Part shown: in pieces, positions 1 through 60,941 of the stretch | Layout: the number at the start of each line of letters is the position of its first letter | Numbering within the stretch: position 1 is the stretch's first letter | Position numbers and translations under genes: made by a program | NCBI GenBank assembly: GCA_012841065.1 | Contig: DUVI01000024.1 | Coordinates: forward strand, 1-60,941 | DNA from: Bacillota bacterium | GTDB taxonomy: Bacteria > Bacillota > Sulfobacillia > Fermentithermobacillales > Fermentithermobacillaceae | Reading direction: 5' to 3' | Length of the DNA: 60,941 nt | The notes under the pieces: model-generated | What the model was told of the DNA's origin: nothing | Database searches by the model: none | Seen by the model: only the letters and a program-made list of their open reading frames with translations

Positions 1-402
1 ACAGGCGCGTGTGCAGGCGCAACCGGCGTGATTTTCTGCGGGCAGAGCGCTGATCCCTTCTCGCCAAAAACAATCAGGGCGTCTGCAGGTGCAATTTTCA
101 GCACCGGTGTAGTCTATGAAGAAGACTGTATCGCCTTGCTCAGGCAGATTCATGATTCAGGAAGACTCATATACAAGGCAACGCCTAAGGACGGGATGAT
201 GCCTTGGGAAGCGGATTTCCGTTCACCTTGCGCAGTGATATTGGGAAACGAAGCACGTGGGTTAAGCCAGGAAATCCTTGAAGGGCCCGGGGAATGCGTG
301 ACTATCCCCATGCCCGGCGGGATTGAGTCTTTGAACGTTGCCATGGCTTCCACTGCTTTGCTCTATGAAGCTGTGCGGCAGAGGACAGGGAGTGATGTTT
401 GA
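1..402 (+). CDS. TrmH/SpoU-family RNA methyltransferase, C-terminal part (5' end outside window)
   Basis: The frame is open from base 1, so only the C-terminal SPOUT domain is present. This family transfers a methyl group from S-adenosylmethionine to a ribose 2'-OH in rRNA or tRNA and works as a dimer with a trefoil knot. The visible sequence carries the three family signatures: GATGVIFCG with the following PKTIRASAGAIF (motif 1), VILGNEARGLS (motif 2) and IPMPGGIESLNVAMAS (motif 3, knot and SAM site). In many Bacillota a gene of this type (ysgA-like, 23S rRNA methyltransferase) lies between rplT and pheS, which fits the pheST genes downstream. The exact substrate cannot be told from this fragment. 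The GTG at 28 lies inside the domain and is not the real start. Confidence 0.9.
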   Translation, partial: TGACAGATGVIFCGQSADPFSPKTIRASAGAIFSTGVVYEEDCIALLRQIHDSGRLIYKATPKDGMMPWEADFRSPCAVILGNEARGLSQEILEGPGECVTIPMPGGIESLNVAMASTALLYEAVRQRTGSDV

Positions 403-426
403 GGTCCTCGGCACTCGTGGTATAAT
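399..426 (+). promoter_or_regulatory. SigA-type promoter for yqzL and the pheS leader
   Basis: TTGAGG (399-404) and a perfect TATAAT (421-426) are separated by 16 bases. The -35 overlaps the stop codon of the methyltransferase. Transcription would begin near 433, giving a transcript that contains yqzL first and the T-box second. Called by eye from consensus only. Confidence 0.65.
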
Positions 427-459
427 ACACGAAAGCGTCGAGGAAGCGGGGGATGAGCC

Positions 460-597
460 ATGGATATTGCGGAAATGTATTGGTCAGTGTTTGAAATGAC
501 CGGTTCAGTATTGGCTTACCTGCTTTACCGGCATTACACCAATGTTAATGACATAACACAGGTCCCGGAACAACTAGATACAAACACAGGGCAGTGA
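460..597 (+). CDS. yqzL: YqzL-family small protein (45 aa)
   Basis: A 45-residue reading frame starts at ATG 460, seven bases after a GGGGGA Shine-Dalgarno sequence (448-453). The core YWSVFEMTGSVLAYLLYR matches the Bacillus subtilis YqzL pattern W-x-VF-x2-TG-x4-YLL; the tail after it is polar and variable. YqzL proteins are tiny, conserved in spore-forming Bacillota and of unknown function. In Bacillus the gene sits between era and recO; here it is the first gene of the pheST transcript, directly before the T-box, whose leader sequence begins at the yqzL stop codon. The match rests on about 18 residues, but spacing and identity are convincing for such a short family. Confidence 0.75.
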   Translation: MDIAEMYWSVFEMTGSVLAYLLYRHYTNVNDITQVPEQLDTNTGQ

Positions 598-822
598 AAG
601 AGAACGTGGATCAGCGATGGTGTATACAGAGAAGGAAAGCCGTGGCTGAGAGCTTTCCATACACGGTAGCTGGTTGAATTCGCTCCGGAGCCCTCGGGCT
701 GAAAATACCAAGTAGGTCCGGCGCGTCTTTGCGTTATGAAGAACAAGAGCGGGCCATATGGGCCAACCACGGTGGTACCGCGGAGGCTTAAGCTTTCGTC
801 CGAGGAGACGAAGGCTTTTTTA
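598..822 (+). promoter_or_regulatory. T-box riboswitch, phenylalanine specificity
   Basis: The leader senses uncharged tRNA and lets transcription run into pheST only when tRNA-Phe is not aminoacylated. The T-box core GGTGGTACCGCG is at 771-782; its TGGT can pair with the ACCA 3' end of tRNA-Phe. The stem I region contains an AGAGAA-type bulge near 634-641. The sequence GAATTCGCTCCGGAG (676-690) fits the usual specifier-loop context, giving TTC (679-681) as specifier codon, which is a Phe codon and agrees with the downstream genes. The element ends in an intrinsic terminator (790-822). Boundaries of stem I are approximate. Confidence 0.9.
790..822 (+). terminator. Intrinsic terminator of the pheS T-box
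   Basis: An 11-bp stem with one G-T pair (790-800 with 807-817, AAGCTTTCGTC against GACGAAGGCTT) closes a six-base loop and runs into a T tract at 816-821. The T-box core lies directly upstream, so this is the off-state structure of the riboswitch. Confidence 0.9.
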
Positions 823-852
823 TTTGTGCATGGAAGGGAGGCACAAGACGCC

Positions 853-1887
853 GTGAAGCATAACTTGGCTGAAATTGAAGCGCGGATCCTTCACGAAATC
901 AGTGAAGCTTCCACAAATGACGAACTTGAACGTGTGCGTATTAAGTATCTGGGTAAGAAGGGGGAAATATCCGCCCTCCTCAAGCACATCGGAAACCTGT
1001 CCCCTGAACAAAGGCCGGAGTTGGGAGCAGCCGTGAATACCTTGCGCAACAAGGTTACTCACAGGATTGCCCAAAGAAAGGATGAACTTGACACACAGGC
1101 GCTGGAAGAGAGCCTTCGCAGAGATACCATCGATGTGAGTTTGCCAGGGGAAGTTTTCGAAGTAGGCGGGCTGCATCCACTCACGAAGTCCCTTCGAGAA
1201 ATCATCTCTATACTGTCAAGCATGGGCTTTACAGTCTATGAAAGCCGTGAAGCTGAGACTGATGAGATGAATTTCGTAAAACTCAATGTCCCCCACGGAC
1301 ACCCTGCAAGGGATATGCAAGAAACGTTCTACCTTACTGACAACGCCCTCATGAGGACACATACTTCGCCGGGGCAGATACGCGGTATGTTGGCCATGGA
1401 CGGCAGATTACCGGTACGGTTCATAGTCCCAGGGCGTGTGTACAGGCGGGATCAGACCGATGCGTCCCATCACCCTGTATTTCACCAGGTGGAAGGCCTG
1501 GCTATTCATGTTGATGTTACTGTCAAACAATTGAGGGGAGTCATTTCGGCCCTGATGAACAGGTTCTTCGGCCAGGAAGTGACAGTGCGCCTCAGGCCAA
1601 GCTATTTCCCGTTTACCGAACCTTCATGCGAAGTGGATATCTCGTGCGTGTTCTGCAAGGGCGATGGTTGCTCTGTATGCGGAGGGTCAGGGTACTTGGA
1701 GGTTGCAGGCGCAGGAATGGTCCATCCCCAGGTGCTCCGGAACGGAGGGTATGACCCGGACGAAGTGAGCGGGTTTGCTTTCGGTTTTGGATTGGATAGG
1801 CTGGCCATGCTCAAGCACGGAATTGACGATATACGCCTGCTTTACGGTAACGACAAGAGGTTCTTGTCCCAGTTCCGTGGGATTTAG
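853..1887 (+). CDS. pheS: Phenylalanyl-tRNA synthetase alpha subunit
   Basis: PheS forms the catalytic half of the cytoplasmic (alpha-beta)2 enzyme that charges tRNA-Phe. The protein of 344 aa has the N-terminal coiled coil with KYLGKKGEISALLK, then the class II core: motif 2 around PGRVYRRDQTDASHHPVFHQ and motif 3 FAFGFGLDRLAMLKHGIDDI. The Cys-rich stretch CVFCKGDGCSVCGG followed by GAGMVHPQVL is normal for bacterial PheS. The GTG at 853 is chosen because GGGAGG lies at 836-841 and because it gives the usual family length; the frame is open further upstream but that part is the T-box terminator. pheT follows after 30 bases and both are under T-box control. Confidence 0.97.
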   Translation: MKHNLAEIEARILHEISEASTNDELERVRIKYLGKKGEISALLKHIGNLSPEQRPELGAAVNTLRNKVTHRIAQRKDELDTQALEESLRRDTIDVSLPGEVFEVGGLHPLTKSLREIISILSSMGFTVYESREAETDEMNFVKLNVPHGHPARDMQETFYLTDNALMRTHTSPGQIRGMLAMDGRLPVRFIVPGRVYRRDQTDASHHPVFHQVEGLAIHVDVTVKQLRGVISALMNRFFGQEVTVRLRPSYFPFTEPSCEVDISCVFCKGDGCSVCGGSGYLEVAGAGMVHPQVLRNGGYDPDEVSGFAFGFGLDRLAMLKHGIDDIRLLYGNDKRFLSQFRGI

Positions 1888-1917
1888 CGATGAGAAAGTC
1901 GGGAGGCATGAACTAAG

Positions 1918-4368
1918 ATGAAAGTACCGTGGACATGGCTTAACGAATACGTTGATTTGCCGTGGGAAACCCAGGAGGCAGCGGATCGCCTGACCATGGC
2001 AGGCTTATGTGTCGAGGAGATCAGATATGAAAAGCTTGATATATCCTCGGTGGTTTCGGCCAAGATTCTTGACGTAAAACCCCATCCCACAAAACCCGGC
2101 CAAAAGATTGGCCTTGTGGACACAGGTACTGGGGAGTTTCAAATAGTGAGCGGGGCTCCTGGCTTTGCGAAAGGCAACATCATCCTGGTAGCCCTGCCTG
2201 GCGCCACTCTTCCCGGCGGGCTTAAGATTGAGCCCAGGGGATTGGACGGTGTAGTATCACAAGGAATGGCGGTTTGCTCCAATGAATTGTTGAACGGGCA
2301 GCCTCCAAGACCGTTTGAAGACATTATTCTTCTGCCACCGGGTACCGCCTTGGGCGTTTCCGCGGGACAGCTGTTTGAAATTGACGACTGGGTGATGGAG
2401 CTTGATCTCACTATCAACTATTCCCATTGCCTAGGGATTCTCGGAGTGGCGATGGAAGCGGCTGCACTGGCGAAAAGGCCCCTTAAACTGCCCAAAGTGC
2501 TTGAAGCGTGGAGTTGGGCGGGAACCTATGGGAGTATTAAACCAGAATCATATGACGAGGGAGCGCCAGATTTCAAAATTGACCTGCCTGAGCCTGAACT
2601 CTGCCCAAGATACGTGGGCAAGATCGTGGAAAACGTAAGGTTTGCGTATTCACCCGTAAACATCGAAAGGCGCCTTCAGCTGGCAGGGCAAAGACCCCTT
2701 AACCTGGTTGTGGACGTAACCAACTACGTCATGCTGGAGACAGGCCAACCGCTACATGCGTTTGATGCAGACCGGATAGCAGGAAACACTATTATCGTGA
2801 GATCATCAAAGCCCGGGGAAACAATTCTGACCCTTGATGATGCTGAAAGGGAGTTACCTGAAAACACCATACTGATTACCGATGCATCAGGTCCCATAGG
2901 CGTTGCAGGGGTAATGGGCGGCAACACCACTGAAGTAACTGAAGATACCAAGCGTGTGCTCATCGAATCTGCATATTTTGACCCTCTCACGGTAAGGCTT
3001 GCATCTCAGAAACTCAAGCTCAGGACCGAAGCTGCCCTCAGGTTTGAAAAAGGCGTAGACCCCACTGCCCAGGCAGCGGTGGCAGAAAGGGCCGCAGATC
3101 TTATAGCCCGATTCTCAGGAGGGACGCCGGTTTCCGGGTATGCTGAAACCAATCATCTGAATGTGGAGCCGAAACGGATCGTCCTTCATATGCGGACTGT
3201 GGAAAGACTGCTTGGAGAAACATTTTCGCCTGCAACATGCCGTGAGATCCTCGAAAGGATCAACTTCCAGGTTGAAGAAAGCAATGCTGATACCCAAGAA
3301 GCCATCGCTGTGACAGTGCCTCCCAGGCGTGTGGATATCCACGAGGAAGTGGACCTTGTAGAGGAAGTAGCAAGGCATTACGGATATGACAGTTTTGGGA
3401 CCGGAGATCTCTCCAAGGCCGTTCCCGGGGGCCTAACCGACCCGGACCTCCTTTGCGTGGACAGAATCCGGGATTTCCTCGTGTCCCACGGCGGGCTGGA
3501 ATGTATCACCAACTCCCTTGTGAATCCTGAGCACCTGGCCTGCCTGGGGTGGGAGTCAGACGATCCAAGGGGAAACCCTGTACGTCTCAAGCACCCGTTG
3601 TCATCTGAAGAATCAGTGCTGCGCACCAGCCTCTTGCCAGGGCTTATTGGGGTGGCTGCTTCAAACATAAGGTTCGGCATACAGGGGCTTTTCATATGGG
3701 AAACAGGGAGGGTTTTCTTCCCGGCGGCAGACCGGCTGCCCATTGAAACAAGGCAGATTGGTTTGGTTTCGTACGGCCGCCTTAAGCCCAAGACGTGGCT
3801 GGGCGGGCCGGAAGAGTCCGGTTTCTACCGTATGAAGGGAGTCGTAGACAGCCTTATGGATCTGCTCGGGATATCTGATGTGAGCTACTTGCCCAAGGCA
3901 GGTATGCCGTTCCATCCTGGAAGATCAGCCAAAATCGTGGCTAACATGTCGACTGTAGGCGAAATCGGGGACTTGCACCCTGTGTGCCTAAAACATCTGG
4001 ATATTCCCGTGCCTGTTACTGCATGCTGGCTTTCCCTGGAAGCTTTGTTAGCGGTGGTGAAACCGAAAGAGTATGCGAGTCTTTCCAAGTTCATGCCCGT
4101 GGAACGGGATTTGGCGGTGATTGTACCCGAGGAAGTCTCCGGCGGCGACGTAATTGATTCCATCCGCAAGGTAGGCAGGCATTTGGCCTCGGTAATCTTG
4201 TTTGACATATGGCGGAAACCACCGGTTCCGGAAGGGCATAAGAGCCTTGCATTCAGGCTCCTATACCAGCCGCAAGACAAGACTCTGACAGAGGAAGAAC
4301 TGGCAGAGGACAGGGAAAGGATCTTGGAGGAATTGCGGCAAAGATACAACGCCGTGCTGAGGTCCTGA
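1918..4368 (+). CDS. pheT: Phenylalanyl-tRNA synthetase beta subunit
   Basis: The 816-aa beta subunit supplies tRNA binding and editing to the PheST tetramer. Domains in order: an OB-fold tRNA-binding domain (about residues 40-150, VVSAKILDVKPHPTKPGQ and GVVSQGMAVCSNEL), B3/B4 editing domain (about 210-400, VVDVTNYVMLETGQPLHAFD and GVAGVMGG), B5 (about 405-480), the catalytic-like core (EEVARHYGYD and SSEESVLRTSLLPGL), and a C-terminal FDX-ACB anticodon-binding domain (SKFMPVERDLAVIV to the end). Length is slightly above the usual 800. ATG 1918 is preceded by GGGAGG. Only three bases separate its stop from polX, so the two are likely co-transcribed. Confidence 0.97.
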   Translation: MKVPWTWLNEYVDLPWETQEAADRLTMAGLCVEEIRYEKLDISSVVSAKILDVKPHPTKPGQKIGLVDTGTGEFQIVSGAPGFAKGNIILVALPGATLPGGLKIEPRGLDGVVSQGMAVCSNELLNGQPPRPFEDIILLPPGTALGVSAGQLFEIDDWVMELDLTINYSHCLGILGVAMEAAALAKRPLKLPKVLEAWSWAGTYGSIKPESYDEGAPDFKIDLPEPELCPRYVGKIVENVRFAYSPVNIERRLQLAGQRPLNLVVDVTNYVMLETGQPLHAFDADRIAGNTIIVRSSKPGETILTLDDAERELPENTILITDASGPIGVAGVMGGNTTEVTEDTKRVLIESAYFDPLTVRLASQKLKLRTEAALRFEKGVDPTAQAAVAERAADLIARFSGGTPVSGYAETNHLNVEPKRIVLHMRTVERLLGETFSPATCREILERINFQVEESNADTQEAIAVTVPPRRVDIHEEVDLVEEVARHYGYDSFGTGDLSKAVPGGLTDPDLLCVDRIRDFLVSHGGLECITNSLVNPEHLACLGWESDDPRGNPVRLKHPLSSEESVLRTSLLPGLIGVAASNIRFGIQGLFIWETGRVFFPAADRLPIETRQIGLVSYGRLKPKTWLGGPEESGFYRMKGVVDSLMDLLGISDVSYLPKAGMPFHPGRSAKIVANMSTVGEIGDLHPVCLKHLDIPVPVTACWLSLEALLAVVKPKEYASLSKFMPVERDLAVIVPEEVSGGDVIDSIRKVGRHLASVILFDIWRKPPVPEGHKSLAFRLLYQPQDKTLTEEELAEDRERILEELRQRYNAVLRS

Positions 4369-4371
4369 GAA

Positions 4372-6111
4372 ATGCACAAATCTGAAATTGCTCACGTGCT
4401 CAGGATGATCGCGGGTTTATTGACACTCAAAGGAGAACCGGTGTTCAGGGTGCGGGCTTACGAAAGGGCAGCCCGCACCGTTGAGCACGGTGATTTCGAC
4501 TTGGAGGCCTTGGCCAGGGAAGGAAAGCTGATCGAAATCCCGGGAATCGGCAAGAACCTTGCGTCTAAGATACATGAACTCGTTACAACGGGAACTTCCG
4601 CTTACCTTCAAGAACTGTCTAAAGAGGTGCCTATAGGCCTTCTGGATGTGGTCAACGTACCCGGAATAGGGCTGAGCACTGCGAGACTGCTTTACGAAAC
4701 CTTGGGAGTAAGTGATCTTAAGACCCTGGAACACGCCGTTGAGGCAAGGCTGATACAGACAGTGCCCGGCCTGGGCCCTAAGAGAGAAGCGATTATCAGG
4801 CGAGGTCTTAGCGAGGTAATGAAACATTGGGACAGGGTGCTGCTTGCACAGGCACTTCCGGTCGCTGAACACATCCTTGGCCTGTTTGCAAAGGCGGGTG
4901 TGCCCGGAGCCATCGTAGGCGAAACCAGGCGGGCCTTGGAAACTGTAGCTTCACTGGATATCTTGCTGGAAGCTGAGAGCAATGCCGGGCTCCTGGAGAA
5001 GTTCAAGACAATCGGTCTAGGTTACTTCAACTCCCAGGACCTGTGGGACAGCGCCTGGAACGGTGAAACACAAGCGTTTGTGCTCCCGTCGAACTTGGGA
5101 GTCCCCATGAAGGTTTGGGTTGTCCCACAGGACCGGTTCGGATGGAAACAGCTGCACCTCACCGGGCCGTCAAGCTTCTTGGGCTGGATACAGCAGTTGG
5201 CGGAATCCCAAGGGTATGATGTAGGTAAAGACGGCCTGACAAAAGAAGGAACACCGGTGCCGGCAGCTGGGGAAACACATATTTTCGAGATGCTAGGCAT
5301 CAGCTTCATACCTCCGGAGCTCCGCCACATGAGCGAATGTTGGCAGATGGCTCGGGATAACCGGACGGTTGAACCTGTCAAGCTTTCTGACATAAAGGGG
5401 GATCTCCACGTTCACTCTAACTGGTCTGACGGGCTTAACAGCATAGAACAGATGGTTCAGAAAGCCCTGGACCTGGGGTATTCCTATATTGCTATCACCG
5501 ATCATGCTACCAGGATAAAAGTGATAAACGGGCTGGACCCGGATAAGATCCAAGCTCAGATCCAGGAAATACAGATGGTGTCGCAGAAATACCCGCAGAT
5601 ACGTATCCTTTCAGGCGTTGAAGTGGATATCCTGAAAGACGGCAGTCTTGCCCTACCCGATGATATCCTTGCCAAGCTTGACATTGTCGTGGCTTCAATC
5701 CATCAGGGGCTGGACGGAGCAGGCAGGAGCATTGTTGACCGCCTGGTAAAGGCCGCTGCAAATCCTCATGTTGACATAATCGGCCATCCCACAGGCAGGC
5801 TCATAGGGCGCAGGCCCGGGAACCAGACGGATCTTGATGAACTGTTCAAAGTGGCGGCAGCCAACAACACGCTCCTGGAAATCAACGCATCTCCCGAACG
5901 GCTTGACCTTTCAGGAGAACTGGCAGCTGCAGCGCGGGGTTTTGGCGTAAGGTTTGCGGTGAGCACAGATGCCCACAGCACAAACGGAATGCATGACATG
6001 GCTCTCGGGATTGCCGCCTCGGCCAGGAGAGGAGGGCTTACGTCTGAATCCGTGGTCAACGCCCAGGACCTTGAAGATTGGTTCCCGCTAAAAGGACGTT
6101 CCGGTGACTAA
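4372..6111 (+). CDS. polX: PolX-family protein: degenerate polymerase X domain fused to an intact PHP phosphoesterase
   Basis: Bacterial PolX combines a family X DNA polymerase with a C-terminal PHP domain that has 3'-5' exonuclease and AP-endonuclease activity in base excision repair. At 579 aa the length is normal. Helix-hairpin-helix motifs are visible at about 53-62, 93-101 and 129-137. In the palm the canonical G-S-x-RR and D-x-D read GETRR (183-187) and S194-L-D196, and the third catalytic Asp, expected after G-x2-V, is Lys247 (GVPMKVWVV). The nucleotide-binding TGS-x2-HN motif is also lost (TGPSSFLGW). The PHP ligands are all present: H346, H348, D377-H378, E417, H444, H472, D533 and H535. 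The likely conclusion is a metal-dependent nuclease or phosphoesterase without polymerase activity. Confidence 0.9.
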   Translation: MHKSEIAHVLRMIAGLLTLKGEPVFRVRAYERAARTVEHGDFDLEALAREGKLIEIPGIGKNLASKIHELVTTGTSAYLQELSKEVPIGLLDVVNVPGIGLSTARLLYETLGVSDLKTLEHAVEARLIQTVPGLGPKREAIIRRGLSEVMKHWDRVLLAQALPVAEHILGLFAKAGVPGAIVGETRRALETVASLDILLEAESNAGLLEKFKTIGLGYFNSQDLWDSAWNGETQAFVLPSNLGVPMKVWVVPQDRFGWKQLHLTGPSSFLGWIQQLAESQGYDVGKDGLTKEGTPVPAAGETHIFEMLGISFIPPELRHMSECWQMARDNRTVEPVKLSDIKGDLHVHSNWSDGLNSIEQMVQKALDLGYSYIAITDHATRIKVINGLDPDKIQAQIQEIQMVSQKYPQIRILSGVEVDILKDGSLALPDDILAKLDIVVASIHQGLDGAGRSIVDRLVKAAANPHVDIIGHPTGRLIGRRPGNQTDLDELFKVAAANNTLLEINASPERLDLSGELAAAARGFGVRFAVSTDAHSTNGMHDMALGIAASARRGGLTSESVVNAQDLEDWFPLKGRSGD

Positions 6112-6237
6112 AGCAGCCGGGAGCAGTATCCTCGAACCTTCTTTCCATACACCCCTACAGGTAAGACAGCTTGTGTTCATAAATTCTTGAGCCCGTTCAT
6201 AGTCTACCTTGAGAATTTATGTGAAGGAGTGTCTCAG

Positions 6238-7191
6238 TTGCCAGGCAAAGCACGATTAAGACGCTCCCAGTCTGGCTTGTTGCTGGCCGTATTGGTTATT
6301 GCCCTGGCCGTGGGGCCTTCGGTGAAACATCAGGTCCCGGCAGCGCTCAAGTTCCATGAAACAGATGACCCGCTTCTCCCAGCAACTCCGCCCGTCACCC
6401 GGCATGACGTATACGACCTGAAGGTACGCCTTGAGCAACTTGGTTTTTACAGCGGACCTCTGGACGAAGTGTATGATGCTGAAACCGTGAATGTAGTAAA
6501 GGCATTTCAAAAAAGCTACTGGTTAGAACCTACCGGGATAGTGGACCAAACTACGTGGAAAGCGCTGGCTGTAGGGGTATCAAGACCAAGCCATGCTTCA
6601 TCAAAACCTCTGCCGGAAGGGGAAATCTACCTCGAAGTGGATACCGAAGTAGCTGAGCTGAGGGTATGGGTAGGGGACACCTTGTGGAAAACCTACCCAG
6701 TGGCCGTCGGCAAATGGGCGACTCTAACCCCGGTCGGGGAATGGAAGATCGTGGATAAGGGATACGAATCAGGCGGGGCTTTCGGAACCAGGTGGATGGC
6801 CCTTGACGTTCCCTGGGGAGGATATGGGATTCACGGGACCAACAGGCCCTGGTCAATCGGTACTTATGCAAGCCTGGGGTGTGTAAGGATGTTTAATGAG
6901 GATATCGAAGAACTGTACGAACTTGTACCCATAGGAACCAGGGTAGTCATTGTCGGGTACAGGCCTCCCCTTGATTTTGGCAAACCGTTTGGTCCTGGCA
7001 CTATCGGGCCTGAAGTAGTCAGGCTTCAAGAAGCGCTGCGTGAGTTCGGGTTTGATGCAGGCCCGAGCGACGGAAGGTACGGCCACCTCACAGAACGGGC
7101 TGTCCAAGAGGTCAGGGAAGTGTTCGGCCTGGGAAGAGAGGGATGGGCCTCGAGAGACATTTTTGTGTTGCTGCAAGTTGAGGGACAGTAG
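6238..7191 (+). CDS. L,D-transpeptidase (YkuD) flanked by two peptidoglycan-binding domains
   Basis: This secreted or membrane-anchored enzyme would make 3-3 cross-links in peptidoglycan through a catalytic Cys. A basic start followed by a hydrophobic segment (about residues 13-30) is a signal anchor. Next comes a PG_binding_1 domain (DLKVRLEQLGFYSGPLDE, about 55-110), the YkuD domain (about 125-245) with HGTNRPWSIG and the catalytic SLGCVRM, and a second PG-binding repeat at the C terminus (VVRLQEALREFGFDAGPSDG). TTG 6238 is chosen since GAAGGAG sits at 6222-6228 and the signal anchor follows; about 317 aa. A CATACACC at 6146-6153 resembles a SigE -10 but the -35 is poor. Spore-cortex or coat modification is a reasonable but unproven role. 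Confidence 0.9.
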   Translation: MPGKARLRRSQSGLLLAVLVIALAVGPSVKHQVPAALKFHETDDPLLPATPPVTRHDVYDLKVRLEQLGFYSGPLDEVYDAETVNVVKAFQKSYWLEPTGIVDQTTWKALAVGVSRPSHASSKPLPEGEIYLEVDTEVAELRVWVGDTLWKTYPVAVGKWATLTPVGEWKIVDKGYESGGAFGTRWMALDVPWGGYGIHGTNRPWSIGTYASLGCVRMFNEDIEELYELVPIGTRVVIVGYRPPLDFGKPFGPGTIGPEVVRLQEALREFGFDAGPSDGRYGHLTERAVQEVREVFGLGREGWASRDIFVLLQVEGQ

Positions 7192-7202
7192 GAGGAAGAA
7201 GC

Positions 7203-8330
7203 ATGAAAACATGGGTTGCCGTGGCTCTCGTCTTGCTTGCTACAGTACTGTTGTGCGGGTGCAAACCACAGACTCCCTTACCACATGAAATACCTTCAGG
7301 CGATATAAGGATTGTTGTGTGGGATGCAAAGGAACCTCATCTTCCCGGCGCGTCTCCCTATTCAGAACTTGCCTCCCTGGTCGTAGAAACCTATGGTCAA
7401 GATTTGGGGATCACAGTAGAACTTGAGTTCAAATCAAGGCAAGAAATCGAAAATCTGCTCCTAGGCGGTTACCAGGGTGAGGTGCCGTCGGTGGTATACT
7501 CTACAGAGTGGCCTTTTGTAGGGATGGGTATACAAGATCTCTCTGAAATGGTCCAGGTTGATGATTACCTGGAAGCTGCCGCGTCCTTCTGGACCCATGA
7601 CGGTAGACTCATGGGCATCCCGTCGTATATCCACTGGCTGTGCCTGGCCAAGAAGGCAGGCCCGGATGACTCGCCTGAGAGAGCCGGCTATTTTTACGGC
7701 TCCCCAGGGTTCTTGCATTCAGCCTTGGACTACGGAAACCTGGGTTGGACAGAAGAAGACATATCCACTTATGTAGAATGGGTAAATAATACCTATGGGC
7801 TTTGCCCGGATCCGGTGCTTGATCTGTGGGAACAACACCGGATCAACAGTATGTACCCTGTAACCCCCCATCTTTTCAAGTGGATAAGATTATCTGAAAA
7901 CGGCCTGGCCACCCAAATGCTGCCTATAGACAACCCTGAAGGCGTACCCAGGTTTTACTTCTCGGTGCCCGGCTACGTAGTCATGGACGCAAACAAGGAC
8001 AGGGTAGAATACGCAGTAGGCCTGGCCAAACTGCTTGCTGCCAACAGGGGAAGGTGGGCCGCCCGGGCAATCGGGTGTATACCTGCTTATATGCCCGATA
8101 TTCCCTTGTTTGACCTGGAAAGCGGGTTTGACCGGGAGGAACGGGTGCGGCTCATGGCTGGTTTTCTGGATTCGCAAGCACGCATAACTGACTGGATCAC
8201 ATACAGCAAGAAAAACCAAATACGGATAGCAGTTACCCGGGCAATCGAGGAATACTTGTCAGGTTCCATCGGCCGCGAGCAATTTGAACAAAGCATTCAC
8301 GCTGCCCTGAAAAGCCATACTACTGAATAG
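7203..8330 (+). CDS. Extracellular solute-binding lipoprotein (ABC family 1 type), orphan
   Basis: The 375-aa product starts with a lipoprotein signal peptide ending in the lipobox LLCGC, with Cys20 as the lipidation site. The mature part has the ABC sugar-binding protein layout: DIRIVVWDAKEPH near the N terminus, GITVELEF, a VYSTEWPFVGMGIQDLSEMV stretch and GRLMGIPSYIHWLCLAKK (match to the G-x-x-Y-G-IP pattern of family 1 binding proteins), with late helices resembling KLLAANRGRW. It would deliver a solute to a membrane permease, but no permease or ATPase gene is nearby. It follows the L,D-transpeptidase gene after 11 bases, so a sensory or envelope role is possible. The ligand is unknown. 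Confidence 0.75.
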   Translation: MKTWVAVALVLLATVLLCGCKPQTPLPHEIPSGDIRIVVWDAKEPHLPGASPYSELASLVVETYGQDLGITVELEFKSRQEIENLLLGGYQGEVPSVVYSTEWPFVGMGIQDLSEMVQVDDYLEAAASFWTHDGRLMGIPSYIHWLCLAKKAGPDDSPERAGYFYGSPGFLHSALDYGNLGWTEEDISTYVEWVNNTYGLCPDPVLDLWEQHRINSMYPVTPHLFKWIRLSENGLATQMLPIDNPEGVPRFYFSVPGYVVMDANKDRVEYAVGLAKLLAANRGRWAARAIGCIPAYMPDIPLFDLESGFDREERVRLMAGFLDSQARITDWITYSKKNQIRIAVTRAIEEYLSGSIGREQFEQSIHAALKSHTTE

Positions 8331-8361
8331 ACCACATGACACAACACTGGAGGTAGATAAG

Positions 8362-8979
8362 TTGCCCGATCTTGCCAGTTTGAAGGTTGTCGTGTTACGA
8401 ACTCTGGCAATGTTTTGGATTACCCTGATTGCAGTGCGGGCCATGGGCAAGCGTTCCATCGCTCAGCTTGCTCCTTTCGACCTTACTGTGATCATCATTA
8501 TTGGATCGGCAGCAGCTTTGCCCTTGGAAGACGAGAGCATAAGTCTGTGGAATGGGATAATACCCATTCTTATCCTTTCATTTCTTCAATACTTGCTGAG
8601 TGTGATCAACCTACACTGGAGGGGCGCTGAAAAAGTGACCCAGGGAACATCAACTCCTTTGGTAGTAAATGGGCAGGTACTGCATGACAACCGCAAAATG
8701 GAAAGGGTATCCCTGTCAGACCTTCACATAGTGCTCCGCCAAAAGGGAGTTGAAAAGGTGGAGGACGTGGCTTTGGCAGTGCTGGAGCCTACCGGGGAAG
8801 TATCGGTAATATTCAAGGAAGACACCCGGCCTTTGACCGTTAAGGACATTGATGCTGTCAACCTTTCACGGATTGACGATATAATGGCTCTGTCTTCTGA
8901 ACGCCTTAGAAAAAGGTATAATGAAATCAGTAAACCGCTAAGAAGGAGAGAGTTTCCCGGTTGGTCCAAACTTGACTGA
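8362..8979 (+). CDS. DUF421 (YetF-family) membrane protein
   Basis: The 205-aa protein has three N-terminal membrane helices (about residues 8-27, 38-55 and 62-82) followed by the cytosolic YetF-type domain. Diagnostic stretches are RAMGKRSIAQLAPFDL between the first two helices, IIIIGSAAA, and the soluble part with TPLVVNGQVLHDN, LRQKGVEKVEDVALAVLEP and GEVSVIF. Family members in Bacillus (YetF, YdfS, YrbG, YcaP) are of unclear function; several are membrane proteins of spore formers. TTG 8362 is preceded by CTGGAGG (8347-8353). It is followed closely by a thioredoxin-like gene. Confidence 0.88.
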   Translation: MPDLASLKVVVLRTLAMFWITLIAVRAMGKRSIAQLAPFDLTVIIIIGSAAALPLEDESISLWNGIIPILILSFLQYLLSVINLHWRGAEKVTQGTSTPLVVNGQVLHDNRKMERVSLSDLHIVLRQKGVEKVEDVALAVLEPTGEVSVIFKEDTRPLTVKDIDAVNLSRIDDIMALSSERLRKRYNEISKPLRRREFPGWSKLD

Positions 8980-9001
8980 ACGCAACCTGTGGAGGTGCCT
9001 C

Positions 9002-9589
9002 ATGATGGGCTTTGACAGTGATTGGTTGAAAAGAGCAGGTTCTTTTGATGAATATCTGGAAAAGGCCGATATGAACGTGCCTACCATGAGACAAAACCTC
9101 GCTGAAGTCATTGTAAGCGATGAAGATCACACCTACTTTTCATGGCTGTGTTCCCAAAAGGTGCCTGGTTCGATAAAGGTCCTGGCCATTTCCGAGTCAT
9201 GGTGCGGGGACTGCGTAGAGAATTTGCCCGTTGTGGCCAAACTAGCTTCGCTTTATCCTTGCTTCCACCTGATGGTGTTTTCAAGGGATGACAATCTGGA
9301 TATCATGGACAAGTACCTGACAGACGGTAAGAGGACCATCCCGGTGTTTGTGTTCTTCGATGAAGCAGGAGAGGAGATCGGGCGCTTCATAGAAAGGCCG
9401 GAAGCTGCTACGGCATTTCTGAATCAGGAAATGTCCAAGTTCAATTACCTTCCTGAACAGGAAAGAAAGAAGGCATCTTACGGGGTGCGTACAAAGCTTA
9501 GAAAACTGTATAAGTCAAGATTCAGAAATGAAACCATAAGAGCGATTCGGAGGATTCTGGAAAACAGATATGGACCAAAAGACCCTTGA
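9002..9589 (+). CDS. Thioredoxin-like protein with CGDC motif
   Basis: The 195-aa protein belongs to the thioredoxin superfamily (family of YbbN-unlike, Bacillus thioredoxin-like stress proteins). It has the active-site sequence ESWCGDCVENLP at about residue 69, then the cis-proline segment RTIPVFVFFDEAGEEIGRF. No signal peptide or membrane helix is visible, so it should act in the cytosol on dithiol/disulfide exchange. The C-terminal 50 residues are basic and helical and lie outside the fold. ATG 9002 has GGAGG at 8991-8995; a TTG 30 bases upstream has no such site and overlaps DUF421. The 3' end overlaps mutS2 by 20 bases. Confidence 0.85.
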   Translation: MMGFDSDWLKRAGSFDEYLEKADMNVPTMRQNLAEVIVSDEDHTYFSWLCSQKVPGSIKVLAISESWCGDCVENLPVVAKLASLYPCFHLMVFSRDDNLDIMDKYLTDGKRTIPVFVFFDEAGEEIGRFIERPEAATAFLNQEMSKFNYLPEQERKKASYGVRTKLRKLYKSRFRNETIRAIRRILENRYGPKDP

Positions 9590-11933
9590 ACTCTTGGAAT
9601 ACCAAAAAATCCAGGAAATGCTTGCAGCCCAGGCTTCTACACCTATGGGGAGGAAACTTGCGAAAAAAGCATTTCCTGTTGATGTGTACATTGCAAGAGA
9701 CCGGCAAAGAACGGGGCGGGAGATCGCCGAAGCTCTGCTTCGAACATCTTTGCCCGCCATATCTCCGGTCAGGGACGTAACGAACAAGATATCAGGAGCG
9801 ATGCAAGGAGCTCAACTTGCACCACAGGATCTGCGTGATGTGCTTGATCTCCTGGTGGCCTGCGATACCATCTCTGCATGGATCGGGCGCCTTAGTGAGG
9901 ACTTTAGGAAACTCCATGAGTTAAGGCACAAGTTCCCAAACCAACCGTTGCTCAGGGACAAGCTTGCCAATACAGTTGATGAACAAGGCGAAATCAAAGA
10001 TACGGCCAGCCCCAAGCTTCAGTCTATCAGGAAGTCATACAGGGATGCTCAAGAAAGGCTCAGGAAACGGGCTGAAGAAATGACCCGTCAGCCCAGCATC
10101 GCTCAATACCTTCAGGAGCCAATAGTTACCTTTCGCAACGGAAGGTATGTGCTTCCGGTTAAACAAGAACACGCATCGAGAATACAAGGAATCGTGCATG
10201 ATCAATCGGCGTCGGGGCATACGGTCTTCCTCGAACCTTCTGAACTGCTTGAAATGGCAAACCAGGTAAGGCGGCTGGAACTTCTGGAACGGGACGAGAT
10301 TGAAAGGATCCTTACTGAAGTATCTGCGTGGATTGGTGAAGTCGGGTCAGACCTGCTTGACGCCATTGAAACATTGGGAGAGTTTGATCTGGGTGTAGCC
10401 AAAGCCAGGCTTGCCCGTAAATGGAATGGATGCTTCCCCACGCTTACAGACAGGTTCACCTTGTCCCTGGTTAAGGCATGGCATCCGCTTCTCAAGGAAA
10501 ATCCTGTTCCCCTTGATATACATCTGGACGAAGCAGGGGTAAGAACGATAGTCGTGACCGGGCCCAACATGGGCGGAAAGACCGTCTCTCTCAAAACTTG
10601 TGGCCTACTTGTCGCGATGGCACTAGCAGGAATGCCGTGCCCATGCGACCCGGAAACTCAAATCGGCGGCATTAGGGCAATCTTGTGCGATATAGGGGAC
10701 GAGCAATCCATTGAGGCAAATCTGAGTACCTTTTCGGCGCACATAACTAACATAAAGAGAATTGTGTCGCTGTCAGGCAGGGGTAAGCTGGTGCTTATCG
10801 ATGAACTTGGCGCCGGCACTGACCCAAAGGAAGGGTCGGCCCTGGCTCAAGCCATCCTAGAGAAAATCCACAATTCAGGTGCGTTATGCGTTGTCACCAG
10901 CCATTACGGCGAGCTCAAGATAATAGCTCAGAAAACCCAGGGAATGGCCAACGCAAGCATGGAGTGGGACAGTCTCAGAATGGTGCCCACGTTCAGGCTG
11001 GTGGTGGGAAGGCCGGGCAGATCCCACGCATTTCTGGTAGCTCGCAGGTTAGGTCTGGATGCGGATGTACTAGAGCGGGCCCGTGAATTGATCCCCGAAG
11101 ATGTAGTGAGATTGGAAGATGTTATTGCCGACATGGAGGCGCAATCGCAGAAGGCCAGAGAAGAGGCGGAAAAGGCTGCCATGGAGAGGGCGCTTTACGA
11201 GGAGTTACGCAGCGAGTATGAACATAGGTTAAGCAGCTTGGAGGCTCAACAGAAAAAGGTCCTGAAAGAGGCCAGGCAGGAGGCACAGTCGATAATTGCC
11301 AGGGCGAGAGTTGAATTCGAAAAGGCCCTAAAGGAGATCAAAGAGAGCCGCCGCCAGACGTCAGGAGAGTTCCATGCCAGTGCATCTGAGATCCGCACCA
11401 GGCTTGCGGGCATCCAGGCAGATCTGTCTGACGCAGAAGACGAGCTCCCCACGGGTGAGCCTTTGAGAGTTGAGAACCTGACAACAGGCATGCAGGTTCA
11501 GGTATCCGGGTTCTCAGAGCCGGGGACAGTATTGGAGGTTTCAGGGTCCGACGATGTGGTTGTGCAAGTAGGCAGCTTCAAGCTCAGAACCGAGATCAAC
11601 CGTCTGACCAAGGCCGCACTGGCATCCGGAAAGCATAAGGTCCCTTCCAAGACCGCCAGGAAGGAGCAAAACAAGGCGCTGAGCGTGTCCCACAAGGTAG
11701 ATTTACGGGGGATGACCAGGGAAGAGGCGCTTATGACCTTGGATAAGTATATTGATGATGCTTTCCTCGCTTCTATACCTGAAATCACGATTATCCATGG
11801 TAAAGGCACAGGTGCTTTGCGTAAAGCCGTGGAAGAGTATCTCCAATCAACGGAGAAATATATCGCCGGCTACCGTCTTGGACAACCATCTGAAGGCGGT
11901 GCCGGCGTTACTATTGCAAAACTGAAGACTTAG
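9570..11933 (+). CDS. mutS2: MutS2 ATPase/endonuclease with Smr domain
   Basis: The 787-aa protein has the usual MutS2 length and order: core/lever domains (about 1-310), the ABC-type ATPase (about 315-520) with Walker A GPNMGGKTVSLKT, Walker B LVLIDELGAGTDPKEG and the H-loop VTSHYGELK, a long coiled coil (about 520-640), a KOW-like region and a C-terminal Smr domain (VDLRGMTREEALMTLDKY, HGKGTGALRKAVEEYL). It lacks the mismatch-recognition domain of MutS. MutS2 is linked to suppression of recombination in some bacteria and to ribosome collision rescue in Bacillus subtilis. It converges on the PBP gene with only 10 bases between stop codons. Confidence 0.96.
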   Translation: MDQKTLELLEYQKIQEMLAAQASTPMGRKLAKKAFPVDVYIARDRQRTGREIAEALLRTSLPAISPVRDVTNKISGAMQGAQLAPQDLRDVLDLLVACDTISAWIGRLSEDFRKLHELRHKFPNQPLLRDKLANTVDEQGEIKDTASPKLQSIRKSYRDAQERLRKRAEEMTRQPSIAQYLQEPIVTFRNGRYVLPVKQEHASRIQGIVHDQSASGHTVFLEPSELLEMANQVRRLELLERDEIERILTEVSAWIGEVGSDLLDAIETLGEFDLGVAKARLARKWNGCFPTLTDRFTLSLVKAWHPLLKENPVPLDIHLDEAGVRTIVVTGPNMGGKTVSLKTCGLLVAMALAGMPCPCDPETQIGGIRAILCDIGDEQSIEANLSTFSAHITNIKRIVSLSGRGKLVLIDELGAGTDPKEGSALAQAILEKIHNSGALCVVTSHYGELKIIAQKTQGMANASMEWDSLRMVPTFRLVVGRPGRSHAFLVARRLGLDADVLERARELIPEDVVRLEDVIADMEAQSQKAREEAEKAAMERALYEELRSEYEHRLSSLEAQQKKVLKEARQEAQSIIARARVEFEKALKEIKESRRQTSGEFHASASEIRTRLAGIQADLSDAEDELPTGEPLRVENLTTGMQVQVSGFSEPGTVLEVSGSDDVVVQVGSFKLRTEINRLTKAALASGKHKVPSKTARKEQNKALSVSHKVDLRGMTREEALMTLDKYIDDAFLASIPEITIIHGKGTGALRKAVEEYLQSTEKYIAGYRLGQPSEGGAGVTIAKLKT

Positions 11934-11943
11934 ACGTTGAGAC

Positions 11944-14130
11944 TCAATGGCCTTCGTGTGTCCCCTCGGGGTCAACGCCTGGTTCATCTTGCAATGCATC
12001 ATCAAGTGGAGATGCATTCCCGGGTTCAAGTGCACCGCCCGGTCCGGGCGCATCATCAGAAAAGGTGTCCGGCCAACCGCCGGGAGTCCCGTCAGCGTGA
12101 TAGTCGCAGGTTGACATAGGTGTCTTACCCTTGACCCCGAGTTCAGTTACTACATCTTCCGCAGGACAGTAAGGGCTTGGCAACAGCCCTGACTTCTTGC
12201 ACACTTCGATTTCCACGATAGTGTCAGGCCTGGTGAAGTGTTCAACGGGCATATCTGCCGTGATGGCGCTCATCATTCTGTTCCAGATTCTGGCCGGATA
12301 AGTTCCGCCGGTGACTCTCCACTGAGCCATTGTCTTTTCCTGATCATAGCCCATCCATACCGCACCTACAGTGCTTGGCGTATATCCTACAAACCATGCG
12401 TCTTTCCAGTCGCTTGTAGTGCCCGTCTTGCCTGCGGCCGGCCTGCCGAAATAGGCTGCTTGCCCGGTGCCTCCTGCCACTGTAAGCACGTCCTGGAGCA
12501 TACTGGTCATGAGGTATGCCGATTCTTCGGAAATCACTATCTGCCTGTTTATAGTATGCTCTTCCAACACGTTGCCGTTCTTGTCTTCAACTTTGAGGAT
12601 TGACAAAGGTTCAACCTGAATCCCGCGGTTAGCTACTGTGGCAAAAGCCACCGCCATATCAATAGGCTTTACCCCGTAGGTAAGCCCGCCAAGGGCAAGG
12701 GATCTGGTCAGGTCAGTACGGCCATCTGAGACAGGGGGCTTGACCAGTGTGGTTATTCCAAGTTTCTCGGACATTTCAAGGCTGGTGCTCAGGCCCACGA
12801 TGTCCTGGACCTTGCACGCCACTACGTTCAAGGATTCCCTTACACCTGTTCTCATGGTGACCAATCCTTGGAACGTGCCGCTGTAGTTCCTGGGCGAGAA
12901 TCGTTCTCCTGTAGTCTGATCCACCCAGGTTACAGGCGAGTCATCGATTACCGTATAAGGGCCCATACCTTGTTCCAGGGCAGGTATATATACGGATATG
13001 GGTTTGAAAGCAGAACCGGGCTGGCGTTTTGCATCAACGGCACGGTTCCATCCCAGCATGCTTTCGTGCCTTCGTCCTCCAACTATAGCGAGCAGGTGTC
13101 CGGTCTTTACATCCATGACCACTACGGCGGCCTCGATGTTCTCTTCGCCGGATTTGTACGGGAAAACCGGATCAAGCACTTCCTTTACCGCTGTCTCTGC
13201 GGTCCTCTGGGCGGCCGGGCTATATGTTGTATATACACGCAACCCCCCGCCATATACCAAGTCCGCAGGATAACGGGAAAGCAGCTGCTGGAGTACATAA
13301 TCCAGGAAATACCCGCCTTCGGTAACCACCATAGGCTCATAATCGATGATATTGAGTGGTTTGCTCTTGTACATCTCTGCTTCATCATAGCTGATAAACT
13401 CGTATTCAGCCATTTGATTGAGCACCGTGTTCCGCCGGTTTATCGATTGCTCAAGGTTTGACTTGTCCCCGTAATATGAGGGCGCCCTTATGGTACCTGC
13501 GAGAAAAGCTGCTTCATCAACAGTGATTTCATGAACAGGCTTAGCGAAGTAAGCTCTCGCGGCTGCTTCAACCCCATGTGCACCACGGCCGAAGTGGATC
13601 TGGTTCATGTACATCTCCAGGATTTCCTTCTTGGTATACTTGCGCTCCATGAGGACTGAGACTATGACGTCCTGAACCTTCCTCTTCAGCGTCCGGTCTT
13701 GTTCCAGGAAAGCTATCTTGGCAAGCTGCTGGGTGATAGTGCTGCCCCCTTGCAGTGTCTGGTCATCTATTATGTTTTGATACAGAGCTCTCAGGATTGC
13801 CCTTAGGTCGAACCCAGGATGACTGTAGAATCTGTGGTCTTCAGCAGCGAGAATTGCATCAATAAGGTGTTGAGGCATATCGTTGATGGAAACCGGAATC
13901 CGGTATTCACTTGAGCGGAGCTCAGTCCATACGTCCCCGTTGCGATCGTATAATATTGATATTTCACTGGCCTCAGGCTCAAGATTTGCAAGGGCCGGAA
14001 GGTCCCGTACTGCCGATACGACAACTGCAGCTGCAAAACCGGCTCCAATGAGAACCAGTCCCAGGAAAACATATATTAGAATATCCAGGGCACGAACGCC
14101 CTTCCTGGTCCTTCGTCTTCTTTTTCCCAT
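11944..14130 (-). CDS. ponA: Class A penicillin-binding protein (PBP1A type)
   Basis: This bifunctional peptidoglycan synthase polymerises glycan strands and cross-links them outside the membrane. The 728-aa protein has a basic cytosolic start, one membrane helix (about 15-37), a GT51 glycosyltransferase domain with catalytic Glu in ILAAEDHRFYSHPGFD and with GGSTITQQLAK and RKVQDVIVSVLMERKYTK, then the transpeptidase domain with nucleophile motif PGSAFKPIS, an SLN (S-x-N) motif and GKTGTTSDWKDAWF. The acidic, proline/glycine-rich tail (EPGVDPEGTHEGH end) is low complexity. It stands alone on the minus strand, divergent from tyrS, and has an extended -10 sequence at 14257-14262 upstream. Confidence 0.95.
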   Translation of the reverse strand: MGKRRRRTRKGVRALDILIYVFLGLVLIGAGFAAAVVVSAVRDLPALANLEPEASEISILYDRNGDVWTELRSSEYRIPVSINDMPQHLIDAILAAEDHRFYSHPGFDLRAILRALYQNIIDDQTLQGGSTITQQLAKIAFLEQDRTLKRKVQDVIVSVLMERKYTKKEILEMYMNQIHFGRGAHGVEAAARAYFAKPVHEITVDEAAFLAGTIRAPSYYGDKSNLEQSINRRNTVLNQMAEYEFISYDEAEMYKSKPLNIIDYEPMVVTEGGYFLDYVLQQLLSRYPADLVYGGGLRVYTTYSPAAQRTAETAVKEVLDPVFPYKSGEENIEAAVVVMDVKTGHLLAIVGGRRHESMLGWNRAVDAKRQPGSAFKPISVYIPALEQGMGPYTVIDDSPVTWVDQTTGERFSPRNYSGTFQGLVTMRTGVRESLNVVACKVQDIVGLSTSLEMSEKLGITTLVKPPVSDGRTDLTRSLALGGLTYGVKPIDMAVAFATVANRGIQVEPLSILKVEDKNGNVLEEHTINRQIVISEESAYLMTSMLQDVLTVAGGTGQAAYFGRPAAGKTGTTSDWKDAWFVGYTPSTVGAVWMGYDQEKTMAQWRVTGGTYPARIWNRMMSAITADMPVEHFTRPDTIVEIEVCKKSGLLPSPYCPAEDVVTELGVKGKTPMSTCDYHADGTPGGWPDTFSDDAPGPGGALEPGNASPLDDALQDEPGVDPEGTHEGH

Positions 14131-14256
14131 AAATTACTACCTCCAGCGGTTCCTCTATGTCCACTTGCTCGGTTGTCGCCCTCAGTATTGATTTGCCTTC
14201 TTTAGATGCGTTCCTCCTATGTTAACAGACGATAGAAGGAGCAATAAGGTGTCACC

Positions 14257-14265
14257 ATTATACCA
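14257..14265 (-). promoter_or_regulatory. Extended -10 promoter for the PBP gene
   Basis: Read on the minus strand the sequence is TGGTATAAT, that is TGn followed by a perfect TATAAT (14262 down to 14257), about 127 bases before the PBP start codon. No good -35 is seen, which is typical for extended -10 promoters. It is back to back with the tyrS promoter. Confidence 0.5.
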
Positions 14266-14300
14266 TCTTCGCCGATTGGCTTCTTGAGGTTGGTCAGGAA

Positions 14301-14309
14301 TGATATAAT
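14301..14309 (+). promoter_or_regulatory. Extended -10 promoter for tyrS
   Basis: TGATATAAT contains TGn plus a perfect TATAAT (14304-14309). TTCTTG at 14281-14286 is 17 bases upstream and is a weak -35. The tyrS Shine-Dalgarno AAGGAGG follows at 14324-14330, so the leader is short and there is no T-box here. Confidence 0.6.
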
Positions 14310-14339
14310 CAAACGAAAAACTCAAGGAGGGTCAGCGCT

Positions 14340-15572
14340 TTGGGAAAATTAGAGGATGCAGTTAACCGTCAGGCGGAATTGCTTAGCCAAAGAGCAGCAA
14401 TGCTGGTTACTGAGGAAGAACTCAAGGCCAAAATAAGGCGTTCCTTGGAAGAAAAGCGGCCCTTGAAGGTAAAATTGGGAGTAGATCCCAGTGCCCCTGA
14501 CATTCACCTTGGCCACATGGTAGTCATGAGGAAACTCAGGGAATTCCAGGAGCTGGGCCATGAGATATACTTTGTGATCGGTGACTTCACAGGGATGATT
14601 GGAGATCCCAGCGGCAGGTCAAAGACCAGGCGGCAGCTGTCGAGGGAAGAGGTCGAAGCTAACGCCCGTACATATCATGAACAGGCAACGCTGATCCTCG
14701 ATCCTGACAAAACCCATGTTGTGTTCAATTCATCTTGGCTGTCACCCCTTACGTTTGCAGATCTTGTGAGGTTGGCTTCCAAGTTCACCGTGGCCCGTAT
14801 GCTTGAAAGGGACGATTTTCATAACCGGTACTCACAGGGACAGGCCATTGGCATCCACGAGTTCTTGTACCCCTTGGCCCAAGCATATGATTCTATCGCC
14901 ATTGATGCAGACGTGGAGCTCGGTGGCACCGACCAGACTTTCAACCTTTTGGTTGGCAGGGATCTGCAGCCCCATTACGGACAAGAGCCGCAGATAGCGC
15001 TCACCATGCCGCTTCTTGTAGGCACTGACGGAAAAGAAAAGATGTCCAAGAGCCTTGGCAATTACATCGGGGTGACAGATAACCCCAATGACATGTACGG
15101 AAAAGTGATGTCCATTCCCGATGAGATAATGGGCGACTACTTCGAGTTGGTCCTGGCTGAACCAGGGCATTCAGTAGAGGGCATGATGCGCGAACTAGAG
15201 TCGGGTAAACGCCATCCCATGGACCTTAAGATGGAATTGGCCAGGAGGATTGTAGCAGAGTTTCATGGCCTGAATGCGGCAAGCACTGCACAAGACAACT
15301 TCTTGCGCGTATTTAGCCAAGATGCCCTCCCGGATGAGATTGAAACCGTGGACCTTGAGGATATTGAGGCCGGAGAAAAAGTCGGACTCGCGAGGTTGCT
15401 TGCCATGTGCGGACTGGCGCCGTCTTCATCTGAAGCCAGGCGTCTCATTAAGAGCGGTGCAGTGCGGGTCAACCGTGAGAGACAGGTGGATCCGTCCGCG
15501 TTGATCAAGGTCACAGACGGGATGTTGCTCCAAGTAGGCAAACGGCGGATGTGCAAGATTGGTATCAAGTAG
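14340..15572 (+). CDS. tyrS: Tyrosyl-tRNA synthetase
   Basis: The 410-aa class I enzyme charges tRNA-Tyr. The HIGH-type signature is [11 protein letters not shown] (about residue 54-64), followed by [13 protein letters not shown]; the tyrosine site includes [13 protein letters not shown] and the KMSKS motif reads [14 protein letters not shown]-terminal S4 RNA-binding domain is present ([20 protein letters not shown]). The long insertions and motif context resemble the TyrZ type rather than the classical TyrS of Bacillus. Start TTG 14340 has AAGGAGG at 14324-14330. The leader is too short for the T-box that controls many Bacillota tyrS genes. Confidence 0.95.
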
Positions 15573-15622
15573 CGCAAGAGACAGGCGTTTGTGCGAACTT
15601 TAGTGCAGATACTTGCATAACA

Positions 15623-16312
15623 ATGAGAGGCTACTTTTTGAGGAAGGAGCTTCTCATTATCTTTAACAGAAGGTTTTTGGGAAGGAAAAAGCGCTTTCAC
15701 CGGCCCCTGGTGGTTGCCGCGGGGCTTGGTTTGGTCCTGCTGTTCCTGTTTGTTTCGATAGAAAGAAACGTGATTCCAACTTTGATAGCCATCTCAGAAT
15801 CAAGGGTCACGGCCATAGCTAATGAGGCCATCCGCCAAGCGATTAACTCGCATGTTGATTCCCTGCTTCAGGACAAGAGACTGCTGGATTTCCACGTCGG
15901 CCCTGAAGGGGAACTCTTGTATGTGCAGACCAACACCTCTGACCTAAACAAAATACAAGCCGAGTCATTGGCTATACTTCAAGAAGCCATCGACGAACTT
16001 GAGGGGTTTGAAATTCGCATCCCCCTTGGGCAAGCTCTGAGTTCCAAACTGCTTGCTGCAAAAGGACCCAGAATCAAGGTAACGATGTATCCGTACGGAT
16101 ATGTGAGTGTGCAGGTGCTGGACACCTTCGAAGTCACCGGTATCAACCAGATTAAGTACAGCCTTTACCTGAAGGTGATATGTACCCTGCAGGTGGTCAT
16201 CCCGCTTCTCTCGTCCAAGACCCACGTTTCCGTCGATGTACCTCTCGCCACTGTACTTATCCCGGGCAAAGTCCCCGATACTTACCTTATGTTTCCCTAC
16301 GGTACTCGTTGA
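15623..16312 (+). CDS. yunB: YunB-like sporulation protein
   Basis: The product of about 229 aa starts with a basic segment and one membrane helix (RPLVVAAGLGLVLLFLFVSI), then an outside domain beginning IPTLIAISESRVTAIANEAI, with a central DTFEVTGINQIKYSLYLKV and a C-terminal THVSVDVPLATVLIPGKVP. This matches YunB, a sporulation membrane protein made in the mother cell under SigE in Bacillus. In B. subtilis it helps correct engulfment and septal protein localisation. The start is uncertain: ATG 15623 lacks a clear ribosome site, TTG 15638 is an alternative, and AAGGAG at 15646-15651 lies inside the frame. It follows tyrS by 50 bases. Confidence 0.82.
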   Translation: MRGYFLRKELLIIFNRRFLGRKKRFHRPLVVAAGLGLVLLFLFVSIERNVIPTLIAISESRVTAIANEAIRQAINSHVDSLLQDKRLLDFHVGPEGELLYVQTNTSDLNKIQAESLAILQEAIDELEGFEIRIPLGQALSSKLLAAKGPRIKVTMYPYGYVSVQVLDTFEVTGINQIKYSLYLKVICTLQVVIPLLSSKTHVSVDVPLATVLIPGKVPDTYLMFPYGTR

Positions 16313-16387
16313 TTTTACCGGCGGCCCTTCACAATCGGAATCATCTGGAGGATAATGTTTTCAAAGCACTGCTCTGAGGTGATGACG

Positions 16388-17137
16388 GTGAAAAATATCC
16401 GCCAGGTGGCTGCTTCAATTTCCGGCTGGATGCGAAAAATGAGCGAGGCGGCAGGCGCAGCAGGAGGGATTTTCGGTGTTTCAGGCGGGCTGGATTCAGC
16501 TTTACTGGTCGCCCTTGCCAAGGATGCCTGGCAGGCAAATTGCCTTGGACTGGTGCTCCCGTGCCATTCAGCAGAAAGCGATGTAAACGATGCCATTTAC
16601 GTATTAGAACACTTTGGCTGCAAGTACAAGGTGCTGGACCTGACTCCTGTGTTTGACGGGTTTGTCTCGGTTCTGGGAGAGGGCGACGGTCAAGGTGCGT
16701 TCATGGCCCGGGCAAACCTGAAACCCCGCCTGCGGATGGCCGCACTTTATTACTACGCAAACATGATGAATTACATGGTAATCGGCACAACCAACAGAAG
16801 CGAATACTATGTCGGCTACTTCACCAAACATGGTGACGGTGGAGTAGACATGCTGCCCCTGGCAAACCTTACAAAAACTGAAGTGAGGCAGCTATCAGAG
16901 TTTCTCGGGGTTCCTGACAGGATCTTGACGAAAACGCCTTCAGGAGGGCTCTGGGCAGGGCAAACTGATGAGGCGGAAATGGGGATATCATACACACACT
17001 TGGATGCCTATCTTCGTGGCGAAGAAGTACCTCAACATGTCGAGGCAAGGATAATGGAGATGCATGACAGGAGCGAACACAAGCGAAGCCTTCCGCCGGT
17101 TCCTGCTTATGGCATTGACTTTTTCAAGGAGGAATGA
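16388..17137 (+). CDS. nadE: NAD+ synthase, ammonia/glutamine-amide transferring type
   Basis: NadE makes NAD+ from deamido-NAD+ with ATP and an amide donor. The PP-loop signature is GIFGVSGGLDSALLVALA near the N terminus. Further family stretches are QGAFMARANLKPRLRM, IGTTNRSEYYVGYFTKHGDG (the NAD/Mg site) and LANLTKTEVRQL, with PSGGLWAGQTDEAEMG closing the active site. No glutaminase domain is attached, so ammonia or a partner is the donor. GTG 16388 gives the usual 249-aa length with GAGGTGAT just upstream; ATG 16355, three bases after GGAGG, would add eleven residues and cannot be excluded. It lies between yunB and yebC with short spacing. Confidence 0.9.
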   Translation: MKNIRQVAASISGWMRKMSEAAGAAGGIFGVSGGLDSALLVALAKDAWQANCLGLVLPCHSAESDVNDAIYVLEHFGCKYKVLDLTPVFDGFVSVLGEGDGQGAFMARANLKPRLRMAALYYYANMMNYMVIGTTNRSEYYVGYFTKHGDGGVDMLPLANLTKTEVRQLSEFLGVPDRILTKTPSGGLWAGQTDEAEMGISYTHLDAYLRGEEVPQHVEARIMEMHDRSEHKRSLPPVPAYGIDFFKEE

Positions 17138-17140
17138 GTC

Positions 17141-17887
17141 TTGGCAGGCCACTCAAAATGGTCGAATATCAAGCGCAAGAAATCGAAAATGGACGCCCAA
17201 CGTGCAAACGTGATCTCCAAGGCGGTAAGGGAGGTAATGCTGGCCGCCAGGGAAGGAGGAGGTAATCCGGACACTAATTTCAGGCTGCGGATAGCCATAG
17301 ATAAGGCCAGGAGCTATAACGTGAGTTCCGACAATATTGAACGGGCCATCAAGCGTGGTACCGGGGAACTTGACGGCGGCCAAGTCGAGGAAATCACTTA
17401 CGAAGGATATGGACCAGGGGGAACAGCCGTTCTGGTAGAAGCCGCCACTGATAACCGCAACCGGACTGCCGCGGATATCAGGCACCTGTTTTCAAAACAC
17501 GGAGGCAAGCTCGCCGAACTCGGCGCCGTGGCATGGATGTTTGATCAGAGGGGTTTCATTGCCCTGGACAAACAAGGGCTTTCCGAAGAGCAAGCGCTGG
17601 AAATGTGCATTGAAGCCGGAGCCCTTGACATGCAAGCCGAAGATGACTGTTATGAAGTTTACACGGGGGCAAGCGAGCTTGAACAGGTAAGAAGCAAACT
17701 GGAAAGCGCCGGTGCGCGCATCCAGACCGCCGAATTGACCATGGTACCGAAGACATATGTCAACCTTGACAAGCACGATGCCGAAAAGATGCTAGAACTC
17801 ATAGATGTGCTGGAATCCCACGATGATGTCTCCAGGGTCTACGCAAACTTCGATGTGCCTGATGATATCCTGAGCGCCAACGCATAA
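17141..17887 (+). CDS. yebC: YebC/PmpR-family protein (probable translation or transcription factor)
   Basis: The 248-aa protein starts with the invariant MAGHSKWSNIKRKKSKMDAQ and continues with RAKVISK-like and NFRLRIAIDKARSYNVSSDN, then EGYGPGGTAVLVEAATDNRNRT, LGAVAWMFDQRG and a C-terminal DVSRVYANFDVP. YebC family members were long called transcription regulators; recent work in several bacteria links the family to easing ribosome stalling at proline motifs. TTG 17141 has GGAGG at about 17130. It commonly precedes ruvC, as here with one gene between them. Confidence 0.95.
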   Translation: MAGHSKWSNIKRKKSKMDAQRANVISKAVREVMLAAREGGGNPDTNFRLRIAIDKARSYNVSSDNIERAIKRGTGELDGGQVEEITYEGYGPGGTAVLVEAATDNRNRTAADIRHLFSKHGGKLAELGAVAWMFDQRGFIALDKQGLSEEQALEMCIEAGALDMQAEDDCYEVYTGASELEQVRSKLESAGARIQTAELTMVPKTYVNLDKHDAEKMLELIDVLESHDDVSRVYANFDVPDDILSANA

Positions 17888-17905
17888 GGCCCCGGAAGCG
17901 TCAAT

Positions 17906-17934
17906 GAATACTGCCCTCTTTCCTGGGAAACCTA
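17906..17934 (+). promoter_or_regulatory. Possible SigG-type (forespore) promoter for the bofC-like gene
   Basis: GAATA (17906-17910) fits the SigG/SigF -35 (GMATR) and is followed after 17 bases by AAACCTA (17928-17934), which matches four of seven positions of the -10 CATWMTA. GGG directly precedes the -10 as in SigF-type sites. BofC is a forespore product in Bacillus, which fits. The -10 is weak, so this is tentative. Confidence 0.35.
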
Positions 17935-17956
17935 AGTTTGCCTGGAGGGAGGGAAT

Positions 17957-18496
17957 ATGAAACCTGATCGCTTTGGCGCCAAGAATTACTTACTTGCACT
18001 GGCATTGGCAGCGGTGCTGCTTCTGGGAGGGTACTGGCTCTCAAGCAGGAGACTGCCAGGCACATACCCAGGTGCACAGGCATCTGTGGTCCAACTGGTA
18101 TACATAACGAAGTACAGCAAATGCGGCGATACAAGTACGGTCACCGAAGACATAGGCCGTGACCGGCTCGATGCGTTGTTTGCGTCCCTTTCCGATGGTT
18201 GGAGCACCATGGAAGAGCGGGACGGAAAGATAGAACTGATGAAAACGGTAGACGATTGGTGCCCCAACCACAACCATTACAGACTGCTTAAGTTGCACCG
18301 GGGCCACGTGGTAGTATTCCGGGGGCAGGACCCTGACGATCGGTTTGTGATCCGCGGCTATAAAGAGTTGGAAGAATCGCTGATTGTGCACCCCCAGACC
18401 CTTGAACAGCTGAGACAGGGAATACTGCTGTTCAATGACGACCCGGAGCACCTTGATGTGCTTGTAAGGTCATATTTGGAAGGAATCACAGACTAG
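17957..18496 (+). CDS. bofC: BofC-like (bypass-of-forespore C) protein
   Basis: The 179-aa protein has an N-terminal signal or anchor (NYLLALALAAVLLLGGYWL), followed by a small domain VQLVYITKYSKCGDTST, a middle with WSTMEERDGKIELMKTVDDWCPNH and a C-terminal HRGHVVVFRGQDPDDRFVIR. This layout matches the BofC C-terminal domain family found next to ruvC in many clostridia. In Bacillus, BofC is exported by the forespore and restrains the SpoIVB protease, timing SigK activation. Two conserved Cys (about 54 and 96) are typical of the family. GGAGGG precedes ATG 17957. Sequence divergence from Bacillus BofC leaves exact function open. Confidence 0.72.
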   Translation: MKPDRFGAKNYLLALALAAVLLLGGYWLSSRRLPGTYPGAQASVVQLVYITKYSKCGDTSTVTEDIGRDRLDALFASLSDGWSTMEERDGKIELMKTVDDWCPNHNHYRLLKLHRGHVVVFRGQDPDDRFVIRGYKELEESLIVHPQTLEQLRQGILLFNDDPEHLDVLVRSYLEGITD

Positions 18497-18528
18497 CCTG
18501 TCGAACCCCCTTATGCGGGGGTATTGAC

Positions 18529-19065
18529 ATGCGAATTCTCGGAATTGACCCTGGTATAGCACGGGTAGGCTGGGGCATAGTGGATGCAAGGAGACAAGAT
18601 TTTACCGCAGTTGATTACGGATGCATAACCACTCCTAAGGAACAAGGCCTCCCTGAGAGACTGCTCTTCATTTTTGACAGCCTGAACTCCTTGGTAGAGA
18701 AGTACTCCCCGGATCTGATGGCAGTCGAAGAGTTGTTTTTCGCCAAGAATGCCAAGACGGCCATAGCAGTGGGCCATGGCCGGGGGGTATGCCTGCTTGT
18801 AGCAGGGAAGTGCGGCCTTCCACTGGAAGAAGTGACTCCGTTGCAGGTAAAATCATCTATAGTAGGGTATGGAAATGCAACCAAAGAACAAGTGGGAGCA
18901 ATGATCAAGAGCATTTTAGGCCTGTCCAGGATGCCAAGGCCCGATGATGTATGCGACGCTCTGGCCATTGCAGTTGCAGCTGGAATTAAGAGATCTTTCC
19001 GCGCCAGAGTAGTGCGTAGCCAAAAGAACGGAGATGGGGCAGGCGGGAATGATATCGCAACTTAG
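18529..19065 (+). CDS. ruvC: Holliday junction resolvase RuvC
   Basis: RuvC cleaves Holliday junctions with RuvAB in recombinational repair. The 178-aa protein carries the acidic RNase H-like catalytic residues: Asp7 in MRILGIDPGIARVGWG, the Glu of AVEELFFAKNAKTA, and the Asp pair in RPDDVCDALAIA. GGGGG lies seven to ten bases before ATG 18529. The 3' end overlaps ruvA by 17 bases. The C-terminal tail ([15 protein letters not shown]) is extended and polar. Confidence 0.97.
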   Translation: MRILGIDPGIARVGWGIVDARRQDFTAVDYGCITTPKEQGLPERLLFIFDSLNSLVEKYSPDLMAVEELFFAKNAKTAIAVGHGRGVCLLVAGKCGLPLEEVTPLQVKSSIVGYGNATKEQVGAMIKSILGLSRMPRPDDVCDALAIAVAAGIKRSFRARVVRSQKNGDGAGGNDIAT

Positions 19066-19636
19066 CGGGAAGCTGATTTCCAAGAGTAAAGACACTGTCA
19101 CCGTCATGGTAGGCGGGGTAGGCCTTGAAGTAAACGTGCCATCAGGGCTGTTATCTGTTCTGGAAGTAGGCCAGGATGTCCAGTTGTACACCAGACTTCT
19201 TGTGAGGGATGACAGCCTGCAAATATATGGATTCAAGAACCTTGAGGAGCGAACGTTGTTTGACATGCTCATGACGGTTCAAGGCATAGGGCCCAGGCTT
19301 GCGGTTGGAGTATTGTCATCCCTTCCCGTAATGGAGTTTTACAAGGCAGTCTTGTCCAAGGACGAGAAAACCCTCACAAGGCTGCCCGGAATCGGGAAGA
19401 AAACCGCAGCTCGCATAATCGTTGAACTAAGGGACAGAATTGGGCTTCCAAAACACAAACTCGGTACCATACATACACGACCTGATATGATAGGTGAAGC
19501 AGCTGAAGCGCTCATGGCCTTAGGGTATTCAAGGCAGGAAGCGGAGGATGCTTTGTCGCGTGCAACCAGGAGTTTTGACGGGTGTGATTTGGAAGCATTG
19601 CTTCGGGAGGCTTTGAAATATCTTGCCAGATTCTGA
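19049..19636 (+). CDS. ruvA: Holliday junction branch migration protein RuvA
   Basis: RuvA binds the four-way junction and loads the RuvB motor. The 195-aa product has the N-terminal OB fold ([31 protein letters not shown]), the two helix-hairpin-helix motifs ([16 protein letters not shown] and [19 protein letters not shown]) and the C-terminal domain III that contacts RuvB ([19 protein letters not shown]). ATG 19049 matches the family N terminus; an in-frame ATG at 19034 would add five residues. It overlaps ruvC at its start and ruvB at its end, so the three are one operon. Confidence 0.97.
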
Positions 19637-20657
19637 TTCCAGAGCACTGATTGCAAACAAGGCGTTGCCGGGAGACGAAACGACTGAAGTATCTTTGAGG
19701 CCCCTTGCCCTTTCTGACTATATCGGGCAGGAAAGGATCAAGCGTAACCTGAAGATATACATTGAAGCTGCAAGACAACGGCAGGAAGCGATTGATCACA
19801 TATTGCTGTCGGGCCCCCCTGGATTGGGGAAGACCACCCTGGCCCACATAATTGCCAATGAATTAAGTGTGGGAATCCGGGTTACGTCGGGACCTGCCAT
19901 TGAACGCTCCGGGGACCTTGTAGCTATCCTTACTAACCTCGAAGACAGGGACGTGCTGTTTATTGACGAGATCCACAGGTTGAACCATCAAGCTGAAGAA
20001 GCTCTGTATCCTGCCATGGAAGATTTCACTTTCGACTGGATTGCAGGAAAGGGGCCTGCCGCCAGGACATACCGCCTCAAGCTGCCCATGTTTACCTTGG
20101 TAGCCGCTACCACCAGAAGCGGGCTCTTGACATCGCCTTTGCGCGACCGGTTCGGCATATCCTTCCGCCTGGACTATTACTCAGTTGACGAGCTTTTCCA
20201 AGTAGTAATGAGGTCTGCGAGTATTTTGGGGATTTCAATCGACGATTCTGGAGCCATGGAGATCGCCCAGAGGGCCCGGGGTACGCCCAGGATAGCTAAC
20301 CGGCTGCTGAGAAGGGTCAGGGACTATGCCCAAGTAAAAGGAGACGGGATCATAACCCGGGCTATAGCTTGTGAATCCCTGGCAGCTATGGGCATAGACT
20401 CTCAGGGTTTGGATGGATTGGATAGAATGATTCTTTCAGCTATAATAAATAACTATGATGGGGGCCCTGTAGGGTTGTCGACTTTAGCCGCGAGCATAAG
20501 TGAAGACCCGGGTACCATCGAAGATGTTTACGAGCCGTATCTGATGCAGATGGGTTTTTTGGAGAGGACACCCAGGGGGCGGGTGGCTACGCAAAAAGCC
20601 TTAGAGTACATACTGGGCAGTCCTTACAAGAGAAAGGGGCTCTTTGATAATCCTTGA
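19623..20657 (+). CDS. ruvB: Holliday junction DNA helicase RuvB
   Basis: RuvB is the hexameric AAA+ motor that drives branch migration on RuvA-bound junctions. The 344-aa product shows [20 protein letters not shown], Walker [19 protein letters not shown], Walker [17 protein letters not shown], the sensor [17 protein letters not shown] and arginine finger region, and the winged-helix DNA-binding C terminus ([30 protein letters not shown]). TTG 19623 overlaps the ruvA stop region by 14 bases; translation coupling is likely. The stop codon overlaps the TTG of queH. Confidence 0.97.
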
Positions 20658-21184
20658 GATTGCTTCTCCATTCATGTTGCGGGCCATGTACCACTTTCCC
20701 TCTTCACTTTTTCAGGGCACAAGGGTTCTTGGTGGACGGGTTGTTCTTTAACCCCAATATTTACCCTGCAGAAGAAGAGGAAAAGCGGTGGCAAACATAT
20801 GCTGAGTGGGCAAGTCAAACCGGCCTTGACACCAGGCGGATAACAATGCCCTACGATGGGTGGGCTCAGGCGATTTCGAAGCCTGGGCAATGCAGGGAGT
20901 GCTATTACGTGAGGCTGGAACGCACAGCCAAGCTTGCGAAGGAGGAAGGATATGACGGTTTCTCCACCACGTTGCTAGTGAGCCCCTACCAGGATCATGA
21001 GGGAATCGTGCTTGCCATGGAAAGAGCTTCCACGGAGCACAAGATACCCTATGTCTACCGGGATCTCAGGCGTGGATATCTGCGTTCAAGGCAGATGGCC
21101 AGGGGGAACCATATGTACATGCAGAAGTATTGTGGTTGCGAGTTTAGCATGGGAGGTGAGGGAAAAGGTGCCAGGCTCCGTTGA
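20654..21184 (+). CDS. queH: Epoxyqueuosine reductase QueH
   Basis: QueH is the cobalamin-independent enzyme that reduces epoxyqueuosine in tRNA to queuosine, the last step of the pathway. The 176-aa product has all family Cys motifs: CCGPC at residues 8-12, [28 protein letters not shown], and the C-terminal [13 protein letters not shown] that binds iron-sulfur and a second metal. NPNIYP is also typical. TTG 20654 overlaps the stop codon of ruvB. With queA and tgt 2-3 kb downstream it completes the late part of queuosine synthesis in one region. QueH rather than QueG fits an organism that avoids the cobalamin/radical route for this step. Confidence 0.93.
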
Positions 21185-21392
21185 TTTCGGCCGCATGCTG
21201 ATAATAATAGGGGCTGTACTGGTAGTGCTTGGAGTGTTGTTTGCTGTGGATGGAAGGTTGTTTGGGCTTGGCCGCTTACCCGGAGACATTATTATCAGGC
21301 GCGGGAACTTCACTTTCTATTTTCCCTTGACGACATCAATTATCCTGAGCTTGGGCCTTACCGTCTTGCTATGGCTATTGCGAAAACGATAA
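21168..21392 (+). CDS. DUF2905 small membrane protein
   Basis: The 74-aa product has two membrane helices (about residues 8-26 and 51-70) with the signature GLGRLPGDIIIRRGNFTFYF between them, which defines DUF2905. Function is unknown; the family recurs beside ruvB, queA or tgt in Bacillota and others. GTG 21168 lies seven bases after a strong GGGAGGTGAG (21151-21160), which itself sits in the end of queH. The 3' end overlaps the next gene by 22 bases. Confidence 0.88.
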   Translation: MPGSVDFGRMLIIIGAVLVVLGVLFAVDGRLFGLGRLPGDIIIRRGNFTFYFPLTTSIILSLGLTVLLWLLRKR

Positions 21393-22768
21393 GAAAGATA
21401 GCCGTAATAGGAATTGCAGTTGGACTTGCGTTATTTTTGAGCTCTGAAATCTGCTCACCTACAGCCACCGCCCAGCCCGGCGGCAGTGAGACTCAGGTAC
21501 TGGTTGGATTGGCCAGGACAGACTCAGTTCGCCTGGCCTGTTCCCAGAAATACGAGCTGGCCTCGGCTCAAGGCAATCAGGAAATACCGGCCCACGGCAC
21601 GGTGTCGTTGGAATGCCGGCGCGGGAACCTTAGACTTACTGTCTCGTCCGCCGGAACAGTGTTGTATGACGGTGAAGTAACTTCACCGGTCTTTATTACG
21701 CCTGCTCACGCATCAGAGGCTGCGTCTTTTGCTGTGCGGGACCAGGGTAACTCCAACCCAGGTTTCCCAGGACAAGAATTCAGGGGGAGTGCGGTTATCA
21801 TTGAAGACCAGGGCTCCTTGGTAGTCGCCAACCTGGTCGATCTGGAGCAATACCTATGGTCAGTGGTATCAAGTGAGATGCCATGCAATTGGCCCAAAGA
21901 AGCCCTGAAAGCCCAGGCTGTGATTTCGCGCACTTACGCGGCCTACAAAGGTGCAATAAGCGATACGGGCAACGTAACTTCTGCAGATGCCGTAAAGATT
22001 TGGGCCAGCGAGTCAAACCAGGTTTACCGCGGAAAAACCCACGAAGATCCTCGGGCTGTAGAGGCTTGCATCGAGACCAAAGGGCAGATCCTGACGTATC
22101 AGGGCATGCCTGCTGCAACGTACTACCACGCTGACTCAGCCGGTATGACTGAAAGCCCGCGGTTTGTTTGGGGAGGAGATATCCCGTATCTCACCGCCGT
22201 GGAAGAAGTGCCCCATGAATCGCCCCACAGCCGATGGGAAGCTTACTTTGACGTGGAAACCCTGAACCAAAGACTCAAAGGCCTCTTGCAGGGCTCGAGC
22301 ATACAATTGATCACCGGGTCCCAACCGGGGGTTTCAGGCAGGTGGCTTTTTCTAGATGTTGCTACAGGCAACAAGAATGTTAACGTCAGGGCAAGCGAGT
22401 TCCGTTCGCTCCTGGAACTCAAGAGCACCTGGTTTTCGGTATTCAGAAAAGGAGGCAACCTTGACACCACCGGGCACCTTAATCCCGGCCATGAGATATA
22501 TGTCGAAAACGGTACAAGTGTACAAGCTGTACCACTCCCACAGTGTATAATGTTGAACCCAGGAAGTACCCAAAGTGGAGCCGGAGGAGCTGCAGTAATC
22601 GCTCCCGCTGAGTCAGGCGCAATCAGATTTGTGTTTCAAGGACGGGGATATGGTCATGGAGTAGGGCTCTCTCAATGGGGAGCTAAGGCGATGGCAGAAC
22701 GTGGCGACAATTACAAGCAGATCCTTAAGCACTACTACCCTTTAACAGACATTGAAACTTGGTGGTAA
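21371..22768 (+). CDS. SpoIID/LytB-domain protein
   Basis: SpoIID-type proteins are lytic transglycosylases that strip peptidoglycan during engulfment and act with SpoIIM and SpoIIP. The 465-aa product has a signal peptide (KIAVIGIAVGLALFLSS), an N-terminal SH3-like region, and the SpoIID domain from about 170: VDLEQYLWSVVSSEMPCNWP, KEALKAQAVISRTYAAYKG (catalytic Glu in SSEMP), AATYYHADSAGMTESP and the end FQGRGYGHGVGLSQWGAKAM. It lies between DUF2905 and queA, not in the classical spoIID-spoIIID place, so it may be SpoIID itself or a LytB/SpoIID paralogue. Translation seems coupled: its start overlaps DUF2905 and queA follows after one base. Confidence 0.88.
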   Translation: MAIAKTIRKIAVIGIAVGLALFLSSEICSPTATAQPGGSETQVLVGLARTDSVRLACSQKYELASAQGNQEIPAHGTVSLECRRGNLRLTVSSAGTVLYDGEVTSPVFITPAHASEAASFAVRDQGNSNPGFPGQEFRGSAVIIEDQGSLVVANLVDLEQYLWSVVSSEMPCNWPKEALKAQAVISRTYAAYKGAISDTGNVTSADAVKIWASESNQVYRGKTHEDPRAVEACIETKGQILTYQGMPAATYYHADSAGMTESPRFVWGGDIPYLTAVEEVPHESPHSRWEAYFDVETLNQRLKGLLQGSSIQLITGSQPGVSGRWLFLDVATGNKNVNVRASEFRSLLELKSTWFSVFRKGGNLDTTGHLNPGHEIYVENGTSVQAVPLPQCIMLNPGSTQSGAGGAAVIAPAESGAIRFVFQGRGYGHGVGLSQWGAKAMAERGDNYKQILKHYYPLTDIETWW

Positions 22769-22769
22769 C

Positions 22770-23783
22770 ATGAAAACGGAAGACTTTGACTATTACCTGC
22801 CTGAGGAACTGATAGCCCAGACTCCGGCGGAAACGCGGGGCAGCTCGAGGTTGCTCATACTGGATAGAAAACACAAGAGCATCACTCACGGCAGGTTTTC
22901 TGATATTGTGAAATACATCCATCCAGGTGACGCCCTGGTAATCAACAATACCAGGGTTATCAAAGCGAGGCTTTTCGGACGAAGAAATACCGGCGGGCGG
23001 GTTGAGGTGTTGTTACTCAATCCTGCCGGGCCTGATACATGGGAATGCCTGGTGCGTCCGGGGCACAAACTGCCTCCCGGTGAGCAAGTATTCATCGGAG
23101 ACCTGGTAGGACAAGTGGAAGGTAAGACCGCTTATGGGGGCCGGCTGATCAAGTGGCAATACCAGGGCAACTGGGAAGACGTATTGGAGCGCCTTGGGCA
23201 TATACCCTTGCCGCCGTACATCAAGACGCCTCTGAGAGACCCTGAAAGGTATCAGACGGTCTATGCCGAAGTACCGGGATCTGCAGCCGCACCTACTGCA
23301 GGCCTGCATTTTACCCCTCATCTGCTCGACAGACTTTCAGCCAATGGGGTAAGAATCGTTCCTGTGACCCTCAATGTAGGCTTGGGGACTTTCAGGCCCG
23401 TGACAGTAGAGGAAATCGAAAACCACAAAATGCACAGTGAGTCTTATGAGGTAACCGAAGAGGCGGTGCAGGCGATAAACAGCTGCCGGAATTCAGGACA
23501 CAGGATATTTGCAGTAGGGACGACGGTTGTGAGAGTACTTGAAAGCACATGCCAGGAGGGCAAGGTGTTACCAGGCAAGGGAAACACCGATCTGTTTATA
23601 TACCCAGGCTATCAGTTTAAGGCGGTAGACTGTATGATAACCAACTTCCACCTGCCAAAATCCACGTTGCTCATGCTGGTATCTGCTTTTGCGGGCAAAG
23701 AGTTTGTGATGGCAGCTTACCAGGAAGCGATTAAGGAACGATACAGGTTTTTCTCGTTCGGAGATGCAATGCTTATCTTATAG
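22770..23783 (+). CDS. queA: S-adenosylmethionine:tRNA ribosyltransferase-isomerase QueA
   Basis: QueA transfers a ribosyl unit from SAM to the tRNA base preQ1 to give epoxyqueuosine. The 337-aa product starts MKTEDFDYYLPEELIAQTPA and has RLLILDRKHKSITHGRFSDI, DALVINNTRVIKARLFG, the core RYQTVYAEVPGSAAAPTAG with LHFT, GLGTFRPVTVEEIENHKMHS and the C-terminal MITNFHLPKSTLLMLVSAF. ATG 22770 is the family start; the in-frame TTG 22752 lies inside the preceding gene. tgt follows 21 bases downstream. Confidence 0.97.
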   Translation: MKTEDFDYYLPEELIAQTPAETRGSSRLLILDRKHKSITHGRFSDIVKYIHPGDALVINNTRVIKARLFGRRNTGGRVEVLLLNPAGPDTWECLVRPGHKLPPGEQVFIGDLVGQVEGKTAYGGRLIKWQYQGNWEDVLERLGHIPLPPYIKTPLRDPERYQTVYAEVPGSAAAPTAGLHFTPHLLDRLSANGVRIVPVTLNVGLGTFRPVTVEEIENHKMHSESYEVTEEAVQAINSCRNSGHRIFAVGTTVVRVLESTCQEGKVLPGKGNTDLFIYPGYQFKAVDCMITNFHLPKSTLLMLVSAFAGKEFVMAAYQEAIKERYRFFSFGDAMLIL

Positions 23784-23804
23784 CACGTAGAAAGAGGGTC
23801 TGGG

Positions 23805-24911
23805 GTGTCGCAACTAGATTTTAGGATAATGTTCCAGTCGGGAGGTTCAAGAATCGGCAAACTCAGGACTGCTCACGGTGAGTTCAGTACACCTGTGTTT
23901 ATGCCTGTGGGAACCCAGGCAACAGTTAAGTCTCTGTTGCCGCAGGATGTGTGGGATACAGGTTCACAGATAATCCTATGCAACGCTTATCACCTATTCT
24001 TGCGGCCCGGGCCTGACATAGTAAGAGCAGCCGGCGGGCTTCACAAGTTCATGGACTGGCCGGGATCGATTCTGACCGACAGCGGAGGTTTTCAAATAAT
24101 GAGCCTAGGCCACTTCGTGTCGATTTCCGACCAAGAAGCCGTGTTCAGATCCCACATAGACGGAAGCCTGGTCCGGTTCAGCCCTGAAGACTCTGTGCAG
24201 GTTCAGGCTGCCCTGGGCGCTGACATAATCATGTGCCTGGACCACCTTACCCAGTGGCCTGTGTCTTATGACCTTGCCGCAGAAGCTATGAACCGGACAT
24301 TGCTTTGGGCCCGACGGGCTAAACAGGTTGAGATAGCGCCCCACCGGTCCCTGTTCGGGATTGTCCAGGGTTCGGTTTACCCGGAGCTCAGAAAACAATG
24401 TGCCCTGGAACTTGCGGCATTGGATTTCCCTGGATACGCTGTGGGAGGGCTGTCTGTGGGAGAAAGTAAGCAGAAGTTTTACGACATCCTTCACTACACC
24501 TGTGAATTTCTCCCCGTTGACAAACCCAGGTATCTCATGGGTGTAGGGCATCCCGTGGATCTTGTTGAGGGAGTAATGGCCGGCATTGATATGTTCGATT
24601 GTGTACTGCCTACGCGGAATGCCAGGCATGGAAGGGCCTTCACTTTTGCCGGCCCGTTAAACCTCAAAAACGCCAGGCATGCTACAGAGTTTTCCCCTAT
24701 TGAAGAAGGATGCGATTGCAGGGCATGCAAGAGTTTTTCCAGGGCATATATAAGGCACTTGTTCTCTGCCAAGGAAAGTCTGGCGTGGACTTTGGTATCA
24801 ATTCACAATATCCGGTTTTTTCAAAGGCTAATGGATAGGATAAGGCAGTCTGTGTTTGATGGCACGCTCAAACAGCTGCGCAGGCAAATGGAGATGCTTT
24901 ATCCTATCTGA
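23805..24911 (+). CDS. tgt: tRNA-guanine transglycosylase
   Basis: Tgt exchanges guanine-34 of tRNA-Asp, Asn, His and Tyr for preQ1. The 368-aa product has GEFSTPVFMPVGTQATVKSL, the general-base Asp in LTDSGGFQIMSLG, GGLSVGESKQKFYDILHYT, VDLVEGVMAGIDMFDCVLPT with the nucleophilic Asp and PTRNARHGRAF, then the zinc site CDCRACKSFSRAYIRHLF. Start GTG 23805 follows an AGAGGG element. It terminates the queH-queA-tgt group; a palindrome and yajC follow. Confidence 0.97.
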   Translation: MSQLDFRIMFQSGGSRIGKLRTAHGEFSTPVFMPVGTQATVKSLLPQDVWDTGSQIILCNAYHLFLRPGPDIVRAAGGLHKFMDWPGSILTDSGGFQIMSLGHFVSISDQEAVFRSHIDGSLVRFSPEDSVQVQAALGADIIMCLDHLTQWPVSYDLAAEAMNRTLLWARRAKQVEIAPHRSLFGIVQGSVYPELRKQCALELAALDFPGYAVGGLSVGESKQKFYDILHYTCEFLPVDKPRYLMGVGHPVDLVEGVMAGIDMFDCVLPTRNARHGRAFTFAGPLNLKNARHATEFSPIEEGCDCRACKSFSRAYIRHLFSAKESLAWTLVSIHNIRFFQRLMDRIRQSVFDGTLKQLRRQMEMLYPI

Positions 24912-24944
24912 GCTTATTGTCTAAGGTAAACAAGGTGTTCACGG

Positions 24945-24959
24945 TTGTTCGTCGAACAA
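24945..24959 (+). repeat. Perfect 15-base palindrome upstream of yajC
   Basis: TTGTTCG, one central T, then CGAACAA. The one-base centre makes an RNA hairpin unlikely, so a dimeric DNA-binding protein site is a better reading. It lies 44 bases before the yajC start in the 91-base tgt-yajC gap. Confidence 0.55.
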
Positions 24960-25002
24960 AGAATAGAGCCGGCCTCAAACGGGTTGAAAGGAGGGGTTTA
25001 GC

Positions 25003-25296
25003 TTGATGTTGGTTCTTGCAGCAGAGGGAGGAACTAATCCGCTGATTGGCAATCTCATATGGCTAGCTGTGATGTTTGCGATGCTGTACTTCCTTATGAT
25101 ACGCCCTCAGCAGAAGGAACAGAGAGAACGGGCAGAAATGATACGCGCCCTCAAACCAGGAGACAAGATTCTTACCAACGGCGGCCTGATAGGCGTCATA
25201 ACCAAAGTTGATGACTTATCGATCAAGATCAGGGTCGCTGAAAGAGTTGAAGTTGAAGTAATCAGGACCGGTGTAGCGAGAAAGCTCAAGGACTAG
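25003..25296 (+). CDS. yajC: Preprotein translocase subunit YajC
   Basis: YajC is a small accessory protein of the SecYEG/SecDF holotranslocon. The 97-aa product has one N-terminal membrane helix (about 17-33, LIGNLIWLAVMFAMLYFLMI) followed by the conserved RPQQKEQRERAEMIRALKPGDKI and GGLIGVITKVDD. TTG 25003 is six bases after GGAGGGG (24990-24996); ATG 25006 is equally possible. tgt-yajC is the usual order, but secD and secF, which normally follow, are missing: a strong terminator comes next. Confidence 0.95.
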   Translation: MMLVLAAEGGTNPLIGNLIWLAVMFAMLYFLMIRPQQKEQRERAEMIRALKPGDKILTNGGLIGVITKVDDLSIKIRVAERVEVEVIRTGVARKLKD

Positions 25297-25340
25297 ACCG
25301 GTCATACATACTTGTCTAATATTGGACCTGGTAATTGATC

Positions 25341-25374
25341 CAATCCGGGCTTCCAGCCCGGATTGCTCTTTTTT
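25341..25374 (+). terminator. Intrinsic terminator after yajC
   Basis: A perfect 11-bp stem, CAATCCGGGCT (25341-25351) with AGCCCGGATTG (25355-25365), closes the three-base loop TCC and is followed by CTCTTTTTTC. It ends the tyrS-to-yajC run. Confidence 0.95.
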
Positions 25375-25377
25375 CAG

Positions 25378-25397
25378 ACTGTGAAGGATTTCACAGT
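25378..25397 (+). promoter_or_regulatory. Inverted repeat, candidate operator of the GntR gene
   Basis: ACTGTGAA, spacer GGAT, TTCACAGT: a perfect 8-4-8 inverted repeat. It ends four bases before the -35 box of the promoter of the GntR-type regulator gene. Its size and position suit a dimeric winged-helix regulator, so autoregulation is likely, though an RNA hairpin cannot be ruled out. Confidence 0.55.
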
Positions 25398-25401
25398 TGC
25401 A

Positions 25402-25430
25402 TTGGCGAATAGATATGATTGGTATATAAT
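25402..25430 (+). promoter_or_regulatory. SigA-type promoter of the gntR-kor-mcm operon
   Basis: TTGGCG (25402-25407), 17 bases, then a perfect TATAAT (25425-25430). The preceding terminator makes this the entry point for all genes up to 31.4 kb. A second imperfect dyad, CCAAT-N7-ATTGG, lies in the leader at about 25453-25469. Confidence 0.78.
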
Positions 25431-25504
25431 CAAAAAGGAACGAGAAAGAGATCCAATGAGGCAAATTGGCAATACCAAGCCACAACACTGCTGGAGGGGA
25501 GACC

Positions 25505-26530
25505 ATGGCTGATATTCCGTTTGAGATAGACCGGACAAGCGGGCTCCCTGTTTACCTCCAGATAAAGCAAAATTTAGCGCACCTCATAGCATGCAACTAC
25601 TGGAAACCAGGCCAGAAACTCCCCACTGAAAGACAAATGGCCGCCAAGCTTGGAGTAAGCCGCAACACTGTAAGCCTCGCTTACCGTCAGTTGGAAAACG
25701 AAGGGCTTATAACATCCAGGCAGGGGAGGGGAACTTTCGTTGCAGACACTGCCGGTGCTCTGGGAGAATCTAAACGGGAGAGGGCCGGAAAGATCATTGA
25801 CGCCGCTCTTGACAAGGCCTTGTCTCTGGGGGTCAGCCCCGACGAGTTCCTTGCACTCACCCAACAGTGCGTTGAGCAAAGGTATCAAGCTCTCAAGGAA
25901 GTAACAATTGCGTTTCTCGAATGCAACAGGGAACAGCTTGATTACTTCGCCCGGGAGATTGAGCTGGGTACAGGGGTACGGGTGATGCCTGTGCTCCTGG
26001 ATGATCTGGAAAAAGACCCGGAAGTATCTTCAGTTGTGAGCAAGGCAGACCTGATAGTCACCACGTTTTTCCACCTCGATGAAGTGTGCAACAAGTTCCC
26101 TGACAGGCAAGATGAGATCCTTGGGATCGCCCTCGACCCGGTTATTGAATCCGTAGTCAAGATAGCCAGGTTGCCCCATGGTGCCAAAGTGCTCTTGGTC
26201 TGTATTTCCGAAGCTTTTGCAGAACGGGTGACCAAGTCCATGGCCCTTGCCGGTATACGGGAACTTGAAATGGAAGTGTACACCGGGAGGGATCCGCAGT
26301 ACCTTAAGGAGCTGCTGGAGGATAAGCAAGCCGTGATTGTGTCTCCTGGAAGGCTCAAAGAAGTAGGTTCAATGGTAGGCGAAGGAATCCAGCTCATAGA
26401 GTTCATCTACAAACCTGATGCTGGTTCGGTGAACTTGCTGAGATCCTCTGTTCTGGAGCACAAAAAAAGCAATTCAAAGCAGGAGGCGATTGACTGTGGG
26501 CCAGACACTGCAATGGGAGATATCGGTTAA
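25505..26530 (+). CDS. GntR-family transcriptional regulator with unrecognised C-terminal domain
   Basis: The 341-aa protein has a GntR winged helix at residues about 10-78 (GLPVYLQIKQNLAHLI, LPTERQMAAKLGVSRNTVSL, LENEGLITSRQGRGTFV). The C-terminal 240 residues are not an FCD, UTRA or aminotransferase domain that I recognise. They contain alternating strand-helix stretches (VTIAFLECNREQLDYFAREI, DLIVTTFFHLDEVCNKFP, AKVLLVCISEAFAERVTKSM) that look like a two-lobed periplasmic-binding-like sensor. GGAGGGGA (25493-25500) precedes ATG 25505. Its 3' end overlaps the ferredoxin gene by 35 bases, so it is in one operon with the kor genes, which makes them its likely targets. Confidence 0.88.
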   Translation: MADIPFEIDRTSGLPVYLQIKQNLAHLIACNYWKPGQKLPTERQMAAKLGVSRNTVSLAYRQLENEGLITSRQGRGTFVADTAGALGESKRERAGKIIDAALDKALSLGVSPDEFLALTQQCVEQRYQALKEVTIAFLECNREQLDYFAREIELGTGVRVMPVLLDDLEKDPEVSSVVSKADLIVTTFFHLDEVCNKFPDRQDEILGIALDPVIESVVKIARLPHGAKVLLVCISEAFAERVTKSMALAGIRELEMEVYTGRDPQYLKELLEDKQAVIVSPGRLKEVGSMVGEGIQLIEFIYKPDAGSVNLLRSSVLEHKKSNSKQEAIDCGPDTAMGDIG

Positions 26531-26705
26531 CTCCAAGTGGTGTAAGAAGTGCGGGTTGTGCGTAGACTACTGCCCCCGCGATGTACTTGAGATAAGCGAT
26601 ATTCCCACCGTTAAGGACGCTGCCCTCTGTATCGGATGTCTTCAGTGCGAAAGGCACTGCCCCGACTTCGCAATCACTGTGAAAAGGAGGGAGAACAATG
26701 ATTAA
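26496..26705 (+). CDS. korD: 2-oxoacid:ferredoxin oxidoreductase, ferredoxin-like delta subunit
   Basis: The 69-aa product is a two-cluster 4Fe-4S ferredoxin: CKKCGLCVDYCP and CIGCLQCERHCP each give C-x2-C-x2-C-x3-CP. It passes electrons from the TPP-bound intermediate on KorB to free ferredoxin. GTG 26496 is nine bases after AGGAGG (26481-26486); TTG 26490 is an alternative. The start lies within the end of the GntR gene and its stop overlaps korA, which gives a tight korD-A-B-C order. Confidence 0.93.
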   Translation: MGQTLQWEISVNSKWCKKCGLCVDYCPRDVLEISDIPTVKDAALCIGCLQCERHCPDFAITVKRRENND

Positions 26706-27846
26706 GAATCAGGCCAGGCTTCTTCAAGGGAACGAAGCAGTTGTAGAAGGAGCAATAGCAGCAGGACTCAAGTTTTTCGCAGGCTACCCGATTACTCCGT
26801 CTACAGAGATTGCTGAGCAATGCGCAGCCAAGCTCCCCGCAGCAGGTGGTACATTCATACAGATGGAAGATGAAATTGCCAGTATGGCAGCAGTCTGTGG
26901 AGCTTCGTTGGCCGGTGCCAAGTCCATGACTGCAACCAGTGGCCCAGGGTTTTCACTCAAACAGGAGAACCTGGGGTTTGCAGTCAAGGGTGAGATTCCA
27001 TGTGTAGTCGTTAACGTTCAAAGAGTAGGACCATCAACAGGCATGCCGACGTCACCTGCCCAAGGCGATGTCATGCAGGCCCGGTGGGGAGCACATGGGG
27101 ACCACGAAATTGTGGCGCTTTGTCCGTCATCGGTAGAAGAAGCTTTCAGCCTCACCGTAGAAGCTTTCAACATTGCCGAAGAATACCGTACACCCGTGAT
27201 CCTGCTCATGGACGAAGTGATAGGCCACTTGAGGGAAAAAGTGGTTTTGCCCTCTAAGGAAGAATTGGTAGTTAAGGAGAGGGAAAAACCAAGCGTCCCT
27301 CAGGGAGAGTACAAACCGTTTGCGATGAAGCAGGGCAATATACCAGGGGTGCCTCCCCTTGCTGCTTACGGCGAAGGGTACAGGTTCCACGTTACCGGAC
27401 TCACCCACGGGGAAGACGGCTTTCCAACCAACAATCCGGCCATTGCAGAGAAGCAGCTCAAGAGGCTAAACGAAAAGATAAGTTCCAACAAGGAAGCTCT
27501 CGTCAAGGTGGAAGAATTCCATCTCGACGATGCTGAAATAGTAGTGTTTGCTTACGGTGCAACTGCACGTTCTGCAAGGAAGGCTGTCAATGATGCAAGA
27601 GCCCAGGGCATCAAAGCAGGAATGCTCAGGCCTGTTACCATCTGGCCCTTTGCAGAAGATGCACTACTCAAGGTAAAAGCTAAGTCACCCAAAGCGGTAA
27701 TTGTAGCTGAGATGAACCTGGGGCAAATGGTGCTGCCCGTAAAGAGAGTTATGGGAGACAGTGTCCCTGTAGTCCAAGTCAATAAACTCGCAGGACAACT
27801 CATCGAACCTGAAGAGATTCTGTCTGCAGTAAAGGAGGCGATCTAA
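26698..27846 (+). CDS. korA: 2-oxoacid (2-oxoglutarate):ferredoxin oxidoreductase alpha subunit
   Basis: The 382-aa alpha subunit carries the pyrimidine-type transketolase domain: AGYPITPSTEIAEQCA at the N terminus, EDEIASMAAVCGASLAGAKS and TATSGPGFSLKQENLGFAVK, then NVQRVGPSTGMPTSPAQGD. The C-terminal part contains VFAYGATARSARKAV and MLRPVTIWPF. These are typical of KorA/OorA proteins, which use 2-oxoglutarate, though related 2-oxoacids are possible. The gene overlaps korD by eight bases and korB starts one base after its stop. The enzyme links 2-oxoglutarate and succinyl-CoA with reduced ferredoxin. Confidence 0.93.
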   Translation: MIKNQARLLQGNEAVVEGAIAAGLKFFAGYPITPSTEIAEQCAAKLPAAGGTFIQMEDEIASMAAVCGASLAGAKSMTATSGPGFSLKQENLGFAVKGEIPCVVVNVQRVGPSTGMPTSPAQGDVMQARWGAHGDHEIVALCPSSVEEAFSLTVEAFNIAEEYRTPVILLMDEVIGHLREKVVLPSKEELVVKEREKPSVPQGEYKPFAMKQGNIPGVPPLAAYGEGYRFHVTGLTHGEDGFPTNNPAIAEKQLKRLNEKISSNKEALVKVEEFHLDDAEIVVFAYGATARSARKAVNDARAQGIKAGMLRPVTIWPFAEDALLKVKAKSPKAVIVAEMNLGQMVLPVKRVMGDSVPVVQVNKLAGQLIEPEEILSAVKEAI

Positions 27847-27847
27847 G

Positions 27848-28672
27848 GTGGCACTTCCTGTTGAAAAGTACCTCAGGGTGGCTAAAATGCCCCACATTTG
27901 GTGTCCGGGATGCGGCCACGGCATTGTACTCCAAAGCATTGTCAGGGCCATTCATGAACTGGAACTTGACACCGAAAAAACTGTGATCGTGTCCGGGATC
28001 GGATGCTCGGCAAGGGCTCCCGGTTACCTCAACTTCGACACCTTACACACTACCCACGGCAGGGCGATTGCCTTTGCCACGGGCATTAAACTTGCCAAAC
28101 CGGAACTAAACGTAATCGTGATTACCGGCGACGGCGACGCAGCTGCAATCGGTGGCAACCACCTTATCCATGCAGCAAGAAGAAACCTGGATCTTACGGT
28201 GATCTGCTTTAACAACAACATCTACGGGATGACTTCAGGACAGTATTCGCCCCTCACACCACAGGGAAGCTATGCTACCACTTCGCCCTACGGGATGCTT
28301 GAGAATCCCTTCGATCTATGCAACCTGGTCATGGGTGCCGGCGGTACATTTGCAGCCCGCAGCACAACCCACCACGCACGGCAGCTTACCAATATCATTA
28401 AGGAGGCAATTTCCCACAAGGGGTTCGCTTTCGTAGATGCGCTGTCTCAGTGCCCGACCTATTTTGGCAGACGTAACAAATTGAGAACTCCTCGGGAGAT
28501 GATGAAGTGGTTCGAAGATAGGGCAGTCCCGGCCAGAAACTGGGACAAAATGAGTCCTGAAGAGAGAGAAGGTAAGTTCCCGGTCGGAGTGCTGACCAAA
28601 ACTCAGGCTCCTGAACTCACTGAAGTATACGGGCAGCTCATCGAACAGTTACAGCAAAGAGGTGGAGAATAA
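27848..28672 (+). CDS. korB: 2-oxoacid (2-oxoglutarate):ferredoxin oxidoreductase beta subunit
   Basis: The 274-aa beta subunit binds thiamine pyrophosphate and one 4Fe-4S cluster. Seen are HIWCPGCGHGIVLQSIVRAI, SGIGCSARAPGYLNFDTLHT, the TPP/Mg motif ITGDGDAAAIGGNHLIHAAR with NNNIYGMTSGQYSPLTPQG, and DALSQCPTYFGRRN. GTG 27848 is one base after the korA stop. The stop codon overlaps the ATG of korC (TAATG). Confidence 0.95.
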   Translation: MALPVEKYLRVAKMPHIWCPGCGHGIVLQSIVRAIHELELDTEKTVIVSGIGCSARAPGYLNFDTLHTTHGRAIAFATGIKLAKPELNVIVITGDGDAAAIGGNHLIHAARRNLDLTVICFNNNIYGMTSGQYSPLTPQGSYATTSPYGMLENPFDLCNLVMGAGGTFAARSTTHHARQLTNIIKEAISHKGFAFVDALSQCPTYFGRRNKLRTPREMMKWFEDRAVPARNWDKMSPEEREGKFPVGVLTKTQAPELTEVYGQLIEQLQQRGGE

Positions 28673-29214
28673 TGCGGTTAGAGCTTCGCCTGGCAGGAGA
28701 AGGCGGTCAAGGGCTGATCACTGCAGGCATAATTCTAGCAGAGGCTTGTGCCGAATACACTGACCTGAATGTTGTGCAAACCCAATCATACGGCCCTGAA
28801 TCCAGGGGAGGGGCTTCGCGGGCTGACGTGATTATTTCGTCTCATGAAATCGACTACCCGCAGGTAAAGAAGCCTGACGTGTTGATAGTATTGGCTCAAG
28901 AAGCTTGCGACAAGTACCTGCCGACGGTGAAAGACGGGGGAACGGTGATTATAGATACCACCTATGTCAAGCCGGTTCCGGAAGCACAATCTCAACGCGT
29001 CAAAGTAATAGAGTTCCCTGTCAGCGCCAAAGCTAGGGAACTGGGGCGTGAAATCGTGGCCAACATCGTGGCCCTTGGGCTGTTGGTTGAGACCACCGGC
29101 ATAGTGCCCAAAGATGCGGTCATTGCAGCAATACTGGACAGGGTTCCCAAAGGGACTGAAGAACTCAACAAGCAGGCGTTTGCTGCGGGAGTTGAAGCTG
29201 CCAAGGCGTTGTAA
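28672..29214 (+). CDS. korC: 2-oxoacid (2-oxoglutarate):ferredoxin oxidoreductase gamma subunit
   Basis: The 180-aa gamma subunit begins with RLAGEGGQGLITAGIILAEA and has TQSYGPESRGGASRADVIIS, both diagnostic of this subunit, which closes the CoA-binding site. The later part DVLIVLAQEACDKYLPTVK and the ending PKGTEELNKQAFAAGVEAAK are also usual. It is the last of the four kor genes; the mutase gene follows after about 50 bases, giving one catabolic unit centred on succinyl-CoA. Confidence 0.94.
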   Translation: MRLELRLAGEGGQGLITAGIILAEACAEYTDLNVVQTQSYGPESRGGASRADVIISSHEIDYPQVKKPDVLIVLAQEACDKYLPTVKDGGTVIIDTTYVKPVPEAQSQRVKVIEFPVSAKARELGREIVANIVALGLLVETTGIVPKDAVIAAILDRVPKGTEELNKQAFAAGVEAAKAL

Positions 29215-29265
29215 GCCCGGGTTTACATCAATCGTAACAACCACGTGACAAGGGGGTTTGTGAAG

Positions 29266-30921
29266 ATGATCAAGGATGCCAGGGAAAAATGGGAACAAGG
29301 TACTCTGGCAAAAACGCTCAACAGATTCCCTGAAAGGCAAGAAGAGTTTTCCACCGATTCGGGAATTCCTGTAAAGCGGCTTTACACGCCTGAGGACCTT
29401 GAAGGACGGGACTACCTGACTGAATTAGGGTTTCCCGGCGACTATCCTTATACCCGGGGAGTCCAGCCAACCATGTACAGGGGACGCCTGTGGACCATGC
29501 GTCAATATGCCGGTTTCGGCACCGCTCAGGAAACTAACGAGCGATTCCGTTTTCTCCTGGAACAGGGTCAAACAGGCCTGAGCGTTGCGTTTGACTTGCC
29601 CACCCAGATCGGATACGACTCTGACCACCAGTTGGCCGAGGGTGAGGTAGGCCGCGTAGGGGTGGCGATAGACTCGCTGGAAGATATTGAAGTTGTATTT
29701 GACGGGATTCCGCTGGATAAGGTCTCCACGTCTATGACCATCAACGCACCGGCTGCCATTCTTTTGGCCATGTACCAGGCAGTTGGAGAGAAGCAAGGGG
29801 TTGAACCGGGCAAACTCAAGGGTACGGTTCAGAATGACATCCTCAAAGAGTACGTAGCGAGAGGCACGTACATATTCCCACCGGAACCGTCCATGCGCCT
29901 GGTCACTGATATCTTTGAATACTGCTCTAAGACTATACCGTCGTGGAACACGATTTCCATAAGCGGCTACCACATCAGGGAAGCCGGAAGCACGGCTGTT
30001 CAGGAAGTCGCCTTCACCCTTGCCAACGGTATTGCCTATGTTCAGGCAGCCATTGATAAGGGATTGGATGTGGATGAGTTTGCAGGAAGGTTGTCGTTCT
30101 TCTTCAACAGCCATGTGAACTTCTTCGAGGAAGTCGCCAAGTTCAGAGCCGCAAGAAGACTCTGGGCGCGGATCATGAAGGAACGGTTCAAAGCCAAGAA
30201 TCCCAGATCCCACCGGCTGCGTTTCCATACCCAGACTGCAGGTTCCTCCCTTACTGCACAGCAGCCTGATAACAACATAATCCGTACTGCATTGCAAGCG
30301 CTGGCTGCCGTACTGGGAGGCACTCAATCCTTGCACACCAACTCCAGGGATGAAGCGCTGGCTCTGCCCACAGAAGATTCAGTGCGGATAGCGTTGAGGA
30401 CGCAGCAAATCATCGCCTATGAGTCCGGTGTAGCAGAAACTATCGATCCTCTGGCCGGAAGCTACTTCATAGAAAAACTCACGGATGAAATTGAAGCCAG
30501 GGCATTGGAGTACATCGAGAAGATTGACGATATGGGTGGCGCTGTGAAGGCTATTGAAAACGGCTTTATGCAGCGCGAGATTCAGGATAGCGCCTATAAG
30601 TACCAAAGGGCGGTGGAGTCGAAGCAGAAGAGGGTGGTGGGTGTCAATTGCTTCGAAATTGAAGAAGAACAGCCCAAGAATCTGCTTCGCGTGAATCCGG
30701 CTATAGGCGAAGCCCAGAAAGAACGGATTCGCAAGCTGAGAGCCCGGCGGGATGAAAGAGATGTCGCTTCAGCTCTGAAGCAGATCGAGACGACTGCAAA
30801 GGGACAGGGCAACCTGATACCTCCGATTGTTGACGCGGTCAAAGCATACGCAACAATAGGAGAGATCTGCGACGTGCTGAGAGACGTGTTCGGTGTATAC
30901 CGCCCTGCCCAGGAAATATAG
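29266..30921 (+). CDS. mcmA1: Methylmalonyl-CoA mutase, large subunit (catalytic domain only)
   Basis: The enzyme interconverts succinyl-CoA and (R)-methylmalonyl-CoA with adenosylcobalamin. The 551-aa product holds the TIM barrel domain: [95 protein letters not shown] and [20 protein letters not shown]. The substrate-specific Tyr (RQYAGF) and Arg ([15 protein letters not shown]) of the methylmalonyl type are both kept, which argues against isobutyryl-CoA mutase. There is no C-terminal cobalamin-binding domain (D-x-H-x-x-G), so a separate small subunit is needed; none is in the window. ATG 29266 fits the family start; GTG 29245 and 29260 are alternatives. Confidence 0.94.
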
Positions 30922-30955
30922 ATGGCTCGTGGAGACTCCAAAGGGGGTAGATAGC

Positions 30956-31369
30956 ATGTTGAAAAAAATCCACCATCTGGGGATTGCAGTCAACGATTTG
31001 GAAAGAGCAGCTAATGCGCTGAAAGAAGCTTTCGACCTTGAAATAGCGGGTATCGAAGAGGTTCCTTCACAGCAGGTAAAGGTTGCATTCCTTCCTGTAG
31101 GCGAGAGCCGGCTGGAACTGTTGGAGCCCACATCCGAGGAAAGCGCCATAGGCAAATTCCTCGCCAAGAGGGGAGAAGGCTTCCACCATGTGGCGTTTGA
31201 GACTGATTCCATCGAAGAAGCCCTGAAGCTTGCTGAAAGCAAAGGGTTGAGGCTTATTGACAAGGAACCCAGGCCCGGAGCCCACGGAACCCGGGTAGCT
31301 TTCATTCACCCGAAGAGCACTTTCGGAGTGCTCATAGAACTTGTGCAGGAAGGCGATCAAACAGAGTAA
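30956..31369 (+). CDS. mce: Methylmalonyl-CoA epimerase
   Basis: The 137-aa VOC-fold enzyme interconverts the R and S forms of methylmalonyl-CoA. Metal ligands are visible: His in KKIHHLGIAVNDLE, His in GEGFHHVAFETDSIEEALK and Glu in FGVLIELVQ. The middle VKVAFLPVGESRLELLEPT is characteristic. ATG 30956 follows a GGGGG tract and gives the normal length; an upstream open frame would overlap the mutase gene. It is the last gene of the operon, followed by a hairpin. Confidence 0.93.
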   Translation: MLKKIHHLGIAVNDLERAANALKEAFDLEIAGIEEVPSQQVKVAFLPVGESRLELLEPTSEESAIGKFLAKRGEGFHHVAFETDSIEEALKLAESKGLRLIDKEPRPGAHGTRVAFIHPKSTFGVLIELVQEGDQTE

Positions 31370-31412
31370 CCGGCGAGCAGCAAATAGCCTTATGCCAGTG
31401 TTTTGAAGCAGG

Positions 31413-31445
31413 GGAGCTTGGCACCTGGAGCCAAGCTCCTCCTTG
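31413..31445 (+). terminator. Hairpin after the epimerase gene, probable terminator
   Basis: GGAGCTTGGC (31413-31422) pairs perfectly with GCCAAGCTCC (31430-31439) around a seven-base loop. The T tract after it is weak (TCCTTGTCT), so termination may be partial. Confidence 0.65.
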
Positions 31446-31655
31446 TCTACGAGGGATAGGCATCCCGATTATACTTCCTCCAAATGGACAAGATACTCAA
31501 GAGGGTTTCATCTTGGGACTGAATTCCGACTATATATATGGAACGGCGGGTAGCCGTGAATCAATCCCGGCTTGCGGGTCAGGCAGGAGCTCGGCTGTCA
31601 GAGAAGAATATACTTAATTGGAAAAATGTCTGCCGGTTGCCCAAAACACCGAAAT
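31446..31655 (+). other. Non-coding spacer with several hairpins
   Basis: No convincing gene is present on either strand in these 210 bases. Three small hairpins follow one another: CGGC-GGGTA-GCCG (about 31544-31556), CCCG-GCTTG-CGGG (about 31568-31580) and GGCAG-N8-CTGTC (about 31582-31599). A weak promoter-like pair, TTGGGA (31513-31518) and TATATG (31535-31540), lies just before them. This could be the leader of the small zinc-ribbon gene or an unassigned structured RNA. I could not match it to a riboswitch class I know. Confidence 0.35.
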
Positions 31656-31673
31656 AAGGGGGCTTGAAACAGA

Positions 31674-31880
31674 GTGGAAAGGCCACCCAGGATGGTAGAG
31701 TACATCTGTCTCGCTTGTGGGGCCCAAGGATTAGTTGAGATGCAATGTCCCGAATCTGAAAACCCAGACCTGAGGAGCGGCTGTACCTTGAGATGTCCGA
31801 AATGCGAATCAGACGCATTTCTGCTCGAAAGAGAGGCCGCTTCTGATATTTTAGTCCGCGCCCATGCAGAAATAACCTGA
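31674..31880 (+). CDS. Small zinc-ribbon-like protein
   Basis: The 68-aa product has two zinc knuckles, CLACG (about residues 13-17) and CPKCE (about 41-45), with a third Cys pair in MQCPES and SGCTLRC between them. This is the shape of a small zinc ribbon and the tail is helical and acidic. No wider family is recognised. GTG 31674 stands 11 bases after AAGGGGG (31656-31662); ATG 31692 is also possible. A clear terminator follows at 31914. It stands alone between the kor/mcm operon and mraZ. Two overlapping open frames on the minus strand look like shadows. Confidence 0.5.
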   Translation: MERPPRMVEYICLACGAQGLVEMQCPESENPDLRSGCTLRCPKCESDAFLLEREAASDILVRAHAEIT

Positions 31881-31913
31881 ACCCGAAGCAACCAAGGATC
31901 GGTTTCTCTGATG

Positions 31914-31945
31914 CCGCCACTCACAGTGGCGGTTTTCTGTTTATT
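31914..31945 (+). terminator. Intrinsic terminator before the dcw cluster
   Basis: CCGCCACT (31914-31921), loop CAC, AGTGGCGG (31925-31932), then TTTTCTGTTTATT. It separates the zinc-ribbon gene from mraZ, so the dcw promoter must lie between 31946 and 32020, although no clear -35/-10 pair was found there. Confidence 0.9.
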
Positions 31946-32020
31946 ATTCCGCCTCTATTTCAACCAACTTTCTAACAAACATGAAGGATATTTCGATAGA
32001 TATGGCGAAGAGAGTATTCA

Positions 32021-32045
32021 AGTGGGGAAAAGTGGGGAGAAGTGG
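32021..32045 (+). promoter_or_regulatory. MraZ boxes: three AGTGG repeats with 10-base period
   Basis: AGTGGGG at 32021, AGTGGGG at 32031 and AGTGGCC at 32041 are direct repeats spaced exactly 10 bases apart. MraZ is known to bind three GTGGG-type repeats with five-base gaps in front of its own gene and to control the dcw cluster. The sequence and the position nine bases before the mraZ ATG fit this model. The third box also contains the GTG at 32042, an alternative start that is therefore less likely. Confidence 0.85.
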
Positions 32046-32053
32046 CCCAAAAA

Positions 32054-32491
32054 ATGAGTGGTGCAAACTTCGTAGGAGAATATCTTCATACGCTCGATAC
32101 CAAGGGCAGGGTAGCCCTGCCTGCCAAGTTCAGAGAGGCTCTGGGCCCCAAGTTTATAATAGCCCGGGGCCTGGACAAGTGTCTGTTTGTATATCCAAAT
32201 GAAGAATGGAACCAAGTAATGGAGAAACTAAAGACCATTCCAATAAGCAAAAAAGATGCGCGTCACTTCACCAGGTATTTTCTCTCCGGGGCCACTGAAG
32301 CTGAACCTGACAAACAAGGACGGGTTGTGATTCCCCAGAATCTCCGCGACTACGCCCGCCTTAACAAAGACGTGTTCATCCTGGGCGTAGGAAGCAGAAT
32401 TGAAATTTGGGATAAAGATGCGTGGGAAGAGACCAAGATAGGCCTTGAGGCCGAATTCTCTGTTTTGGCTGAGAGCGTAGCGGGGATATGA
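32054..32491 (+). CDS. mraZ: Transcriptional regulator MraZ
   Basis: MraZ is a ring-shaped AbrB-like DNA-binding protein that regulates the dcw cluster. The 145-aa product has two tandem SpoVT/AbrB-like repeats, each with the D-x-K-GR signature: [20 protein letters not shown] (residues about 12-31) and [19 protein letters not shown] (about 84-102). ATG 32054 is preferred over GTG 32042 since the GTG belongs to an MraZ box and the family starts close to FVGEY. No strong Shine-Dalgarno is present. Its stop overlaps the rsmH ATG. Confidence 0.95.
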
Positions 32492-33423
32492 TGGACAGAT
32501 TGGATGAACGCATATATCACAAACCGGTCATGGTCGAGGAAGTGCTGTCTTTTGTCAACCAACGCAAGAGAAGCGTGGTTGTAGACTGTACTTTAGGCGA
32601 CGGCGGACACTCTCAGGCAATCTTGGATAACACGCAGGACACCTTCGTCATCGGTATTGACGTTGATGATGGGGCAGTAGCAGTTGCAGGCAAACGTCTG
32701 GGTTCCATGTTCAGGGGCAGGTTTCATGTAAGTAAGGGGGATTACAGGGAACTCAACTGGCATCTGGCGCAGTCCGGAGTTCCCAGAGTCAGCGGGATAC
32801 TTATCGATCTGGGAGTCTCATCGAGACAACTGGACCAGGCACACAGGGGGTTTTCGTATTGGGTGGAAGCACCCCTGGATATGAGGATGAACCCTCAAAG
32901 CCCTAGGACAGCCCGGGACATTGTGGTCCAATCAAGTGAGGCAGAACTCGAGAGAATCCTCAGGGAATACGGGGAAGAGCGGTTTTCCAGGCAGATTGCA
33001 CGGGCGATTGTGGAGCAGAGGGACAAGCGCCAGATTGAAACTACCACCGAACTTGTTGAGGTGATAAAGAGCGCTTTACCTGCCAGAGCAAGATATAAGC
33101 AGCAGCATCCTGCCAGGAAGACTTTTCAGGCACTGAGGATTGCGGTCAACGATGAACTGTCGCGGTTGGACGGTGCCCTCCGCCGGTGTTTCAGTTTGTT
33201 AGAACCCGAAGGCGTGCTTATGGTGATTACCTATCATTCCCTTGAGGACCGTATCGCCAAGAGGGTGTTCAAACAAGCCGAAACCGGAGGGACCGGACTT
33301 GTCAGAACCAAGAAAGTGATCCGGCCTAGCGAAGCTGAAGTTGCCGGTAACCCGCGTGCGCGCAGCGCGAAACTACGGGTCATACAAAGCCAGGGAAGTT
33401 GGGGGAAGGGAAGAAAACGATGA
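32488..33423 (+). CDS. rsmH: 16S rRNA (cytosine-1402 N4) methyltransferase RsmH
   Basis: RsmH (MraW) methylates C1402 in the decoding centre of the ribosome using SAM. The 311-aa product starts [14 protein letters not shown] and has the SAM motif [36 protein letters not shown] with LDMRMNP, the insertion domain, [16 protein letters not shown] and [20 protein letters not shown] overlaps link it to mraZ upstream and ftsL downstream. Confidence 0.97.
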
Positions 33424-33854
33424 TTAGAAACGCTGAGTGGGGTTCTAGGAAAACCTTTTCAATAGAGATAGTTGGGCTGGTGTATTTTCTGACTGTTGTT
33501 ATCGCCGGCGTTATACTGGTATACCAGCCTGCCCAGGCAGCTCTCCTTAACCAAGAAGTGCGGCGCTTGGAAAGGCACCTCCACGATTTGAAGTTGCGCA
33601 ATGAGGACCTCAAAAAGATGGTTGCCTCAATGGAATCGCTTACCTTCATAGAAGCTCAAGCGCGCAACACACTTGGAATGGTTGAGCCTGAGCAGGTTAA
33701 GTCTGTAGTCGTGAATGCCGGCCCCCAGGAGCACCAACCCGCCAGCGCAGACAATTATGCCGCTGATGAACCGGCCCGAGGTATATTCGCGTGGCTTAGC
33801 CGCATAGCTGAGTTTATGAAGGACAGCGTAGCTGTTGCCAAGGGCAGGCAATAA
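33420..33854 (+). CDS. ftsL: Cell division protein FtsL-like
   Basis: The 144-aa product is a bitopic membrane protein: short cytosolic N terminus, one helix (about 15-37, IVGLVYFLTVVIAGVILVY), then a coiled coil with LLNQEVRRLERHLHDLKLRN and ARNTLGMVEPEQ. FtsL and DivIC-type proteins bridge the septal synthases and FtsQ. The extended C-terminal tail after the coiled coil is not conserved. Start ATG 33420 overlaps the rsmH stop (ATGA). Position between rsmH and the class B PBP is the standard place of ftsL. Confidence 0.85.
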   Translation: MIRNAEWGSRKTFSIEIVGLVYFLTVVIAGVILVYQPAQAALLNQEVRRLERHLHDLKLRNEDLKKMVASMESLTFIEAQARNTLGMVEPEQVKSVVVNAGPQEHQPASADNYAADEPARGIFAWLSRIAEFMKDSVAVAKGRQ

Positions 33855-33879
33855 CCTGCAACATCAGAGGAGAAAAGCT

Positions 33880-35979
33880 ATGGGGGTCTTGGCCCGCAAA
33901 CGTGTAGGAATGGTATTGGGCCTGGTTGGTGCGTGTTTCTTGCTTCTGCTGGCGCGCTTGGTTTACATCCAGTTCATATGGGCAGAAGAACTTGGGCAGC
34001 AAGCTCTGGATATGAGGATGCAAGACATCCCTATCCAGCCCAGGCGTGGGATTATCTATGACCGGAATGGGCACGAGCTTGCTTTTAGCATTGATGTGGA
34101 GTCGTTGTATGCAATCCCCGCCCAAATTAAAGACCCTTCAGAGACAGCCAGAGCATTGTCTGACATTTTGGGCATGAGTTACGACAAACTCATGTCAATT
34201 CTGACCAGACATACTGCTTTTGAATGGATCAAGCGGAAAGTGCCCGATGATATGGCGCGGCAGATCAAACAACTCAAACTTCCCGGTATTGGTTTTACCC
34301 AGGAGGCAATGCGGGTGTGGCCCAAAGTCAGCATGCTTGCCCAGGTGCTGGGTATTGTGGGAATAGACAATGACGGCCTGGAAGGGCTGGAATACGAGCA
34401 TGACAGGATCCTGCGCGGGGTTGAAGGTAAGTTCACCGTAGAAGTCGACGCTATAGGAGAGGAGCTGCCCCATTCTCAAAAAGGCTATGTACCTCCCGTT
34501 CAGGGAAAGAACTTAGTGCTTACGATCGATGAAGTGATTCAATTTATCGCTGAACGGGAGCTTGAGGCTAAAGTAAAAGAAACCAATGCTGAAGGCGGCC
34601 TGATTATCGCCATGGATCCTTCAAACGGCGAAATACTGGCCCTTGCAATGCAACCGGGATACGATCCCAACAAGTACGATGAGTACCCCACTGAAAATCG
34701 CAGAATTAAGGCAATCACCGATTCGTTCCCGCCAGGTTCTACCTTCAAACCAATCACTGCCGCTGCAGCCCTTGAAAGCGGCGCTGTGAGCCCTTCTGAT
34801 ACCTTCTACTGCGGCGGCTCCATCCGGGTGGGGCCGGACACGTTGCACTGTCACAGAACCGAAGGCCATGGCAGCCAGACATTTTACGAGGTGATACAGA
34901 ACTCATGTAACGTAGGGTTTGTGCAGATAGCACAAAGGATGGGAATTGAAGACTTCTACAAGTACATAGAGTTGTTTGGGATGACATCTCCTACAGGCAT
35001 TGATCTGCCCGGCGAATCAAGGGGGATAATAGTGCCTCAGGAGAGTGCAAAGCCCATTGACCTTGCAGTAATGTCCTATGGGCAAACACTGCAAGTGACG
35101 CCCATGCAAACTGTCACGTCCTTGGCTGCGATAGCAAACGGGGGCCACATGGTAGTACCCCATCTGGTAAAAGAGGTGACGGACAACGACGGCAACGTAG
35201 TTGAGGTTACGGATTATGAGTCTGTCAGGCAGGTCATTTCGGCCAGAACTGCAGAAGAACTAAGAATCGCCCTTGAAAAAGTCATTTCAGAGGGTACCGG
35301 CAAAGCTGCATACATTCCAGGCTACCGGCTCGCCGGCAAGACCGGTACTTCCAACAAAGTGATAGACGGAAGGATAGCTGAAGGCAAATACATAGCTTCC
35401 TTTGCCGGATTTGCTCCCGCCAACGATCCTAAATTGGTGCTACTTGTGATGATCGACGAACCAAAGGGAGAATACTACGGAGGCGTTGTCGCAGCGCCGG
35501 TATTCTCCGCGGTGATGAGGGATGTCTTGCGTTATCTTGAGATTCCCCCTCAAGAAGAACCGGTAGACGAAACTGCGCAAGAAACGGTAATCGTGCCTGA
35601 CCTGGTGGGCAAAGATATCGTAGCCGCCCAAACCGATCTCCGCGAGCTTGGATTGTCGGGCAAGATCGATGGGGCAGGGACAACTGTAGTGTCCCAGTTC
35701 CCTGTTGCAGGAGCAAGAGTATTGCAACACACAAATGTGATATTATACACGGAAGATGAGGAAGAGCCGGCCGAGGGAATGGTCAGAGTTCCAACTATTA
35801 TTGGTTTGGGACTAACCCAAGCCCGGGCAAAACTTGTAGAGGCCGGATTATCCCTGAGCGCCCAGGGAAAGGGTTTTTGTGTATCTCAAGAGCCTCAAGG
35901 CGGAAGCCTTGTTCCGAAGGGTTCTATGGTCAAAGCTACTTTCAGAATGGATGTAGGGGAGGAGTTTACAGGCCAATGA
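33880..35979 (+). CDS. spoVD: Class B PBP with two PASTA domains (SpoVD/PBP2B type)
   Basis: This septal or spore-cortex transpeptidase cross-links peptidoglycan made by a SEDS partner. The 699-aa product has a membrane helix (about 10-32), the dimerisation domain starting MQDIPIQPRRGIIYDRNG, the transpeptidase domain with SxxK in FPPGSTFKPITAAAA, SCN in IQNSCNVGFVQIAQ, and KTGTS, then two PASTA repeats (VIVPDLVGKDIVAAQTDL and VRVPTIIGLGLTQARAKL). Bacillus has both pbpB and spoVD here; this genome shows only one, so the gene may serve vegetative division, sporulation or both. AGAGGAG precedes ATG 33880. Confidence 0.92.
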   Translation: MGVLARKRVGMVLGLVGACFLLLLARLVYIQFIWAEELGQQALDMRMQDIPIQPRRGIIYDRNGHELAFSIDVESLYAIPAQIKDPSETARALSDILGMSYDKLMSILTRHTAFEWIKRKVPDDMARQIKQLKLPGIGFTQEAMRVWPKVSMLAQVLGIVGIDNDGLEGLEYEHDRILRGVEGKFTVEVDAIGEELPHSQKGYVPPVQGKNLVLTIDEVIQFIAERELEAKVKETNAEGGLIIAMDPSNGEILALAMQPGYDPNKYDEYPTENRRIKAITDSFPPGSTFKPITAAAALESGAVSPSDTFYCGGSIRVGPDTLHCHRTEGHGSQTFYEVIQNSCNVGFVQIAQRMGIEDFYKYIELFGMTSPTGIDLPGESRGIIVPQESAKPIDLAVMSYGQTLQVTPMQTVTSLAAIANGGHMVVPHLVKEVTDNDGNVVEVTDYESVRQVISARTAEELRIALEKVISEGTGKAAYIPGYRLAGKTGTSNKVIDGRIAEGKYIASFAGFAPANDPKLVLLVMIDEPKGEYYGGVVAAPVFSAVMRDVLRYLEIPPQEEPVDETAQETVIVPDLVGKDIVAAQTDLRELGLSGKIDGAGTTVVSQFPVAGARVLQHTNVILYTEDEEEPAEGMVRVPTIIGLGLTQARAKLVEAGLSLSAQGKGFCVSQEPQGGSLVPKGSMVKATFRMDVGEEFTGQ

Positions 35980-36019
35980 GCTTAGGCGACCCTTGTCACG
36001 TTGAGCAGAGGTGCATCAT

Positions 36020-37510
36020 ATGCAGTTGTCAGACTTGTTAACAGGATTAGAAGGCGCCTGCTTGCAGCATGATTGCCATGTGCAAGGAATCACTTATGAT
36101 TCGCGTAGTGTAAAGCAAGGCTACCTATTTGTGGCAATCAAGGGCTTCAAATCGGACGGGCATGCGTTCGTGGACGAAGCTTTTGCCAGGGGCGCAGGCG
36201 GCGTCGTTGTGCAGGAGCATGTTCCCGTTCCGCCAGGCAAAGGCCTGGCGGTTGTGAAGGATTCGCGATTTGCATTGTCTCATCTTGCCTGCAGATTCTA
36301 CAAGGACCCAAGCAGCAACCTTCTGGTAGCCGGCATAACAGGTACCAAAGGCAAAACTACAGTTTGCCACATGGTCAAGCAAATACTTGAAGCCATTGGG
36401 CACAAAACAGGGCTTGTAGGTACCCTGCACAACATAGTTGGGGACGACATCAGACCGGTAGAGCGCACCACTCCCGAAGCTTCAGATCTCCTCAGTCTTC
36501 AACGGGAGATGGTGGATAAGGGCTGTACTGCGGTAGCCATGGAAGTATCGTCCCATGCTTTGGCGCTTCATCGGGTCGCCCATGTCAAATTCGGAATCGC
36601 TGTGTTCACAAACATCGGCATGGATCATCTTGACTTCCACAAAACCATGGAAGAGTACGTTGAAGCCAAAGCTAAGCTGTTCGAGATGCTTTCGCGGAAC
36701 ATCGGCCAACACGTTCCACTTGCCGTGGTAAACAGGGATGACCCTTACTGGGAGCGTTTCATGCCTGATGGCAAGGCCAAGGTGATTACATACGGTTTCT
36801 CAGAAGACGCAGATCTGAGGGCATGTAACCCTGAAACCGGCCCCAGGGGAAGTGCGTTCGCCCTGTGCTATCAAGGCAAGAGGCAAGATATACAAATAAG
36901 GCTTCCAGGCAGATTCAACATCGAAAACAGTTTGGCAGCAAGCGCAGTGGGCCTTGGCATGGGCATGTCACTGGATTCGGTGGCAGAAGCATTGTCTGAC
37001 ATGGAAGTAGTGCGGGGCCGTGCAGAACCGGTTCCGGGTGCTGACGATTTTACGGTTTGGGTGGATTACGCCCATACTCCTGAAAGCCTCAGGAACATCC
37101 TTTTGACCGCAAGAGATGTATCTGACAATCGCGTGATCGTGGTTTTCGGGTGCGGAGGGGATCGTGACAAGCATAAACGTCCGGTGATGGGGCAAATAGC
37201 CGGTGAGATTGCAGATGTAGTTGTGATAGCCAACGATAATCCACGCAGCGAGAACCAAGACGATATCTTGGACCAAGTGGAATCAGGAGTTCTCAAAGCC
37301 CAGGCGAAAAAACCCGGCATATCCTATATACGCATAAAGGATCGCAGGGAAGCGATACACAAGGCGATATCTTTGGCACAAGCAGGAGACGTTGTGATAA
37401 TAGCAGGCAAGGGCCACGAAACTTACCAGGTTTTCGCAGACAAGACTGTACATTTTGACGACTTCGAGGAAGCCGCCAATGCAATCGCAAACAGAAGCAG
37501 ACAGCCTTGA
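36020..37510 (+). CDS. murE: UDP-MurNAc-tripeptide synthetase, meso-diaminopimelate adding
   Basis: MurE adds the third residue of the stem peptide to UDP-MurNAc-L-Ala-D-Glu. The 496-aa product has the Mur ligase ATP site ITGTKGKTTVCHMVKQIL, TTPEASDLLSLQREMVDKG, AMEVSSHALALHRV, and DYAHTPESLRNIL. The specificity loop ANDNPRSENQDDIL contains DNPR, the signature for meso-diaminopimelate rather than lysine. ATG 36020 is chosen over GTG 36011, eight bases behind AGAGGTG. murF follows with a 19-base gap and possible earlier starts overlapping the end of murE. Confidence 0.96.
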   Translation: MQLSDLLTGLEGACLQHDCHVQGITYDSRSVKQGYLFVAIKGFKSDGHAFVDEAFARGAGGVVVQEHVPVPPGKGLAVVKDSRFALSHLACRFYKDPSSNLLVAGITGTKGKTTVCHMVKQILEAIGHKTGLVGTLHNIVGDDIRPVERTTPEASDLLSLQREMVDKGCTAVAMEVSSHALALHRVAHVKFGIAVFTNIGMDHLDFHKTMEEYVEAKAKLFEMLSRNIGQHVPLAVVNRDDPYWERFMPDGKAKVITYGFSEDADLRACNPETGPRGSAFALCYQGKRQDIQIRLPGRFNIENSLAASAVGLGMGMSLDSVAEALSDMEVVRGRAEPVPGADDFTVWVDYAHTPESLRNILLTARDVSDNRVIVVFGCGGDRDKHKRPVMGQIAGEIADVVVIANDNPRSENQDDILDQVESGVLKAQAKKPGISYIRIKDRREAIHKAISLAQAGDVVIIAGKGHETYQVFADKTVHFDDFEEAANAIANRSRQP

Positions 37511-37529
37511 AATAAGGGAGAGTTTGGCA

Positions 37530-38933
37530 TTGAACTATACGTTTGATGAAATTGCCCGCATAACAGGCGGACAGCTCTTACAGGGTAATCCTTGTGCTCG
37601 CGTATCGGGTGTTGCCGTTGATTCCCGGAAAGATGTCTCAGGATCCTTGTTTTGCGCCATACCCGGACAGAGAGCAGATGGCCATGATTTCGTGCCGGCA
37701 GTGGCTTCAAAAGGGGCAGTAGGAGCACTAATCCATCGTCCGGTAGAGATAGCTGACCCTGCTTTCGGCCTTGTGTTGGTTGATTCCACAATAAAGGCCC
37801 TGGGTGCCCTCGCATCTTTTCACCGGAGCAAGCTTCCCGCGACTGTAATCGGCATCACAGGAAGCGTGGGCAAGACAAGTACCAAAGACTTGATAGGCGC
37901 TGTGCTCAGTCAGAGATTTACGACTTACAGGAACCCCGGCAACCTCAATTCCCATATCGGCCTTCCTCTTGCAGTACTGGGCATGGAAGCTGGGTATGAA
38001 TACTCAGTGCTGGAAATGGCCATGAGAGCCAGGGGCGAAATCAGGGAGCTTTGCGGCATTGCGAAGCCAAAGATCGGGGTGCTTACTGATATTTCTGCCT
38101 CCCACATCGGAGTATTAGGCACTCTGGAGGAAATAGCCCTGGCTAAATCGGAGCTCATTGAAAGTTTGCCTGCCGATGGCCTGGCGGTGCTTTGCCATGA
38201 CAATGAAATGGTACGTGAGGCGGGGAAGCATGCCAAATGCAGGAAGACCACTTACGGGTTCAGCGAACACGCTGACTGTGTAGGGTATGATATTAAGGCC
38301 TCTGACAGTGGTTCTACTGACTTTAGAGTAAGTTACAAAGGCAGGCAGTTCAGTTTTACGCTGAGACTGCCTGGCATCCACCAGGTCCAAAATGCCCTGG
38401 CGGCAATAGCTATAGGCTTTGAGTTGGGCCTCTCCGAAGAAGAAATAGCTCAGGGCCTGCTCAATGTTTCATTGAGTCCTATGAGGCTGGAAGTCATAAG
38501 GAAGCAGCGACTCACGGTGATAAACGACGCCTATAACGCCAGCGTCAAGTCCATGGAAGCAGCCCTGGATCTGCTGGAATCGGTGGGGAAGGGCAGAAAA
38601 GTAGCTATCCTGGGTGATATGCTGGAGATGGGCGAACACGGACCTGAGGCTCACGTTCAAGTGGGCAGGTACGCGCGGAGAAAAGCAGATGTGCTTGTGG
38701 CGATTGGACCACTGAGCAACTATACCAAACAAGGCTGGGATCAAGCTGCAGCCACGTCGGACATTTCATCGTCATGGTTTCCAGACAAGGAGAGTGCCGT
38801 TGATTTTCTTAGACGATTTATTGAGCCCGGAGACATATGCCTGGTCAAAGCTTCCAGGGGATTTGAATTCGAATGGCTGGTTGATCTGCTCTTGAATCTG
38901 AATTTTACTCTGACAGGAGATGACCCATGTTAA
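37530..38933 (+). CDS. murF: UDP-MurNAc-tripeptide--D-Ala-D-Ala ligase
   Basis: MurF completes the pentapeptide. The 467-aa product starts NYTFDEIARITGGQLLQG, then FCAIPGQRADGHDFV, the ATP site GITGSVGKTSTKDLIGAVL, TYRNPGNLNSHIGLPLAV, AMRARGEIREL and NDAYNASVKSMEAALDLLE. TTG 37530 gives the normal N terminus; TTG 37524 and an open frame back into murE are alternatives. AAGGGAG stands at 37513-37519. The stop overlaps mraY by seven bases. Confidence 0.95.
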   Translation: MNYTFDEIARITGGQLLQGNPCARVSGVAVDSRKDVSGSLFCAIPGQRADGHDFVPAVASKGAVGALIHRPVEIADPAFGLVLVDSTIKALGALASFHRSKLPATVIGITGSVGKTSTKDLIGAVLSQRFTTYRNPGNLNSHIGLPLAVLGMEAGYEYSVLEMAMRARGEIRELCGIAKPKIGVLTDISASHIGVLGTLEEIALAKSELIESLPADGLAVLCHDNEMVREAGKHAKCRKTTYGFSEHADCVGYDIKASDSGSTDFRVSYKGRQFSFTLRLPGIHQVQNALAAIAIGFELGLSEEEIAQGLLNVSLSPMRLEVIRKQRLTVINDAYNASVKSMEAALDLLESVGKGRKVAILGDMLEMGEHGPEAHVQVGRYARRKADVLVAIGPLSNYTKQGWDQAAATSDISSSWFPDKESAVDFLRRFIEPGDICLVKASRGFEFEWLVDLLLNLNFTLTGDDPC

Positions 38934-39913
38934 AGCTCTTGGTGCTGCCTTTGCTCTCAGGGTTTGTTCTCTCGGTGCTGTTGGGATACGTGATTATCCC
39001 CAAACTACGAGAGCTAAGAATCGGACAATACATCAGAGAAGAAGTGGCAGCCCATAAGAAAAAGGCGGGAACACCCACAATGGGAGGGATCTTCTTCATT
39101 CTTGCCATTATCCTTTCCCGCGTGGCGCTTTTCGTCATTGAAAAACAGTGGCCGGCCCGCGAGGAACTGCTGATCCTAGGGCTTACACTGTCCTATGGGT
39201 TCATCGGATTTCTAGACGATTACAAGCAGATCCGCCTGGGCCGTTCCCTTGGTTTGAGGGCCAGGGAGAAGATGGCGCTCCAAGTGCTGTTTGCAGCATC
39301 ATTCATGTATTTCTTTGTAGACAGGGGCTCTGAAGTGATATTGCCTTTTTCAGGCAGGGTTCTCCATATGGGCATATTGTATCCCATCTTGGGAATATTG
39401 CTCATTGTCGGTATAGGCAATGGTATGAACTTCACAGACGGGCTTGACGGTTTGGCTGCGGGAGTAGCCACATTTGGCCTGGGGGCCTATGCCTTCATAG
39501 CAAATGAGTACGCCGGCGCCGTAGACAGGCCGGAGCTTGCACACCTGACCGGGCTCGCCCTGGCCTCAGCCGGCGCGCTCCTCGGGTTTCTTGTGTACAA
39601 TTACAACCCTGCCAAAGTGTTTATGGGGGACACAGGTTCACTGGCATTGGGAGGACTATTGGCAGGATACGCTGTTGTGACCAGAACTGAATTGGTACTT
39701 CCTCTTATAGCAATAGTGCAACTCGTGGAGGTGGTTTCAGTAATATTGCAGGTCTTCTCTTTCCAGGTGTTCGGAAAACGGATCTTCAGGATGACCCCCA
39801 TACACCATCACTTTGAATTGCTTGGATGGAGCGAAAAGAAGATCGTGTATGTTTTCTGGCTTGTCGCTTTGGCCGGCGCAATTTTGGGGATTGCTTCAAT
39901 GGGATATGTATAG
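38927..39913 (+). CDS. mraY: Phospho-MurNAc-pentapeptide transferase MraY
   Basis: MraY makes lipid I by joining UDP-MurNAc-pentapeptide to undecaprenyl phosphate. The 328-aa membrane protein has about ten helices. Conserved parts are KKAGTPTMGGIFFILAI, SYGFIGFLDDYKQI (Asp-Asp), NGMNFTDGLDGLAAGVA, NYNPAKVFMGDTGSLALGG and PIHHHFELLGWSEKKIV, which contain the catalytic acidic and His residues. GGAGATGA precedes ATG 38927. The next gene is ftsW; murD, usual at this position, is not here. Confidence 0.97.
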   Translation: MLKLLVLPLLSGFVLSVLLGYVIIPKLRELRIGQYIREEVAAHKKKAGTPTMGGIFFILAIILSRVALFVIEKQWPAREELLILGLTLSYGFIGFLDDYKQIRLGRSLGLRAREKMALQVLFAASFMYFFVDRGSEVILPFSGRVLHMGILYPILGILLIVGIGNGMNFTDGLDGLAAGVATFGLGAYAFIANEYAGAVDRPELAHLTGLALASAGALLGFLVYNYNPAKVFMGDTGSLALGGLLAGYAVVTRTELVLPLIAIVQLVEVVSVILQVFSFQVFGKRIFRMTPIHHHFELLGWSEKKIVYVFWLVALAGAILGIASMGYV

Positions 39914-39930
39914 TTCAGGGGTGGTTCCTA

Positions 39931-41052
39931 GTGAGAAGGAAAAAGGCGCAGGGTATGGTACGGAGGGGAGACCCTGACTACATCCTGTTCTTCACCGTGC
40001 TTACGCTGGTTGCCCTAGGAATTATCATGGTGTTTTCAGCCAGTATGGTTAAGTCCCTTAGGTTTTACGGAAACCCGTACCACTACTTGCTCAGGCAAAG
40101 CATGTGGGCCGCGTTGGGACTTAGCGGCATGTTTTTCTTGATGAATTATGACTGTTGGAGGTACAGGAATCTCATCCCTTACGTCTATGCCTTGTCATTG
40201 GTGCTCTTGGTCCTGGTTCTCATTCCGGGTGTCGGACAGATGAGAGATGGGGCGAGGCGTTGGCTGGGCTTTGGAAGCCTCGGGTTTCAGCCTGCAGAAG
40301 TCGCGAAATTCACCACCATATTATTCTTAGCCGACATGCTCGCTCGAACTAAAGACAAGATCAGGCAGTTTTTCAAAGGGCTCGGCCCTTATCTTCTGGC
40401 GCTTGGCATCACCTTCGGCCTGATCTTGAGTGAACCCGACCTTGGCACCGCAGTCACCCTTGCCGGAGCAGCGGTGGTGGTGCTTTACATTTCAGGTGCA
40501 AACTTCTTTCATCTTGCGTTCCTAGGCCTGGCTTCGCTTCCAGTGCTCTATCAAGTTATCATATCTGAAGACTACCGGAGGAAGCGGTTCCTGGCTTTCC
40601 TTGATCCATGGAAAGATCCTACCGGATCTGGCTGGCAGATAATACAAGCGCTTTACGCTTTGGGAACCGGAGGGCCGTTTGGGACCGGGGTGGGCTATTC
40701 ACGTCAAAAATGGTCTTACCTGCCCCAACCCGACACAGACTTCATTTTTCCCGTGATTGGCGAAGAACTTGGATTTTTCGGCACTGCTCTGGTGTTGTTG
40801 TTGTTCTTTACCTTTGCCTGGAGGGGATACAGGACTGCCATGGCTGCGCCTGACAGGTACTCATGTCTGTTGGCGGCCGGGTTCACGACCATTATTTCAC
40901 TTCAGGCAGTAGTCAATATCGGCGTAGCCACAGGTTCACTTCCCATCACGGGGATAACACTGCCATTTGTGAGTTACGGAGGCTCATCCCTTCTGATGAG
41001 TCTCTTGTCTGCGGGCATATTGCTGAATATTTCCCGGTATGCGAACCGGTAG
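39931..41052 (+). CDS. ftsW: SEDS peptidoglycan glycosyltransferase FtsW/SpoVE
   Basis: SEDS proteins polymerise lipid II and pair with a class B PBP, here probably the SpoVD-type enzyme upstream. The 373-aa product has about ten helices: VFSASMVKSLRFYGNPYHYL after the first, GARRWLGFGSLGFQPAEVAK with conserved Gln/Glu, SEPDLGTAVTLAGAAVVVLY with the key Asp, and the C-terminal PFVSYGGSSLLMSLLSAGIL. GTG 39931 follows a GGGGTGG element after 8 bases; ATG 39955 is an alternative. Whether it is vegetative FtsW or sporulation SpoVE cannot be decided from sequence; it is the only one in the window. Confidence 0.92.
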   Translation: MRRKKAQGMVRRGDPDYILFFTVLTLVALGIIMVFSASMVKSLRFYGNPYHYLLRQSMWAALGLSGMFFLMNYDCWRYRNLIPYVYALSLVLLVLVLIPGVGQMRDGARRWLGFGSLGFQPAEVAKFTTILFLADMLARTKDKIRQFFKGLGPYLLALGITFGLILSEPDLGTAVTLAGAAVVVLYISGANFFHLAFLGLASLPVLYQVIISEDYRRKRFLAFLDPWKDPTGSGWQIIQALYALGTGGPFGTGVGYSRQKWSYLPQPDTDFIFPVIGEELGFFGTALVLLLFFTFAWRGYRTAMAAPDRYSCLLAAGFTTIISLQAVVNIGVATGSLPITGITLPFVSYGGSSLLMSLLSAGILLNISRYANR

Positions 41053-41064
41053 GAGGCGTCGGAG

Positions 41065-42183
41065 ATGAGGTGTTTGCTGACTGGAGGTGGGACAGGCGGT
41101 CACATATACCCTGCTATAGCTGTGGCCGAAGCTCTGGTTCAACTTCTGCCAAGGTCAAAAGTGCTCTATGTAGGAACGGCCCAAGGTATGGAGAGCGTAC
41201 TGGTACCCAAGGAAGGGTTCGATTTTGAGGCCATAAGATCATCAGGCATCAGGGGGAAATCCCTATCTTCAGCTCTTAAGGGGGTCCGGGCAGCTTCTTT
41301 GGGGATTGGAGACGCCTATCGTATAATAAAGCGGTTCAAGCCTGATGTGGTGTTTGGCACAGGCGGGTACGTTTCAGGGCCGGTAATGCTGGCGGCAAGG
41401 CTCATGGGAATCCCCTGCGCCATTCAAGAGCAAAACGCAGTACCCGGAAAAACCAATTTGGTGCTCGCCAGACTTGCTCATAAGACTTTCACCGCATGGG
41501 AAGAATCAGCAACATTGTTTCCGCGAAAAGCTAATGTCCAAGTTACAGGCAACCCAATAAGGGCGGGCCTCTTCAAACCTACCGGAAGGGATGAAGCCAG
41601 AGCCGCCTTTGGGCTTCGCGACGCATTTACCCTGCTGGTCTTAGGAGGGTCCCGGGGTGCCCGGTTCCTGGTGGACCTTGCACTGGACATTGCGCGGTCG
41701 GACACCATTGATCTTCAAATGCTGCTGATAACGGGAAGAGATTACTATGACAATGCCGCAGCTTCCTTAGGCGCTCAGCAACAAACGGGCATAACCGGAG
41801 CAAAATCTGGAAATATTACCATACAACCTTATGTTTACAACATGGAAAAGGCATACGGAGCATGTGATCTGGTGCTAGCCAGGGCGGGCGGCATGACTCT
41901 TGCAGAAATAACAGCGCTGGGGCTGCTTTCCATAATCGTGCCTTCTCCGAACGTGGTGGGCAACCATCAAGAGTACAATGCCAGGATATTGGAAAATGCA
42001 GGAGCTGCAGTTGTGGTCAGGGAAGGCCCAGATACACGCGAACAAGTTGAACAGAGTATAAGACAAATAATGAATGATCCGGCGCAACATAGAAAGATGG
42101 CTCAAGCGGCCACCGAGATTGGCCGGCCCGACGCAGCGGAACGGATAGCCAGGGAACTCATCGCCCTTGCAAGGCACGCCTGA
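41065..42183 (+). CDS. murG: UDP-GlcNAc:lipid I GlcNAc transferase MurG
   Basis: MurG converts lipid I to lipid II at the inner face of the membrane. The 372-aa product starts with RCLLTGGGTGGHIYPAIAVA, has SSGIRGKSL, GTGGYVSGPVMLAARLMGIP, IQEQNAVPGKTN, the second-lobe LLVLGGSRGARF and DLVLARAGGMTLAEITALGL. AGGAGG stands 9 bases before ATG 41065, 12 bases after ftsW. murC begins after a 69-base gap. Confidence 0.96.
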   Translation: MRCLLTGGGTGGHIYPAIAVAEALVQLLPRSKVLYVGTAQGMESVLVPKEGFDFEAIRSSGIRGKSLSSALKGVRAASLGIGDAYRIIKRFKPDVVFGTGGYVSGPVMLAARLMGIPCAIQEQNAVPGKTNLVLARLAHKTFTAWEESATLFPRKANVQVTGNPIRAGLFKPTGRDEARAAFGLRDAFTLLVLGGSRGARFLVDLALDIARSDTIDLQMLLITGRDYYDNAAASLGAQQQTGITGAKSGNITIQPYVYNMEKAYGACDLVLARAGGMTLAEITALGLLSIIVPSPNVVGNHQEYNARILENAGAAVVVREGPDTREQVEQSIRQIMNDPAQHRKMAQAATEIGRPDAAERIARELIALARHA

Positions 42184-42252
42184 CGATATCGCCAAGGCGT
42201 ACACCAGGAACATAGTGTTACACAAGAGATTTAAAGCAGAAGAAGGTGCACA

Positions 42253-43611
42253 ATGAAGAGAGTCCATTTCGTCGCAATAGGCGGCCAGGGTATGTCTGGT
42301 ATCGCCACCATACTGCTTAATAAGGGAATTGAAGTCTCAGGTTCAGACATCAAGCCAAGTGATGTGACCAGACGCCTTAATGACATGGGAGCCCGTGTTT
42401 TCATTGGCCACGACAGCGCCAACATTATAAACCCTGACGTCGTGGTAGTGTCATCAGCCATATCCGAAGATAATCCAGAGGTGGTTGAGGCCCGGAAACG
42501 GGGGATACCTGTGATCCACCGTATGGACATGCTACTCAAGGCGATTGACGGTAAGCAAATCATAGGGATCGCAGGGGCACACGGCAAGACCACAACTTCC
42601 GCCATGATTGCTTGGATCCTGGAACAAGCCGGCAAAGACCCTACTTACCTGATTGGCGGGGATCTGGGACACAACGGAAACGCCCGTGCAGGCAACGGCC
42701 CTCTTGCAGTGGTGGAAACCGATGAAAGCGATGGCTCTTTTCTCAAGTGCCATCCCGAGGTAAGCGTTGTGACCAACATAGACAACGACCACCTTGATTA
42801 CTGGGGCAGCCTGGAATCTTTACAAGGTGCATTCTACTCATATCTTGCAGCGACAAAGCGAGGCGGCACAAAGATTGTGTGCAATGACGATCCTTTATTG
42901 AGAGAATGGGCAGTGGCTAACCCGGATGCAATATCCTACGGGGTACACAGTGACGCAATCTGGCAGGCCATGGATATAAGAAGAGAAGGATGGACAACCA
43001 AGTGCCGGGTATTCAAGCAGGGGCGGTATGTGGGCTCCTTGGACTTGAAGATGCCAGGGATGTACAATTTGCAGAACGCCCTGGGCGCCATAGCGGCGTC
43101 GGTGTGTGTTGGGGTAGACCCGGAAAACGCGTGCCAAAACCTTTCCACGTTTCCCGGAGTCAAACGCAGGTTGCAGCGCATCGGGCAATTTGGAAAAGTG
43201 CTCCTGTTAGATGATTTTGCACATCATCCCAAGGAGATCGCAGCCGTGCTTGATACCATAAGGGGATCAATGCCAAGCGCAAGAGTGATTGCCGTGTTCC
43301 AACCCCACAGGTATTCCCGCACTAAACTGCTCCACGCTGAATTCGGCAGGGCATTCTCCAAGGCAGATGTAGTTGTTGTGACGGGCATTTACAGTGGCCC
43401 GGGGGAGAAACTGGATCCGGAAGTAAACCCCGGTTTCATCAGTGAATCTATAGAAAAGGCAGGTCACCGGAGTGTATTCAAGGTTGATGACATTGAAAGT
43501 GCAGCAACTTTGGCAGCCGGCCTTTGCGAGGGAGACACGGTACTGATAACTCTGGGAGCAGGCGACATATGGAAAGCCCACGACGTGCTTACTAAGCTGC
43601 TAGCCACTTGA
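42253..43611 (+). CDS. murC: UDP-MurNAc--L-alanine ligase
   Basis: MurC adds the first amino acid to UDP-MurNAc. The 452-aa product shows HFVAIGGQGMSGIATILLNK, the ATP site IGIAGAHGKTTTSAMIAWIL, VETDESDGSFLKCHPEVSVV, NIDNDHLDYW, and DDFAHHPKEIAAVLDTIR with the Mur ligase His. The ending DTVLITLGAGDIWK is typical. It is preceded by AAGAAGGTG and has the usual place after murG. Confidence 0.97.
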   Translation: MKRVHFVAIGGQGMSGIATILLNKGIEVSGSDIKPSDVTRRLNDMGARVFIGHDSANIINPDVVVVSSAISEDNPEVVEARKRGIPVIHRMDMLLKAIDGKQIIGIAGAHGKTTTSAMIAWILEQAGKDPTYLIGGDLGHNGNARAGNGPLAVVETDESDGSFLKCHPEVSVVTNIDNDHLDYWGSLESLQGAFYSYLAATKRGGTKIVCNDDPLLREWAVANPDAISYGVHSDAIWQAMDIRREGWTTKCRVFKQGRYVGSLDLKMPGMYNLQNALGAIAASVCVGVDPENACQNLSTFPGVKRRLQRIGQFGKVLLLDDFAHHPKEIAAVLDTIRGSMPSARVIAVFQPHRYSRTKLLHAEFGRAFSKADVVVVTGIYSGPGEKLDPEVNPGFISESIEKAGHRSVFKVDDIESAATLAAGLCEGDTVLITLGAGDIWKAHDVLTKLLAT

Positions 43612-43690
43612 GTAACCAGTTTTCTGCACGCTTCGTACAATGGATCAGAAAATATGGAGGCATGGCCAGGTTGCTGTTGCCGGGGGTGTG

Positions 43691-44956
43691 ATGGAGATAA
43701 TGTCAGAGTTCTTTATTACCGGTGGGAACAGACTCGAGGGAGATATTGCAGTTAGCGGCGGAAAAAACGCAGTGCTTCCTATCATGGCCGCTTCGGTAAT
43801 GGCACGCACACCATGTGTGTTGCATAATGCTCCGGACCTTGTCGACGTGAGGGTAATGTCGGACATCTTGCGTAGCCTCGGGACTGTGGTGGAAAGGGTA
43901 AACTCAGGTCGGTCCTTGTACATCGATCCGTCCAACATCAACAGTTGGGTGGTTGATGAAACTCTCATGAGGCAAGTCAGGTCGTCAATATTCCTCATAG
44001 GCCCTCTGGTGGCCCGGACGGGGAAAGCTATTGTATCATATCCCGGAGGATGTGACATCGGCCAACGACCCATCGACCAACACTTAAAGGGGCTATCAGC
44101 CCTGGGTGTGGTTTTTGATGAAGCCCACGGCAACATTGCGGCAGAAGCACCTAAACTCCAAGGTGCTGACATTCACCTCGATATACCGTCTGTCGGCGCC
44201 ACTGAGAACATAATGATGTGTGCAACCTCAGCTGATGGAGTTACCGTGATCCGTAATGCCGCCAAGGAACCGGAAATTGTTGATCTACAGGGCTTCCTAA
44301 ATTCGATGGGCGCAAGGATACGGGGAGCGGGCACGGACGTAATACGAATAGAAGGTGTGGAGGCATTGAGAGGTTGTGAGCACATGGTGATGCCTGACAG
44401 GATAGAGGTTGGCACGCTGATGGTAGCGTCAGCCATAACTGCAGGGGATATATACATCAGCAACGCCGTAGCTGAACATGTTCAGGCTGTTACGTCTAAA
44501 CTAAGGGAAGTAGGGATGACAGTATCTATCCTGAACAAGGGTATCCGTGTGACAGGCTCACATAGGCGCAGGCCAACCGATGTCAAGACCCTGCCCTATC
44601 CAGGATTTCCTACTGACATGCAGCCACAAATGATGGCTTTGCTGTCCATTGCAGAAGGCACATCGGTTATCAGCGAAACAGTTTTTGAATCCCGGTTCAA
44701 GCAGGCTGAGGAGTTAGGAAGGATGGGGGCCCGGATCCGCACAGAAGGCAGAACTGCTATAATAAAAGGCGTGCCACGTCTGTCAGGCGCTCGTGTGGTA
44801 TCCACAGACCTGCGTTCAGGCGCCTCGTTGGTGCTTGCAGGATTGGCAGCCCAAGGCACAACCATTGTCTCAGGTATCGAGCATGTGGACCGGGGATATG
44901 AGCGCCTTGAGAGCAAACTGGCTGCATTGGGGGCTAAAATAACCAGGCAAGAATGA
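43691..44956 (+). CDS. murA: UDP-GlcNAc 1-carboxyvinyltransferase MurA
   Basis: MurA makes the first committed precursor, enolpyruvyl-UDP-GlcNAc, and is the fosfomycin target. The 421-aa product has EFFITGGNRLEGDIAVSGGKNAV-type start, the catalytic loop YPGGCDIGQRPIDQHL with Cys present (the fosfomycin-sensitive form), SVGATENIMMCAT, PYPGFPTDMQPQMMALL and SGIEHVDRGYERLESKL. ATG 43691 is used; ATG 43700 is nearly as good. It stands between murC and ftsQ, where many clostridia have murB. Confidence 0.96.
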   Translation: MEIMSEFFITGGNRLEGDIAVSGGKNAVLPIMAASVMARTPCVLHNAPDLVDVRVMSDILRSLGTVVERVNSGRSLYIDPSNINSWVVDETLMRQVRSSIFLIGPLVARTGKAIVSYPGGCDIGQRPIDQHLKGLSALGVVFDEAHGNIAAEAPKLQGADIHLDIPSVGATENIMMCATSADGVTVIRNAAKEPEIVDLQGFLNSMGARIRGAGTDVIRIEGVEALRGCEHMVMPDRIEVGTLMVASAITAGDIYISNAVAEHVQAVTSKLREVGMTVSILNKGIRVTGSHRRRPTDVKTLPYPGFPTDMQPQMMALLSIAEGTSVISETVFESRFKQAEELGRMGARIRTEGRTAIIKGVPRLSGARVVSTDLRSGASLVLAGLAAQGTTIVSGIEHVDRGYERLESKLAALGAKITRQE

Positions 44957-44973
44957 GGTTTTCGTAAGTACCT

Positions 44974-45732
44974 ATGGGACACAAAAGGGCAAACACCCGG
45001 AGAAGAACAAGTGAGTCAGAAGAATGGGCTGAAGGGACAGGCGCGGGTTCGCCTTGGTCCTTGGTGATGGTTTTTTTCTTTCTGACAAGCGTGTTCCTGT
45101 TCCTGAGATCTCCGTATTTCTCGGTTAGGAATTACATTATCACCGGGGCGAACAGGGTGCCCCATGACGAGATCATTGCTAGATGCAGTCAGAAATCCTC
45201 TAATATTTTCGATTTTGATTTGGACAAGGCTGAAAAGACAATCCAATCGTCGCCGTGGATAAAACAGGTGCGTTGTGCCAGGAAACTCCCAAATACGATC
45301 ATGATCGATATTGTCGAGCGTATACCGGTTGCCTTTGCGCCGGTGGACGGCAAAATATGGCTTGTCGATGCCGACGGGCGCGTGCTCCAGGAAGATGACG
45401 GGGTCTTCAGCGACCTGATCGCCCTTACAGGAATCCAGGGCGTGCTTGCCCCCGGTCAGTTTCTCGGGCCCGAATATGAGTGGGGCCTCAAGATCATAGC
45501 AGGTCTCGGCCCTGTGTCCCGGAGCAAAGTGATCGAACTCAATATCGAAGGCGAAGAGTGCACCCTTATACTCGATGACAGCTGCGTTGTTTTCATGGGT
45601 GAGTACGAATCCAACGCTGAGTTCAGAATAGGGCTGCTTGAATCAATCATCGCCGAACTGGAAGAACAAGGCCAGCTTGCCGAGTATATTGATTTGCGCT
45701 TCGATAAACACGCAGTTAAACTCAGATTATAG
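44974..45732 (+). CDS. ftsQ: Cell division protein FtsQ/DivIB
   Basis: FtsQ/DivIB is a bitopic membrane protein of the divisome that joins FtsL and FtsB/DivIC. The 252-aa product has a polar cytosolic start, one helix (about 28-48), a POTRA domain (about 52-120, NYIITGANRVPHDEIIARCS, IKQVRCARKLPNTIMIDIVE) and the FtsQ domain VDADGRVLQEDD with the ending AEYIDLRFDKHAVKL. Start ATG 44974. The 12-base gap to the next gene suggests one operon. Confidence 0.9.
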   Translation: MGHKRANTRRRTSESEEWAEGTGAGSPWSLVMVFFFLTSVFLFLRSPYFSVRNYIITGANRVPHDEIIARCSQKSSNIFDFDLDKAEKTIQSSPWIKQVRCARKLPNTIMIDIVERIPVAFAPVDGKIWLVDADGRVLQEDDGVFSDLIALTGIQGVLAPGQFLGPEYEWGLKIIAGLGPVSRSKVIELNIEGEECTLILDDSCVVFMGEYESNAEFRIGLLESIIAELEEQGQLAEYIDLRFDKHAVKLRL

Positions 45733-45744
45733 GAGGAAGGAGGG

Positions 45745-46470
45745 ATGACCACTGTGAGTCGTCGTGGTTCCCAGGTAGCACTCACCATCATCTTCGTTTT
45801 ATTTGGTTTCATGCTAGCCACTCAGCTTAGAGTGCGGCCATCTTCACCTGCAAACGTTCCTTACCAGCGGGCAGAAGAACTGTCCATGCTCCTGAGTGCT
45901 ACAGAAGAAGAAAGGGACCGTTTAAGGGACGAAGTGAGGATGTTAAGGGATCAGATTGCCGAAGCAATGGTGGCCAGTGAGAGCCAGGTCAAAGTGTTAC
46001 AGGAAGAACTGCTTAAAGCCAGGGTTATGGCAGGGCTGACCGAAGTCAAAGGCCCTGGAATCACCGTTGAAATGAATGATGCCAAGAAGGAAACCGGGGC
46101 AGGCCAAGATCCCAATCTTTTCATCATCCATGATGACGACATCCTGGCAGTGGTGAATGAACTTCTGGCTTCAGGAGCAGAAGCAATAGCCATCAACAAC
46201 CAACGGGTTGTGGCAACCACAGAGATCCGTTGCGCCGGCGCAGTATTCATGATCAATGGCGTAAGGCTGGCCCCGCCACTCAAAATCCAAGCGATAGGCG
46301 ATCCTGAAACGTTGTACAATGCCCTGAAGATGCGCGGGGGAGTCGTGGACAACCTCTCGTTTTGGGGGATTGATGTAAAGATCAAGACGGAGCAAGAGCT
46401 TGTCCTGCCGGCTTACACTGGGTCACTCAATTTTAAGTTTGCAAAACCACATCAAAGAGAGGGATCGTAA
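45745..46470 (+). CDS. DUF881 (YlxW/YlxX-type) envelope protein
   Basis: The 241-aa product has one membrane helix (about 10-27), a coiled coil (about 43-90, TEEERDRLRDEVRMLRDQI) and a soluble domain containing GPGITVEMNDAKK, FIIHDDDILAVVNELLASGAE, AIAINNQRVVATTEIRCAG and GDPETLYNALKMRGG. These are DUF881 signatures. The family sits between ftsQ and ftsZ in spore-forming Bacillota and its role is not defined; membrane topology suggests an extracytoplasmic action near the division site. AGGAGGAAGGAGGG precedes ATG 45745. Confidence 0.92.
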   Translation: MTTVSRRGSQVALTIIFVLFGFMLATQLRVRPSSPANVPYQRAEELSMLLSATEEERDRLRDEVRMLRDQIAEAMVASESQVKVLQEELLKARVMAGLTEVKGPGITVEMNDAKKETGAGQDPNLFIIHDDDILAVVNELLASGAEAIAINNQRVVATTEIRCAGAVFMINGVRLAPPLKIQAIGDPETLYNALKMRGGVVDNLSFWGIDVKIKTEQELVLPAYTGSLNFKFAKPHQREGS

Positions 46471-46841
46471 TGTGGTATCTCTTGGCAGCCTTGTTTATCG
46501 GCATTATAGTGGGGCTTAATGTTCCATGGACGATTCCCGCAATAATTGCACGTTATCTGGCAGTGGCGCTCCTGGCCGGGGTAGACACATCCCTGGGAGG
46601 CCTGCGGGCAAGCCTTGAAGGGGACTTCGATATCGTAATCTTCGTCACGGGCTTCCTCGGCAACACTGTCCTGGCCGCGGCGTTTGTTTACATTGGCGAT
46701 GTTTTGGGCATAGAATTATACCTTGCTGCAGTTGTGGCACTCGGAGTGAGGATATTTAACAACCTAGGCCTAATAAGACGACATTACTTGAAGGAATGGA
46801 TGGGGGAAAAAAGCACAACCCCGGCCAATGGTGAAGGTTAA
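46470..46841 (+). CDS. sbp: Small basic protein Sbp (DUF1290)
   Basis: The 123-aa product has four probable membrane helices. Typical parts are GLNVPWTIPAIIARYLAVAL, AGVDTSLGGLRASLEGDFD and GVRIFNNLGLIRRHYLKEW. Sbp lies next to ftsZ in Bacillus subtilis and clostridia; its function is unknown. Start overlaps the stop of the DUF881 gene (TAATG), so the two are translationally coupled. Confidence 0.92.
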   Translation: MWYLLAALFIGIIVGLNVPWTIPAIIARYLAVALLAGVDTSLGGLRASLEGDFDIVIFVTGFLGNTVLAAAFVYIGDVLGIELYLAAVVALGVRIFNNLGLIRRHYLKEWMGEKSTTPANGEG

Positions 46842-46886
46842 TAGAGAGTAGATGTGGAAAGTATAGCTGACCGGGAGGGGAGTTGT

Positions 46887-47951
46887 GTGGCAATGGTAGA
46901 AGAGCAACCCAGATATGCAAATCTACAAGTAGTCGGTGTGGGGGGAGGCGGAACCAACGCAGTTAACCGCATGATTGAAGCAGGAGTCAAGGGAGTGGAG
47001 TTTATCTGCATCAACACCGATGCTCAATCCCTTAATTTGTCCAAGGCCCCGGAGAAAATTCAGATAGGACAAACTCTTACCAGAGGATTGGGAGCAGGTG
47101 CCAACCCGGAAGTGGGGCAAAAGGCCGCGGCAGAATCCAGGGATGACATTTTGGAGCACCTTAAAGGAGCAGATATGGTGTTCATAACCGCAGGCATGGG
47201 CGGGGGAACGGGTACAGGCGGAGCTCCCATTGTCGCTCAAGCTGCCAAGGAAGTGGGTGCATTAACCGTTGGTGTTGTGACAAAACCTTTCTCCTTTGAA
47301 GGACGCCGGAGAATGGCAGTTGCTCTGGAAGGTATTGAAAAACTGCGTGAGTGCGTAGATACACTGATAGTCATACCCAATGACAGGCTGCTGCAAGTGC
47401 TAGACCAAAGCGCTTCGATTTTGGATGCGTTCAAAGTTGCCGACGATGTGCTTCGCCACGGCGTCCAAGGCATCTCGGATCTGGTATGCGTTCCCGGACT
47501 TATTAACCTGGACTTTGCCGATGTCAGGACCATAATGATGGACACAGGTTCAGCGCTTATGGGCATAGGCATGGCACATGGTGAGAACAAAGCTAAAGAA
47601 GCCGCCATGCAAGCTATTGCCAGCCCACTGCTTGAAGCAACTATAGAAGGGGCAAAAGGTGTGCTGATGAACGTTACCGGCGGGCCTGATCTCGGCATTT
47701 TCGAAGTTAACGAGGCTGCCGAAATTGTAATGCAATCCGCAGATGAAGATGCCACCATTATTTTCGGCGCTGTCATAAATGAGGAGTTTGAAGATACCAT
47801 ACAGATAACGGTGATTGCCACCGGTTTTGACAACGCCCCGGGAAGGAGGCCACTCGGAAAGAAGGAGCCTCTCTTGAAAATGGAAACAAAAGATTTGCTC
47901 GAGGTTCCAACTTTCCTGAGAAGGGCAAGAACCCATGAAAAGCCTCGGTAA
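46887..47951 (+). CDS. ftsZ: Cell division GTPase FtsZ
   Basis: FtsZ is the tubulin-like protein of the division ring. The 354-aa product has [30 protein letters not shown], the tubulin signature [28 protein letters not shown], the T7-loop [13 protein letters not shown] and the C-terminal domain. The linker and tail are short, ending in the conserved peptide [11 protein letters not shown] that binds membrane tethers. GTG 46887 stands six bases after GGGAGGGG (46873-46880). ftsA is not adjacent; it is absent from this cluster. Confidence 0.97.
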
Positions 47952-48071
47952 ATAGCATTCTAAGTAAGAAACACATAGTTACATATTTCGCACTTCCACC
48001 CCTGTATGATCTGACTTGGGTAATAAACCCGGACAGACATGAATATCCATGTCCATACGGGGTGTTGGAGC

Positions 48072-48968
48072 ATGAAGAGCTATATCTATGTGGACGTGCT
48101 ATTTTTTGTTAATCTAGTAGTCAACTATGTGATGCTTCTGGCTGCGGGAAAAATGACAGATACACCGGTCAAAGGCAAGAGGATTGCCCTTGTGTCCTGC
48201 CTGGGTGCTTTGTACTCAGTGTCCGCTCTGGTCCTACCTTTCCAACCCCTTTTTGGTTTCCCCGCCCGGATAGCTGTGGGCCTCTTAATGGTTAACCTCT
48301 CATATCCTGAAGCCCGGGGAATTTCGTTCGTTTACCTTGCAGCTTCTTTCTACGCATGCTCCATCCTGGTTGCAGGTACAGCTATGGCGCTCCAAATGTG
48401 GGGGAAGCCCGCTTTAGCTTGGTTCAGCGCATACTACCCAAGTGCCCGCTGGTGGATCTTAGCACTGGCGTTAGGCCTGGTTGTTGCAGCTTGCTTTGTA
48501 TGGAAGGCATTGAGTTTCTCAACCGCCCGGCAATTTCCGCTCATGCAAGTGGAAATAGCTTTGGATGGGCGAAGGATATCTGTAACGGGTATGGTTGACA
48601 CCGGAAATCACTTGAGAGATCCGGTTTCGGGGCTACCTGTAGTTGTAGTCGACTGGGACTCGCTGAAACCCATCATGCCCCAAGAAGTGTCTCACTTCTT
48701 CCTGTCTACTTGGGATCTGGTTACAGCAAACCTGGCTGAATCAGCGGTAGGGAAGCGGCTCAGGCTGATTCCCTATACCAGTGTGTCAGGCGACAGAGGA
48801 GTTTTGCCCGGTTTCAAGCCAGATGCGCTGTATCTCACCGGCAGACAAGGCAGGTTCAAGAAAGCGGCCGTGATAGGCGTATCGGGAAAACCCTTAAGCC
48901 ACCAGGGTCTGTATCAAGCGTTGTTGCATCCCGAACTCGTGAATGCTCAGGGAGGTGTTTTAATTTGA
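48072..48968 (+). CDS. spoIIGA: SigE-processing peptidase SpoIIGA
   Basis: SpoIIGA is the septal membrane aspartic protease that cuts the pro-sequence from pro-SigE after a SpoIIR signal from the forespore. The 298-aa product has five predicted N-terminal helices (about 1-160), then a soluble domain with the catalytic motif [20 protein letters not shown] (Asp in DTG), ending with [23 protein letters not shown] 48072 has GGAG just before it; upstream in-frame ATG 48039 is less likely. TATGAT (48005-48010) is a possible -10, but no good -35 at normal spacing was found; spoIIG promoters in Bacillus use abnormal spacing and Spo0A. sigE overlaps its end. Confidence 0.93.
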
Positions 48969-49696
48969 ACCTGATGTCATGGAATGATTTCAAACTAACG
49001 CTTTCCTTGAAATGGGCACGCCTGATTGCCAGATTAGGCTTACAAGGCAGGATAGACTATATAGGAGGGACTGAAGCACTGCCTCCGCCCCTGTCACAGG
49101 AAGAAGAGAGCCATTTGCTGGCGCAACTCACTGACGGAAGCCCTGATGTAAGGTCTACCCTGATTGAAAGAAATCTAAGGCTTGTGGTGTATATAGCGAA
49201 GAAATTCGAAAGCACGGGAATCCCCTTAGACGATTTGGTGTCCATTGGTTCGATCGGGCTGATAAAAGCAGTGTCAACGTTTGATGTAAGCAAAAACATC
49301 AGGTTGGCTACATACGCTTCCAAGTGCATTGAAAATGAGATTTTGATGTATTTGCGACGTACCATGAAAACAAAATCTGAGATCTCTTTCGATGAGCCTT
49401 TGAATGTTGACGGCGAAGGCAATGAGCTTTGCCTGGCAGATGTCAAAGGCACCCCCCCGGATGTGATCTATTGCGATCTTGAAAAAGAAGACGACAGGGA
49501 AATCCTCAGGCTGGTGCTGAACCGGCTGCCCTGGCGTGAAAGAACCATTGTGGATCTGCGATACGGCCTAAAAGACGGCGTTGAGCGTACTCAAAAACAA
49601 GTGGCGGACATGTTGGGTATTTCCCAGTCGTATATCTCCCGCTTGGAGAAGAAAATCATGCAAAAACTGCACAAAGACATTGTCAATCTGCAATAG
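48965..49696 (+). CDS. sigE: RNA polymerase sporulation sigma factor SigE
   Basis: SigE is the first mother-cell sigma factor. The 243-aa product carries an N-terminal pro-sequence of about 31 residues ending in the conserved processing site [13 protein letters not shown]. Then come sigma region 2 ([59 protein letters not shown]), region 3, and region 4 with the helix-turn-helix [23 protein letters not shown] 48965 follows GGGAGGTG; ATG 48974 would shorten the pro-sequence by three residues. The start overlaps the spoIIGA stop. Confidence 0.96.
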
Positions 49697-49722
49697 AAAC
49701 GCAACATAAGCTTGGCCACATT

Positions 49723-49752
49723 GTATAACCCCTGGTAATCGAGGCAATACTT
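49723..49752 (+). promoter_or_regulatory. SigF-type (forespore) promoter of sigG-spoIIR
   Basis: GTATA (49723-49727), 15 bases, then GGCAATACTT (49743-49752). This matches the published SigF consensus GYWTA-N15/16-GGHRANAMTW at every position. Transcription would start near 49760, which supports the TTG 49808 start of sigG. SigG could also use this site, as the two consensus sequences are close. Confidence 0.82.
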
Positions 49753-49807
49753 TTTATGAGTGAGTTCAACACAAACTGGCAATTCGGCAACCGGGGGGAG
49801 AAGTGGC

Positions 49808-50581
49808 TTGTACAAAGTTGAAATCTGCGGAGTAAACACCAGCAAGCTTCCCGTCCTGTCTTCAGCACAAATGCGGGACCTGTTCATTGCCAAGCAGAAC
49901 GGTGACCCCACTGCACGCGAAAAACTTGTCAACGGCAACCTGAGGCTGGTTCTAAGTGTAATCCAGCGCTTTTCCAACCGGGGAGAATACGTAGACGACC
50001 TCTTCCAGGTAGGGTGTATCGGACTCATTAAGGCCATCGACAATTTTGACCTCAGCCAGAATGTAAAATTTTCCACTTATGCTGTGCCCATGATAATAGG
50101 TGAAATAAAGAGGTACCTGAGAGACAACAACCCCATCCGTGTATCCAGGTCTCTCCGGGATACTGCCTACAGGGCACTTCAGACCCGCGATTCCCTCGTC
50201 GCCAAGTTGGGCAGGGAACCTTCAATGAAGGAAATCTCTGAGCAGCTTAACACTCCTGAGGACGAAATCGTGTACGCCCTTGATGCAATTCAGGAACCAA
50301 TCAGTCTATTTGAGCCTGTTTATCACGACGGCGGCGACCCAATATACGTAATGGACCAGGTAAAGGATGAAAAGGGTGAAGATTCTGCATGGGTGCAGGA
50401 AATATCCATCAATGAATCCATTCAGAAATTATCCCAGCGGGAACAGGCAATAATAAGAATGAGATTTTTTGAAGGAAAGACTCAAATGGAGGTTGCGGAG
50501 GAAATCGGGATTTCCCAGGCGCAGGTTTCGAGACTTGAAAAGGCAGCGTTGATACAGATGAGACAACATCTGTTCCTTTAG
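49808..50581 (+). CDS. sigG: RNA polymerase sporulation sigma factor SigG
   Basis: SigG is the late forespore sigma factor. The 257-aa product starts YKVEICGVNTSKLPVLSS, the invariant SigG N terminus that contains the anti-sigma-related sequence. Region 2 reads GNLRLVLSVIQRFSNRG, DDLFQVGCIGLIKAIDNFDL and KFSTYAVPMIIGEIKRYLRD; region 3 follows and region 4 has FFEGKTQMEVAEEIGISQAQ. TTG 49808 is seven bases after GGGGAG. A SigF-type promoter lies 56 bases upstream, as expected for this gene. spoIIR follows after 16 bases. Confidence 0.97.
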   Translation: MYKVEICGVNTSKLPVLSSAQMRDLFIAKQNGDPTAREKLVNGNLRLVLSVIQRFSNRGEYVDDLFQVGCIGLIKAIDNFDLSQNVKFSTYAVPMIIGEIKRYLRDNNPIRVSRSLRDTAYRALQTRDSLVAKLGREPSMKEISEQLNTPEDEIVYALDAIQEPISLFEPVYHDGGDPIYVMDQVKDEKGEDSAWVQEISINESIQKLSQREQAIIRMRFFEGKTQMEVAEEIGISQAQVSRLEKAALIQMRQHLFL

Positions 50582-50597
50582 GATAGGGGGGTAGCAC

Positions 50598-51323
50598 ATG
50601 GCAAACAGGATCAGAAAGGGTCTTATTGACGCAGTAGTGCTTGCGGTGGTCGCAGGGGTTATCCTTGGTGCAGGTTGGGCTATGGCCCGGGCTTACGATA
50701 CACGTAAAGCCTACACTCCTACCAATCTGATTAGATTGCACATAATAGGCAATTCAGATTCGGTAGAAGATCAAGAAGTCAAACTCAACGTGCGAGACTC
50801 AATTGTGGACGCCTTTGGGCCACACTTGATAGACGCAGAAAACGCACAACAGGCTGAAAAAATGCTGGAGGAGTTGTTACCGGAAGTCGAGCATACAGCG
50901 AACAAGTGCTTAGCAGAGTCTGGAATGCCGTATGATGCCAGGGCTAAACTGGGGACTGTATTCTTCCCTGACAAGTACTATGAAGAGTCGTCAGGAGAGC
51001 CGGTACTCTTGCCTGCGGGCCCTTACAAGTCGCTGCAGATAATTCTTGGATCGGGTAAGGGAAATAACTGGTGGTGCGTCATGTATCCTCCTATGTGTTT
51101 CATAGACATCGTAAGGCAAACTGATGGCGTTGAAGCAGCTACCGGCTCCTTACAGGGTGTTTTGGTCGATGATGACCGTTATGTGCTCATTGATGAACAA
51201 TCCCTCAATGAAGTGGAAACCGAATTGAGGTTCCTCATCCTTGACCTGCTGGAAAAGGGCAGACGTGCCTTGTCCGTAGTATTCTCCTCGAGATTCGGCC
51301 CCCGCACCGGTTCCCAACCTTAA
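50598..51323 (+). CDS. spoIIR: Stage II sporulation signal protein SpoIIR
   Basis: SpoIIR is made in the forespore, exported across the septal space and activates SpoIIGA so that pro-SigE is processed. The 241-aa product has a signal anchor (about 10-28, AVVLAVVAGVILGAGWAMA), then NLIRLHIIGNSDSVEDQEVK, which is the family signature, LGTVFFPDKYYEES, PAGPYKSLQIILGSGKGNNW and WCVMYPPMCFID. AGGATAGGGGGG precedes ATG 50598. It lies directly behind sigG and probably shares its SigF promoter. In Bacillus subtilis it is a separate transcription unit far from spoIIG. Confidence 0.95.
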   Translation: MANRIRKGLIDAVVLAVVAGVILGAGWAMARAYDTRKAYTPTNLIRLHIIGNSDSVEDQEVKLNVRDSIVDAFGPHLIDAENAQQAEKMLEELLPEVEHTANKCLAESGMPYDARAKLGTVFFPDKYYEESSGEPVLLPAGPYKSLQIILGSGKGNNWWCVMYPPMCFIDIVRQTDGVEAATGSLQGVLVDDDRYVLIDEQSLNEVETELRFLILDLLEKGRRALSVVFSSRFGPRTGSQP

Positions 51324-51388
51324 GAAAAGACAACCCTCATATACAACTCAGACGCCCCTGGGCAATATACTATTTAGGGGTGTTTCCC

Positions 51389-51649
51389 TTGATCCGGGCA
51401 TCTGATCTGTCAATGCGCGAAGTGATCAATACAACCGATGGGCGCCGTTTGGGCAATATCGTCGACGTGGAACTGGACCTTTCCACAGGCAAGATAGTGG
51501 CTGTAATCGTGCCCGGCCAATCGAAAGCCTTCGGACTCTTTGGATACGGAGACGATTATGTTATTCCCTGGGACAGCATCAAAAAGATCGGGGAAGATGT
51601 GATCCTTGTAGAACTCTCAGATCGTTACCTCAGGCGTTCAAACAGGTAG
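51389..51649 (+). CDS. ylmC: YlmC/YmxH-family PRC-barrel sporulation protein
   Basis: The 86-aa product is a PRC-barrel protein. It starts IRASDLSMREVINTTDGRRL, has NIVDVELDLSTGKIVAVIVP and ends DYVIPWDSIKKIGEDVILVE. YlmC/YmxH proteins are conserved in spore formers next to ylmE or dapG; function is not known beyond a link to sporulation. TTG 51389 is eight bases after AGGGGTG. GTG 51380 lies inside that ribosome-binding sequence and is rejected as start. Confidence 0.9.
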   Translation: MIRASDLSMREVINTTDGRRLGNIVDVELDLSTGKIVAVIVPGQSKAFGLFGYGDDYVIPWDSIKKIGEDVILVELSDRYLRRSNR

Positions 51650-51665
51650 AACGCTTATACCCTCC

Positions 51666-51694
51666 TTGACTTGAGACTTTGGGTGGAATACTCT
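51666..51694 (+). promoter_or_regulatory. Possible promoter before the HlyD-like gene
   Basis: TTGACT (51666-51671), 17 bases, TACTCT (51689-51694). The -35 is good but the -10 matches only at three positions. Transcription would start within a few bases of ATG 51705, giving a nearly leaderless message, which agrees with the lack of a Shine-Dalgarno there. Confidence 0.3.
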
Positions 51695-51704
51695 CTTATT
51701 TAGT

Positions 51705-52973
51705 ATGGCAAAGCGAAAGAAGAGAACCAGAAGAAAGAAACTCAGTAACTACATTAAAAACCTGGCCATTGCACTGATCTTGGTGTTGTTTGGCCTGGTC
51801 TTGCTTTGGCCTTATATCAGATCCGCTTTTCTTCGCACAGTAGTGCCCATTGGCAGGGGCGTCGCGGGCGTACTAGATGAACGCGTTTCGGGAGACGCTA
51901 TGTTTTGCAGCGGGCAAACTGTGCTTGTGGCACCTGCGACAGGAACCATCAGGTTTACCGTAAAACACGGCGATTCAGTGCGTGTCGGCGACGTTATCGC
52001 CGAAATCGGCGACAAGGACGCACTTGCATCAGTCACTGAAAACCTGGCTTCCGCCCAAGCACAATTGCAGACCTACGAAGAGCAAACCGCTGACAGTTTC
52101 AGACAACTGGCGGGGAAAATACAGGAATGCTACGAAAAGGCAGTTAGCGCCTTCTTCGACATGCAAGTAGCTTTTGCCTCGGGGAATGCGTTGAACTACC
52201 TCGAAAAGCACGACACGTTCGACCGCGAGGTGGACGAGCTTTTCCAGAACAGAGCCAAACTTATGGATCTGGAGGACGAACGCTCCAGACTGGTGAGCCA
52301 GGTTGAAATCATGCAGCAAGTGGCATCCTCATCGTCCGTGAAAATCCTGGCTCCGGTCTCAGGCATATTCAGCGCTGATTTCATGGCCGTGGATTCCGAG
52401 TTGACTGCAGCCAATCTTGCTGGCATGGACGCCTCTCAGCTTTCAGTACTTGCCCGTGAGATAGAAGATGCCAGGGAATACCGGGTTGAAAACGGTCAGG
52501 AGGTAACTTATGGGGATGTGGTCGGACGCATAGTGTCGGGAGAAGATGTGAAATTCTGTTTAACTGTAAAGACCGAGCAGCGTCCTGACATTAAGCCCGG
52601 AAATAAGGTGTTGCTTGAGACGGCCGGCAACCAGCCGGTGTACTGCACCGTATCCGGTGTGACAGACGGAAAACCCCCAGGATACTCCATAATTTCAGGA
52701 GAAATCGATTATATTGCTCCCGACAAGTACGTGAGAACTTCCCACGCTTCGTTGATTACCCGCAGAGAGCAGGGTGTCATCGTCCCTGTCAAGAGTTTGT
52801 TAGATAAAGACGGCCAAACAGGTGTGCTCCTGGTTCAGAAAACCGTCGCGGTGTTCCACCCGGTTGATGTAAGGATGATACAAGGCGATAAAGCAGTAAT
52901 ACAAGGAATAAGTGAAACCAGTGAGATAGTGCTAAACGGGATCAAGTTCTTCGAAGGAAGGAGAGTCAGGTGA
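51705..52973 (+). CDS. HlyD-like membrane fusion/adaptor protein
   Basis: The 422-aa product has a very basic start (AKRKKRTRRKK), one membrane helix (about 20-38), a lipoyl/biotinyl-like half (TVLVAPATGTIRFTVKHGDS, VGDVIAEIGDKDALASVTEN), a coiled-coil hairpin (about 110-210), a second lipoyl half (VKILAPVSGIFSADF) and a beta-barrel end (KPGNKVLLETAGNQP, VIVPVKSLLDKDGQTGVLLV). This is the layout of HlyD adaptors, but no exporter gene is adjacent. In Bacillus the gene at this position is the unrelated ylmD. It overlaps ylmE by four bases, so a link to division or sporulation is possible; function is unknown. Confidence 0.82.
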   Translation: MAKRKKRTRRKKLSNYIKNLAIALILVLFGLVLLWPYIRSAFLRTVVPIGRGVAGVLDERVSGDAMFCSGQTVLVAPATGTIRFTVKHGDSVRVGDVIAEIGDKDALASVTENLASAQAQLQTYEEQTADSFRQLAGKIQECYEKAVSAFFDMQVAFASGNALNYLEKHDTFDREVDELFQNRAKLMDLEDERSRLVSQVEIMQQVASSSSVKILAPVSGIFSADFMAVDSELTAANLAGMDASQLSVLAREIEDAREYRVENGQEVTYGDVVGRIVSGEDVKFCLTVKTEQRPDIKPGNKVLLETAGNQPVYCTVSGVTDGKPPGYSIISGEIDYIAPDKYVRTSHASLITRREQGVIVPVKSLLDKDGQTGVLLVQKTVAVFHPVDVRMIQGDKAVIQGISETSEIVLNGIKFFEGRRVR

Positions 52974-53698
52974 TTAGACATAACCTTGAAACCATCAAAC
53001 ACACCATCAAGCAAGCATGCGACAAAGCCGGGCGGGATCCTGCGTCAGTCAGGATACTGGCCGTATCAAAAACCTTTGACGCGCAAGCAATAAACGAAGC
53101 TAAGTCACTTGAGATCTCCTACTTCGGCGAAAACCGCGTCCAAGAAGCACGCAGTAAAGTCCTGGAAGGCGCGTTTGAAGGTGCCACCCTATGTCTGATT
53201 GGACATCTTCAGTCCAACAAAGCGTCAATGGCCGCGAGAATCTTTGATGAGATCCATTCAGTCGACTCGCGCAAGATAGCTGAAGTTTTGTCGAAATTCA
53301 GCCTGAAGTACCGTGATTGTCCGCTTCCCGTGTATTTGCAGGCGAATATTGCTGGAGATGTAAATAAGCACGGGTGTAAGCCAAGGGAAGCGTATGACCT
53401 GGCCAAATACATCCTTAACCTGGAAGGCCTGAAGTTGGCCGGGCTGATGACCATTGTGCCTTTGTCTGAATCGTCAGAGGATGCGAGGCTCCATTTTCGT
53501 AACCTGAGGCTCCTCCGTGACGATATGTTAAGTACGGGAATCCCTGCACACAACCTGCGGGAGCTGTCAATGGGCATGTCGTCAGATTACCAGGTAGCTA
53601 TTGAGGAAGGAGCTACGATGATCAGGCTGGGAACCGCATTATTTGGCTCCAGGCTAGGCAAACAGCAGGATCTCAAAGCCGGTTCGTGGAACTCCTAA
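52970..53698 (+). CDS. ylmE: YlmE/YggS-family PLP-binding protein
   Basis: YggS-family proteins (PLPBP) bind pyridoxal phosphate and maintain its homeostasis. The 242-aa product has VRILAVSKTFDAQAINEA with the PLP-binding Lys, SYFGENRVQEARSK, CLIGHLQSNKASMAARIFD, HSVDSRKIAEVL, VYLQANIAGDVNKHGCKPRE, LAGLMTIVPLSES, and LSMGMSSDYQVAIEEGATMI. GTG 52970 overlaps the HlyD-like gene. ylmE next to division genes is typical, but sepF, which usually follows, is missing. Confidence 0.95.
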   Translation: MIRHNLETIKHTIKQACDKAGRDPASVRILAVSKTFDAQAINEAKSLEISYFGENRVQEARSKVLEGAFEGATLCLIGHLQSNKASMAARIFDEIHSVDSRKIAEVLSKFSLKYRDCPLPVYLQANIAGDVNKHGCKPREAYDLAKYILNLEGLKLAGLMTIVPLSESSEDARLHFRNLRLLRDDMLSTGIPAHNLRELSMGMSSDYQVAIEEGATMIRLGTALFGSRLGKQQDLKAGSWNS

Positions 53699-53730
53699 CA
53701 CTAAGACAACACAAAACTGGAGGGCTATCT

Positions 53731-54264
53731 ATGGGCGATGAGGAGACCAGGGTAACATCCACGAGAATTCCCAGATTGACACCTCTGGATATCCATAACA
53801 AAGAGTTCACAAGGTCTTTCCGTGGCTACAATGAAGATGAAGTAGACGAGTTTCTCGATCTTATAGTAGCGGAACTTGAATGGTTCATACGAGAAAACGA
53901 AGAACTTCACGCAAACATCGCAGGCTTGGAGTCCAGAATCAGCCACTACAAGGGCTTGGAGGAAACCCTTAAGAATGCCATTGTACTTGCTCAGAAAGCG
54001 GCGGATCAAATCAAAGAAGCTGCGAGGAGAGAAGCAGACGCCATTTTGGAAGAAGCACGTAGGCAGGCTGATATAATCAAAGAACAGGCAGAAGATATCC
54101 GCCGGAAAGCCTATGAGGAAGTAGAGGCTCAGCGCCAGAAAGCCATGAGGTTCAAGACTGAAATGCGCACCCTGCTTCAATCTACGCTGGATATGCTCGA
54201 CAACAACATCGATACTATAACCCGGGTCTTTAATGGGGACAATAGTCTAAACGATAGGAGATAG
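53731..54264 (+). CDS. divIVA: DivIVA-domain protein
   Basis: DivIVA binds curved membranes at poles and septa and organises division and forespore chromosome positioning. The 177-aa product has the N-terminal DivIVA motif LTPLDIHNKEFTRSFRGYNE with DEVDEFLDLIVAELEWFIRE, followed by long coiled coils (about 70-165, ADQIKEAARREADAILEEAR). The N-terminal extension of about 17 residues precedes the core. GGAGGG stands before ATG 53731. It is at the end of the division group, close after ylmE; the racemase gene follows after 4 bases. Confidence 0.95.
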   Translation: MGDEETRVTSTRIPRLTPLDIHNKEFTRSFRGYNEDEVDEFLDLIVAELEWFIRENEELHANIAGLESRISHYKGLEETLKNAIVLAQKAADQIKEAARREADAILEEARRQADIIKEQAEDIRRKAYEEVEAQRQKAMRFKTEMRTLLQSTLDMLDNNIDTITRVFNGDNSLNDRR

Positions 54265-54268
54265 CACC

Positions 54269-54949
54269 ATGAAGCTCATCGGAATAGTAGGCGGCATGGG
54301 CCCGGAGGCGACATGCGATCTATACCTGAAGATCATACGGAACACACCTGCGAATAATGACCAGGACCACATCCGCACGATCATCGATTCAAACCCGAAA
54401 ATCCCGGACAGAACAGCGTTTATCGTTGGACAGGGACCGGATCCAAGGCCCCTTCTTGTCGAGACTGCCAAGAACGTAGAGAAGGCAGGAGCGTGTTTCT
54501 TGGTGCTCCCGTGCAACACCGCCCATTACTTCCATAAGGATGTTCAGGAAGCAGTAGGTATACCTGTGCTCCATATGATGGAAGAAGTAGCCCGCTACCT
54601 CAAGGGCAAGGTAGATCAGGTCGGAATCTTGGCTACTTCGGGCACTCTGAGAACAGGCCTTTACGAAAAGGCGCTCTCTGCAGTTGGGATAAAATCAATC
54701 GTACCCGGTGAGGATGATCAGGAAAAAGTGATGGAATCTATTTATCTCGTCAAGGCCGGAAATCTCGAACGCGGCAGGGAAATAATCCTGGAACAGGGAA
54801 GACAGCTTGCCGCCCGTGGTGCGCAAGCGGTGATCGCAGGATGCACTGAGATTCCTCTTATCCTTAAGCAAGGCGACTTGGATGTACACGTGGTGGATGC
54901 CACTGAGATACTTGCCAAAGCGTGTGTACGTTTTGCGTGCGAAAGCTAG
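54269..54949 (+). CDS. Aspartate/glutamate racemase family protein
   Basis: The 226-aa product is a PLP-independent racemase of the RacX/YgeA (Asp) type. It has IGIVGGMGPEATCDLYLKII, the first catalytic Cys in FLVLPCNTAHYFHKDVQE, VGILATSGTLRTGLYEKAL and the second Cys in VIAGCTEIPLILKQGDL. Both cysteines are present, so the enzyme should be active; the substrate (Asp, Glu or another amino acid) is not determined. Spacing of four bases from divIVA suggests shared transcription. D-amino acids from it could feed peptidoglycan or spore germination chemistry. Confidence 0.88.
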   Translation: MKLIGIVGGMGPEATCDLYLKIIRNTPANNDQDHIRTIIDSNPKIPDRTAFIVGQGPDPRPLLVETAKNVEKAGACFLVLPCNTAHYFHKDVQEAVGIPVLHMMEEVARYLKGKVDQVGILATSGTLRTGLYEKALSAVGIKSIVPGEDDQEKVMESIYLVKAGNLERGREIILEQGRQLAARGAQAVIAGCTEIPLILKQGDLDVHVVDATEILAKACVRFACES

Positions 54950-54961
54950 GGGGATGTTGAT

Positions 54962-56566
54962 TTGAAAGCCAGAGTATTCACTAATGGCGATTTCTGGGTG
55001 ACGGGCAGAAATCTGCGGCGTGGAATCAGTTTGGCTGCTCTGGACGGCAGGATCATACGCATTGGGGATTATGATGAATGCCTTGATGCCTTCCCCAGAG
55101 GGGTGAAACCTGAAGAAGTTGACCTTGAAGGGAAAACCGTGCTGCCGGGATTTATTGACAGCCACATACACCTCTTAAGCTTCGGGCTGACCCTGCGGGA
55201 TATATCTCTGGCTGATGTTACTTCAATCGAGCAAATCAAAGCCAAGGTCCGGGCAAAAGCGGACACAGTTGCCGAAGGCCAATGGATCCTCGGCCGCGGC
55301 TGGGATCAGGAAGTGTTTGCAGAAAACAGGTATCCTACCCGCAAGGACCTTGATGAGGCATCGGGCGGCAGGCCCGTGTTCTTGACCAGGGCTTGTGGAC
55401 ATATTGCAGTGGCCTCCACAAAAGCCCTTGAGATCGCAGGGATTACCCGGGACACTCAAGATCCCCCCGGAGGCGCAATCGACCGGGATGCGTACGGCGA
55501 TCCGACCGGCATTTTGCGTGAAAGCGCTCTGGAGCTTGTACAATCCCATGTACCGCCTGTAAGCCTTGAAGTTATGGAAGACTTGCTGAAACAAGCGATG
55601 GAACATGCCCTCTCCAAGGGCATTACCACCGTCCATACCAACGACGGGCAGGCCGGGTTTACCGGGACTATGGACCTGTACCGGAAGGTCCAATCACAGG
55701 GGGTTCCCGTGAGAGTGTATTGGGATATCCCCGTTGAATTCATACAAGACTTGTTTGAAACCCCTCTTCGCACAGGCGACGGCGACGACTTCTTCAGGAT
55801 AGGCGCAATTAAGCTTTTTGCCGACGGTTCGCTTGGGGGGAGAACCGCCGCATTGGAAGCGCCATATTCTGACGACCCTGACAACCGGGGCATCTTGGTA
55901 GTGCATGAAGAGGAGCTGAAGGAGCAGGTTTACCTGGCTCATGCCCAAGGCATGCAGGTAGCGGTACATGCAATAGGAGACAGAGCCGCCAGGGTTAGTC
56001 TGGAGGCCATAAGTTCAGCTCAATCCAGGCTTCCCGCAAACCACATCCGGCACCGCATTGTCCATGCCCAAATACTGTCGCCCCATATCATAACTGAGAT
56101 GAGGCGGGTAAAAGTGGTTGCAGACATCCAGCCAAAGTTCATCTCAACCGATATGAGGTGGGCTGTGGAAAGGGTGGGGGCTGCCAGGATGCGGTCGTCT
56201 TACTCCTGGCGCACTATGCGCCGGGCAGGCATACCCCTCGCAGGAGGTTCAGATTGTCCGGTGGAACCTCTGGATCCCCTCTTGGGAGTCTACTGTGCAG
56301 TGACCAGGAAAGACATAGATGGCAATCCGCCGTCGGGATTCTTCCCCAATGAAAAACTCACCCTGGATGAAGCTGTAAAGCTGTTTACCCTGGGTGGCGC
56401 TTACGGAGCTCACCAAGAGCACAAGAAGGGCAGCCTGACTCCTGGAAAGCTGTGCGATTTTGTGGTGCTATCCGAAGACATCACTGCTGTAAGCCCGGAC
56501 GAAATCAAGGGCTTAGAAGTCTTGCTTACTGTGGTCGGAGGAGAGGTAGCCTACAGAAAACCTTAA
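54962..56566 (+). CDS. YtcJ-type metal-dependent amidohydrolase
   Basis: The 534-aa protein belongs to amidohydrolase family 3 (YtcJ-like). The N-terminal part has LEGKTVLPGFIDSHIHLLSF with the metal-binding H-x-H, then GRGWDQEVFAENRYPTRKDL, the barrel segment GAIKLFADGSLGGRTAALEA, AQGMQVAVHAIGDRAARVSL with His, RHRIVHAQILSP, and PLAGGSDCPVEPLDPLLGVY with the metal Asp. The C-terminal ending LTPGKLCDFVVLSEDI is common. Substrates are unknown in this family, usually amides or ureido compounds. TTG 54962 follows GGGGATG. The last 54 bases overlap the convergent DUF1461 gene. Confidence 0.9.
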   Translation: MKARVFTNGDFWVTGRNLRRGISLAALDGRIIRIGDYDECLDAFPRGVKPEEVDLEGKTVLPGFIDSHIHLLSFGLTLRDISLADVTSIEQIKAKVRAKADTVAEGQWILGRGWDQEVFAENRYPTRKDLDEASGGRPVFLTRACGHIAVASTKALEIAGITRDTQDPPGGAIDRDAYGDPTGILRESALELVQSHVPPVSLEVMEDLLKQAMEHALSKGITTVHTNDGQAGFTGTMDLYRKVQSQGVPVRVYWDIPVEFIQDLFETPLRTGDGDDFFRIGAIKLFADGSLGGRTAALEAPYSDDPDNRGILVVHEEELKEQVYLAHAQGMQVAVHAIGDRAARVSLEAISSAQSRLPANHIRHRIVHAQILSPHIITEMRRVKVVADIQPKFISTDMRWAVERVGAARMRSSYSWRTMRRAGIPLAGGSDCPVEPLDPLLGVYCAVTRKDIDGNPPSGFFPNEKLTLDEAVKLFTLGGAYGAHQEHKKGSLTPGKLCDFVVLSEDITAVSPDEIKGLEVLLTVVGGEVAYRKP

Positions 56567-57298
56567 GATAATGCCTAAGACGATGTAAGTTCCTGCAATT
56601 GCGATGGAATACATAGCTATGCGCTTCACGGCGGCGAAGAAAAACTCCTCCGGGAATATCCTTATCAGCCAGTCTGTGGCGGGATCGAGCCGCCATAGAT
56701 CATTGTCAAAAGTTATCAGATGAAAACCTGTCCACCAGCGTGTGAAATCAAGCGCTGCAGGTAAGCCCAGGAGCACTGTAGCTGCCAGCAACAAAATCCC
56801 TCCAGCTTTGAGCGATTTGGATACAAGCAACCCAACTCTTAAAGCAGATTGGAAAAGGCGCTGGCGTTTGTCGTGGTACCCGTTCACCCCAGGTTGCCAC
56901 GCTGCAAGCAAAATCCCCAATACAATCAACGCCTGACAAACCCGTTTCGCACCAAACCCCAGTTGAAACAGATCGCGCACATCGTAAAGATGCTCAATTT
57001 CATGCTCCCTGAAAACCGGCCTCAGAGTGCCATCTATGGCCGCCGTAACCTGGGGAGTAGATTCCGTGCCTGTGAAGTAGCCCAGCAGCTTGCTGCCAAC
57101 CAGCCGGAGATCATCCAGGGACATAGCCGCAGACGTCGGTATGTCAAGTCCAGTCCACGTAGATATATAAGACTCCATATCAAGAGCGACCGCCTGGATT
57201 GAAATCAAAAGGTTCAATCCCGTGAAACCCAGCACGAGCACTATGAATGCAACGGTGCCTGTATTAGCATTACGGGGCAAATCACCCTTGTTGTTCAA
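56513..57298 (-). CDS. DUF1461/TIGR01906-family integral membrane protein
   Basis: The 261-aa protein has four predicted membrane helices: near residues 14-34, 128-145, 165-185 and 233-253. The extracytoplasmic loop contains REHEIEHLYDVRDLFQLGFG and the later FHLITFDNDLWRLDPATDWL with LIRIFPEEFFF, which are TIGR01906 signatures. Function is unknown. TTG 57298 is chosen since GAGGAGGG lies upstream; TTG 57322 would place the start before it. Convergent to the amidohydrolase gene, with 54 bases of coding overlap, and divergent from the dual P-loop gene. Confidence 0.87.
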   Translation of the reverse strand: MNNKGDLPRNANTGTVAFIVLVLGFTGLNLLISIQAVALDMESYISTWTGLDIPTSAAMSLDDLRLVGSKLLGYFTGTESTPQVTAAIDGTLRPVFREHEIEHLYDVRDLFQLGFGAKRVCQALIVLGILLAAWQPGVNGYHDKRQRLFQSALRVGLLVSKSLKAGGILLLAATVLLGLPAALDFTRWWTGFHLITFDNDLWRLDPATDWLIRIFPEEFFFAAVKRIAMYSIAIAGTYIVLGIILRFSVGYLSSDHSKQDF

Positions 57299-57489
57299 CC
57301 TAACCCTCCTCGTTGAAACCAACCACCGGCCACCACCACTTCCTGCGAGAACCTCAACCGGTATCCGGCACCAGGCCGGGCAATTTTACATAGTATGCCA
57401 AGGAGGCTTCACACTCAAATTTTAGATGCTTCGCCCTATAGTTTACAACATCAAAAAGCTCTTCGCAGCTATGAGGGGAGGACTGGGTC

Positions 57490-58647
57490 TTGCAGACCAA
57501 GGGCTCTATCAAGCGGGTGTTTCCGGGAAACAATACTCCTGATGGATTCTTCTCATATTACGATTACATCATCCCAAAGAATGCCAACAGGGTTTTTGTG
57601 ATCAAAGGCGGCCCTGGAGTGGGTAAGTCCACTTTCATGAGAGCCATAGCAAAAGACATGGTTGAGAGAGGATATAACGTAGAAATGCATCACTGCTCAT
57701 CAGATAACGGTTCGATAGACGGGGTTGTATTCCCGGAAATCGGGATTGGGATACTTGACGGCACCTGGCCGCACGTGGTCGACCCCAAAGTTCCGGGTGC
57801 AGTTGATGAGATTGTATGGTTGGGTGAGTTCTGGGACGAAAAATCAGTGCGCGCAAATAAGCAGGAAATCCTTCAGGCTCAAAAAGGAGCTGAGTCGGTA
57901 TTCAGGCGGGCTTACCGGTTCTTGAAAGCCGCCCAGATTATCTACGAGGACTGGGAGTCTATCTACATGGAAGCCATGGATTTCGGTAAGGCCAATATCA
58001 TAGCTCAGGAGATAATCGATGAGAACTTCGGACACATACAAGTGGCCCCAAAGCCAGGGTTTCAGCGAAAACTGTTTGCAAGCGCCATAACCCCTGACGG
58101 CATGGTAAACTACCTCAACACAATAGTAGTAGGGTGCAGGAAGCGTCATGTGATATGCGGCCATCCCGGCACAGGGAAGTCGGTACTGCTGCACAAAGTG
58201 GCTCAAGCTGCGCTTGAGCGGGGATTTTACGTAGAAACCTATTTTTGCCCATTGCACCCCCTTAAAGTTGAACATGTGGTAGTGCCTGCACTGGGGCTTG
58301 CCCTAACCAAATCAATCGAGCCACATACCTACATTCCGTGCCGGGAAGACCGAGTAGTAGATATGAACGGTTGCCTCGATGACGGCATAGTAGAGAAGCA
58401 TTACCCGTACATCGTCCGCGCCCAAGATGAATTCCAGAAGCTTTTCGGTTCAAGCATCTACTATATCGGCCAGGCAAAGCAATACCACGACGCTCTTGAA
58501 CGGTACTATGCTCCGAACATGGACTTCAAGGGTATTGAAAACCTCCGGAAGTCCATAATGGACAGAATCCTTGTTTATGCCCGGGAGGCAGAGTCTGAAC
58601 CCGGAGAAGAACCGGGATTTGGGTACGGATACGGCCCTGGTATTTAG
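57490..58647 (+). CDS. Dual P-loop ATPase of the PRK06851 type
   Basis: The 385-aa protein has two tandem nucleotide-binding halves. The first Walker A is KGGPGVGKSTFMRAIAKD (about residues 37-55), the second CGHPGTGKSVLLHKVAQA (about 219-237). Each is followed by a similar strand-helix stretch (YNVEMHHCSSDNGSIDGVVF and FYVETYFCPLHPLKVEHVVV) and a D-x-T/I-x-P-H motif (ILDGTWPHVVDP; TKSIEPHTYIPC), which shows an internal duplication. No Walker B or partner domain is obvious. The family is found in spore-forming Bacillota and its function is unknown. The C terminus is Gly/Tyr-rich (GFGYGYGPGI). TTG 57490 has GAGGGGAGG upstream. A terminator spans its stop codon. Confidence 0.8.
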   Translation: MQTKGSIKRVFPGNNTPDGFFSYYDYIIPKNANRVFVIKGGPGVGKSTFMRAIAKDMVERGYNVEMHHCSSDNGSIDGVVFPEIGIGILDGTWPHVVDPKVPGAVDEIVWLGEFWDEKSVRANKQEILQAQKGAESVFRRAYRFLKAAQIIYEDWESIYMEAMDFGKANIIAQEIIDENFGHIQVAPKPGFQRKLFASAITPDGMVNYLNTIVVGCRKRHVICGHPGTGKSVLLHKVAQAALERGFYVETYFCPLHPLKVEHVVVPALGLALTKSIEPHTYIPCREDRVVDMNGCLDDGIVEKHYPYIVRAQDEFQKLFGSSIYYIGQAKQYHDALERYYAPNMDFKGIENLRKSIMDRILVYAREAESEPGEEPGFGYGYGPGI

Positions 58648-58663
58648 AACCAGGGCTGTTTTT
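58634..58663 (+). terminator. Intrinsic terminator overlapping the stop codon of the dual P-loop gene
   Basis: GCCCTGGT (58634-58641) pairs with ACCAGGGC (58649-58656) around a seven-base loop; TG and five T follow. The stop codon TAG (58645-58647) lies in the loop, so the last codons form part of the stem. Confidence 0.9.
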
Positions 58664-58746
58664 GGATTCACCGTATGTCACCGTATGGCCCGTGGGAAGA
58701 CTAACACACGCGTTCATCATGTGCATTATACGGATCAATTGGGGCA

Positions 58747-59082
58747 TTGAGCGTGGAAGCAGAGCACGGGCATACCGGAGAAGGTCTCGAAGAGTGCAGA
58801 TTGCGGAATCTGGAAGACACAGTGCGACGGATTTCAGATTCCCTGGAAAGATCCAAAATCGCAGAATACGTAGACTTTTTGAACCATCCATGGCGCCTGA
58901 TACATGTCAACCTGATAGCAGGCCTGGCCAGAGGGGTAGGCCTGGCTATCGGGTTTACACTACTCGGCGCCACGCTTATATATATCATGACCAGGAGTTT
59001 TGTACTCGATCTTCCGCTCATAGGTAATTTCCTTGGGGAATTGGTCTGGATCATCCAGGAATACCTGAAGGCAAAGCCATAA
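58747..59082 (+). CDS. DUF5665 membrane protein
   Basis: The 111-aa product has an N-terminal helical region (about 15-40, LRNLEDTVRRISDSLERSKI), the signature YVDFLNHPWRLIHVNLIAGL with ARGVGLAIGFTLLGATL, and one or two helices (about 52-85), then LPLIGNFLGELVWIIQEYL. This defines DUF5665, a family of small membrane proteins in Bacillota with no known function. TTG 58747 or GTG 58753 could be the start; the ribosome site is weak. It is followed by the zinc-finger gene 29 bases on. Confidence 0.8.
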   Translation: MSVEAEHGHTGEGLEECRLRNLEDTVRRISDSLERSKIAEYVDFLNHPWRLIHVNLIAGLARGVGLAIGFTLLGATLIYIMTRSFVLDLPLIGNFLGELVWIIQEYLKAKP

Positions 59083-59111
59083 CACAATAACTGACTGACA
59101 GGGGGAGACAG

Positions 59112-59642
59112 TTGAGAAAGTATAACGGCGAGTCTTTGGATGAAGATGCAACGGATACGGGTACAACCTTCCAAGATCCCGGATTCGACATCAGGGAATT
59201 TGAAAACAAGCTCGTATCTGAGCTGGAGCGGCTTAAGCAAGGCCTCGAAAACATCAAACAAAAGACGTTCTCAATGAGCCAGAAACAGTCCTTGGCAGAA
59301 GATTCTGCTTACGATCAGCATCCTGGAGACCTTGGCACTGAGACCTTCGAGCGGGGCAAAGACCTGGGCCTAAAGGACGGGCTTGAGATCGGCATGGCAA
59401 GGGTCCGGGGCGCGTTGGAGCGGATAAGGCAGGGAAAATACGGGTTTTGCCTCAGTTGCAAACAACCAATCCCCGTTGAGAGGTTAAGGGCTGTGCCGGA
59501 AGCTGAATTATGTGTCCCGTGCAAAGAAGAGCAAGAAGTAGTACCACCTAGCAGGCGGCCCGTAGAAGAGCCGGCCTTGAGGCAGGACTTCCCCGGCGCA
59601 AGCCAGGACGAGGAACCTGGAAACGAACCTCCTCTCAGTTAG
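59112..59642 (+). CDS. TraR/DksA-type C4 zinc-finger protein
   Basis: The 176-aa product has an N-terminal coiled coil (about 27-60, FENKLVSELERLKQGLENIK), then a central GLKDGLEIGMARVRGALERI and the DksA zinc finger CLSCKQPIPVERLRAVPEAE with CVPCKEEQE, giving C-x2-C-x17-C-x2-C. The family (YteA/YocK in Bacillus) is thought to contact RNA polymerase, but without the DksA acidic tip its role is open. TTG 59112 follows GGGGGAG. The acidic C-terminal tail of about 35 residues is not conserved. Placement before lspA is common in clostridia. Confidence 0.88.
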   Translation: MRKYNGESLDEDATDTGTTFQDPGFDIREFENKLVSELERLKQGLENIKQKTFSMSQKQSLAEDSAYDQHPGDLGTETFERGKDLGLKDGLEIGMARVRGALERIRQGKYGFCLSCKQPIPVERLRAVPEAELCVPCKEEQEVVPPSRRPVEEPALRQDFPGASQDEEPGNEPPLS

Positions 59643-59826
59643 CCTGAGTAATTCTGGGCAGCCTGATAGATGCTGCCGCGACTTAAGAACATTCCTACCT
59701 GCCGGGTTTAGCCCGGGAAATAAGTAGACATCCCTTGCCTCCTTCGTTTTATCTTCTGTATGCTGTAATAGGTTAGTTGCATCATGCGGCTGTCAACTAT
59801 GAGCTTCACGAAAGCAGGGCGATGAA

Positions 59827-60297
59827 TTGGGGTTTTGGATTCCTTTCGTAGTAGTTGTACTGCTTGACCAGTTAAGCAAAGCGTATATAAGGTCGAATTT
59901 CGCAGTAGGCGATAGTGTGCAGATCCTTGGAGAGTGGCTGCAACTTGTCTATAGAGAAAACCCCGGGGCAGCATTTGGGATGCTTGTAGGGGCAAGGTGG
60001 TTGTTCATCGTAATAAGCGCCATGAGCATTGCACTTGCGATCTGTCTTTATCCACGGCTAAGCTCCTTCGGCACACATGGCCGGTTCATGGTACCGGCGC
60101 TCGGGCTTGTGGCCGGAGGCGCCCTGGGAAACCTTATTGACAGAGTAAGGCAGACGACGGTGACTGATTTTATCTATCTAAAGCATTTCCCGGCTGTGTT
60201 TAACATAGCTGATTCGGCAATAGTCACAGGCAGCATTGCCCTGGGGATTATGTTGATCATATATACTTACAGGTCAGGTCAGTCAGATGGATCATAG
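59827..60297 (+). CDS. lspA: Lipoprotein signal peptidase LspA
   Basis: LspA cuts prolipoprotein signal peptides after lipid attachment; the product of the solute-binding gene at 7.2 kb would be a substrate. The 156-aa membrane protein has four helices and the conserved segments VLLDQLSKAYIRSNFAVGD, YRENPGAAFGM, GGALGNLIDRVRQTTVTDFI and FPAVFNIADSAIVTGS, with the two catalytic Asp (NLID and IAD). TTG 59827 follows an AGGGCG element; no better start exists. The 184-base gap before it holds two hairpins without T tracts. It overlaps rluD by 11 bases. Confidence 0.95.
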   Translation: MGFWIPFVVVVLLDQLSKAYIRSNFAVGDSVQILGEWLQLVYRENPGAAFGMLVGARWLFIVISAMSIALAICLYPRLSSFGTHGRFMVPALGLVAGGALGNLIDRVRQTTVTDFIYLKHFPAVFNIADSAIVTGSIALGIMLIIYTYRSGQSDGS

Positions 60298-60941
60298 CAA
60301 GCAATCTGTGCCGCAAGTACATAGGACCAAGACCTTTGTTGTGGGAGATGAGGTTTCAGGCCAGCGGTTGGACGTCTGTGTCGGCCGGACACTCGAACCG
60401 GAAATGTCCCGATCAAAGGCCCAGTCCCTTATACGCCAAGGGATGGTCACGGTAAATGGAACGGAGGTAACCAAGCCCTCAGTCAAAGTGAAGTCCGGTG
60501 ACCTTATCGAAGTGAGAATTCCTCCCCCTGAAACCTGGGATCTTGAACCCGAGGATATCCCGCTGGATATCATATTCGAAAACAAGCATGTGCTCATAAT
60601 AAACAAGCCCCGGGACATGGTTGTCCACCCAGGGGCAGGGCACAGCCGCGGCACCCTTGCCAATGCACTCCTCAGCTACTTCCCTCCGATTTCCGGGGTG
60701 GGCGACGAAACACGCCCGGGCATCGTTCACAGGCTTGACAAGGATACCACCGGAATCCTGGCGGTTGCAAAGAACGAAATAGCCCTGAGAAAACTCCAGG
60801 CTCAGATGAAAACCAGAAAAGCCAAGAGGGAATACATCGTGCTGTGCAAAGGCCGCCTGGCAAATGATCAAGGCATAGTGGACGCACCTATCGGGCGGCA
60901 TCCGGTGGATCGTAAACGTATGGCAGTAATAGAGGAGGCGG
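60287..60941 (+). CDS. rluD: RluD-type 23S rRNA pseudouridine synthase, N-terminal part (3' truncated by window edge)
   Basis: Frame open from ATG 60287 to the window end, 218 codons. Family members make pseudouridines at 1911/1915/1917 of 23S rRNA or related sites. The N terminus is an S4 RNA-binding domain (RLDVCVGRTLEPEMSRSKAQ, RQGMVTVNGTEVTKPSVKVK), then the synthase core with ENKHVLIINKPRDMVVHPGA and the catalytic IVHRLDKDTTGILAVAKN (Asp). MAVIEEA is where the window ends. lspA-rluD coupling is common. Confidence 0.95.
   Translation, partial: MDHSKQSVPQVHRTKTFVVGDEVSGQRLDVCVGRTLEPEMSRSKAQSLIRQGMVTVNGTEVTKPSVKVKSGDLIEVRIPPPETWDLEPEDIPLDIIFENKHVLIINKPRDMVVHPGAGHSRGTLANALLSYFPPISGVGDETRPGIVHRLDKDTTGILAVAKNEIALRKLQAQMKTRKAKREYIVLCKGRLANDQGIVDAPIGRHPVDRKRMAVIEEA

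Follow-up and report, generated by a model that had tools for sequence, protein, structure and literature searches.

The gene at positions 4372 to 6111 (+ strand) of the window, the 60,941-nucleotide stretch of Bacillota DNA analyzed here, very likely encodes a noncanonical family X DNA polymerase (PolX), a protein that would no longer add nucleotides while keeping its helix-hairpin-helix (HhH) domains and a metal-dependent PHP 3'-5' exonuclease or 3'-end phosphoesterase. We infer its lack of polymerase activity, its exonuclease activity, and its substrate in the cell from sequence. A first-pass annotation of this DNA had proposed the same split, with nucleotide addition lost, nuclease activity retained, and DNA bound through the HhH domains, and this stands as the best reading of the gene.

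The reading frame encodes 579 amino acids with no internal stops. NCBIfam PolX model NF006375 spans the whole protein (E = 1e-126), with a score of 423.9 bits that falls slightly short of the model cutoff of 426 bits. The nearest solved structures are those of Thermus thermophilus PolX (PDB 3AU2 and its mutants, E about 1e-95; 4e-95 for 3au2 itself) and Deinococcus radiodurans PolX (2W9M, E = 4e-79). Pfam, NCBIfam, and structure matches give a domain order of 8 kDa/HhH, palm/fingers/thumb, and C-terminal PHP. Along the + strand, these comprise an 8 kDa N-terminal domain with the first HhH (residues 1 to 75, positions 4372 to 4596; HHH_8, E = 7e-17), a second HhH region (residues 92 to 140, positions 4645 to 4791; HHH_5, E = 8e-10), a degenerate palm (about residues 166 to 255, positions 4867 to 5136), a region that matches Pfam DNA_pol_B_thumb and is termed fingers in PolX papers (residues 261 to 319, positions 5152 to 5328; E = 3e-12), and the Pfam PHP domain (residues 344 to 506, positions 5401 to 5889). 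The Pfam matches are HHH_8, HHH_5, DNA_pol_B_thumb, and PHP; no Pfam palm model matches the protein. K66 aligns with what we take to be the position of the dRP-lyase lysine (Pol beta K72), which is retained in 25 of 28 canonical and 43 of 52 noncanonical PolX proteins of the window's class. Relatives in named genomes were recovered by an alignment-based scan, a single-sequence scan having returned none. A second PolX, canonical ones included, was not found elsewhere in the Candidatus Fermentithermobacillaceae metagenome-assembled genome to which the window belongs as contig C3 and which is 81% complete.

The case against polymerase activity comes from the palm. Phmmer and MAFFT alignments with T. 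thermophilus PolX (3AU2) and 79 relatives from the class agree in placing S194, D196, and K247 of the window protein at D198, D200, and D243 of T. thermophilus PolX, such that D196 alone is kept of the three catalytic Asp or Glu residues required in a canonical palm. These are exactly the residues that the first-pass annotation had named, and the comparison with Thermus PolX that it proposed confirms that catalytic Asp positions are replaced. Its reading of the G-S-RR motif as GETRR is likewise borne out: GSARR at residues 187 to 191 of T. thermophilus PolX corresponds to GETRR at 183 to 187, a change of GS to GE. Its claim that the TGS...HN nucleotide motif is lost needs softening. The motif, YLTGSKAHS at residues 258 to 266 of T. 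thermophilus PolX and HLTGPSSFL at 262 to 270 of the window protein, within the Pfam thumb match, is degraded (TGSK..N to TGPS..L, with S replaced by P and HN by FL) but not wholly absent, since TG is kept; the hydrophobic L270 occupies the N279-equivalent position. The 11 residues that separate the invariant G-x-x-R-R anchor from the D-x-D position are the same in both proteins, and the palm has no deletion, with 87 residues filling the same alignment columns as the canonical 81. An AlphaFold model places strands 195 to 200 and 246 to 251 where both catalytic strands belong, the latter without an acidic residue, and its best Foldseek matches are T. thermophilus PolX (3b0x, E = 6e-38; 3au6, TM-score 0.77) and D. 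radiodurans PolX. The model was built from an eight-sequence alignment and has a mean pLDDT of 79.8, with the GETRR loop below 50; its support for the palm is at the level of fold and strand position. The S/D/K triad is not an assembly artifact, as five further family members show the S/A-D/E-K/R pattern, one of them from the complete, single-contig genome of Candidatus Fermentithermobacillus carboniphilus (L005/L102).

The PHP domain presents the opposite picture. As first proposed, all nine metal ligands are present (H346, H348, D377, H378, E417, H444, H472, D533, and H535), and the domain, taken C-terminally as far as about residue 570, also carries a basic DNA path. In Bacillus subtilis PolX, this path consists of R469, R474, N498, R503, and K545 and is needed for the PHP nuclease (PMC6616362); R476, R481, N505, R510, and R553 are the window counterparts, matched by motif rather than by aligning the B. 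subtilis sequence itself. One other position differs. F440 of B. subtilis PolX, the aromatic residue of motif III, is a predicted contact to the abasic (AP) site, and F440A severely affects all nucleolytic activities (PMC6616362). The window protein has L447 here, the position is aliphatic across the family, and it is nonaromatic in 9 of 28 canonical class members as well. Given L447, the AP endonuclease and perhaps the exonuclease activity of the window PolX may differ from those of the studied proteins. Overall, we consider the window PolX very probably polymerase-dead and nuclease-competent.

Patterns of divergence follow the same division. At equal PHP divergence (50 to 55% identity), palm sequences are on average 25% identical in noncanonical pairs and 38% in canonical ones, whereas HhH-region identity in the same pairs is 39% and 41%, respectively; the pairs in this comparison are not independent. 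Between the window gene and its nearest homologue, dN/dS is 0.15 over the whole gene, with values of 0.11 in PHP, 0.15 in the HhH region, and 0.28 in the palm, at a dS of about 1.3 that is near saturation. Purifying selection on the window PolX is strongest on PHP. The window protein is changed at eight HhH-region positions that are otherwise invariant across the family and its sister family (residues 26, 36, 37, 65, 101, 102, 152, and 159), versus one such change in the nearest homologue, a hint of relaxation.

Polymerase-dead PolX as a phenomenon is already published by Prostova et al. (NAR 2022, PMC9226535), who found 27.5% of 2,935 nonredundant prokaryotic PolX proteins to be noncanonical: their triads are altered (302 variants) and their dNTP motifs degraded, while PHP is conserved. 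The PolX proteins of D. radiodurans (triad AEE) and D. gobiensis (ARE) have no polymerase activity and a strong Mn2+-dependent 3'-5' exonuclease, which PHP mutations abolish in the D. radiodurans protein (PMC9226535). The window protein shows every obligatory sequence feature of this group, namely the domain order, triad replacement, dNTP-motif substitutions, and nine of nine PHP ligands, and it shares with D. radiodurans PolX an altered triad, degraded dNTP motifs, complete PHP ligands, and the 8 kDa/HhH region. The two differ in triad (S-D-K versus A-E-E) and at K66, which is Glu in D. radiodurans PolX. Deletions in the palm or fingers are common among noncanonical PolX proteins without being obligatory (PMC9226535); the window palm, in contrast, is slightly longer than the canonical one. 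Canonical PolX proteins (T. thermophilus 3AU2 and B. subtilis) share the domain architecture, the fold by Foldseek, and the PHP site with the window protein, but they keep the polymerase triad and nucleotide motifs, both of which the window PolX has lost. Its predicted activity can also be likened to that of PolX-type PHP nucleases without polymerase activity, although its palm is still present in degenerate form. Smaller separate noncanonical groups, many in Firmicutes, have been described (PMC9226535). Polymerase loss in the Bacillota lineage of the window is apparently separate from that in the main Bacteroidetes/Deinococcus cluster; D. radiodurans PolX, the sole main-cluster reference in our tree, falls apart from the window clade on a long branch.

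Whether a whole clade has lost polymerase activity was the question posed by the first-pass annotation. Judged by the catalytic sites in related genomes, including the five other family members, both the family and its sister family have done so, since all nine of their full-length PolX proteins are altered. The triads of the six full members of the family are SDK, SEK, SDK, SEK, SDR, and ADR, those of the sister family are QEG, REE, and QEE, and the nine form a clade with 100% support among PolX proteins of Bacillota classes, in a tree of 154 proteins from which palm and thumb columns were left out. PolX is present in 80 of 154 genomes from the window's class. At least one triad residue is nonacidic in 52 of these 80 proteins (65%), and all three acids are kept in 28; every one of the 80 has a complete set of the nine PHP ligands. 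The tree requires at least 11 state changes. If losses are treated as irreversible, it contains 12 altered clades, of which eight belong to the window's class; these counts are approximate given the weakly supported backbone of this quick tree. That losses were multiple follows from well-supported mixed pairs, such as an NDH beside a DDD PolX within one family (96% support). By locus coordinates, polX lies near pheS in many genomes, canonical and noncanonical alike, which argues for loss of the polymerase in place over import of a dead gene. Two class members (L063 in G041 and L064 in G044) have a D-D-N triad in an otherwise intact dNTP site (TGSKEHN and TGSVDHN, respectively), which may reflect polymerase loss at an early stage or else errors in the sequence.

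The position of the gene allows its fate to be followed in relatives. In the window, pheT (positions 1918 to 4368, +) ends 3 bp upstream of polX, an L,D-transpeptidase-like gene (ldt; 6187 to 7191, +) follows it, and mutS2 (9570 to 11933, +) lies farther downstream. Genomes of the family and sister family share the gene order pheS-pheT-polX-ldt-...-mutS2, with ldt absent from this place in G007 and G010, and pheT and ldt mark the polX slot in relatives; position near pheST is also common to the window gene and canonical class relatives. Three genomes of the window's genus lack a full gene in this slot. G001 (L031:8245-8413) and G002 (L032:8306-8419), the latter the sister species of the window genome, retain N-terminal polX relics of about 58 and 40 codons, frameshifted or stop-containing, between intact pheT and ldt; G004 (L179, about 5810 to 5900) has a clean deletion, with only about 20 bp between the two neighbors. 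In a second genus, no remnant was found at the locus in G005 and G009, and G011 has at most a doubtful trace (codons 9 to 34, E = 0.012). A tree of five neighboring genes groups the window genome with G002 (97/97) and G001 with G004 (100/99). Assuming that the window copy was inherited in place, as its locus position indicates, the genus accounts for no fewer than two losses of polX and the family as a whole for no fewer than three. Among class families with at least two genomes, those whose PolX is noncanonical lack it in 19 of 65 genomes, and those whose PolX is canonical lack it in 0 of 14 (Fisher p = 0.017). This difference is suggestive only, as members of one family are not independent samples and some genomes are incomplete. 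Polymerase loss could well be a stage that lineages repeatedly enter and leave only by losing polX itself, with some eight site deaths in the class, mostly in place near pheST, and dead-polymerase lineages losing the gene more often and leaving relics like that of the sister species, though we stop short of calling this probable.

Several side observations concern the same region. The listed start of pheS (window positions 736 to 850) is probably too early, most relatives aligning only from about residue 37 to 44. Some 116 bp (positions 6168 to 6283), reaching from upstream of ldt into its 5' end, are 87% identical in G004 and contain GGAG and TTG downstream of the listed ldt start, likely marking the true start and a promoter of its own. 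An Rfam scan of the window gave no match at the gathering threshold.

We considered whether the polymerase could still be active, with D196 and other acids such as E200 and E202 coordinating metal in a shifted register. One triad Asp is kept, an E-x-E lies six residues downstream, and an earlier report had credited D. radiodurans PolX with weak polymerase activity (cited in PMC9226535). Nevertheless, that activity was not reproduced, and the single substitution D203A killed the polymerase of B. subtilis PolX (PMC9226535). A register shift that rescues the acids through E200-A-E202 breaks the spacing from the GxxRR anchor, which is unchanged in the window protein; moreover, strand 246 to 251 lacks an acid, and Lys or Arg stands at its triad position in six of six family members. 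An active polymerase is accordingly highly improbable. The gene could instead be a pseudogene-in-waiting that retains no function in its own species, as might be suspected from its HhH-region changes and from three species of its genus, the sister species among them, that carry only relics or a clean deletion. The open reading frame is nonetheless full length, the nine PHP ligands and basic path are intact, PHP dN/dS is low, and the window PolX branch is not accelerated relative to neighboring genes in a rough comparison of two trees; we think it improbable that function has already gone.

Slightly less remote, though still unlikely, is that the window PolX serves as a dedicated partner in bacterial nonhomologous end joining (NHEJ), trimming 3' ends for Ku and LigD in place of the LigD nuclease domain. 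Altered PolX is frequent in Ku/LigD genomes (PMC9226535), the window's own genome has Ku and fragments of LigD polymerase, and a search of the family and sister family found no LigD nuclease domain. Co-occurrence does not support such a partnership: G003, G007, and G010 have PolX without Ku and LigD polymerase, six genomes (G001, G002, G004, G005, G009, and G011) have both NHEJ genes without PolX, and Ku frequency does not differ across the class (25/28 canonical, 41/52 noncanonical, and 59/74 without PolX). The presence of polX is not tied to Ku/LigD. Other family genomes keep both NHEJ genes, and their apparent absence from G003, G007, and G010 suggests that NHEJ itself has been lost in places within the family. 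Substitution for an absent AP endonuclease was likewise discarded as a general account of PolX: of 19 genomes, 18 carry nfo (endonuclease IV), with or without PolX, the exception being the window's own 81%-complete genome. With endonuclease IV in nearly all relatives, AP-site incision has a backup.

For a noncanonical PolX with an intact nuclease, we envision that the 8 kDa/HhH domains would bind gapped or broken DNA and that the PHP site would trim 3' ends that are blocked, damaged, or mismatched, after which other polymerases would carry out synthesis, with the gene presumably inherited vertically within the pheST-mutS2 cluster. Such trimming would be a general function, useful yet dispensable; that close relatives have lost polX outright more than once shows that the cell can do without it. 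A 2026 survey found the polymerase site kept in 75% of PolX1 proteins and PHP in 95% (PMC12926913). That the nuclease is the more strongly conserved activity of bacterial PolX is confirmed here in an independent, little-studied Bacillota lineage, in which the proposal that dead PolX serves NHEJ is weakened. To what was known, this analysis adds the class-level frequency of altered sites, uncoupling from NHEJ, and a whole bacterial family whose PolX proteins appear to be dead polymerases and several of whose members' close relatives have since lost the gene. It also adds a fine-grained decay series at one conserved locus, running from live polymerase through dead polymerase with intact nuclease to relic and clean deletion, and with it material for working out the order of loss.
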